From an uncultured Bacilli bacterium (GTDB taxonomy: Bacteria > Bacillota_I > Bacilli_A > RFN20 > CAG-826): a stretch of 41,602 bases of DNA. Both the position numbers and the translations under genes were made by a program. Shown piece by piece: positions 1-41,602 of this stretch; the first letter of the stretch is position 1, and each line of letters begins with the position of its first letter. Location of the stretch: the NCBI GenBank assembly GCA_947625975.1, contig CANQQL010000008.1, forward strand, positions 1 to 41,602, given 5' to 3'. A model generated the notes under the pieces. It saw only the letters and a list, made by a program, of their open reading frames with translations. It was not told the DNA's origin and did not search any database.

Positions 1-325
1 TTTTATAAACGGCATTTTATCTGATAATGATTTAATATCCCTTATTTAACGGACTTTACTCTAAAAATTTACGAATTGAAAGATATTTGTTAAGTGACAA
101 AGTAAACATAACAAAAAGCTTACCTTAAAAATTCATGTTTTCACGGAAAAAGATTAAATAATTCCCAATAATGCTAAGTTAAGCTATAAATTATCCATAA
201 GATTTAATTCAAGTACTATGTCATTTGTTTAAGCAACAATTTAAAGAATATTCCAATAAATAACTTACCTTCTTTGTTTATATTTTGTAAAATAATAATA
301 GGGCATATAAAAGGGAAGCTACTTT

Positions 326-2923
326 ATGAAAAATATAAAAAAAATTTTGTTCTCTGCTATTGCGTTAATGTCTTGTGTCTCTTGTGAACTTAGTTTACAA
401 AACTCTAATAATTCTTTTGACGTATCAAACAATAGTTTAGCACCAGATACAAGTATCTCTGATGAATTAAGTGCAAATAGTAATTCTCAAACAGACACCA
501 GTACTCAGGCAAGTGTCAGTGCAGTAACTAGTGACTCCACTACCATACTTGTAAACTCTTTAACCTTAGAAAAATCTTCTCTAAACTTAGACGTTGGCAA
601 AACAGCAACTATTGCTTACACCATTCTACCGGAAAATGCTACTAACAAGTTATTGAGGTGGTCTTCTTCTCATTCTGAAATTGCCACTGTTGATGCAAAC
701 GGACTGGTTCGAGCAAATGCCACTGGATCAACAACTATTACAGCTAACACAACTGACGGAAGTAACATTTCGGCTAATTGTGTTATAACAGTAAACGAAC
801 CGCAGTCTGACACTTGGTCACTAATAACAAATGTTAATGATCTAAATGATGGTGATTTAATTGTTCTCGCTAACTCTGCTAATTCAGTTGTTGCGGGCCA
901 ACTAAGTTCTGGATACTTAAAAGCTGTAGAATCTACTTTTTCTTCCGATAGTAAATCCATTACTGCTCTTGCCAATACAGCAATTTCATTTACTCTTGGT
1001 AAAAATGGAACTAACTTTACGCTAGCTAATCCATCTGGAGAGCTTCTTGGTACTACGGCTGCTAAAAAAGTTGCTTGGGAAAATGGAACTACAACTTGGA
1101 AAATCAGCATTACAACTAACGGAGATGCGACAATAACCAGCACGCAGTCCACTTACGGATCTATCTATTACAATTCACAAAATCCACGCTTTACAACTTA
1201 TACTTCTTCAGGACAAAACAAAATTCAGATCTATCGTGGTAAAGCAGCTGAACCTGTATATCCTGAGTCATTACAAGTAACGGGAGTTTCTAATATGATA
1301 GTAGGTGAAACTTATCAATTTAATGTCACCTTTGCTCCAACAAATACAAATGTTACAACGGTAACTTGGGAATCAAGTAATGAAGAATTTGCTACTGTTA
1401 CGAACACTGGATTAGTAACTCCGCTTAAGGAAGGTAAAGTTACAATTACAGTTACCGCCCAAGATAAAAATGCCAATATAATAAAGGATAATATCGACAT
1501 TGATATTAAAATTATAAATGTTACAGGAATAACCTTAAAAGAATCATCTCTAGAAATGGCAATAAATAAAACACAAAAATTAACTGCTAATGTTTTACCT
1601 GCTAATGCTTCTAATAAAAAAGTAAATTGGACATCTAGTGAAACTAGAATTGCTAGTATAACAGACGATGGCACAATAACTGCTCTTATGCCAGGAACAA
1701 CTACTATTACCGCTACAACAGTTGATGGTGGATATATTGCTACTTGCAATGTCGAAGTTAAAGAGACAATTCTTGATGACTATACCATTATGATTTATAT
1801 GTGTGGCTCTGATTTGGAAAGTTCCGATGGTCTTGCAACTGCTAACATTACTGAAATACTTGCAGTAAATAACATGCCTGATACCGTAAATGTCATTATT
1901 CAAACAGGCGGTGCTAAGAAATGGGATTCAAAATATCGTATTAGTGCAAATTATTTAGAAAGATGGCATGTGGAAGACAAGCAATTAATAAAAGATTCCC
2001 AATTAGCTAAAGCTTCGATGGGCTCATCTTCTACATTCCAGAGTTTCTTAGAATGGGGATTGACTAGTTATCCTGCTAATAAAACCGGTGTTATTTTTTG
2101 GGATCATGGTGGGGCAATGCAAGGCTGCTGTTATGATGAAAACTTTAACGATGATGTCTTAACAAATAGTGAAGTTAATTCGGCTTTGAAAAATGCTTTC
2201 AATGCCGTAGGTAGAACAGAAAAATTAGAATGGGTTGGCTATGATTGTTGCTTGATGGCTGTCGCCGATATTGCCAGTACGAATAGCGATTACTTTAATT
2301 ATATGGTTTCTTCTCAAGAAAGTGAGCCAGGTGAAGGTTGGGACTATGACAATTGGCTTAAAGAGGTTTTTAATAATCCGAAAATTGAAACTTCAACCTT
2401 ATTAAATGAAATAGTGGATACTTTTGTAAGCAAGTGTGCAACAAGTTATAATTCATATGGTGGCCAATGGCGAGGATATAATGATGCCACCTTGTCTGTC
2501 TTGGATTTAAGTTATGCTCCCGCGTTCTGTAATGCTTGGGAAACAATGGCCTCTAACCTTTCTAAAATAATTACTTCAAGTAGTCAATGGACAACCTTTG
2601 CTTCTAAAATTTTAAATGAGTGCCAACAATTTGGATATGATGAAGATTATGGATATAGCTTTGATGTATTTGATTTGCAAGATTTTATTAATTGCATCAA
2701 GAAAAATAGCACCTATTCTGCGATTGGTATCGAAGAAGTTGAGACTGCCTTAAATGACCTAATTATATACAATGTTTATGGTAAGGATTCCTCTGACGCT
2801 TGTGGGCTATGCCTCTTTGCTCCAACATCCAATTGGACTGCTAAATCCGATTATACAGCATCAGATACAAAATTCTCTACTTGGAGAAACCTTGTTCTTA
2901 CATATGGTAAGTGGTATAAATAA
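326..2923 (+). CDS. Secreted lipoprotein with bacterial Ig-like (Big_2) domains and a C-terminal clostripain-family (C11) cysteine peptidase domain
   Basis: Lipobox-like N-terminus (ALMSC); Ig-like motifs (LTLEKSSLNLDVGKTATIAYTILPENATNK, VTGITLKESSLEMAINKTQKLTANVLPANASNKKVNWTSS); C11-like DYTIMIYMCGSDLES, GVIFWDHGGAMQGCCYDE and WVGYDCCLMA motifs. Confidence 0.88.
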   Translation: MKNIKKILFSAIALMSCVSCELSLQNSNNSFDVSNNSLAPDTSISDELSANSNSQTDTSTQASVSAVTSDSTTILVNSLTLEKSSLNLDVGKTATIAYTILPENATNKLLRWSSSHSEIATVDANGLVRANATGSTTITANTTDGSNISANCVITVNEPQSDTWSLITNVNDLNDGDLIVLANSANSVVAGQLSSGYLKAVESTFSSDSKSITALANTAISFTLGKNGTNFTLANPSGELLGTTAAKKVAWENGTTTWKISITTNGDATITSTQSTYGSIYYNSQNPRFTTYTSSGQNKIQIYRGKAAEPVYPESLQVTGVSNMIVGETYQFNVTFAPTNTNVTTVTWESSNEEFATVTNTGLVTPLKEGKVTITVTAQDKNANIIKDNIDIDIKIINVTGITLKESSLEMAINKTQKLTANVLPANASNKKVNWTSSETRIASITDDGTITALMPGTTTITATTVDGGYIATCNVEVKETILDDYTIMIYMCGSDLESSDGLATANITEILAVNNMPDTVNVIIQTGGAKKWDSKYRISANYLERWHVEDKQLIKDSQLAKASMGSSSTFQSFLEWGLTSYPANKTGVIFWDHGGAMQGCCYDENFNDDVLTNSEVNSALKNAFNAVGRTEKLEWVGYDCCLMAVADIASTNSDYFNYMVSSQESEPGEGWDYDNWLKEVFNNPKIETSTLLNEIVDTFVSKCATSYNSYGGQWRGYNDATLSVLDLSYAPAFCNAWETMASNLSKIITSSSQWTTFASKILNECQQFGYDEDYGYSFDVFDLQDFINCIKKNSTYSAIGIEEVETALNDLIIYNVYGKDSSDACGLCLFAPTSNWTAKSDYTASDTKFSTWRNLVLTYGKWYK

Positions 2924-2941
2924 AATACTAATTAGAATCTT

Positions 2942-2973
2942 AAAAGGTGTATAAAATATACGCCTTTTTTTTT
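2942..2973 (+). terminator. Rho-independent terminator after the clostripain-like gene
   Basis: aaaggtgtata-aaa-tatacgccttttttttt hairpin plus T-run. Confidence 0.8.
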
Positions 2974-3358
2974 ATAAAAATTTTTTAAATTTTGCAAAAA
3001 TTATAATCTATAATCTAAAAAAGCTAGTTTTTGTGTTTAAAAATGCTTTCTTAATCTAATTTTAGATATTCCCACAGCAAAGGTTATAACAACCTTATAA
3101 AATCAGAAGGTTAAGTCGAAAATATAGGATACGCCTAAGTAGCAACACAAAACAAGATGCTTATAACTTATTTCTAAATGACGAAACTACCCAATTTTAT
3201 TAACGATAAATTCTTGGTGGATATAAAAATGGACTTTTAGGCTGTGATTTTGATTTACAAATAAACGAAAAAGAAAAACAAGTAATTCTCTTTTATTATC
3301 CTAAATTATATAAATGTTAGAATTTTTTTTGTTTTTTTCATTAATATTTCCTACTTAA

Positions 3359-3395
3359 CAAAAAAAAAAGAACTCCAACAAAACGCTTAGAGTTC
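3359..3395 (-). terminator. Rho-independent terminator for the minus-strand gene 3422..3946
   Basis: On the minus strand gaactctaa...ttggagttc followed by a long T-run. Confidence 0.75.
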
Positions 3396-3421
3396 CCTTA
3401 TATTTAATTATTAAATCAAGA

Positions 3422-3946
3422 TTAATCAAACAATTCCTTGAGACTTCTTATAAACTGTACTAAGAAAAATACACATGGTACAAAAACAAAAAAGTCATTA
3501 TTAGAAATAAGATATGGCAATAAAAATAAAGCATAGACAGCCATAAATGCTAAAAGACCTAAAGCTGTGATAAAGTTCGATCTATCTGGTGAGAAAACAT
3601 TATATAATACGCCATCAATAGATATTGTATCGGTATCGTACCATTCAGTATCAGCATCGGCCAAATTAAACGAACCCTTAATAAAAGCAACTGCTAAAAC
3701 ACAAATCGTAATTGGCCAAACTGATTCAGCCATAATAGATGCCAGTGCACAAATAACAGAGGCAATAAAGTTAAACAAGGCAAATATTATTGGGTGATCG
3801 TCCAATAAAAACAAGAAAAATCTTGATAATAGAAGGAGAGCTAAAAGGATACCACAAATAACATAGCCTATCCAACTTTCAAAAATAATATAAATTACCG
3901 TGGAAATAACAATCGCGGCAAGAATGATGAAAATAGCAAATAACAT
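3422..3946 (-). CDS. Multi-pass membrane protein, unknown function
   Basis: 174-aa ORF with several hydrophobic segments and a terminator downstream. Confidence 0.7.
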   Translation of the reverse strand: MLFAIFIILAAIVISTVIYIIFESWIGYVICGILLALLLLSRFFLFLLDDHPIIFALFNFIASVICALASIMAESVWPITICVLAVAFIKGSFNLADADTEWYDTDTISIDGVLYNVFSPDRSNFITALGLLAFMAVYALFLLPYLISNNDFFVFVPCVFFLVQFIRSLKELFD

Positions 3947-4026
3947 GATTTTTTTTCATTACATTAATGTAACGAACTCCTCCCTCTTTTAATATAATCT
4001 TAATCAAACTTCATATTAATTTTTTT

Positions 4027-4458
4027 CTACTTTGCATTTGTCTTGATTTCTCTAATTGCTAGCCCGCATACAATTAACGAAATAATGTTAATTATTAAGG
4101 CTAAGGCAGATACAATTGGCATCTCTACATATTTTATAAAGGTATCAAAGTCAACCAAAACGTTAAAGCATAAAAATGGTAATAACAAACAAAGAAGTAC
4201 AAATATTATTATACAAACTACATTTTTCTTCTTTGCTAACCAAAATACAATATAACTAATAAGAATAGCAAAGCACACTACAAGCGAAGGCAAATTGAAT
4301 AAAATAATGAAAAACACAAGTCCAATCCCAATGCCCAGTGCTTCATCACCCGATACTTCATGTGAATCGCCAAATTTAGTTTTAAGAAAATATATAACAA
4401 TTACCAATAGCATCAAAATAGGCAACAAAATCTTTAATAGTCGTTGATTTTTGTTCAT
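4027..4458 (-). CDS. Multi-pass membrane protein, unknown function
   Basis: 143-aa ORF with several hydrophobic segments. Confidence 0.7.
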   Translation of the reverse strand: MNKNQRLLKILLPILMLLVIVIYFLKTKFGDSHEVSGDEALGIGIGLVFFIILFNLPSLVVCFAILISYIVFWLAKKKNVVCIIIFVLLCLLLPFLCFNVLVDFDTFIKYVEMPIVSALALIINIISLIVCGLAIREIKTNAK

Positions 4459-4559
4459 AGATATTCTCCTATTATTTATTATTGTTTTTTATATTTATAT
4501 TATAACATATTTATCAAAAGACGAAATGTAGAAGCGATAACAAATAATCAAAATTGATT

Positions 4560-5285
4560 TTAATCCTCAGAGAAGTCACAATTATGATAAACTGCTTGCA
4601 CATCCTGACAATCATCAAGCAAATCAAGCATATCTTTAAACTTCTGTAAGTCTTCCCCAGAAAGTTTCACATAGTCATTAGGTAGCATTATTATTTCAGC
4701 TTTATCGAAATCCACAACGCCATCATCGGTTAAAACTGTCTTAGCATTTCCAAATGCAGTTGGAGCAACATGTACCTCTATATATTCTTCATCTTTTATT
4801 ACTTCTGTTACATCCACATCAGCCATAATCAGTGTTTCTTCTATTTCTTCTTTAGTTTTATTTGATTTAAACACTAATAGCCCGGTTTCACTAAAATTAT
4901 AAGAAACGCTACCTGGTGAACCTAAATGTCCGCCTTTTCTTGCCACCGCAGTCTTAACTTCTACATAAGCTCTATTGGAATTATCGGATAAAGTATCAAT
5001 AATAAGAGCGACATTCCCTGGGCCAAATCCTTCAAAACGGCCTTGAATATAACATTCTTGTGCTCCACCTTTTGCTTTTTCGATTGCCCTGGTAATAACA
5101 TCTTTAGGTAAGTTTTGTCCTTTATATTTTTCAATAACAGCTTTAAGAGCAAGATTTGCTACAGGATCAGGAACCCCGGATTTAGCAGCCATATAAATTT
5201 CTTTAGATGCACGCATACACAATGCGGATTTTTTTGCTGCAGTCGCTGCCATTGACGCAGCACGTACTTCATGTGCTCTTCCCAT
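4560..5285 (-). CDS. yebC: YebC/PmpR family protein
   Basis: MGRAHEVRAASMAATAAKKSAL, KAKGG, EGFGPGNVALIIDTLSDNSNRA and LGSPGSVSYNF are family-typical. Confidence 0.93.
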   Translation of the reverse strand: MGRAHEVRAASMAATAAKKSALCMRASKEIYMAAKSGVPDPVANLALKAVIEKYKGQNLPKDVITRAIEKAKGGAQECYIQGRFEGFGPGNVALIIDTLSDNSNRAYVEVKTAVARKGGHLGSPGSVSYNFSETGLLVFKSNKTKEEIEETLIMADVDVTEVIKDEEYIEVHVAPTAFGNAKTVLTDDGVVDFDKAEIIMLPNDYVKLSGEDLQKFKDMLDLLDDCQDVQAVYHNCDFSED

Positions 5286-5392
5286 AATTAAAATCTCCTT
5301 GTATTAAATCTTTAAAATTATAACACTTTTTTGTAAGATATTGCATAATTTTTAAGAATTATTCTCTTTTTAATATTATATTCTTAGTTAGC

Positions 5393-6196
5393 TCAATTAT
5401 TTTTATAGTTTTTATACGTAAAGAATTGTTCATGCTTTAAACCTAATTCCCGAATCATTTGCAAGGCAATGCTATATTCATTTGTTTTAAAATCCGCGGG
5501 ATTATGTGCATCAACACCAATTATTACGCGGCATTTATATTTTGCCACGATTTCCCAAAATGGACGATAAGGATACAAATAACGTTTTTCATTTCCTACC
5601 GTCACAATTCCTCTTCGAATACCCCCTAAATTGATCTCTAAAGGCACATCATATTGTAAGGACGCTTTACAAATATCCACCGTAACGGCTTTAGCACTAG
5701 AATCAAATTTGGGATAACTCGACAAAAACAAGTCCGGATGAGCAAAAATCGAAAATAATCCGGTCGACATAGCTTTTACAACTTGGTCCCGATAATTCAG
5801 CATGGAAGACTTATCATGAACATGTCCATAATAATCCATGATCTTTCCATTCATAAAATTGAAATGGTGTCCTAAAATCAAATATTCTATAGTGTGATTC
5901 ATTAATAACGATTGATAGTATTCTTCGAAATTACTACTATATTCTGCCTCAAATCCCAAATAAATTTTAATTTTATCTTGATATTTTTCTTTTAATGAAT
6001 TTATGGAATTAAGGTAATTATCTAACTCCTTATATTCTCCTCTAATTCCGGGCTGAGAAAAGCCAGGAAGCATAACATGGTCAGAAAAACCGAGTCGTCG
6101 TACACCCGCTGCTATCGCTTCTAAAACATAGTCTTCATCCTCACCAATCGCATGCCCACATCTTTTAGTATGGGTGTGAAAACAATACGGTATCAT
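5393..6196 (-). CDS. PHP-domain phosphatase, histidinol-phosphatase (HisJ-like)
   Basis: CFHTHTKRCGHA, GFSDHVMLPG, FAHPDLF and IGVDAHNP motifs. Confidence 0.85.
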   Translation of the reverse strand: MIPYCFHTHTKRCGHAIGEDEDYVLEAIAAGVRRLGFSDHVMLPGFSQPGIRGEYKELDNYLNSINSLKEKYQDKIKIYLGFEAEYSSNFEEYYQSLLMNHTIEYLILGHHFNFMNGKIMDYYGHVHDKSSMLNYRDQVVKAMSTGLFSIFAHPDLFLSSYPKFDSSAKAVTVDICKASLQYDVPLEINLGGIRRGIVTVGNEKRYLYPYRPFWEIVAKYKCRVIIGVDAHNPADFKTNEYSIALQMIRELGLKHEQFFTYKNYKNN

Positions 6197-6937
6197 TTAT
6201 AAAGCCTCCCCATAATCAATCTTTAATAAATATAGTCCATTACTTGGTGCTTTATATCTAATTACCTGGCGATTTGGCATATCCAGATGTAATTTAATAT
6301 AATCTTGAGTTTCTTTATTTAAGCCAATCATAATCAATGTCCCGACAATCATACGCACCATGTAGCGCATAAAACCATTACCACTTATTTCAATAGATAT
6401 GACTTCCTCACTTTTAACAATTTCTATCTTGTAAATCGTGCGAATGTAATTTTTTAAATCTTGTTTTTTAGTTGTAAAATCTTTAAAGTCGTGAGTACCG
6501 ACAAACAATTCAGACGCTTCAATCATCTTTTTAAGATTTAAGGCTCTTTTTAATTCATAACGATAATTTTCATAAAATGGATTAGCTTCGCCGGTATTAA
6601 TTAAATATCGATATGTCTTACTTTTTGCACTTTGTCGCGGATGAAAATCATCATCGACAGCACATATCTTATTTACATGAATGTCTTTAGGCAATAAACA
6701 ATTCAGTGAATATCGCAAACGATTTAACTCAATAGCCTTACTTGGTTCAAAAGTAATAACTTGATGCAAAGCATGCACACCAGCATCTGTTCTCCCAGCA
6801 GTTGTTATCACCAGGTCATGATCAAATATTTTCGATAGAACTTTTTCAATTTCGCCCTGAATAGTACGCAATTCCGGCTGTCGTTGAAATCCCATAAAAT
6901 TATGTCCATCATAACTAATGTCTAACCTAATACGCAT
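6197..6937 (-). CDS. truA: tRNA pseudouridine(38-40) synthase TruA (likely start at 6937 rather than the ORF-track start at 7060)
   Basis: MRIRLDISYDGHNFMGFQRQPELRTIQGEIE and TAGRTDAGVHALHQV; position in an ecfA-ecfA-ecfT-truA order. Confidence 0.93.
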   Translation of the reverse strand: MRIRLDISYDGHNFMGFQRQPELRTIQGEIEKVLSKIFDHDLVITTAGRTDAGVHALHQVITFEPSKAIELNRLRYSLNCLLPKDIHVNKICAVDDDFHPRQSAKSKTYRYLINTGEANPFYENYRYELKRALNLKKMIEASELFVGTHDFKDFTTKKQDLKNYIRTIYKIEIVKSEEVISIEISGNGFMRYMVRMIVGTLIMIGLNKETQDYIKLHLDMPNRQVIRYKAPSNGLYLLKIDYGEAL

Positions 6938-6942
6938 AACTA

Positions 6943-7803
6943 TTACCCCAATAATCCCGAAATTAATACCACGATATCTATTTTTGCAATCGAAACATAA
7001 AGAATCAAAGCAAAAAGGCTTAAACTTAAAACAAGCGCGATAGTATCTAACCATTTCCACTTCAAAATACGATATCTAGTCCTTTTAGCGCCCGGATTAT
7101 ATCCTCTTGCCTCCATCGCATTTGCTAGTTCTTCGCTTCTTTGGAACGCAGAAACCAGTAACGGCACAATAAGGGAAATAATAGCCTTTACTTTCTCCCT
7201 GAATTTTCCATTTTGAAAATCCACACCTCGACTGGCTTGCGCTTTCATAATACGATCTGTTTCATCCAGCAAAGTAGGAATAAAGCGCAAAGCAATGGAA
7301 ATTGTCATGGCAATTTCATGAGTAGGTACTTTAATTATTTTAAAAGGTGTCAAATACCACTCAATCGCATAAGTTAAATCTAACGGTGTGGTTGTGGAAG
7401 TCAAAATCATCGTCAAGGAAATCATCAATACTAATCTTATAAAAATATATGCTGTATCATACAGTGCCTTATGATAAATTTTTAAAGTGTTAAAGATTAG
7501 AAAATATGGCCCATCATTTGGCATTAATAAATTTATAATTAGTAAAATAAGAACCACGAACCACAAGGATTTTAACTGCTTAAAAAGAAGCGATAATTTG
7601 ACATGCGCAATTGCCATAATAATTAAAATAATGACAGCAATAAAACCATACACAATAAAATCCATATAGTTTGTTTGGGCCCCACCGAAGCGCAAAAAAA
7701 TCATTACCATAAAGAGTATCATGGAAAAAAGTTTTAAGCGAGGATCCAAACGATGAATCTTGGAATTATAAGGAATATAGCGTCCAATAGAGATATTATT
7801 CAT
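6943..7803 (-). CDS. ecfT: Energy-coupling factor transporter transmembrane protein EcfT
   Basis: Multi-TM protein with SRGVDFQNG and AMEARGYNPGAKRTRY motifs; adjacent to two ECF ATPases. Confidence 0.92.
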   Translation of the reverse strand: MNNISIGRYIPYNSKIHRLDPRLKLFSMILFMVMIFLRFGGAQTNYMDFIVYGFIAVIILIIMAIAHVKLSLLFKQLKSLWFVVLILLIINLLMPNDGPYFLIFNTLKIYHKALYDTAYIFIRLVLMISLTMILTSTTTPLDLTYAIEWYLTPFKIIKVPTHEIAMTISIALRFIPTLLDETDRIMKAQASRGVDFQNGKFREKVKAIISLIVPLLVSAFQRSEELANAMEARGYNPGAKRTRYRILKWKWLDTIALVLSLSLFALILYVSIAKIDIVVLISGLLG

Positions 7804-8656
7804 AACTATCCCTGCCTTTTTTTATTTCTTCCACTAATGTATCAAGATTTTTTATTTTAGTCAGGTCTATTTTCATTCCTTTTTTTATAAGCTCTGTCGC
7901 AACTGCAAAAACGCACGGATAATCCAGCGATAACTCCTTATAATCGCTACTAGAAAACAAATCTAATGGCGAAGATTCTTTAGCCACCTTGCCATCTTTC
8001 ATAACCAAGACATGATCTGCATACTCCAAGACTAAATCCATATCATGAGTAACCATAATAATTTGCGTTCCGTTTTTATTGATTTCACAAAATAATTGCA
8101 TCATTTTTTTACTGCCCTGGGGATCTAAACCCGCTGTTGGCTCATCTAAAATCAAAACTTTTGGTTTGATAGCGATAATCCCCGCGATTGCTACACGGCG
8201 TTTTTCTCCACCACTTAAATCAAAAGGAGAACGTTCAAAATAGCTTTCATCTAAACCGACTTTTAAAATCGCGGATTTAGCCCGTTCGATAGTTTCCTTT
8301 TCACTGACACCAAAGTTTTTAGGGCCAAATGCAACATCCTTTAATACTGTGTCTTCAAAAAGTTGATATTCCGGAAATTGAAAAACCAATCCGACATTTT
8401 CGCGAATTTTCTTAATATTTTTATTTTCTTTTTTCTTCGGCGTAATCACATAATCATCAACATGAACTACTCCTTTATCGGGAAGTAGTAAACCGGTAAT
8501 ATGTTGCACAAGCGTAGACTTGCCGGATCCTGTATGCCCCACAAGTGCAATAAATTTATAGTCATTAAAAGAAAGGTTAATATCCTCTAAACCAACTTGT
8601 TCAAAAGGGGTTTTCTTCGAGTAGGTATAAAAAACATGATCAAAGTTTATTGGCAT
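7796..8656 (-). CDS. ecfA2: Energy-coupling factor transporter ATPase EcfA2
   Basis: Walker A GHTGSGKST, Q-loop QFPEYQLFEDTV, LSGGEKRRVAIAG signature. Confidence 0.92.
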   Translation of the reverse strand: MPINFDHVFYTYSKKTPFEQVGLEDINLSFNDYKFIALVGHTGSGKSTLVQHITGLLLPDKGVVHVDDYVITPKKKENKNIKKIRENVGLVFQFPEYQLFEDTVLKDVAFGPKNFGVSEKETIERAKSAILKVGLDESYFERSPFDLSGGEKRRVAIAGIIAIKPKVLILDEPTAGLDPQGSKKMMQLFCEINKNGTQIIMVTHDMDLVLEYADHVLVMKDGKVAKESSPLDLFSSSDYKELSLDYPCVFAVATELIKKGMKIDLTKIKNLDTLVEEIKKGRDSYE

Positions 8657-9462
8657 AATTTATTCACCAACTCTTCCAAGTTTTTTACATCTTTAACATC
8701 AATGTCACAATCACTTAACTTATCTTTTAATTTCATTAAAAAAGGTAAATCCAAATCTATTTCTTTTAATTTATTTTTATCTTTAAAAACCTCTTCTGGC
8801 GTTCCTTTTAAGAATATTTCACCATTATTCAAAACTAGAACTTCATCGGAATTATATGCTTCTTCAATATCATGAGTTATGGAAATAATGGTTAATGATT
8901 CATCTTCTTTTTTCATCTTTAAAATATATTCTCGAATCTCTTTTTTCCCTTTCGGATCTAACATCGCTGTCGCTTCATCAAATATAATAATTTTAGGATT
9001 CATTGCCAAAACACCCGCGATTGCTACGCGTTGTTTTTGCCCACCCGACAATCTCGTTGGCTCTTTATCAAGGAAATCAGTCATATTTACTTTTTCGGCA
9101 AATTCATTAATTATGGCATCCATTTCTTTATGTGGGACACAATTGTTTTCCAAGCCAAAAGCAATATCATCACGTACTGTAGCACCAATAAACTGATTAT
9201 CAGGATTTTGGAATACTATACCGATTTTTTGGCGAAGAACAGAAATATTTTTATCAGTTAATAATTCACCAAAAACTTCAATCGTACCGGATTGAAGTTC
9301 TAATAAACCCGCAATTAATTTAGCTAAGGTAGATTTGCCAGAACCATTATGACCAATTAAAGCAATATACTTTCCTTGTTCAATTTGAAAAGAAATATTT
9401 TTTAATACTGGTTTATCTTTTTCATAGCCAAAAGTTAAATTTTTAACTGATAATACTGACAA
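8647..9462 (-). CDS. ecfA1: Energy-coupling factor transporter ATPase EcfA1
   Basis: Walker A GHNGSGKST, QNPDNQFIGATV, LSGGQKQRVAIAG. Confidence 0.92.
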   Translation of the reverse strand: MSVLSVKNLTFGYEKDKPVLKNISFQIEQGKYIALIGHNGSGKSTLAKLIAGLLELQSGTIEVFGELLTDKNISVLRQKIGIVFQNPDNQFIGATVRDDIAFGLENNCVPHKEMDAIINEFAEKVNMTDFLDKEPTRLSGGQKQRVAIAGVLAMNPKIIIFDEATAMLDPKGKKEIREYILKMKKEDESLTIISITHDIEEAYNSDEVLVLNNGEIFLKGTPEEVFKDKNKLKEIDLDLPFLMKLKDKLSDCDIDVKDVKNLEELVNKLCQ

Positions 9463-9465
9463 TTA

Positions 9466-9675
9466 TTATTCCTTCTTTCTATGTGCTACTTCAACATAAA
9501 TAATTAATGCAAAAAACAAACAAACAATAACAACTCCTACTATAATTTTTATACTCAGATGTGCTTTATACAATAAATCTCTCAACGCTATTATAATGCC
9601 ACTCATTAATAAGGAATAGACTAACAAGCAAATAATAAAACGTTTAAAAAATCCTTTATTAAATATCTTTTTCAT
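9466..9675 (-). CDS. Small membrane protein, unknown function
   Basis: 69-aa ORF with two hydrophobic segments in an operon-like position. Confidence 0.6.
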   Translation of the reverse strand: MKKIFNKGFFKRFIICLLVYSLLMSGIIIALRDLLYKAHLSIKIIVGVVIVCLFFALIIYVEVAHRKKE

Positions 9676-9676
9676 A

Positions 9677-10147
9677 TTAATTAAATTTAATTAACTTTCC
9701 TTGAAATTTACGATATTTAATTCCCGCCATAGCAAACATTTTTTTGCTTGCTTGCGTTTCCACACTATCGGCATATTTATCGCTTAAATAAATTACTTCT
9801 TGAATTCCAGTTTGAATTATCGCCTTAGCGCATTCATTACAAGGAAACAAAGTAACATAAATTCTTGTTCCTTTCAAATTTGCAATCCCGCTATTTAAAA
9901 TCGCATTAAATTCTGCATGGCAAACATATAGATACTTCGATTCTAAGCCCTCACCATGTCCCCAAGGCATTTCATCATCATTTAGACCATTAGGCATGCC
10001 ATTATAACCAATACTTACAACTTTATTATCTTTATTAGCAATACACGCTCCCACTTGCGTAGATGGATCTTTACTCCGTAAGGCCGAAAGTTGAGCAATA
10101 CCCATAAAATACTCTTCCCAAGTAATATAATCTGATCTTTTCACCAT
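9677..10147 (-). CDS. dCMP deaminase family protein (ComEB-like)
   Basis: STQVGACIANKDNKVVSIGYNGMPNG, CHAEFNAI and LFPCNECAKAIIQTGI zinc/catalytic motifs. Confidence 0.9.
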   Translation of the reverse strand: MVKRSDYITWEEYFMGIAQLSALRSKDPSTQVGACIANKDNKVVSIGYNGMPNGLNDDEMPWGHGEGLESKYLYVCHAEFNAILNSGIANLKGTRIYVTLFPCNECAKAIIQTGIQEVIYLSDKYADSVETQASKKMFAMAGIKYRKFQGKLIKFN

Positions 10148-10320
10148 GCCTAATTCACCTCGAATTCAATAAGATTATAAACTATCTTTTTAAAATTGAC
10201 ACCTATATTTTACACTTTTAATGATTAATCATTAAAGAAGTTTATTTTTGAACTTTCTTTAAAGGATTAACAATTGATTTTCTTATTAATTTCGTCATAA
10301 TATTATTAGGGAGAAAAAGT

Positions 10321-11025
10321 ATGGCGTTATTAGAATTTAAAAATGTAACTTTGAAATATAAGGGCGCGAATAACTTAGCTTTAAATAATATCAATCTTTC
10401 GTTAAACGAAGGACAAATTGTCGGCTTACTAGGCCCTAATGGTTCAGGAAAAACAACGATAATAAAATTAATTGCCGGTTTACTTAAAAATTATACCGGA
10501 GAAATATTAATCAATAATAAACACATTGGTCCGGAATCCAAAGCAATCGTTAGTTATTTGCCAGATTCAACTTATCTGAAAGAAGACATGGTTATTAAAG
10601 ATGTGATTAAAATGTTCAGCGATTTTTATAAGGATTTCGATAACAAGAAAATGTTATCTTTATTGGATACCATGAATATCTCGGCAACCAGTGTAATTAA
10701 AACATTGTCAAAAGGAAACAAAGAAAAACTACAATTAGCCTTGGTCTTATCACGAAATGCCCAAATCTATGTTCTTGATGAACCAATCGGAGGTGTTGAT
10801 CCTGCTCAGAGAGATTTTATCATCAATACAATAATCAACAATTATGCTTTTAATTCTCTGGTTATAATCTCTACGCATCTGATTGAAGATATCGAAAGTG
10901 TTTTAGATCGTGCAATATTTATAAAAAATGGCTCTTTAATAATTGATGATACAAAAGAAAACATCATTAACACTCATGAAGGTAATTCTCTTAACGAAGT
11001 GTTTAAGGAGGTATTCAGATGCTAA
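10321..11025 (+). CDS. ABC transporter ATP-binding protein (YtrB-like)
   Basis: GPNGSGKTT, LSKGNKEKLQLALVLSR, VLDEPIGGVDP. Confidence 0.9.
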   Translation: MALLEFKNVTLKYKGANNLALNNINLSLNEGQIVGLLGPNGSGKTTIIKLIAGLLKNYTGEILINNKHIGPESKAIVSYLPDSTYLKEDMVIKDVIKMFSDFYKDFDNKKMLSLLDTMNISATSVIKTLSKGNKEKLQLALVLSRNAQIYVLDEPIGGVDPAQRDFIINTIINNYAFNSLVIISTHLIEDIESVLDRAIFIKNGSLIIDDTKENIINTHEGNSLNEVFKEVFRC

Positions 11026-11831
11026 CGCTACTAAAACATGATTTATTAACAAATAAAAAACAATATATAACTCTATTTATTTTATCGCTTTGTTTTTTTA
11101 TTGTTAGTCCTTTTCTAACTTGGATTCAAATAAATTTGACGGAAAATAACAACGCTATCGGTTCGGTTTTAACCACTTTATTAATAGTCGGAACAGTTAT
11201 AGTTTTTGCCATAATTTCCGTGCTTACTGTAATAGTAGGTTATCAATTCCTGCACAATTCTCTTTTTTCTAAACAAGGTTATTTAACATTAACTTTACCA
11301 TATAAATCTTGGAAAATAGTTTTATCTAAGATATTATCAATTATTATTTACTTAGCCGGTTATAGCATTGTAATTGCTGTCGGATCTCTAATAATGTATG
11401 GCGAATATAAATTGCTTTTAGGTAGCTATAGTGATTTATCTGTAATATTCTCAGGAATCTATGACATATGGGAATTAATAATTTCTTCCTCCGATTCCGA
11501 GACTAATATGATTGCCGTCAATTTATTAGCCTCTTTAAATGCCTTACTTTCCTTACCAACCAGTCTGATACTTTTCTTACTGGCCGATTGTTTGGTTAAT
11601 AGTAACAAAACCAAAAGCACCGCAAAAAAAGGAATGATAATTTTCTTATTTTTACTTATGACATTTGGCTTCAATTATATTTGCAGATTTCTTGAAACAA
11701 TTATTATGGGCTTTGCTTCTATTAATGTAATAGTCCCCTTAATAATTAATTCCCTTTTAAGCCTGATGGTCATCTTTGGCGGATTCAAACTTATCATATA
11801 TCTCCTTGATTATCACTTAGAACTCGTATAA
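11019..11831 (+). CDS. ABC transporter permease
   Basis: Multi-TM protein overlapping the ATPase gene by 7 nt. Confidence 0.8.
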   Translation: MLTLLKHDLLTNKKQYITLFILSLCFFIVSPFLTWIQINLTENNNAIGSVLTTLLIVGTVIVFAIISVLTVIVGYQFLHNSLFSKQGYLTLTLPYKSWKIVLSKILSIIIYLAGYSIVIAVGSLIMYGEYKLLLGSYSDLSVIFSGIYDIWELIISSSDSETNMIAVNLLASLNALLSLPTSLILFLLADCLVNSNKTKSTAKKGMIIFLFLLMTFGFNYICRFLETIIMGFASINVIVPLIINSLLSLMVIFGGFKLIIYLLDYHLELV

Positions 11832-11843
11832 CAAATCACTCTT

Positions 11844-11875
11844 AAAATGATGCTATTTCTAGCATCATTTTTTTA
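11844..11875 (+). terminator. Rho-independent terminator after the ABC transporter
   Basis: aaaatgatgct-atttct-agcatcatttttttt. Confidence 0.85.
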
Positions 11876-11893
11876 ACCACATTTCTTATAATC

Positions 11894-13135
11894 TTAAAAA
11901 TTTTTATAGTAATTGGTATTATAGCGATTAATTATATATTTTAAATCATTATTATTTATTAATTTAACCTTTATTTCACTAATCAAGGATAGAGAAGGAC
12001 GCGCAAATTCACTATTCGTAATGATCCAAACTTCATCAGCCTTATGTTTTTGCTTAGCAATTAAAAATTTATTAACATATGCCGGCGTAATCTTACCTAA
12101 ACTTCTCTTGATAAAAACAAGGACAGTTTTACCTTCTGTTTCCATATAAAGAAATGTTCCAATCTTATCATCACTTTTAATTTCAATTTCCGTCTTATAA
12201 AGTGATTTAAATGCCAATTGAACCCAAGATGTAAACTTTCTACCGTTCATAGTGTTAATTTTACGCAAGGTTGCTTCATTCATCTTTTTAATATGCGCAT
12301 GTTTTTTATTAGCGTCATTTATTGATGCGCAATCCTTATATAATTGATAAGAATCCAATAACATGAGCAAATTATTGACCTCTTCCAATTTGTTTTTCAT
12401 TATTTTCAAGCGTCTAATGCGTTTAGTTAAGATTACTTGATTTTGATATTTAAAAATAAAATCGCACATTAATAAGATTCGATCATCGACTATTGTTTTT
12501 GTTTCAATCGTTAAATCTGCATAAAAATAAACACGCGGTTCAATGAGCTTATTAGTAGTTTCATTAATGACCACCAAGGCCCCATTATAAACAAAAAATA
12601 GTGTTTTTTTATGTTTAAAATAATTATTTGTGCCAAAACAGCATGTAATTATCCAGTCAATAGTGGGCTTTCTTCGTTTTTTTAACAAAAATACAATTAA
12701 ATCTTTCAATAATTTAGGTTCTCTTAAATCTTCAAGTAACCGCACATCTATCAATTTCGGTAACTCTTGTAAGGCATTCAAATCAAATAATAAATTCTTC
12801 TTCTGTTTTTGCTTATTTTTATTAAGTGATGCAATTAAATCATTGCAATTGGAATTAATAAGAGAAAAATTTTCAATATTTTTTAAAACATCATTATTAT
12901 TAATGTGGTTTATTTCGCGAATGCTGATTTTTTTATTTTTAAGATTAATGTCTAATTTTCGTTCTGTCTTCGTTAAAAACTTATTATATTTATGATAATA
13001 AAGATTATGCAAACGATGTTTATGGAGACCTTTAATTGCTAAAATACTGACGATAAGCAATATTAAAACAATTAAACTTACCAAGACTAAAATTTCTTGC
13101 TTTGACATGTAATAAGTCAATAACATCTTGCTCAC
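11894..13135 (-). CDS. Membrane-anchored protein with a C-terminal Mrr-like restriction-endonuclease-fold domain
   Basis: N-terminal TM; C-terminal MNGRKFTSWVQLAFKSLYKTEIEI...KTVLVFIKRS...VWIITNSEF pattern. Confidence 0.65.
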   Translation of the reverse strand: MSKMLLTYYMSKQEILVLVSLIVLILLIVSILAIKGLHKHRLHNLYYHKYNKFLTKTERKLDINLKNKKISIREINHINNNDVLKNIENFSLINSNCNDLIASLNKNKQKQKKNLLFDLNALQELPKLIDVRLLEDLREPKLLKDLIVFLLKKRRKPTIDWIITCCFGTNNYFKHKKTLFFVYNGALVVINETTNKLIEPRVYFYADLTIETKTIVDDRILLMCDFIFKYQNQVILTKRIRRLKIMKNKLEEVNNLLMLLDSYQLYKDCASINDANKKHAHIKKMNEATLRKINTMNGRKFTSWVQLAFKSLYKTEIEIKSDDKIGTFLYMETEGKTVLVFIKRSLGKITPAYVNKFLIAKQKHKADEVWIITNSEFARPSLSLISEIKVKLINNNDLKYIINRYNTNYYKNF

Positions 13136-13198
13136 CTTTCTCTATATTTAATAATAATATTTTTATTAATAAAAATAAAGAAATTGAAAAAGATTTAA

Positions 13199-14134
13199 TT
13201 AATCATTTTTAGTTTTTGTGACAATAACTTTTACTATTAAGTATCCACATACAACAAGAGCCATCAAACCAACAAATATCATGCCTATAGTTTGATTACT
13301 TAAAATATCTATCTTACTGTTAATAATATTATTCTCGGCAAATCCGTTATTATTTTCGCTTATACAGATTTTAATAATATAATCTAAGCGCTCTTTATAT
13401 GTCGTTTGCCCATCATCAGTCAAGCATTGATCAAACACGCTTTTCTCATAATCATTTAGCTCATTATAAGCTTTGCTAATCTCTTCAAATTTAAAGCGTA
13501 TATTATCGCAATCACTTTCATCAATCATTTGAATCAAATGCCCAATTGAAAACACATATAATTTTTTTCCAGTAATTCTTAAGTTATTTATAACCATATA
13601 TTTACCGGCTTTGTTGTTGACATTAGCAATAACAAATTTAAATCTAACGGTTTCATAAGAAGCATTTATATATATTGAATATGGTTTATTACTTTCTATT
13701 TCTGCTCTACTGCCATTAATCTCTTGATATGACTTACCAAAATCTATGGAATATTCTACTTTAAATTCAATTTTGCTATTATCATTTGTAAATACTTCCC
13801 CAATATCTAAATCTAAAGTTTCCACATATCCTTTTAAGTCAAATTCCATTCTTAATTCATCTTCATCGGAAATATTATCGGTAAATCTGGTGTTTCTACC
13901 AAACTGTAATTGTTTATATGTATTATTAAAGCAAAATGCCGAAGAATAATAAGTATAATTATGTGACACAAAGTTCCCACTTTTATAACCAGTATCTTTA
14001 TCCGCTAAATCATTAAACTCATTCTTAAATTCAGCATTTTCTTCTGCACAAGCATAAATTGCATTATCCTCTACGGAAACTAAAAACAAACAAAAAGACA
14101 AAAACAACAATAAAAATTTTAAACATTTTCTCAT
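13199..14134 (-). CDS. Secreted surface protein with C-terminal TM anchor, related in architecture to the two larger surface proteins downstream
   Basis: Signal peptide; YNELNDYEKSVFDQ helical motif; C-terminal TM plus short charged tail. Confidence 0.7.
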   Translation of the reverse strand: MRKCLKFLLLFLSFCLFLVSVEDNAIYACAEENAEFKNEFNDLADKDTGYKSGNFVSHNYTYYSSAFCFNNTYKQLQFGRNTRFTDNISDEDELRMEFDLKGYVETLDLDIGEVFTNDNSKIEFKVEYSIDFGKSYQEINGSRAEIESNKPYSIYINASYETVRFKFVIANVNNKAGKYMVINNLRITGKKLYVFSIGHLIQMIDESDCDNIRFKFEEISKAYNELNDYEKSVFDQCLTDDGQTTYKERLDYIIKICISENNNGFAENNIINSKIDILSNQTIGMIFVGLMALVVCGYLIVKVIVTKTKND

Positions 14135-14262
14135 TTACATACCCCTCACTTATATCCCTCATATAAGTTAATTTTATTATAAACAATTTTACGCATGGTA
14201 AAAAGATTTTTCTTAAGATTTTCTTAAAATATTAAAAGTTACGACTAAAGTCTACATCAATT

Positions 14263-14295
14263 CAAAAAAAAGGAGATAGAAATTTATCTATCTCC
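14263..14295 (-). terminator. Rho-independent terminator for gene 14320..16275
   Basis: On the minus strand ggagatag-ataaattt-ctatctcc followed by 8 T. Confidence 0.85.
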
Positions 14296-14319
14296 AAAGC
14301 ATCTAATCAGTTTTATCAA

Positions 14320-16275
14320 TTAATCCGCTAAACGTCTTTTCTTGATAATTGCATAGCATAATGCAGTAAATAAGGCTAATCCTGCAACAATAGCAACTGT
14401 ATTTGAATTATTTTTTGAAATGCTTAATAACGAAATCATTTGATCAAAGTTTGAAGCACTAGTGCTATTACGCCACTCAAGTAAAGCTCTGAAATATTCA
14501 ATATTTTCTTTAATAGTAACTTGAGTTTTATCTGTCATATCATCAACAATAGTTCTGACCGATTCATCCATATCATCATATTTTTTAATTAAGTCTTCTA
14601 ATTCAGCTTGTTTAGTAATAGTTTTATGACCATCAACACTACCTTCACAAATATTTCCATTAGTTCTTAAATTGTCCCATAATTCAACAAATTTAGTTGC
14701 TAATGTAGAATCTGGATATGAATAAAATTCAAATTTTGGAGCCTGTACACGATCTTGTCCAGTAGTATTGGAGGCTTCTTCGTAAATAACCGCGAATAAG
14801 GCGTTACTATAATTTTTTGTAAATATATGAACATGTTGCTCTTTATCATTAAATGTATCTGAACTTATTTCATGTTCATCAATTTTTTTATAAGTTGTAC
14901 CATTATCAGTACTAACTAAAATATATCCTTTTTCTGGAGATGTGCCATCTGCTTTATTATAAGAAATAGAAATACCACCAATCTTATCCATTGGTTTATC
15001 TTCTTGAATAATACCGAAATATCCAACTTGGGATGTTTCTATTCCTAAAGCATCAGCAATGGCTTTTGCTTTAGGATTTTGCTTAGTGTCAGCAGTGCTA
15101 CCATCATTGGTACCATCTAACGTCAGATTTTTCCTACTATCCTCATTCTTACTAGTTCCTAAATATAGTCCTGCAGTTTGCATAGATCCTAAAGTAACAG
15201 TCCACTTTGTTCCATTTGAATCAGAGTTTGTATAAGATTTATACTGATTCTCTGTTGCAATTTTATCTTTTGATGTATCTAAAGTATATTTTAAAGTTGG
15301 GGTTAATTTCTGCAGAGCCTTTTCAGCAGCTTCTAATTTAGTTAATGCTTCAGCAATACCAGCAGCATTTTTATCTTGCAAAGCTTCATATGCTGCACGT
15401 GCTGCTTCGATTTTCTCTTTGCAAGCAACAGTAATTTCATCTGCAGGTGGTAATTCATTTACCATTTTAATAAATGCTTCAGCAGGATCTACTACTTCTA
15501 TACCATCAATTGTTATTGTTGCTTGTTTATCATTTTCGGTATATGTTCCAGTAACAGAAGTGGTTTCTTTTGTTAATGGAGTTGGTGTCCATTTTACTTG
15601 GGCAGTTACATCTTTGTCTGCTACATCTTCTTCTTCATATTGAGCATATATTGTAAGTCCAGCCGGATTAAATGATTCACCTATAGCATAAACTTTTTGT
15701 GGCTCACCTTCTAAACGTAAATCTGATTTTAACGTGCCCGATGGTGCCACTGGTAAGAGCCATAAGTTAGTTTGAGTTGAGGCATATGATCCAAATCGTG
15801 GATTGCTGGCGTTAAATTGAAAAGCATAATTGCCCATGGCAAATTTTATTAAATTTTTAGAGGTATCATTAGAAACTGTAAAGTTTGCCTTAGCTGATTG
15901 AATTAAATGTTTTCCTTTATCTTCTTTAGTCTTAATTGCAATGTAAAGACCACTACTTTTAATTTTAATGCTCCAACTAGTGTCGCTTCCTTCTAAAATA
16001 ACTGACGATGCTTCATCTAAAGTGTTCGTACATTGACCTACCTGCGATGTAGAAGAATCAGTGTTACCAAAAGCCTTAAAATAATAATCTGTCTTGCTAG
16101 TAGTAGCACCAATAAAATACTCATTACCACTAGTAATTTTTGTATAATCAGTTATTTTTTCTTCTGCTGCATCAACAGGAAGCGTTTCGCTAGCGCCTTT
16201 CTTTACAAGTCCTACTCCCATTAGCATGGCAAAAGATGCAATAAGAACAGATAACTTTTTTGTGAAATTTTTCAT
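14320..16275 (-). CDS. Large surface protein: signal peptide, Ig-like (Big_3-type) domain, FIVAR-like helical region, C-terminal TM-KKR anchor
   Basis: 651-aa ORF; MKNFTKKLSVLIASFAMLMGVGLVKKGASETLPVDAA leader shared with 17146..19410; AIVAGLALFTALCYAIIKKRR tail; own terminator. Confidence 0.85.
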   Translation of the reverse strand: MKNFTKKLSVLIASFAMLMGVGLVKKGASETLPVDAAEEKITDYTKITSGNEYFIGATTSKTDYYFKAFGNTDSSTSQVGQCTNTLDEASSVILEGSDTSWSIKIKSSGLYIAIKTKEDKGKHLIQSAKANFTVSNDTSKNLIKFAMGNYAFQFNASNPRFGSYASTQTNLWLLPVAPSGTLKSDLRLEGEPQKVYAIGESFNPAGLTIYAQYEEEDVADKDVTAQVKWTPTPLTKETTSVTGTYTENDKQATITIDGIEVVDPAEAFIKMVNELPPADEITVACKEKIEAARAAYEALQDKNAAGIAEALTKLEAAEKALQKLTPTLKYTLDTSKDKIATENQYKSYTNSDSNGTKWTVTLGSMQTAGLYLGTSKNEDSRKNLTLDGTNDGSTADTKQNPKAKAIADALGIETSQVGYFGIIQEDKPMDKIGGISISYNKADGTSPEKGYILVSTDNGTTYKKIDEHEISSDTFNDKEQHVHIFTKNYSNALFAVIYEEASNTTGQDRVQAPKFEFYSYPDSTLATKFVELWDNLRTNGNICEGSVDGHKTITKQAELEDLIKKYDDMDESVRTIVDDMTDKTQVTIKENIEYFRALLEWRNSTSASNFDQMISLLSISKNNSNTVAIVAGLALFTALCYAIIKKRRLAD

Positions 16276-16376
16276 AATAATTTCCTTTCGTTTTTTTGAT
16301 TTTATTAGGCTAGATTATTACTTCGTGAAACCAAGATGGATATTTTTCGCATCATCAGAGAGATAAGAAATCCGCT
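16164..16376 (-). repeat. Left arm of a perfect 213-bp inverted repeat (5' UTR, RBS and signal peptide)
   Basis: Reverse complement identical at every position to 17045-17257. Confidence 0.97.
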
Positions 16377-16595
16377 CGCCGATTATCATTATAGTTGATA
16401 TAGGTCAAACACGAGTTGCTAATCTTTTTAGACAATATCATTTTACACATATACGCACGCGTATGCAAGTGGAAAAATTTTAATTTACTTTAATTGCCAA
16501 CATAATTCCATATTAACAATTTAAAAAAACTTATAATACACTAAATTTTATGCAATTATACGCCAAAAAATAATTTAGATAATTTTTTCTTTTTC

Positions 16596-16627
16596 TGTTC
16601 GCTCAAAAGGCGAACATTTGTTTTTTT
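16596..16627 (+). terminator. Terminator-like hairpin inside the core between the inverted-repeat arms
   Basis: tgttcgc-tcaaaag-gcgaaca followed by tttgttttttt. Confidence 0.5.
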
Positions 16628-16654
16628 GTGGTGAAGGGGGGACAAAAAAACAAA
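16617..16654. repeat. 13-bp perfect inverted repeat with a G-rich loop in the core
   Basis: tttgtttttttgt-ggtgaagggggg-acaaaaaaacaaa. Confidence 0.75.
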
Positions 16655-16694
16655 TAAATCAAAAGAAAAAACTAATAAATTTATTTGTGGGTTA

Positions 16695-16755
16695 GTTTAT
16701 ATTAATTTACTATATGTTAACAAATACAATTTGTACTAAGTAAATTAACATAAAC
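16695..16755. repeat. 17-bp inverted repeat (one mismatch) near the centre of the core
   Basis: gtttatattaatttact ... agtaaattaacataaac. Confidence 0.75.
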
Positions 16756-16851
16756 CATAATATTAAAAATGCTTTGGCCGATCTTTAGAGGCATGTGCTA
16801 CTTATCAGCATATCAAAATAAAAATATTGGCAGCTTTAATTCATAAAATAA

Positions 16852-16923
16852 TTTTCCTTAATTCAAAATATTTAATGAGCTGTTATTTAATAAAATTTTT
16901 TCTTATAAATAAATTAAGGAAAA
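16852..16923. repeat. 12-bp perfect inverted repeat in the core
   Basis: ttttccttaatt ... aattaaggaaaa. Confidence 0.65.
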
Positions 16924-17044
16924 CATAATTAAAAATAATTTTTTATTTAATTTAACAAAAAACTACTGCATTTTTCATTTAATTTAGATAAAAAATTGTT
17001 TTAAAAATGATTTGTATTTTTTTAAAATTTTACTGCAATTCAGT

Positions 17045-17257
17045 AGCGGATTTCTTATCTCTCTGATGATGCGAAAAATATCCATCTTGGTTTCACGAAG
17101 TAATAATCTAGCCTAATAAAATCAAAAAAACGAAAGGAAATTATTATGAAAAATTTCACAAAAAAGTTATCTGTTCTTATTGCATCTTTTGCCATGCTAA
17201 TGGGAGTAGGACTTGTAAAGAAAGGCGCTAGCGAAACGCTTCCTGTTGATGCAGCAG
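17045..17257 (+). repeat. Right arm of a perfect 213-bp inverted repeat (5' UTR, RBS and signal peptide)
   Basis: Identical to the reverse complement of 16164-16376; 668-bp unique core lies between the arms. Confidence 0.97.
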
Positions 17258-19410
17258 GGGAATTGAAAGAAATTTCTATTAATATAGGGAATTATGTTTC
17301 TGAAAAAGGATATAAAATTTCTAGTAATTCAACAATTAGCAACTATAAATCTCTTATACTTGATGACAATATTGAGATAAAAACAAGTGGTTCAAACAAT
17401 AACGAAGGATCATTTTGGAAAAGCAATGATGTTGTTGATTGGCGTTTGTATCAAAATTCTTCCAAGGATGTCATTTTACATGCAACTAATGAAGATGTTT
17501 TAGAAATAAATAGTTATAAAATATCTTACAACATAAATAATACTGGCACTTTAGCAACAAAATCAGGTACCTCAATAGCCACTGCTAATAAAATTGACTC
17601 AAATACTGTTCAAACTGTTAATGATACTAGTGTAACAATGTACGTCGCTAATACAAGCACTAAAACAAATGGACAAGTTAGAATTACTGACATTAGTGTT
17701 ACTTATACTTTAAAAGCAACTGAAACGAAGAATGTAATAGAGGTTACAGATGTTGCATCTCATCCAAAAACTGTCTTTCAAGACAAAAACATAGATGGCA
17801 AAGATGTATTATTGAATGTTAAATATGATGACAATAGTACTGGAACAGAACCTGCAGATCATGTTATGGTTGATACATCTGTTATTAAGGACAATGTAGT
17901 TGCAACAGCTTATTATGATGCTGAAGAAACTATGTCTGCAACATTTATTGTAAATGTAATTGAAAAGCCATTAATTGATATTTTAACGATTGATAATACA
18001 ACTAAGTCTACTTCGTATACAGATTGGGAAACAACAAGCGAAGATACTAACATAACGTATAAAGGCAATTCTATGGCTCATTCGAGTACAGCAATTCAAC
18101 TTCGATCTTCGAATAGCACCTCAGGTATTATCTCTACAACTGTACCTGATAATCTTGTAATTAATTCGATTACTGTTGATTGGACTGTTGACACTAGCGA
18201 TGATAGACAAATAGATATTTATTTACAAGACACTCCATTTACTGCTGTATCTGATTTATATGGAAGCACAATTAGCTCTGTTGGTAATATAAAATTTACT
18301 GATGAATCTCACACTTATGTAGCCACTGACGACTTTTCTTACTTAGGTATAAGAAGTCACTTAGGTACTTTATATTTAAATAGTATTACGATTGAGTATA
18401 GAACCGCAGATCCTAATAAACCTTCAATATCTATTGATAATCAAGAATATCCGCAGCAAATGCATATTAATGATACTTTGGAATTAAGTGCTACTACAAC
18501 TAATGCCGATAATGCTGAAATTGAATGGTCCGTAAGTAATGATACTGCCGCAGAAGTAGACAATAACGGTAAAGTAACAGCTAAAGCAAAAGGTACATTT
18601 AATGTAACTGCAAAAATTAGTGTTAATGGAAAAGACTATAAGGCAACAACTCCTGAAATTAAGGTTGTTGACTGGGTACATGAAGGTACTGAAAAAGATC
18701 CGTTTAGCGTGGAAGATGCATTAAAAGTTTGTATTGAAACAGGTGAAACAAACACTAGTGAAAAATATTATGTTAAAGGTATAATTACTAATATTACCCA
18801 AATATCCCTTGAACATGGTAATGCAACATTTTATATTGACGATTCAAAAGATGGTGGAAATACATTCGAAATATATAGAGCTAACTATTTAGAAAACGAA
18901 AAGTTTACTGCTGAAAATCAATTAGCGATTGGTGATACCGTTGTTTGTTATGGCTATTTGATTAATTATAAGTCAAATACTCCAGAATTAGCTCAGGGTG
19001 GATATGTTTATAGTCATACACCAGGAATTACCGTGGCACAAGAATTCTTAAATGATTGGTATGCATTAAGAAATGATGAAGGAAGTATTTGTGATAATTT
19101 AAATGAGCCAACAAAATTAGAAGAAATGCTTCAAAGATATGATGCTTTAAATCCAGAAGATAGAGCAGTTGTGGATGCCGCAACTGAAAAGGATGACACG
19201 ACACTTGTTAAAACAACTATTGAATATTTGCGAGGACTCCTTAATAACAATAAAAAAGATGCTGGAAATGAGCATAATACAACAGCAGGTTTATTAATAT
19301 CTCTTTCAGAAAACAATAAATCAGTTTCTTTAATTACTTTGTTTGCTATCTTAGGATTAGTTGCAATATCCACTTACTACTTTATTGAGAAAAAAAGAAT
19401 AGCAAAATAA
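17146..19410 (+). CDS. Large surface protein: signal peptide, Ig-like domain, OB-fold-like domain, C-terminal TM-KKR anchor
   Basis: 754-aa ORF; leader identical to 14320..16275; GTEKDPFSVEDALKVC...YYVKGIITNI...GDTVVCYGYLINYK OB-like module; SLITLFAILGLVAISTYYFIEKKR tail. Confidence 0.85.
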   Translation: MKNFTKKLSVLIASFAMLMGVGLVKKGASETLPVDAAGELKEISINIGNYVSEKGYKISSNSTISNYKSLILDDNIEIKTSGSNNNEGSFWKSNDVVDWRLYQNSSKDVILHATNEDVLEINSYKISYNINNTGTLATKSGTSIATANKIDSNTVQTVNDTSVTMYVANTSTKTNGQVRITDISVTYTLKATETKNVIEVTDVASHPKTVFQDKNIDGKDVLLNVKYDDNSTGTEPADHVMVDTSVIKDNVVATAYYDAEETMSATFIVNVIEKPLIDILTIDNTTKSTSYTDWETTSEDTNITYKGNSMAHSSTAIQLRSSNSTSGIISTTVPDNLVINSITVDWTVDTSDDRQIDIYLQDTPFTAVSDLYGSTISSVGNIKFTDESHTYVATDDFSYLGIRSHLGTLYLNSITIEYRTADPNKPSISIDNQEYPQQMHINDTLELSATTTNADNAEIEWSVSNDTAAEVDNNGKVTAKAKGTFNVTAKISVNGKDYKATTPEIKVVDWVHEGTEKDPFSVEDALKVCIETGETNTSEKYYVKGIITNITQISLEHGNATFYIDDSKDGGNTFEIYRANYLENEKFTAENQLAIGDTVVCYGYLINYKSNTPELAQGGYVYSHTPGITVAQEFLNDWYALRNDEGSICDNLNEPTKLEEMLQRYDALNPEDRAVVDAATEKDDTTLVKTTIEYLRGLLNNNKKDAGNEHNTTAGLLISLSENNKSVSLITLFAILGLVAISTYYFIEKKRIAK

Positions 19411-19431
19411 GTTAATAAAGCTTAAACTACT

Positions 19432-19465
19432 AAGGGCACATAAATTATATTATGTGTCCTTTTTA
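19432..19465 (+). terminator. Rho-independent terminator for gene 17146..19410
   Basis: aagggcacataa-...-ttatgtgtcctttttt-type hairpin. Confidence 0.8.
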
Positions 19466-19489
19466 GTAATTTCTTGCTATCTTATGCAA

Positions 19490-21049
19490 CCTGACTTTCG
19501 ACAAAATCGAAAAAAGTAGTGTTAAATCTTAAAATTAAGTAATTTATGAATATCATTTTTCTTTAAAACGTAGTTATCCAAGTTTAAATTAAGAATATTT
19601 TTAAAAGATAGAATTTTATTTTTAGAAGAGAGATTTATAATTCTATCTTTTTCATTTAAAACGATAAACGATCTGATAAAATCTATAATTTGATTTGTAT
19701 GTACTTTGTCATGGAATGTTTTTATTTGAAGGATTCTTAAGACAAAAACAGAAAGATAACAAATTAAGAAGTGACCATAAATAGAGTTTTGTTTAAAACA
19801 ATATACAGGTCTGGCATCAAGTTCAGATTTAAGAATTCTAAAAGATTCTTCGATTCTCCAAAGGCGATGGTAGACATTATAGATATCTAACGGGTTCATA
19901 TTTAATTCAGAAGAGATAATTAAATTATATCCACATAGGGATAAATCCTTTTTAATTTTATCCTCATTTAAGGAAGCAATAACCAACGTATCCTCATTAA
20001 TTTCACCATTAGAGTTAACCGGAGTAAATAGCACATATTTCGAAGCATCACCATATTCTTTTCTTTTAGCTTGAGATAGAGAAAGAGATTTAATTTTATC
20101 AATTTGTTTGATAATTTCAGCTTTTTGTTTTTTAGCTAAAGAAGGATTATATGAAGCGATTCTAATTTGTTTCACAGAGAATTTAGAATTATCCAATTTA
20201 TAAGAAAAAGTATCGATACAAGTTTTATAACGAAACTCGAGATTGCCCAAAGAATCTGTCACATCGATGTAATCATTATCGAGTAATACCCATTTTTGTT
20301 CTTTTTCCTCAAGTTTCTTAACGGATTGAGAATAAATATAGCCATCACCATTAAAAAGTGCATCGTAAATGTTTTTGGCACAGTTCAAACCTTTATCAGC
20401 AACTTGAATTGTTCTACCATTCATATGGAATCGTTCTTTCATTTCATTGATACAGTGTCTAATAATCGTTTTTTCTGATTCATTACCTGGATATAGTTTC
20501 ATCGTTAAAGGAATTTGGTCTTCGTCAAGCAATAAACCCATACCAACAATAGGGCCTTTTCTGTTCTCTTTAGAAGGGCCTTTTCTTCTAAAATCATCTT
20601 CTGAATCGATTTCAAAATAATAATTCGTACAGTCAAAATAAACATTGCCAGTTTTACGAGAAAATTTTTCATTATAAAATTCGTTGAAAACTTCAAGAAT
20701 ACGCGAATAATTATCTCCAATGAAATCTAATTTATCAATTTGATCTTTAAAAATGTTATAAGATTTGAATAGAGTAGGTAACACTTCTTCAAAAGTTTTT
20801 ATTTTTGAACAAGGATTAATAATTCTACAAGAAACCATGTTTAGTAATCGTAAGTAGAAACGTTTTCATTTTCGATTTTATCCAAAAGGTCTAAATGAAA
20901 TTTGATACCTAATTTATTAAAAACGCCTTTAATAAGAAAGTAACCTAAGATTTTAAATAGGGGATTCATCAATTTTAATTAAGCATATTAAAAGTTAAAA
21001 CTCTTATTTTTTTATCGAAAGATTTGTAGTGTTAAAGTCGAAAGACGGG
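19490..21049 (-). mobile_element. IS1634-like insertion sequence
   Basis: Imperfect 13-bp terminal inverted repeats cctgactttcgac (19490-19502) / gtcgaaagacggg (21037-21049), 11/13 matching, flanking a DDE transposase; no clear target-site duplication. Confidence 0.65.
19522..20969 (-). pseudogene. IS1634-like transposase in two frames: N-terminal ORF 20841..20969 and main ORF 19522..20838
   Basis: Main ORF has FDCTNYYFE, VADKGLNCAKN and YHRLWRIEESFRILKSELDARPVYC. The upstream ORF MNPLFKILGYFLIKGVFNKLGIKFHLDLLDKIENENVSTYDY* is continuous with it if one nucleotide is restored. Confidence 0.7.
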
Positions 21050-21071
21050 AATCGCCATAAGTAAAACAACG

Positions 21072-22033
21072 TTGCAAAATAAATACCTTTACTTTTTATA
21101 CACCGAAGCAAGATTCGACGACCTTTCGTTTGACCAACTTTTTCTTTATTTTGACATGAAAGGAATAAAACTCAACAAAAGGACTTTTAAGAAAAATCTT
21201 GAGCTTTTAACTCCTGACGGAAACTATAATTTACTCGCGCAGCTTTTATGTGATAATCCGCGGATACCTATTCGCTTTTCGCTTTTTGCAGGGATTGATA
21301 AAACGTCAACAATGTACTCAGTCAGAGAGTTTGGCGATATGTGTTTATTGCTTGCTCTTGATAAGATTATTGATTACGGAGATACTTTGAATGTCCCGCA
21401 AGCTGATGAGCGCAACCGCAAAGTAGAACGCAAGGAAGTAATGCTTTTTCATTCTCAAGCAATCCGAGAAACTGTTATAAATGCTTTTCAGCATAATTCT
21501 TGGATAAGCGGTACCGCACCGATGTTCACGGCTTATAAAGATCGGATAGAAATAACGTCTATCGGAACCTTACCACCGCACCAGACAAAAGAGGGATTTT
21601 ATGCAGGGATTTCTATCCCTGTTTATGCTAAACTCACCGAGATTTTTGTACAACTTCATATCAGCGAAAAATCAGGACGCGGTGTGCCAAGAATTGTGGG
21701 CGCATACGGCGAAAAAGCATTTAAATTTTCCAATAGCACCATAACGGTAACGATTCCGTTCAACCGCATTGACTTAGGGGGTACCCCCCCCAAGACACCC
21801 CACAAGATACCACCCAAGGGGCCCATGTGTTTAAAGGTGGGACGACGGATAATAAGATAGTCGAGTATTGCAGTGAAGCGAGAAATATTCAGGAAATACT
21901 TGAACATCTCGGCTTGAAAGACCGAAAAAATCTCATGAAGCATATCAACCAATTAATAAAGCAAGGGCGTATTGCAAGGACGCTTCCCGATAAACCTACA
22001 AGCAGGAATCAGAAGTATGTTACGATTAAATAA
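21072..22033 (+). pseudogene. AlbA_2/RecG-like ATP-binding transcriptional regulator family protein; 5'-truncated and frameshifted
   Basis: Frame 1 (21072..21860): REFGDMCLL, AIRETVINAFQHNSW, DRIEITSIGTLP, SEKSGRGVPRIV. Frame 2 (21827..22033): C-terminal winged-helix-like NIQEILEHLGLKDRKNLMKHINQLIKQGRI. Confidence 0.7.
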
Positions 22034-22171
22034 AATCGCTTTATATTCTTTAGAATTCGTCCTGCAAATTTAATATTCACCACTTTATTATAAATTGTAA
22101 TTTTATTTTTGTTTGCAACAATTTCTTACCATTTCTCTCTTTCTTTGTTGCACTTAGTTTTATAATTAACA

Positions 22172-22410
22172 GCCGCAGAAGTAGACAATAATGGTAAAGT
22201 AACAGCTAAAGCAAAAGGTACATTTAATGTAACTGCAAAAATTAGTGTTAATGGAAAAGACTATAAGGCAACATCTCCTGAAATTAAGGTTGTTGACTGG
22301 ATACATGAGGGTACTGAAAAAGATCCATTTAGTGTGGAAGATGCATTGAAAGTCTGTATTGAAACAGGTGAAACAAACACTAGTGAAAAATATTATGTTA
22401 AAGGTATAAT
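22172..22410 (+). pseudogene. 239-bp internal fragment of a paralogue of surface-protein gene 17146..19410
   Basis: Ungapped match to 18547-18785 with 8 mismatches by eye. Confidence 0.9.
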
Positions 22411-22478
22411 CTTTTGCGGGATTCTTTTTACTCAGAAGGAAAAGACGACCGAACGTTAAAAAAATAATACACTACATT

Positions 22479-22510
22479 AAGGAGCATAATTCAATATTGC
22501 TCCTTTTTTA
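22479..22510 (+). terminator. Rho-independent terminator
   Basis: aaggagca-...-tgctcctttttta. Confidence 0.8.
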
Positions 22511-22551
22511 GTATTTTCTTGCTATCTATGCAAAACATTATATAATTAAAA

Positions 22552-22645
22552 TGCAGAGTAACTAGAAAGCGTTAAGTGCTATATCATGGGAAGTTGGATA
22601 TAGACGAACACTTTGGTGGCGGTTTTCTAGTGCGTCCGCTGTTAA
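22552..22645 (+). promoter_or_regulatory. Tetrahydrofolate (THF, folT-type) riboswitch
   Basis: gcagagtaac...gcgttaagtg...gggaagttg...gacgaac...ggtggcgg...tagtgcgtccgctgt matches the conserved blocks of the folT/THF riboswitch; lies directly upstream of a folate ECF S component. Confidence 0.9.
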
Positions 22646-22700
22646 TTTTATCTTTTTGATGTAAAGTTTTCGCGGGCCTTTGTTATGCGGAGGTCTTTTT

Positions 22701-23894
22701 ATGTTGAAGAATTTTTTTAATTTACTATGGAAGAAAAAAGTGACTTTACTTTTTGTGATATTAACTAGTTTTTTTGTGGGGACTTTTTTATCCGGTTCTT
22801 ATAACAACTTAAATGCAAAATACGATATAGCTTTTACCTCAACAAAAAGCGCAAATGATTTTACGGATTATTTGACTGAAGAAAATTTAAGTGAAATCAA
22901 AAACAGCGATAAAAAATACGATGAAATCAATATCACCGAATTATTAAAAGATGGTAATATTGTTTTATCTTGCGATGAAAATAACATATATCATTTAAAA
23001 ACTTACACACGTTTGTATAAAGATGTTTTTGTAAAATCTACCAGTAGCGTCAGTACGCGAGCAAAAACATTTTTAGAAACATTTATAAAAAGCGTCGATG
23101 CTGAAGCTAAATTTAATTATAGTAATATTTATCAAACTATTGATAATATAAATATTTATGTTGCTTCTTTTATCACCATGGGAATCGGTGTTTTAGGTTA
23201 TTTAATTTATCTAGCTGTCAATCATAAAAAGTTATGTGTTGAATTAACGGCAATCGATAATAGTTCTCTTTATAATACTCCCTTCCACCTCTCCTATTGG
23301 ACCTCATCTTTAAAGAATTTTAAAAAGATTAAAGTTATCACAGCAACTGGTTTACTATTTGCCTTAATGATGTGTGCTAAATTACTGCATATTCCTACAG
23401 GATTTGCCAATTTAAGTGTATCATTTACCTACTTATTCTTTGCAATTGCCTGCTTAATATGCGGGCCTATTATGGGCTTTATGATTGGTACTCTTTCCGA
23501 TATCTTAGGATTTTTTGTGTTTCCTACCGGTCAAGGATTCTTTCTTGGCTACACTTTAATCGCGGCTTTAACCGGTTTTATCTATGGAATATGTTTATAT
23601 AAAAAGAAAATATCTTTTATTAACTGTTTCTTTGCGAGATTTTTAGTTAATATCTTTATGAATGTAATACTAGGCTCTATCTTTTGGGGAATCCTATTTA
23701 ATTATGATCTTTCCACCACATATGCTTATATGTGGCTCTATGAACTTCCAAAAAACATTATATTCTTAATACCGCAAGCACTGCTGCTATTTATCGTTTT
23801 AAGAGCGGTCACACCTATTTTAGTTCGTTTTAATTTAGTAGATAAAAATGTTTTGCCCACAAGAAAAAAGTCGGAAATATCACATGAAAGATAA
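22701..23894 (+). CDS. folT: Folate ECF transporter S component (FolT-like) with an about 200-aa N-terminal extension
   Basis: ITATGLLFALMMCAKLLHIPTGFANLSVSFTYLFFAIACLICGPIMGFMIGTLSDILGFFVFPTG; THF riboswitch upstream; RBS ggagg at 22689-22693 supports the start at 22701 instead of 22680. Confidence 0.88.
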   Translation: MLKNFFNLLWKKKVTLLFVILTSFFVGTFLSGSYNNLNAKYDIAFTSTKSANDFTDYLTEENLSEIKNSDKKYDEINITELLKDGNIVLSCDENNIYHLKTYTRLYKDVFVKSTSSVSTRAKTFLETFIKSVDAEAKFNYSNIYQTIDNINIYVASFITMGIGVLGYLIYLAVNHKKLCVELTAIDNSSLYNTPFHLSYWTSSLKNFKKIKVITATGLLFALMMCAKLLHIPTGFANLSVSFTYLFFAIACLICGPIMGFMIGTLSDILGFFVFPTGQGFFLGYTLIAALTGFIYGICLYKKKISFINCFFARFLVNIFMNVILGSIFWGILFNYDLSTTYAYMWLYELPKNIIFLIPQALLLFIVLRAVTPILVRFNLVDKNVLPTRKKSEISHER

Positions 23895-23944
23895 ATTCTT
23901 ATCAGAGTGTTTTTAAAATGCGCTATTAATTAATGATTTATTTT

Positions 23945-24409
23945 TTATAAATTATTATAATTCTTTATTGCTTTATCTATTTTTCTTTTGTCGTCGCGCT
24001 CTTTTTCACTATTACGCTTATCAAAAAGTTTTTTACCTTTTCCTAAAGCAATTTCTAATTTAGCTTTTCCCCTGAGTAAATAAACTTTCGTGGGAATAAG
24101 CGTATATTGCTTTTCTTTAACTTTTTGTTCTAATTTTAAAATCTCTTTTTTATGTAAAAGTAGCTTTCTAGTTCTTAAGGGATCATGATTAAAAATATTA
24201 CCCTTATCATAAGGTGCAATGTGCATATTAACAATATAAGCCTCATGATTTCTTATAATTACATAAGCATCATTTAACGAAGCTCCATGCAGTCTTAAAG
24301 CTTTAATTTCTGTGCCAACCAGAGAAAGTCCGCACTCTAAAAAATCACTTAAAAAATAATTAAAAGACGCTTTAGAATTTTTAGCAATTAATTTTTGTGC
24401 ATTATTCAT
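23945..24409 (-). CDS. smpB: SsrA-binding protein SmpB
   Basis: NSKASFNYFLSDFLECGLSLVGTEIKALRLHGASLNDAYV, LLLHKKEI, LRGKAKLEIALGKGKKLFDKR. Confidence 0.95.
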   Translation of the reverse strand: MNNAQKLIAKNSKASFNYFLSDFLECGLSLVGTEIKALRLHGASLNDAYVIIRNHEAYIVNMHIAPYDKGNIFNHDPLRTRKLLLHKKEILKLEQKVKEKQYTLIPTKVYLLRGKAKLEIALGKGKKLFDKRNSEKERDDKRKIDKAIKNYNNL

Positions 24410-25958
24410 CTTTTACTTCTCCTTTTCTGTTTCGCTTATGTTTTATTTTATTAATTATAGTAATTACAATAAACAAAAAAGCAAGACCAAATATATATCC
24501 AGCATAATTAATAATCATATCTGAAACTTGACAACTCCTATCTTTTGGTATTAGCTGTAAAAGTTCTGCGGTTACCGCAATGCATAAGCCGGTCAAGCAC
24601 GAAAAGATAACTTTATTTTTCTTTTTTATAGTTAAAGAAACAAAAAATAAAGATCCTATAATACCATCTATTACAAAAAGGCCAAAGTGTCCGATTTGTT
24701 TTCTGATTTTTCCTCTCAATTTATCTAATTCTGCTTTATTTAATGTCGAGGCACTACCGATTTTGATAATTTTTTCGACAGTTTTTCCCGAATCTAAATG
24801 TGTCAACTTAACAACCGTTTCTCCCTTTTTTAGCCCCACTAGTAAGCCACTCGCAGAAATCTTAGCATTATCATTATTTACCGACCATTCAATTTCTTTA
24901 TAAGTAACATCACTAGGAAATAAACTATAAGAGAGATTAATTTTCGCTCCAGATTTAAAATATTCTAATTCACTTTCATTTACTTTGATTTCTAATTTTT
25001 CTAATTCAACTTTCTTTACCTCTATCGGTAATGAATTAGAGCAAACGGAAGAGTTAAACACTGAGCATACTTTGATTTCCGTTTCGCCTTCTTTTACACC
25101 TCTTAAATTATTATCAACACTATAATTTACTATGGAATTATCGCTTATGAAAATTAGAGATTTATCTTCTATATCTTCACTATCAAAAGTAATATCCAAA
25201 GGTGTTTTACGATTTATAAAAACGTCTCCTGATTTAATACTTATAGAAGTAGGCTTTTTTGCTTCTTCTTCTAAGACCTTTATTTTCATTTCACAAGATA
25301 CGCTACTATCGCTATTTGCTATGGCTTTAAGCATAAATTCACCAGGATTATTTACCAATAAATAATTTCCTTGAAGGGTGCCATTTTCGCTTGAAACTTC
25401 ATAACGCACATTTTTTTCTGTGCAATTACTAGGAATGAACTCAATTCCACCTGTAACATCGGGAAGATAAAGTGCGCGCATATTTTTTGTCTCAAAGCTA
25501 GTCTTTTTAAACGAAATAGCGGTAGGCATTACTTTTGCTTTTTCTGTAATTGTTATGTTAAAATCCACGGAAACATTTTGATCATCATCGGCAGTAATAC
25601 GAATAGTTGCTGTTCCCGCTTTAATTGCATATACATTGCCGTTTATATCTACACTAGCAAATTCAGGAGATAAAGATTCAAAGTTTAAAGCACTATTAGT
25701 TACATTATCGGGTGTAATCTTTGTCGTGATTTTTTTTGTCTCTCCGACAACCATGGTATTACTCGATGTTACTTCTATTTTCGTAGGCTTAATATAGTCA
25801 TAGTCATCTTTACCATTATTTTTGATGATATCGCTAAAGACGCCCGCAATACTATCGCTTTGGGCCCCGGAACTATCACCAGGCATTAAGGCTTCGGCAA
25901 AAATAAAACAATTAAAAAGCACAAAAATAATTAACAGAATGATTGACTTTTGTTTCAT
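24402..25958 (-). CDS. Secreted/membrane protein with several Ig-like (Big_2-type) domains and a C-terminal VanZ-like membrane domain
   Basis: TKIEVTSSNTMVVGETKKITTKITPDNVTNSALNFESLSPEFASVD and similar repeats; C-terminus GHFGLFVIDGIIGSLFF...LTGLCIAVTAELLQLIPKDRSCQVSDMIINYAGYIFGL. Confidence 0.8.
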   Translation of the reverse strand: MKQKSIILLIIFVLFNCFIFAEALMPGDSSGAQSDSIAGVFSDIIKNNGKDDYDYIKPTKIEVTSSNTMVVGETKKITTKITPDNVTNSALNFESLSPEFASVDINGNVYAIKAGTATIRITADDDQNVSVDFNITITEKAKVMPTAISFKKTSFETKNMRALYLPDVTGGIEFIPSNCTEKNVRYEVSSENGTLQGNYLLVNNPGEFMLKAIANSDSSVSCEMKIKVLEEEAKKPTSISIKSGDVFINRKTPLDITFDSEDIEDKSLIFISDNSIVNYSVDNNLRGVKEGETEIKVCSVFNSSVCSNSLPIEVKKVELEKLEIKVNESELEYFKSGAKINLSYSLFPSDVTYKEIEWSVNNDNAKISASGLLVGLKKGETVVKLTHLDSGKTVEKIIKIGSASTLNKAELDKLRGKIRKQIGHFGLFVIDGIIGSLFFVSLTIKKKNKVIFSCLTGLCIAVTAELLQLIPKDRSCQVSDMIINYAGYIFGLAFLFIVITIINKIKHKRNRKGEVKDE

Positions 25959-25975
25959 TTATTTTCACCTTCCTT

Positions 25976-26001
25976 TAAAAAAACTAGATTTACATCTAGT
26001 T
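25976..26001 (-). terminator. Rho-independent terminator for 26004..26918
   Basis: On the minus strand aactagat-gtaa-atctagtttttttt. Confidence 0.75.
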
Positions 26002-26003
26002 AA

Positions 26004-26918
26004 TTAATTGTTTTCTATAAACTTTAAAATATCCTCATAGACTACTTCTTTATTTGTCTCATTTAATATCTCATGTCTCATATCAGGATAAAGGATAGTA
26101 TTCACATTATTTAGCTTATACTTTGCATAGGTCTTTTCTAGTTTAAGAACACCCTTTCCGTAATTGCCGACAGGGTCCTCTGCTCCCGCAATTAAAAGAA
26201 TCGGTAAATCTTTCCTAATCTTTTCCAAAAAGCGAGGAGTACTTAAACGACGAAGACCTCTAAAAAATTCTTTATAAAACCCACATGTTGAACCATATCC
26301 GCATTTAGGATCAGCAATATATTGATTGACATTCTCCTCGTTTGTGGAGAGCCAATCGAAATCGGTACGTGGATTTTTAAAATGCTTATTGTATCCCCCA
26401 AAAGCTAATTTATGGAAAATTTTAGATTTTTTATTATAATTACGCTTGTTGACAAATATTCTTGCTAATCTATCTCCCAGTCGATAAGAAATCGATTTGC
26501 CATTTGATCCACAAATAATAGCGCATTCAACATGGTTAGAGTATCTTTGGATATAGTCTTGTACGATAAAGGATCCCATCGAATGTCCCATAATTATTGT
26601 AGGTTTACAGGTAACTCTTAATTTTGTAATAAGTTCATCAAAATAATTAACTGTTTTCCGAAATCCGGATTTTTCCCATCTGCCCAACTCTTCTAAATTT
26701 TCAACATTTTCACCTTGTCCATAGTGATCCATAACATAGACAGAGTATCCTTTTTTATTAAGAAATTCCGCGAAATCTTCATAGCGGCGGGCATGTTCTT
26801 CCATACCAGTAGCAATAACGATATTTTTTTTCGCATTATTTATAGGCCACGCTATTCCTTTTCTTGAACTTCCATCTTTAAAAGTTATTTCAAATTCTTC
26901 TAATGGCACATTTATCAC
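26004..26918 (-). CDS. Alpha/beta hydrolase (lysophospholipase/monoacylglycerol lipase-like)
   Basis: MDHYGQGENVE, IMGHSMGSFIVQDYI, GAEDPVGNYGKGV, YPDMRHEIL. Confidence 0.88.
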   Translation of the reverse strand: MINVPLEEFEITFKDGSSRKGIAWPINNAKKNIVIATGMEEHARRYEDFAEFLNKKGYSVYVMDHYGQGENVENLEELGRWEKSGFRKTVNYFDELITKLRVTCKPTIIMGHSMGSFIVQDYIQRYSNHVECAIICGSNGKSISYRLGDRLARIFVNKRNYNKKSKIFHKLAFGGYNKHFKNPRTDFDWLSTNEENVNQYIADPKCGYGSTCGFYKEFFRGLRRLSTPRFLEKIRKDLPILLIAGAEDPVGNYGKGVLKLEKTYAKYKLNNVNTILYPDMRHEILNETNKEVVYEDILKFIENN

Positions 26919-27042
26919 CTATCTTTAATAAATAATATATCAAATTATTGATATATTAACAATCTTTTGTTTGGTTTGATTTTAAAGATAAATATACATT
27001 ATTACTTGGTTAAAACCATACACTTTAATAAAAGGTGATAAA

Positions 27043-27858
27043 ATGTTTCTTAATTTACTAAAATATGTTCTATTAGCTATTATTCAAGGCATCAGTGAAA
27101 TACTTCCAATTTCCTCATCGGGACATTTGATTATTGCGCAAAATTTACTAGGTTTAGATATCAGTAATATGTCGACTTCCATCTTTCTTCACGTTGGATC
27201 TTTAGTAGCAGTAATCATATTTTATTTTTCAACCCTAAAAGTACTTAGTCAAAATAGTTTTCGCTATGTCTTTAAAAAAGAAAAAAATTCCGAAACCAAA
27301 AAAGCTTGGCATTTAATTCTAATGATGCTTATTTCTATTTTACCGGCCGGCATTTTAGGATTGATTTTTAAAAGTAAGATTGAAGATATCTTTTCCACGA
27401 CGATTTTTATTGGTATTAATTTGATAATTACCGCAATATTGCTATTGTTTTTAACAAAAAACAAAGGGAAAAAAACCATTGATGAAATAACTTATAAAGA
27501 TGCTTTAATTGTAGGATTATTTCAAGCTCTGGGAATTATGCCCGGTATTTCTCGAAGTGGCATCACGACCATTGGAGGAAAGGTGTCTAATCTTAAAGAT
27601 GAAGACGCTGTGAACTACTCTTTTTTACTTTTTATTCCTGTTGCTCTTGGTACGGGTTTATTAGAAATAATTGAATTATGTACCGGAAAACTCGTTTTAA
27701 CAGAGCAAGAAATAATTTTAAATACAATCGGCGCTCTCATTAGCATGATTGTCACCTACATATCCTTAAAATTGCTTTTAAAAATAATAAAAAAAGGAAA
27801 ACTGTATTATTTTTCCCTTTATTGTCTAATTGTTGGTATTTTAGTGTTAATTTTTTAA
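27043..27858 (+). CDS. uppP: Undecaprenyl-diphosphatase UppP/BacA
   Basis: QGISEILPISSSGHLII and GIMPGISRSGITTIGG motifs; multi-TM. Confidence 0.95.
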   Translation: MFLNLLKYVLLAIIQGISEILPISSSGHLIIAQNLLGLDISNMSTSIFLHVGSLVAVIIFYFSTLKVLSQNSFRYVFKKEKNSETKKAWHLILMMLISILPAGILGLIFKSKIEDIFSTTIFIGINLIITAILLLFLTKNKGKKTIDEITYKDALIVGLFQALGIMPGISRSGITTIGGKVSNLKDEDAVNYSFLLFIPVALGTGLLEIIELCTGKLVLTEQEIILNTIGALISMIVTYISLKLLLKIIKKGKLYYFSLYCLIVGILVLIF

Positions 27859-28851
27859 GATTTCTTCATAAATCTTTTTGAGTTTACTACCTATCTTAGA
27901 TATTTCCCGTTCTTGAGCTATTTTATATCCCGCTTCTTTTAGAAGACTTAAATCATTATATAAAGCATATTTTATTTTTTTAACAAATCCTTCAATGGTT
28001 TTAGCTTTTAAACAATTCACGCCATCTTGTAGCCATTGTTCGAAGACGGGAATATCACGGACCAAAACAGGCGTATTGCTCGCTAACGCTTCTAAAACCA
28101 CAATTCCTTCCGTTTCCTCTAAAGTTGGAAAAAAGACGAGATTGGCATTACTAAATGCTCCTTTGATAATATCACCATCTATATAACCGGGCATAATTAC
28201 ATTGTGAGGTCTTTTTTTAATTGCCCGTAAAATTTTTCCTTGCGTCATGATTTTATCCAAATGACCAAACCAAATAAATTTCACCTCAGGCATTTGTCTG
28301 GCAGTTTCAAAGAAATCCAGTATCCCTTTTCGCTCAAAGAATAATCCCACACCAATAACGACTTTTTCGTTGGGCTTTAACTTAAAATAATTACGGAAGG
28401 CTTTTACCTTATCCTCGGAATAAGCATACTCATTCAAATCTATTCCATTACTAACATTATAAACCGGACAATGCACACCTTTATAATGAGAGATTAAGTT
28501 TTTCGAATATTCGGTGGGCGTGATAATTGCATCGGCATGGCGATACATTCTTAGTATCATTCTATCGAAAAAAGGCTCTATTAACTTCCAGCAACGAAAT
28601 GATTTGCGAAAGTCTTCAAAAGTAGAATGACCATGAACGATTACTTTCTTTCCCAACTTTTTACTTTTTTTCAAAAGTCGATATGATTGCGAAAAATTAG
28701 TATTAATATGCGCTATATCATAAGTATCTTTCGGATTCAAAGTATATTCAACATTGTTAAGAGACAAAGCTTGTTGCTGATGGCGAAGTGCTCTTCCAAT
28801 GCCACTTATTCGCAAAGCATTTTCTTTTTCAAAATATAGTAAAATTTTCAT
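27847..28851 (-). CDS. GT4 family glycosyltransferase, glycolipid synthase type (LafB-like)
   Basis: MKILLYFEKENALRISGIGRALRHQQQAL, HGHSTFEDFRKSF, GVGLFFERKGILDF, FFPTLEETEGIVVLEALA. Confidence 0.85.
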   Translation of the reverse strand: MKILLYFEKENALRISGIGRALRHQQQALSLNNVEYTLNPKDTYDIAHINTNFSQSYRLLKKSKKLGKKVIVHGHSTFEDFRKSFRCWKLIEPFFDRMILRMYRHADAIITPTEYSKNLISHYKGVHCPVYNVSNGIDLNEYAYSEDKVKAFRNYFKLKPNEKVVIGVGLFFERKGILDFFETARQMPEVKFIWFGHLDKIMTQGKILRAIKKRPHNVIMPGYIDGDIIKGAFSNANLVFFPTLEETEGIVVLEALASNTPVLVRDIPVFEQWLQDGVNCLKAKTIEGFVKKIKYALYNDLSLLKEAGYKIAQEREISKIGSKLKKIYEEILKN

Positions 28852-29786
28852 TCTTTTATATTAAATGTCTCACTAACTATATAGTTAGGACGCCCTTTCA
28901 CTTCATCGTAAATACGTCCGATGTAAGAGTTAGAAAATCCTTGCATAATGAGAATTATTCCAGCCAATAATGTGACTGTGGGGAAAAGCCAAGCCACTAA
29001 ACCTAGATTGATATTTAAAATAGCTAATATTATAAAGGTCACAAAAGTTATTAAAGAACCACATAATAGAAATAGTCCACACTTTATGGCCAATAATAAA
29101 GGATAGACACTATTGGCTAAAATACCATCTTCCGCAAGTTTTATCATCTTTTTTAGCGTCCACTTTGTGACGCCAACGCTTCGATTAGGTCGATCAAAGG
29201 AAATTGATGTTTGTCGAAAACCAACCCATGTAGCAAGGCCTCGTAAATAGCGATTATGTTCCGGTAAAGATAAAATGGCATCGACAACCTTAGAATCGTA
29301 AAGTTTAAACTCTCCGGTATCCGTAGGTATGTCCATTCCAGTAATTCTTCGCAAAAAGCGATAATAGACATGTGCTGTCAATTTTTTAAAAATTGTTTCT
29401 CCTTTTCTTTTTTTGCGTTTGCCATGAACTACTTCATATCCCTCTTTCCACTTCTCAATCATTTTCAAAGCCACTTCCGGTGGATCTTGTAAATCACAGT
29501 CCATAATAATAACGGCATCGCCTGTAGCATATTTTAATCCTGCAAGTTCGGCAGCTTGCTGACCAAAATTTCGTGAAAAATTAACAGATTTAACTTTTTT
29601 ATCTTTGCTAGCCAACTCTTTTAAAATTAAATATGTATTGTCTTTGCTACCATCATTAACAAAAATAATTTCATAGTCTTCTTTTAAAGTATTCATATAT
29701 TTCGTGATGGTCGTATAGAACAATTTAAGCACTTCTTGTTCGTTATATGCCGGTACGACAATTGAATATTTTGCCTTCATAAACAA
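28848..29786 (-). CDS. GT2 family glycosyltransferase (DPM1/GtrB-like polyprenyl-phosphate glycosyltransferase) with C-terminal TMs
   Basis: SIVVPAYNEQEVL, FVNDGSKDNT, NFSRNFGQQAA, IIMDCDLQDPPEV, two C-terminal TMs. Confidence 0.9.
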   Translation of the reverse strand: MFMKAKYSIVVPAYNEQEVLKLFYTTITKYMNTLKEDYEIIFVNDGSKDNTYLILKELASKDKKVKSVNFSRNFGQQAAELAGLKYATGDAVIIMDCDLQDPPEVALKMIEKWKEGYEVVHGKRKKRKGETIFKKLTAHVYYRFLRRITGMDIPTDTGEFKLYDSKVVDAILSLPEHNRYLRGLATWVGFRQTSISFDRPNRSVGVTKWTLKKMIKLAEDGILANSVYPLLLAIKCGLFLLCGSLITFVTFIILAILNINLGLVAWLFPTVTLLAGIILIMQGFSNSYIGRIYDEVKGRPNYIVSETFNIKE

Positions 29787-29791
29787 TCTCC

Positions 29792-32236
29792 TTATAAATA
29801 TTTTGATAATTCTGTTGCACTATTGAGCCAAGTATATTTTCTAGCTGTTTTGATTGCGTTTTTTCTAATCCAATCTTGAGCTTTAGGATTCTCAATAATA
29901 TCTGATATTGTGTTGATTATATCACTTACAGATCTTTCATCTACTAAATAGCCATTACACGCAGTTATGATCTCGGCAATGCCTTGATGCTTACATCCAA
30001 TTGTTAAACATCCTCTGGCCATTGCTTCAAGATAAACACATCCAAGAGCCTCATAATATGATGGTAAGATAAATATATCACAATTTGTAAAGAATTGTTT
30101 AATTTTATTCTGCGAAATCTCATTTAAATATGTTACATTATTTGAAAGTTCAAGAATTTGTGTCAAATTTAATAGATTATTTTTTTCTACACCATTTCCG
30201 ATTATTACATAATTAAATTTAACATCAGGATATTTAAGGATTAGTTCCTTTAAGGCTTTAAGTACGTAGCTATGACCTTTTATAGAATATAAATTTCCTA
30301 CAGACAATAGGTTAATTTTACTTTCATCAAACTTTTTGATATTCGCTCTTTTTTTAAAAAAGATACTATCTATACCATTATAAACAACTTTTGTTTGAGC
30401 ATTCTTTAGTTTTTCCTTCAAATCGGCTTCAACTAATTTAGAAACACATATAAAAGTATCACATTTTTTGTAAGCGTGCTTATAAAACGCATTATAATAT
30501 AGTTTTCTAAATAATGGATGTTTTTCATCCACCCGTTTCCAAATATTCCTTGAATGTAAATATTGTAAAACTTGTACTCCCTCATTTTTTAATGTATCCA
30601 CAATGTAATTTTGAAAAGCCGGGGGATAAAAATGAATTATGGCATCATCAAAATGATATTTTTTAATTATATATTCAAAGTCACACTTAAAATCAAACCC
30701 TTTTGCAATCATTAACTTATGTAAATTAGAAGGTTTATAATAAACATGAATTATATCCACACCATCATATTTAGAATAATTTATTTTTTGCTTTCCTTCA
30801 TGAACATATATTACCTGCAAATTAAAGCCTAATTTAATAAGCACTTTTGCAAGATTATGAAGATATACGCCATACCATCTTTTCTCCCTTGTGGGATAAA
30901 TAGTCGTTATAAAACAAATATTTTTAATGTCCTTTGCTTCTCTTTTTAACGTTTCTTTTAATTGCAAAGCTGTTGTCTCAAAAACTGAAACAATCGCAAT
31001 CGTGGAAATTAAGCTTAGAAAATTAAAACTAAAAAATGGCAAATTTTCAAACATTGCATAAATACAGAAGGTCAGCAAACTGACAAGAAGAATATAATAC
31101 ATATGCTTATTAAGTTTACGAATAACACCTAAGTCCACAAATAGCCTATAAAAAACCCAAATATAAATAAAAGTTAAAACTATTCCACCAGTATTTAATA
31201 AATAAATATAACTATTATGAAAAAATGCCCCATTCAACTCATTTAGTGCCACAATTGTTGAAGAATAACCGTTACCTAACCAAACATTTGAAAAATTTAA
31301 CAGCGATGCACTTTTAACAAATATCGCATATCTTCCCATGATTGTTCCAAATACAGAATTTTTTAAAGATTCAATAAATTTGACCATAAACGGTATTTTT
31401 ATAATTTCAAACCAATTAAGCAAAAACAAAGTAATCGATAAAGCAAAAAGAATAATCAGAAAAATTTTAAAAATAATAACTTTTGTTTTCTGTTCCCTAA
31501 AATAAAATAACAATAATAAAGTGAGAATAAGCATAGATGCAATAGCAGTTCTACAGACAAAAATAATATTCGGAACAAATAAAAATAAATATAATAAACA
31601 ATAAACTTTTTTCTTTTCTAAGGAATATAAATATAAGCACAAGAGCGCTGTAACAAATATCATTACCCCCATTGTATTTTTATTAGAAAATGAAAATAAA
31701 TAATCTAACCCATACCAATTAAAGTTAGTAAAATTGGCAATTAATCCTTTAAAATCAGAAAATACTAGATATGCCGAAGCGACAATAATTAAAATATATA
31801 AGCTAAAGCACAAAAATTTAATATGTCCTTTATTTATAAGTGGCGATAAAACATAAAGAACAAAATACATTTCTACAAGAATGACCACGACTGTTTTTAT
31901 ATTGCTGAAGAGTTCATCTAAAGGTATATTTTGCGTTCGGCCAACTATATAAAAATACAAAGCATAAATTACACAGATAGCAAAAAAGGCCAAGGTAGTT
32001 TTTAATTTAAATTTGCATTTATTAATTGAAAACCATGTAATAGATAATGCTACAGCTGTTAATATGCAAACAATGTTTATCGCTTGAGTAAAAGCATTAT
32101 TAGGAATAAGAGTATCGATAATAGAAGACGAATCTAGTTGCACAATAGATAGTAATAAATGTAAAAGCATAATAAAAGTAAAACAAATTATTATTTTGCT
32201 AATTACTTTTTGAATTTTATAGTTTGTAGCATCCAT
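29792..32236 (-). CDS. Fusion of an O-antigen polymerase/ligase-like multi-TM domain and a GT4 glycosyltransferase
   Basis: About 430-aa polytopic N-terminus, then ICFITTIYPTREKRWYGVYLHNLAKVL...VYNGIDSIFF...LPSYYEALGCVYLEAMARG. Confidence 0.82.
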   Translation of the reverse strand: MDATNYKIQKVISKIIICFTFIMLLHLLLSIVQLDSSSIIDTLIPNNAFTQAINIVCILTAVALSITWFSINKCKFKLKTTLAFFAICVIYALYFYIVGRTQNIPLDELFSNIKTVVVILVEMYFVLYVLSPLINKGHIKFLCFSLYILIIVASAYLVFSDFKGLIANFTNFNWYGLDYLFSFSNKNTMGVMIFVTALLCLYLYSLEKKKVYCLLYLFLFVPNIIFVCRTAIASMLILTLLLLFYFREQKTKVIIFKIFLIILFALSITLFLLNWFEIIKIPFMVKFIESLKNSVFGTIMGRYAIFVKSASLLNFSNVWLGNGYSSTIVALNELNGAFFHNSYIYLLNTGGIVLTFIYIWVFYRLFVDLGVIRKLNKHMYYILLVSLLTFCIYAMFENLPFFSFNFLSLISTIAIVSVFETTALQLKETLKREAKDIKNICFITTIYPTREKRWYGVYLHNLAKVLIKLGFNLQVIYVHEGKQKINYSKYDGVDIIHVYYKPSNLHKLMIAKGFDFKCDFEYIIKKYHFDDAIIHFYPPAFQNYIVDTLKNEGVQVLQYLHSRNIWKRVDEKHPLFRKLYYNAFYKHAYKKCDTFICVSKLVEADLKEKLKNAQTKVVYNGIDSIFFKKRANIKKFDESKINLLSVGNLYSIKGHSYVLKALKELILKYPDVKFNYVIIGNGVEKNNLLNLTQILELSNNVTYLNEISQNKIKQFFTNCDIFILPSYYEALGCVYLEAMARGCLTIGCKHQGIAEIITACNGYLVDERSVSDIINTISDIIENPKAQDWIRKNAIKTARKYTWLNSATELSKYL

Positions 32237-32530
32237 TTTTATGCATATACCTTTCTAATCTTTGTCTTAAAATTTGTTTTTAATGAAACAATTAATAATG
32301 CTATAATAACTTCTACTCCAACTCTAATTTTCAAATATATTTTGCCCCCTTATTTTAGCTTAAATAATTTTCCTAAAACCGATAATTTTTTATAATACTT
32401 ATTTTTTATGTCTCGATTTAAAGATGATTTTTTCATTTTTAATCATCATACACAAATTAATTATACTAATTATATTGTGGGATGTAAATAAAAGTAAACC
32501 CAATCAACAAGAATTGTTTATTTTGTTTTA

Positions 32531-32563
32531 CAAAATAAAACGAGTGAAAATCTCACTCGTTTT
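32531..32563 (-). terminator. Rho-independent terminator at the end of the opp-LRR operon
   Basis: On the minus strand aaaacgagtga-...-tcactcgttttattttg. Confidence 0.75.
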
Positions 32564-32577
32564 AATAGAATTTTAAT

Positions 32578-34569
32578 TTAATTATTATCTAAATTATCAG
32601 TAGCTTCTACCCATCCGTCTGTAGCGGAATCTCTGATAAAGAAATGTTCAGCAAAATGCATAGGATTAGAACTTTCATTACCAAATTGCATTTGTTTCCA
32701 TTCTTCTACTGTTCCATCAAAATAGACATTTACTAAATTTTCATCACCGTAAAAGGCATCATTTTCAATGCGTTTTACACTTTTAGAAATCGTAATATTT
32801 TCTAAATTTGTGCAATTTTTAAACGCATCACTATTGATACTTGTAACTTTATCGGGAATAACCAATTCAGTTAATAAAGTCGCATTTTCAAAAAGACCGG
32901 AATCAATAACCCGAAGATCATCACTTAAAGTTACCGATTTTAAATTTGTACAATCTTTAAAAACATATCTATCCATCGTTTTGACACTATTGGGTATTAA
33001 TACTTCTGTTAAATTGGTGCATCCTTCAAAGAAAGAATTGTTTATCGTAGAGAAATTTGTATTTTCCGGCAATTTAACTTCATAAACACCGGAATTTTTT
33101 AACACAGCACTATAAAAAACACGAACAGTATCAGGAAATTCTATTTTTTTCAGTGAGGTAGTACCACTAAAACACTCCGCATTAATAGTAATAAGTGCTC
33201 CTTCATCATAAAAATTAACCTCTTGCAACTTGGTACAATTTTTAAATGTTGAATTTTCTAAAGAAAGCATATCACTAGGAATAGTTATCGATTCGATGCC
33301 GGAACCTTCAAAAGCACTTGCACCTATCGTTTTAACTGTTTCTTTGCCTTCGTCATTTTTCGGAAAATTAATCTCGGTTAAATTTTCTGTATTCATAAAC
33401 GCTTTGCTATTAATTACAATAATTCCTGAATTATTCTTAGAATAATTGGGCAATACAACACTTTTCAAATTTCTATCATCAGCAAATAATTCAGTGCTAA
33501 TGGTGTCTATTTTTTGGGGGAAAATAAAATTTTCAATACTCGTTCCTTTAAATGCTCGGTTTCCGATTTTTTCTATATTATCCGATAGTGTAATGTTCGT
33601 CAAACTAACATCACCTGCAAAAGCATCATCACCAATCGAAGTAACGCTATCTGGTACGGTTAGAGAAGAAAGATTTACACAATTTTCAAAAATCGATTCA
33701 TTAATTGTTGTCAATTTATCATTAAGTGTTACACTTTTTACTGCTGTTCCTTTAAATGCTCCGTTTCCAATAGAACTTAATTTACTAAAATCAATACTTT
33801 CTAGTTTTGTGCAGCCATTGAAAACATCAGATTTGATTTCGGTAACATTATTCAATTCCACGGAAACAAGATTTTGACAATCTCTAAACATTTCTTTTTC
33901 AATTGAAGTAAAAGTGTCTGGCATTTCCACAGCCACTAAATGTGGTTGATTGGAAAAAGCACCATTTGCAAAATTAACTATCTCACTAGGAATATAAACA
34001 TAATCGCTTGCATTCTCTGAAGCTTGCTTATCATTTTCACTTTTGAGAGTAAAATCTTTTGTACCATTTCCATTATATTTATATAAGAAATTACCAAATG
34101 TAATAAATTCTTTATCACTATGAGAATCCAGCCATCCAGAACCTTCAAAGACATCATTACCCAACACTTTTAAATCACTTTTTACCACTACATCGGTAAG
34201 TAAAGGGCAACCCGCAAATGCTTCATCACCAATTTCTTCTACGGTTTTCGGTAATATAACTTTCTTCAAACGCGCAAGATTTTTAAACGCTTGCGCATCA
34301 ATTCCCGTAACCGGATGTCCTAAAAGTTTAGAAGGAACTTCAAAAACATCTGGATAGTTGGAATCACTTTTAATACTAGTTATGTAGGCCGGCGTCCCTT
34401 GAGAATCTCCATTTTCATCCGTTAGATATCTAAATTGAATATAACCAATATTCTTATAATCTTTTAATACAAATTCTATTACTGACCAATAAATTCCCGC
34501 AATTAATACCACTGCTCCTAAAATAGGAAAGAAGATTTTCATAAATTTCTTTTTATTCACTTTTGCCAC
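32578..34569 (-). CDS. Membrane-anchored BspA-like leucine-rich-repeat (LRR_5) surface protein
   Basis: N-terminal TM; repeated LRR_5 units such as LTVPDSVTSIGDDAFAGDVSLTNITLSDNIEKIGNRAFKGT. Confidence 0.9.
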   Translation of the reverse strand: MAKVNKKKFMKIFFPILGAVVLIAGIYWSVIEFVLKDYKNIGYIQFRYLTDENGDSQGTPAYITSIKSDSNYPDVFEVPSKLLGHPVTGIDAQAFKNLARLKKVILPKTVEEIGDEAFAGCPLLTDVVVKSDLKVLGNDVFEGSGWLDSHSDKEFITFGNFLYKYNGNGTKDFTLKSENDKQASENASDYVYIPSEIVNFANGAFSNQPHLVAVEMPDTFTSIEKEMFRDCQNLVSVELNNVTEIKSDVFNGCTKLESIDFSKLSSIGNGAFKGTAVKSVTLNDKLTTINESIFENCVNLSSLTVPDSVTSIGDDAFAGDVSLTNITLSDNIEKIGNRAFKGTSIENFIFPQKIDTISTELFADDRNLKSVVLPNYSKNNSGIIVINSKAFMNTENLTEINFPKNDEGKETVKTIGASAFEGSGIESITIPSDMLSLENSTFKNCTKLQEVNFYDEGALITINAECFSGTTSLKKIEFPDTVRVFYSAVLKNSGVYEVKLPENTNFSTINNSFFEGCTNLTEVLIPNSVKTMDRYVFKDCTNLKSVTLSDDLRVIDSGLFENATLLTELVIPDKVTSINSDAFKNCTNLENITISKSVKRIENDAFYGDENLVNVYFDGTVEEWKQMQFGNESSNPMHFAEHFFIRDSATDGWVEATDNLDNN

Positions 34570-35575
34570 CTTCTTTCATGCTTTTAAGAATAGTTTTGTA
34601 ATGCGCAAGTTCTTCTAAATTACAACGCACATAATGATGTGGTTCTACCTCATAAAAATCAGCGGGATCTTCCTCGGTATAATTATGTTGTTGAGGATTG
34701 TATACGATAACCTTCTTTTTCTTTTCAATACTTGGATCAGGCAAAGGAATTGCCGATAATAATGATTTAGTATATGGATGAAGAGGCGCCTCAAACAAAC
34801 GATCAGCCGGACACAATTCTACTAATTTACCTTGATAGATAACGGCAATGCGATCCGAGATATATTTCACCACTGATAAATCATGGGCAATAAATAAAAC
34901 AGTTAATCCTCGTTCATCACGGAATTCTTTAATAAGATTTAAAACTTGCGCACGGATTGAAACATCTAGTGCTGAAATCGGTTCATCGGCAATAATCATT
35001 TCTGGATTCATAATCATACAGCGAGCAATACCAATACGCTGTCTTTGTCCACCTGAGAATTCATGCGGATAGCGTTTAAGATGCTCCGGGCTGAGACCTA
35101 CACGACGAATCATCTTTTCAACTTTTTCCAAACGTTCCGCCTCATCTTTGTAAAGATGAAAAGCTCTTAATCCTTCGCTGATAATGTAATCGACATTACT
35201 ACGATCATTTAAAGATGCAGAAGGATCTTGGAAAATCATTTGGATTTTAGTCTTTAAGTTTCGAGCTCGATCCTTTTTTATTTTACCGGAGATAACCTCT
35301 TTTTCTTCATCACCATAGACAATTTGTCCGCCAGAAGTGGGAATTATTCTGATTAACGCCCTTCCGATTGTGGTCTTTCCGGAGCCAGATTCACCAACTA
35401 ATCCCAAAATTTCTCCTTTATAAATATCTAAGTTTAAATCATCAATAATTACTCTTTCATATATTCCGTGCTTAAAAGATATACGAACATTTTGGAAAGA
35501 AACCAAAACATTGCGATCATTGGATTTGTGATGAATATCAACATACTTAACCGGAGTATTATCTTTATTATTCAT
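34553..35575 (-). CDS. oppF: Oligopeptide ABC transporter ATP-binding protein OppF (probable start at 35575)
   Basis: GESGSGKTTIGRALIRI, FSGGQRQRIGIARCMIMNPEMIIADEP; opp gene order. Confidence 0.92.
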   Translation of the reverse strand: MNNKDNTPVKYVDIHHKSNDRNVLVSFQNVRISFKHGIYERVIIDDLNLDIYKGEILGLVGESGSGKTTIGRALIRIIPTSGGQIVYGDEEKEVISGKIKKDRARNLKTKIQMIFQDPSASLNDRSNVDYIISEGLRAFHLYKDEAERLEKVEKMIRRVGLSPEHLKRYPHEFSGGQRQRIGIARCMIMNPEMIIADEPISALDVSIRAQVLNLIKEFRDERGLTVLFIAHDLSVVKYISDRIAVIYQGKLVELCPADRLFEAPLHPYTKSLLSAIPLPDPSIEKKKKVIVYNPQQHNYTEEDPADFYEVEPHHYVRCNLEELAHYKTILKSMKEGGKSE

Positions 35576-36656
35576 GTTTATCTTCACCACCATTCTCAAT
35601 TTCTTTCTTTAATTCATTAGAAACTTGCTCAATGCGTTTAGAAAGATTTTTTATAATTGCTGGCTTTTCCACTTTAGGAGCACGCGGATCTAAAAGCCAG
35701 GTTTTGGCAGAATGCGTTTCACTTATTTTAAACATTGGTGGTTCAATTAAGAAATCAATGCGCATGGCATATTTATTTCTTATGGCGAAAGCATCACCAA
35801 TTATTTCGCTTGTAAATGTAGGTGGATTGCCAGGAATATAGCTTAAAGGATCTTCTTTGCTACCTAATTGCGGTAAAGAGGCAAGTAAAGCCCAAGTGTA
35901 TGGATGAGCAGAGCGATAGAAAATATCTTCGACAGTACCATACTCCACAATTTGTCCGCCATACATAACCGCAACACGATCGGCAACATTAGCTACAACA
36001 CCTAAATCATGCGTAATAAAAATTGTTGTCCATTTATATTCTTCTTGCAATTCTTTTATTAAGTCTAAAATTTGTGCTTGAACGGTAACATCTAGGGCTG
36101 TTGTTGGCTCATCACAAATAAGAATTTCCGGTCTACAAGCTAGAGCAATAGCAATAACAACTCTTTGACGCATTCCCCCAGAATACTGAAACGGATAATC
36201 GTTAAATCTTTTCTCAGCATCCGGAATACGAACTTTTTTAAGTAAATTTATTGCTTCTTTTTTTGCTTCTTCCTTGGATAATTTGTGATGAATACGCAAA
36301 ACTTCCGAAATTTGATAACCAATGGAGAACAAAGGATTTAAAGAAGTCATAGGATCTTGGAAAATTGTAGCAATTCTCTTGCCACGTATACCAAGCCAAT
36401 CTTTAGGCTTTTTCAAAGTGGCAAGATCAATCCCGTCAAACATAATAGAGCCATTTGAGATATATCCATTTGCATCAAGCATACCGGTAAATGTCTTAGT
36501 AAATACCGATTTACCAGATCCGGATTCTCCAACAATTGCTAAAGTCTCTCCTTCATAAACATCAAGATTAATATCACGTATAACATTCATTTTCTTCCCG
36601 TGAGATAAGAATCCTACGCTAAGATTTTTTACTTCAAGAATTTTTTTCTTTTCCAT
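35568..36656 (-). CDS. oppD: Oligopeptide ABC transporter ATP-binding protein OppD
   Basis: GESGSGKSVFTKTFTGML, YSGGMRQRVVIAIALACRPEILICDEPTTALDVTVQAQIL. Confidence 0.93.
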   Translation of the reverse strand: MEKKKILEVKNLSVGFLSHGKKMNVIRDINLDVYEGETLAIVGESGSGKSVFTKTFTGMLDANGYISNGSIMFDGIDLATLKKPKDWLGIRGKRIATIFQDPMTSLNPLFSIGYQISEVLRIHHKLSKEEAKKEAINLLKKVRIPDAEKRFNDYPFQYSGGMRQRVVIAIALACRPEILICDEPTTALDVTVQAQILDLIKELQEEYKWTTIFITHDLGVVANVADRVAVMYGGQIVEYGTVEDIFYRSAHPYTWALLASLPQLGSKEDPLSYIPGNPPTFTSEIIGDAFAIRNKYAMRIDFLIEPPMFKISETHSAKTWLLDPRAPKVEKPAIIKNLSKRIEQVSNELKKEIENGGEDKHE

Positions 36657-36668
36657 AATTTCTACCTC

Positions 36669-37646
36669 CTAGCGATGATTCTTTGGATCTGTGGCATCAG
36701 CAAGTGCTAAACCAAGATAAAAGAAACAAATAGTAAGTGGGGCCATAACAACCATAGGAGCTAATAACAAATGCGGATAAACATTCCATTTATCTTTAGC
36801 GGCCAAGGTCAATACTTGGCCCAAAGTAACTCTTTCATCCGCTTTAAAGCTTAGATTAAAATACGCAAGACCAACTTCAGACGAAATCGCTCCCGGAATA
36901 GCAGTTGATACTACTGTAACAATCACGGAAATCAAATAAGGTAATAAATTATGAGTAATCATTGCTCTTGAAGAACTACCAAGAGTCTGCGAAGCAATAT
37001 TATATTCACGATTACGAATAATAATTATTTGATTTCTTATAAATCCAGCAAGTCCCATCCATCCGAATGAACACAAAACGAGAACAATTGTCCAAAATGA
37101 AGGAGATAAGAATTGCATTAATAAAATATAAAGCAAAATAGATGGAATATTATTTATAAAATTCCTTAATTCAATAAGAATTGGATCAAGCCATTTGAAA
37201 TATCCCCACATTGAACCAATCAAGATTCCAAAGAAAGTATCAATTAAAGCCACAACGGTTCCTAAAAGCAAGGATAGTTGCGTACCTTTCCATACTAAGG
37301 TCCACAAATCTTGTCCATTATATGGTTGCATTCCATCACCAGCAGTTCCGAAGAAATGTTCCGCGGATGGTGTTAAATACGATTCCCACTTTTGAAAAGT
37401 AGTTTTGTATTCGGTAATTATTTTATATTGTTTAATTAATGGTCCAACAAATGCCATAACCACAATTAAGATAATTACAGCAACACAAATAATAGTTAAG
37501 GGATTTTTCCATAATTGTTTAAAAGTCTCGCCCCAATAGGAATACGGAGTAGATTCTAATTTTTCAACCTCGTCATCAGAACTACCAACGACTGTAAACA
37601 AATCTTTAGTATTAAACTCTACGACATCATCAATATTTTTCGCCAT
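36669..37646 (-). CDS. oppC: Oligopeptide ABC transporter permease OppC
   Basis: Binding-protein-dependent permease; HFFGTAGDGMQPYNGQDLWTLVWKGTQLSLLLG. Confidence 0.9.
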   Translation of the reverse strand: MAKNIDDVVEFNTKDLFTVVGSSDDEVEKLESTPYSYWGETFKQLWKNPLTIICVAVIILIVVMAFVGPLIKQYKIITEYKTTFQKWESYLTPSAEHFFGTAGDGMQPYNGQDLWTLVWKGTQLSLLLGTVVALIDTFFGILIGSMWGYFKWLDPILIELRNFINNIPSILLYILLMQFLSPSFWTIVLVLCSFGWMGLAGFIRNQIIIIRNREYNIASQTLGSSSRAMITHNLLPYLISVIVTVVSTAIPGAISSEVGLAYFNLSFKADERVTLGQVLTLAAKDKWNVYPHLLLAPMVVMAPLTICFFYLGLALADATDPKNHR

Positions 37647-37658
37647 TTACTCCACCTC

Positions 37659-38867
37659 CTACTCTGCTGCTAAGCTGACACGTGGGTCAACCATAGCGGT
37701 CACAATATCTCCGGCAAGATAGGCAATAATAGAAATCAAAGCCGAAACAACAACGATGCCTTGCAAAGCATACAAATCGTTATTATCATTTGCCCAAATT
37801 AAATAATCTCCTAATCCGGGCACACCATATATCTTTTCAATATAGAAAGAGCCTAATAAAGCTCCTAAAATCGAAGTAGGGATAGATCTAATTAAAGGCA
37901 CAATGGCGTTTCTTAAAACATGTGTGTACATAATCCGATTTTCCGAAATACCTTTTGCCCTTGCAAATTTTACATAATCGGAATTAAATTCATCGAGCAT
38001 AAATCTTCTCACCCACAAAGCAATTCCTGCCATACCAGTTAAACCCATGGTTAAGGCTGGCGCTAACCAAGTGGCAAAATTATTCGGATCATATTTATTT
38101 TCTAAACCAATAATATAGACTAAAAGCAACTGCCAAATATAGTAATAAGCAACACCCGGAATAGCATCAATTGAAATAATATAAGTTTTACCTATCTTAT
38201 CGATAATACCATCTTTATGCTTAGCCATTAAAACGCCCAATGGATAGCCAATGGCAAGTTCAATAATAACGGCAATAATGCCAATTCTAAATGAATGCAT
38301 CATCTTTTCGCCAAAAATGATATCAATAACATAGCGAGAAGATGTTCCGGTAGCCTTATAGGAAATGCCTAAATCAATAATGAAAGTACGGCAATCATAA
38401 ACTTTGACATAACTAATCAAGTTATTAAAGGCATCATAAATTGGTTCTGTACCAATTTCTTGAGTACAAATTGTTTTAGGAAAAGGAAGAATTTTATAAA
38501 AATAATTTATAATTTGTCCCAATATTTCTACAAAACTATCACCATATAATCCTAAATCTTTTAAAACACTTATACATCTTTGGTCACGTACTTCGGATGG
38601 TAATTTGTCCCAGTTTTCAATATATCCTTGACAAATTGTTGTCGTACTTTTTAACCTTAGCAACAAATAAGTGGCTGTTATGGCAAGCATAACGGAAATA
38701 AGTGCAGATCCAATACGTTTTAAAGAATAAATAAGTAGAGGATGTGCGAAAATACTTTGTATCTTAGCATTGTTTTTAAAAATGATTCTCCGTGAAACAA
38801 GAATCACGAATATAACAAATAAGACAATCAAAGCTATAATGGTATAACCGATTAAAAATGTTGCCAT
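37659..38867 (-). CDS. oppB: Oligopeptide ABC transporter permease OppB
   Basis: ARAKGISENRIMYTHVLRNAIVPLIRSIPTSILGALLGSFYIEKIYGVPGLGDYLI. Confidence 0.92.
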   Translation of the reverse strand: MATFLIGYTIIALIVLFVIFVILVSRRIIFKNNAKIQSIFAHPLLIYSLKRIGSALISVMLAITATYLLLRLKSTTTICQGYIENWDKLPSEVRDQRCISVLKDLGLYGDSFVEILGQIINYFYKILPFPKTICTQEIGTEPIYDAFNNLISYVKVYDCRTFIIDLGISYKATGTSSRYVIDIIFGEKMMHSFRIGIIAVIIELAIGYPLGVLMAKHKDGIIDKIGKTYIISIDAIPGVAYYYIWQLLLVYIIGLENKYDPNNFATWLAPALTMGLTGMAGIALWVRRFMLDEFNSDYVKFARAKGISENRIMYTHVLRNAIVPLIRSIPTSILGALLGSFYIEKIYGVPGLGDYLIWANDNNDLYALQGIVVVSALISIIAYLAGDIVTAMVDPRVSLAAE

Positions 38868-38900
38868 TATATCCCTCCTTTTAAGTCTTAAAAATGCATA

Positions 38901-38926
38901 AGAGATTAGGTGTTTGCCTAATCTCT
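38901..38926. promoter_or_regulatory. Perfect 10-bp stem hairpin in the oppA-oppB intergenic region
   Basis: agagattagg-tgtttg-cctaatctct. Confidence 0.75.
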
Positions 38927-38962
38927 AAAAAATATAATAAATTTGCTATTATATCAATTTAG

Positions 38963-41395
38963 TTAGTCTTGTAAAAGTGTCTTATCGTAAAGACTATTTT
39001 CTTCAGAATAGCCATTGAGAGCTTGCTTCTTATTGTCATCAAATAGTTTTTTAGACGCTTTACGATCAACACCGCCCATAGCAGTAGTTAAAGCATAAAC
39101 ACCCTTTAATTTATAGGAGCTTAAACCATACGCTGCTGATGGAGTTTCATATCCTGCTAAACGAGAAACTGTAACTGACCAACCTTGTCCAGACATATAA
39201 TCAGGTGACATAATATGCACTTCAAACAACAACTCCACTTCGGCTTGTGCAAATAATTCAAATCGTAAAGTTGGGTTATTATTAGTTTGTGCTCCTTCGG
39301 CAACTAATCTATCGTATTCATCAAGCATATTTTCTTTAGTGCTACCGCTTAAAACTTTATTGTCATCACTAAAGGTATTAACATAATCTGGAACTTCAGT
39401 CTGTATACCGGCATAACTAGCCATATCACCACCGGTGGTCAATGTATTTAAATATGTTAATGGATCTGCATAGTCAGCACCCCATCCTATAACATACATA
39501 TGATAATCACCGCTTTGTCCTAATTCTGTATAGTTGGCTGCAGTTACTTTTTCATTTTTTACAATTTCAAAATAAGGATATTTATTGTCCTTACATGCCG
39601 TTGCACCATTTTTAATTTTGTCAGGATTTGTTGTACAAGCATTAACAGTTTCATTGAAATTCTCAATCCATTGTGAATCCCAAACAGATTGTTTTGCATC
39701 GAAGTTTAATCCTAAATATTCAAATCTTATTGGGAAATCAACTCTAATTGATTTAGTTTGACCATCTACTTCATAGGTAATAGGTCCATTTTCTTTCCAA
39801 TATTCTACAGCAGCCTTTGCCCGAGCGGCTAATTTTTCAGTTTGAGCTTTGGCATTATAGCCATTTGGCAACTTCCCTTGTGCTAATAACTCTCTTACTT
39901 CATCAACTGGCACACCATACTTTTCAGAATATGCTTCATATAAAAATTCTATATAATCTTTACCACTTGCTTCAACAAATCCTTTTGGAATAAATGTCCA
40001 CATTTGGTATTGATTTTGCATATCAGCAGCTAAACCGTATCTTTGGTTATAAATGGTATAGTCAACACCATTTAATAATAAATCACGAACTGCATTGATT
40101 TTCATTGCGGCATTGGCCATTTCATTTTCATCCTTACTTAAAGGTGAATAAGAACCAAAATTTTTACGATTTACATTGAGTTGCGTATAAAAGGTTGAAT
40201 CAATAGTATCTATTTCACGAGAATAAACATCCTCATTAACTGGATTTTCAATTGAGCCTCTGTTATCCTTCCCGGTTACATAAGTTTCCCAACCAACTTT
40301 ATCCGTTTGTGAAACACCAAACGAGTCAATTTTTCCAGCCTCATATTCACGACGAATAAAGTCATCGTTAGTTTGATCTGGCAAAAGATTATATGTAATT
40401 GTATCAATATGAACATTATCGGCATCCCAGTATTCAGTATTTTTCTTATAAACCAATGTGCCACTTCCATCCCATTTTTCTAAACGGAAAGCTCCGCAAT
40501 ATAGAAGTCTATCGTTATTACCGACACCATATGAAGAGATACCACCAAGGTCATTAACAAAGCTTTCGTTGATAGGTAAAAATGGTGTATAAGTTAAAGC
40601 AGAAGGGAAATATGAAGCTGGTTTTTCTAGTTCATATTCTACATAGTAATATTCTACATTTGTTCCTGGCTCAACTTCTTTACCTGATTTAACTCCAATG
40701 TTTTCACCTCTAGCAATTGTACTGACCATAGAGGCGGTAACGTTCAAATCAAGATTTCCATATTGTTTTGCAAATTCATTAATATATCTTGCTATTGTCG
40801 TATCATCACTTGCTCTAATTGTACCTTGACTATCTAAATATTTGGTATATGTATAGGCCCAATATTCATAACCGCCTTTAATAAACATTGCCGGTAGATA
40901 GTAACAATCCGATTGATTTCGAGCATCTAAAACTTGTTTGACAGCATATTCAAAATCTTTACCAGTTACATATTGAGGTTCTCCTAAACGCGATACATAT
41001 TGTGTACCATCCCACTTTAACCATTTAATTGGATCTGATGTTCCTTTTCCTAATTCATTTCCACGAATATAGAATTTAAATTTTGAGTAATTATCATTTC
41101 TAAAAACTTTTTCCGCAAGTGCCATCGATAGACGACCATAAGAATCATTTTCTAATAAGCCATCAACAAAATTAGCAATATGTGTACCGTTTTCTGCTGC
41201 CATCGTTGTTGCAGTGTTTAACGATTTTAAAGGTGTTGCAATATATGCTGTATAGCTTTTCTTGCCTTTATATTTGCTTGGAATATACTGATTTCCAACA
41301 ATATCAAAGGCTTCTATTGTTTCGCGTGGGCCACATGCGCTTAACATTGTGACTACTGCACCTAACAATACTAGGCTTTTAAATTTCTTTCCCAT
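38963..41395 (-). CDS. oppA: Oligopeptide ABC transporter substrate-binding lipoprotein OppA
   Basis: Lipobox LSACG; SBP_bac_5-type text; position at the head of oppBCDF. Confidence 0.9.
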   Translation of the reverse strand: MGKKFKSLVLLGAVVTMLSACGPRETIEAFDIVGNQYIPSKYKGKKSYTAYIATPLKSLNTATTMAAENGTHIANFVDGLLENDSYGRLSMALAEKVFRNDNYSKFKFYIRGNELGKGTSDPIKWLKWDGTQYVSRLGEPQYVTGKDFEYAVKQVLDARNQSDCYYLPAMFIKGGYEYWAYTYTKYLDSQGTIRASDDTTIARYINEFAKQYGNLDLNVTASMVSTIARGENIGVKSGKEVEPGTNVEYYYVEYELEKPASYFPSALTYTPFLPINESFVNDLGGISSYGVGNNDRLLYCGAFRLEKWDGSGTLVYKKNTEYWDADNVHIDTITYNLLPDQTNDDFIRREYEAGKIDSFGVSQTDKVGWETYVTGKDNRGSIENPVNEDVYSREIDTIDSTFYTQLNVNRKNFGSYSPLSKDENEMANAAMKINAVRDLLLNGVDYTIYNQRYGLAADMQNQYQMWTFIPKGFVEASGKDYIEFLYEAYSEKYGVPVDEVRELLAQGKLPNGYNAKAQTEKLAARAKAAVEYWKENGPITYEVDGQTKSIRVDFPIRFEYLGLNFDAKQSVWDSQWIENFNETVNACTTNPDKIKNGATACKDNKYPYFEIVKNEKVTAANYTELGQSGDYHMYVIGWGADYADPLTYLNTLTTGGDMASYAGIQTEVPDYVNTFSDDNKVLSGSTKENMLDEYDRLVAEGAQTNNNPTLRFELFAQAEVELLFEVHIMSPDYMSGQGWSVTVSRLAGYETPSAAYGLSSYKLKGVYALTTAMGGVDRKASKKLFDDNKKQALNGYSEENSLYDKTLLQD

Positions 41396-41602
41396 AAAAT
41401 TTTCTCCTTTTTATTTATAAATAAAAAAACCATAAATGGAATTTATTAAATCATACTACTATAATATTTACAAGTCAATTAAATTTTACTATTTGCAGAT
41501 GAAAGACCTCTCAAAAAGAATTTCCGCTTAATTAAAATTAAAACTTCAAAAATAAAGTAATTCCAAAATAAACTTCAAAAAAGTTAAAATGTAAGTGTAT
41601 CT

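Follow-up and report, generated by a model that had tools for sequence, protein, structure and literature searches.

A perfect inverted leader repeat heads two divergent surface-protein genes and may form a compact promoter switch in an uncultured Bacilli bacterium

Judged by design, the closest described counterparts of the locus reported here appear to be the sap locus of Campylobacter fetus and the slp segment of Lactobacillus acidophilus. In C. fetus, as Dworkin & Blaser reportedly found in 1996, one promoter sits on an invertible segment and the surface-protein genes are divergent, with identical starts. Several sap genes are carried on this segment of about 6 kb, and Ray et al. are said to have observed in 2000 that its inversion also occurs without RecA. 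Inversion of the L. acidophilus slpA/slpB segment was reportedly described by Boot et al. in 1996, and this segment spans several kilobases. The inversion exchanges an active and a silent surface-protein gene (PMC6176008). In the vsa locus of Mycoplasma pulmonis, the vpma locus of M. agalactiae and the Ureaplasma mba/UU172 locus, inversion joins a promoter, with or without an N-terminal coding region, to alternative surface-protein bodies; recombination is site-specific at short sites, and vsa and vpma hold several silent genes (PMC4534519, PMC3047005). The hsdS genes of Streptococcus pneumoniae invert at 85- and 298-bp inverted repeats that lie inside genes, and deletion of recA had no detectable effect on this inversion (PMC4948785). 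Finally, the gut invertons found by PhaseFinder-type scans are described as having flanking repeats of 10-40 nt and being flipped by invertases (PMC11892184).

The window analysed here, 41.6 kb of DNA making up the whole of contig C8, belongs to a 1.27-Mb draft genome in 66 contigs that is 89% complete. It contains two divergent surface-protein genes, A and B, whose starts form a perfect inverted repeat: positions 16164-16376 (arm 1, minus strand) and 17045-17257 (arm 2, plus strand) are reverse-complementary at 213 of 213 positions, and the exact match ends abruptly on both sides. An ungapped repeat finder reported the same inverted repeat as 218 nt at 99% identity. The contig gave no second inverted repeat 40 nt or longer, and in the ~428 kb formed by the window and related loci the leader pair is the only perfect one that reaches 30 nt. 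A chance origin is excluded. Each arm consists of 101 nt upstream of the ATG, including the RBS, and 112 coding nt (37.3 codons), which correspond to the 5′ UTR and 37 signal-peptide codons of gene A in arm 1 and of gene B in arm 2. The coding part stops at the residues DAA, compatible with a signal-peptidase site. Rfam assigned no structured RNA to the leader, the scan yielding THF riboswitches only. An earlier note on this DNA had described the exact repeat, this order of upstream part, RBS, ATG and about 37 signal-peptide codons, two proteins, 651 and 754 aa long, and a core of 668 bp between the arms, all of which our measurements reproduce. It had also envisaged exchange with further leader copies elsewhere, and for this the draft genome gave no backing: the leader occurs in two copies.

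Gene A (14320-16275, minus strand) encodes a 651-aa surface protein. Its signal peptide (residues 1-37), common to A and B, is followed by a unique N-terminal and middle part and then by a C-terminal domain with a membrane anchor; no Pfam family scored above its cut-off. Gene B (17146-19410, plus strand) encodes a 754-aa surface protein with the shared signal peptide, an N-terminal module that we call X, a Big_2 middle and a C-terminal anchor. The Pfam and NCBIfam scans returned no S-layer families. Outside the leader, the two proteins have the C-terminal domain and membrane anchor in common over ~130 aa at 32% identity, and no similarity was detected between their middle parts. The common C-terminal domain indicates that A and B are paralogues with divergent middles. 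The earlier note had called the mature proteins otherwise different, which holds for the middles but not for the C-terminal ~130 aa. Other members of the family share with A and B only this anchor domain.

To see the locus in its genus, we compared the source genome with three sister genomes, G001, G002 and G003 (n = 4). The divergent A/B pair is syntenic in all four, with the same neighbours. On one side these are an ABC transporter and a protein of 413 aa that has an Mrr-type domain; here and in G001 and G003, a 311-aa protein also stands on this side. On the other side a folate-type ECF component, SmpB and UppP are conserved, as seen in the two sisters whose contigs extend there. In G002 the pair is divided between two contig ends, and the G001 contig stops within gene B. 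The recurrence of the pair and its neighbours in 4/4 genomes indicates that the divergent pair is old and is not an invention of the assembly.

The identity of the arms is another matter. Inside each sister genome, the coding parts of the A and B leaders are 69-78% identical. In the closest pair, G001 and G003, the A leaders match each other at 95% in both UTR and coding part, and the B leaders at 91% (UTR) and 81% (coding part), so that the leaders cluster by side and not by genome. Since the sister leaders are unequal and group by side, the perfect identity is recent and specific to the source genome. Local divergence points the same way. A decayed copy of part of gene B (22163-22411, plus strand, approximately codons 465-547), the remnant of a former tandem copy, differs from 18544-18785 at 9 of 242 positions (96% identical), 7 of the 9 at third codon positions, and comparison of this value with 0/213 for the arms (Fisher p = 0.004) supports the recency of the arm identity. 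The earlier note had proposed very recent exchange or ongoing homogenisation; the first fits these data, whereas homogenisation as a continuing general habit does not, given that the leaders of G001 and G003 evolve by side. The sisters also carry a conserved upstream block of its own before each gene, and lack perfect arms, which implies that switching, if it takes place, would be peculiar to the lineage of the source genome. We also noted 5′ UTR elements (TCTCAANTATC ... GCCT) conserved before both genes of the sisters (locus L067, 13225-13414 and 13715-14006), for which common regulation is possible.

The mature domains have a more mobile history. The middle part of gene B is orthologous to that of gene B in the sister genomes (53-55%), and no relative of the middle part of gene A was detected in the sisters. 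Module X forms the N-terminus of gene B here, whereas in G001 and G003 it belongs to gene A (53% to the G001 copy); G003 has it in gene B as well, where it is 67% identical to the gene A copy, with the similarity beginning inside the signal-peptide region. These comparisons indicate that, on an evolutionary time scale, different mature domains have come to stand behind the leaders by exchange, as the earlier note had anticipated when it suggested that new mature domains would be put behind the same leader. Orthology of gene A to the sister genes outside the leader was not supported by the comparison, and the C-terminal domains did not separate cleanly into A and B groups either, their tree being unresolved. 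An apparent swap of N-terminal modules between gene A of the source genome (labelled G000 in the cross-genome comparisons) and gene B of G001 looked significant with the leader included, disappeared without it (E = 0.5) and was set aside.

Between the arms lies the core (16377-17044), 668 bp of 22% G+C that is invertible in principle and has no second substantial copy in its own draft genome. At its A end we found a promoter-like block (16440-16468, minus strand) with the arrangement TTGCAT-17-TAAAAT, whose spacer contains the CG-rich motif ACGCGTGCGTATATG; it faces gene A from a distance of 187 nt upstream. In the sister genomes the corresponding block, composed of TTGC..., a CG-rich near-palindrome (CACGCGCGTATG or similar) and a -10-like hexamer, stands before gene B, at 179 (G001), 203 (G002) and 180 nt (G003) from the ATG. 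The A sides of the sisters lack it, and that of G002 gives a weak cross-match to the gene-B model. A profile trained on the three sister gene-B upstream regions matched the A side of the source genome at 16491-16442 (minus strand) with 8.7 bits and E = 1.4e-4 in 870 nt, a weak call in an AT-rich target, with E = 0.07 over the loci scanned. Shuffling the core 2000 times at the dinucleotide level gave no score as high, and outside the training loci the model matched the source A side and the G002 A side only, among the loci scanned. Because the CG-rich motif is near-palindromic, the orientation of the block rests on the flanking CTTGC and on the spacing. At the B end of the core, neither the A model nor the B model gave anything significant, and the core as a whole contains no more generic promoter matches than shuffled sequence does. 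A strict IUPAC pattern for the block had 0 matches in its own genome; it was over-strict and was replaced by the profile. Local alignments of the whole core to sister intergenic DNA were also discarded, as they scored the same as shuffles owing to AT-richness. The core also contains a terminator-like hairpin (16596-16616, plus strand; TGTTCGC...GCGAACA followed by a T-run; 1 found against 0.2 expected), which within 16596-16655 adjoins a second hairpin, in which a perfect inverted repeat of 14 bp, ATTTGTTTTTTTGT, encloses GGTGAAGGGGGG.

We infer from these sequence features that the block probably acts as a promoter and that, with the core oriented as assembled, gene B would be without one and silent, although its AT-rich end of the core could still hold a promoter that our models do not recognise. 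When the core was flipped in silico, the block came to lie 187 nt before gene B, with both reading frames and both proteins unchanged. As the arms are equal, a flip of the core gives the arrangement of the sisters, with the block before B, and alters neither protein. The inversion between the arms suggested in the earlier note makes sense anatomically, in that one recognisable promoter block would change owner. Against a switch stands that a simple two-promoter flip would predict the A-type promoter of the sisters at the B end, where it was not found.

We therefore consider it about an even bet (roughly 0.5) that the locus is a compact A/B promoter switch of the sap/slp kind, combined with a slower process in which mature domains behind the leader are exchanged. 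The arms would recombine with each other, RecA-dependent homologous recombination being the simplest route, and the resulting flip of the core would hand the block from gene A to gene B with the reading frames kept, such that one surface protein would be made at any one time. Gene conversion through the shared starts would maintain the identity of the leaders, and the same starts would, more slowly, allow new mature domains to enter behind the leader. Arms of 213 bp are in principle enough for homologous recombination, and the source genome encodes RecA. XerC and XerD are encoded on contigs other than the window, and no recombinase gene was recognised within its 41.6 kb. A 200-aa serine recombinase on contig C30 (L076, 1498-2100) is weakly Mpi-like, far under the family cut-off. 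Since recA deletion had no detectable effect on hsdS inversion and sap inversion reportedly also occurs without RecA, RecA would be no more than one candidate enzyme for the flip, and it is from the anatomy of the locus that flipping in living cells is suggested.

A possible reading, to which we give real weight while thinking it somewhat improbable, is that recent gene conversion, one-off or occasional, equalised the leaders at an ordinary fast-evolving locus with fixed promoters at which both genes are expressed. The sisters, in which the two leaders differ and each gene has its own conserved upstream block, are what this explanation leads one to expect, as are the two leader copies in the draft genome and the window free of recognised recombinase genes, and the G003-like copy of the N-module shows that conversion between A and B does happen. 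What conversion alone leaves unexplained is the gene-B block at the A end together with its absence from the B end.

The perfect identity, or the orientation of the core, might also stem in part from assembly, either through similar leaders collapsed to one consensus or through an arbitrary orientation of the core. The draft is fragmented and incomplete, and, if it was assembled from short reads, the arms exceed the typical read length and small differences between them could have been collapsed. We nevertheless hold this to be improbable, because three independent assemblies show the pair again, in the divergent layout and among its neighbours; moreover, the proteins behind the arms differ, so that the locus itself is real and no more than the exact identity or the orientation could be affected. 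Less credible still is a vsa-like or pilin-like system in which silent cassettes elsewhere recombine into the leader. The mature domains behind the leader do differ between species, and a near-identical 242-nt fragment of gene B lies downstream, but that fragment is broken and without a leader, the draft genome has no third leader copy, and the other family members match only in the C-terminal anchor domain.

Set against the described systems, the candidate promoter switch resembles sap in that A and B are divergent surface-protein genes whose shared 5′ starts form inverted arms, and the single promoter in the sap segment has its putative counterpart in the one promoter-like block at the A end, with none recognised at the B end. 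It differs from sap in comprising 668 bp and two genes, in an unrelated organism with apparently unrelated proteins, and in being predicted from sequence. The slp genes encode S-layer proteins, a type that the family scans did not return here, and their segment measures several kilobases against 668 bp. The comparison with vsa drawn in the earlier note fares poorly. A promoter and leader that inversion could join to alternative surface-protein bodies recall vsa and vpma, but here the arms are 213 bp long, the genes are two, and no recombinase gene was recognised nearby; with n = 2 leaders in the draft genome, an array of silent genes is lacking, and a dedicated recombinase was not recognised in the window. 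The sap/slp design is the closer functional analogue. With hsdS the locus shares long inverted repeats inside genes, whereas in hsdS it is the bodies of methylase specificity genes that inversion changes, and not promoter ownership. As in gut invertons, a candidate promoter-bearing invertible segment lies near surface genes, here with arms of 213 nt instead of 10-40 nt.

If the core flips, this would be a very compact switch of the sap type, of which the literature searched describes none for this lineage, and the genus would offer a before-and-after comparison, the sisters having two promoters and unequal leaders. A tentative and rather unlikely extension is that a minimal antigen switch based on homologous recombination arose in one small-genome genus, from an old divergent two-promoter pair whose leaders were homogenised and which lost one promoter. 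Were this true, arms of this length would escape ordinary inverton scans. Gut inverton surveys, with their 10-40 nt repeats and short reads, could possibly have a blind spot for arms of at least 200 bp.

An IS1634-family transposase gene (19522-20838, minus strand) is inserted after gene B, and together with a RecG-C-terminal-like fragment it separates gene B from the decayed copy. The 3′ flank of gene B is duplicated too, at 19458-19490 and approximately 22503-22533. Viral contigs, phages and plasmids gave no match. The 413-aa protein found beside the pair in all four genomes (11894-13135) combines an N-terminal hydrophobic stretch with its Mrr-type nuclease domain. On the gene B side, a THF riboswitch (22552-22643; Rfam RF01831, 72.5 bits) precedes the ECF folate-type transporter component, which here has an N-terminal extension.
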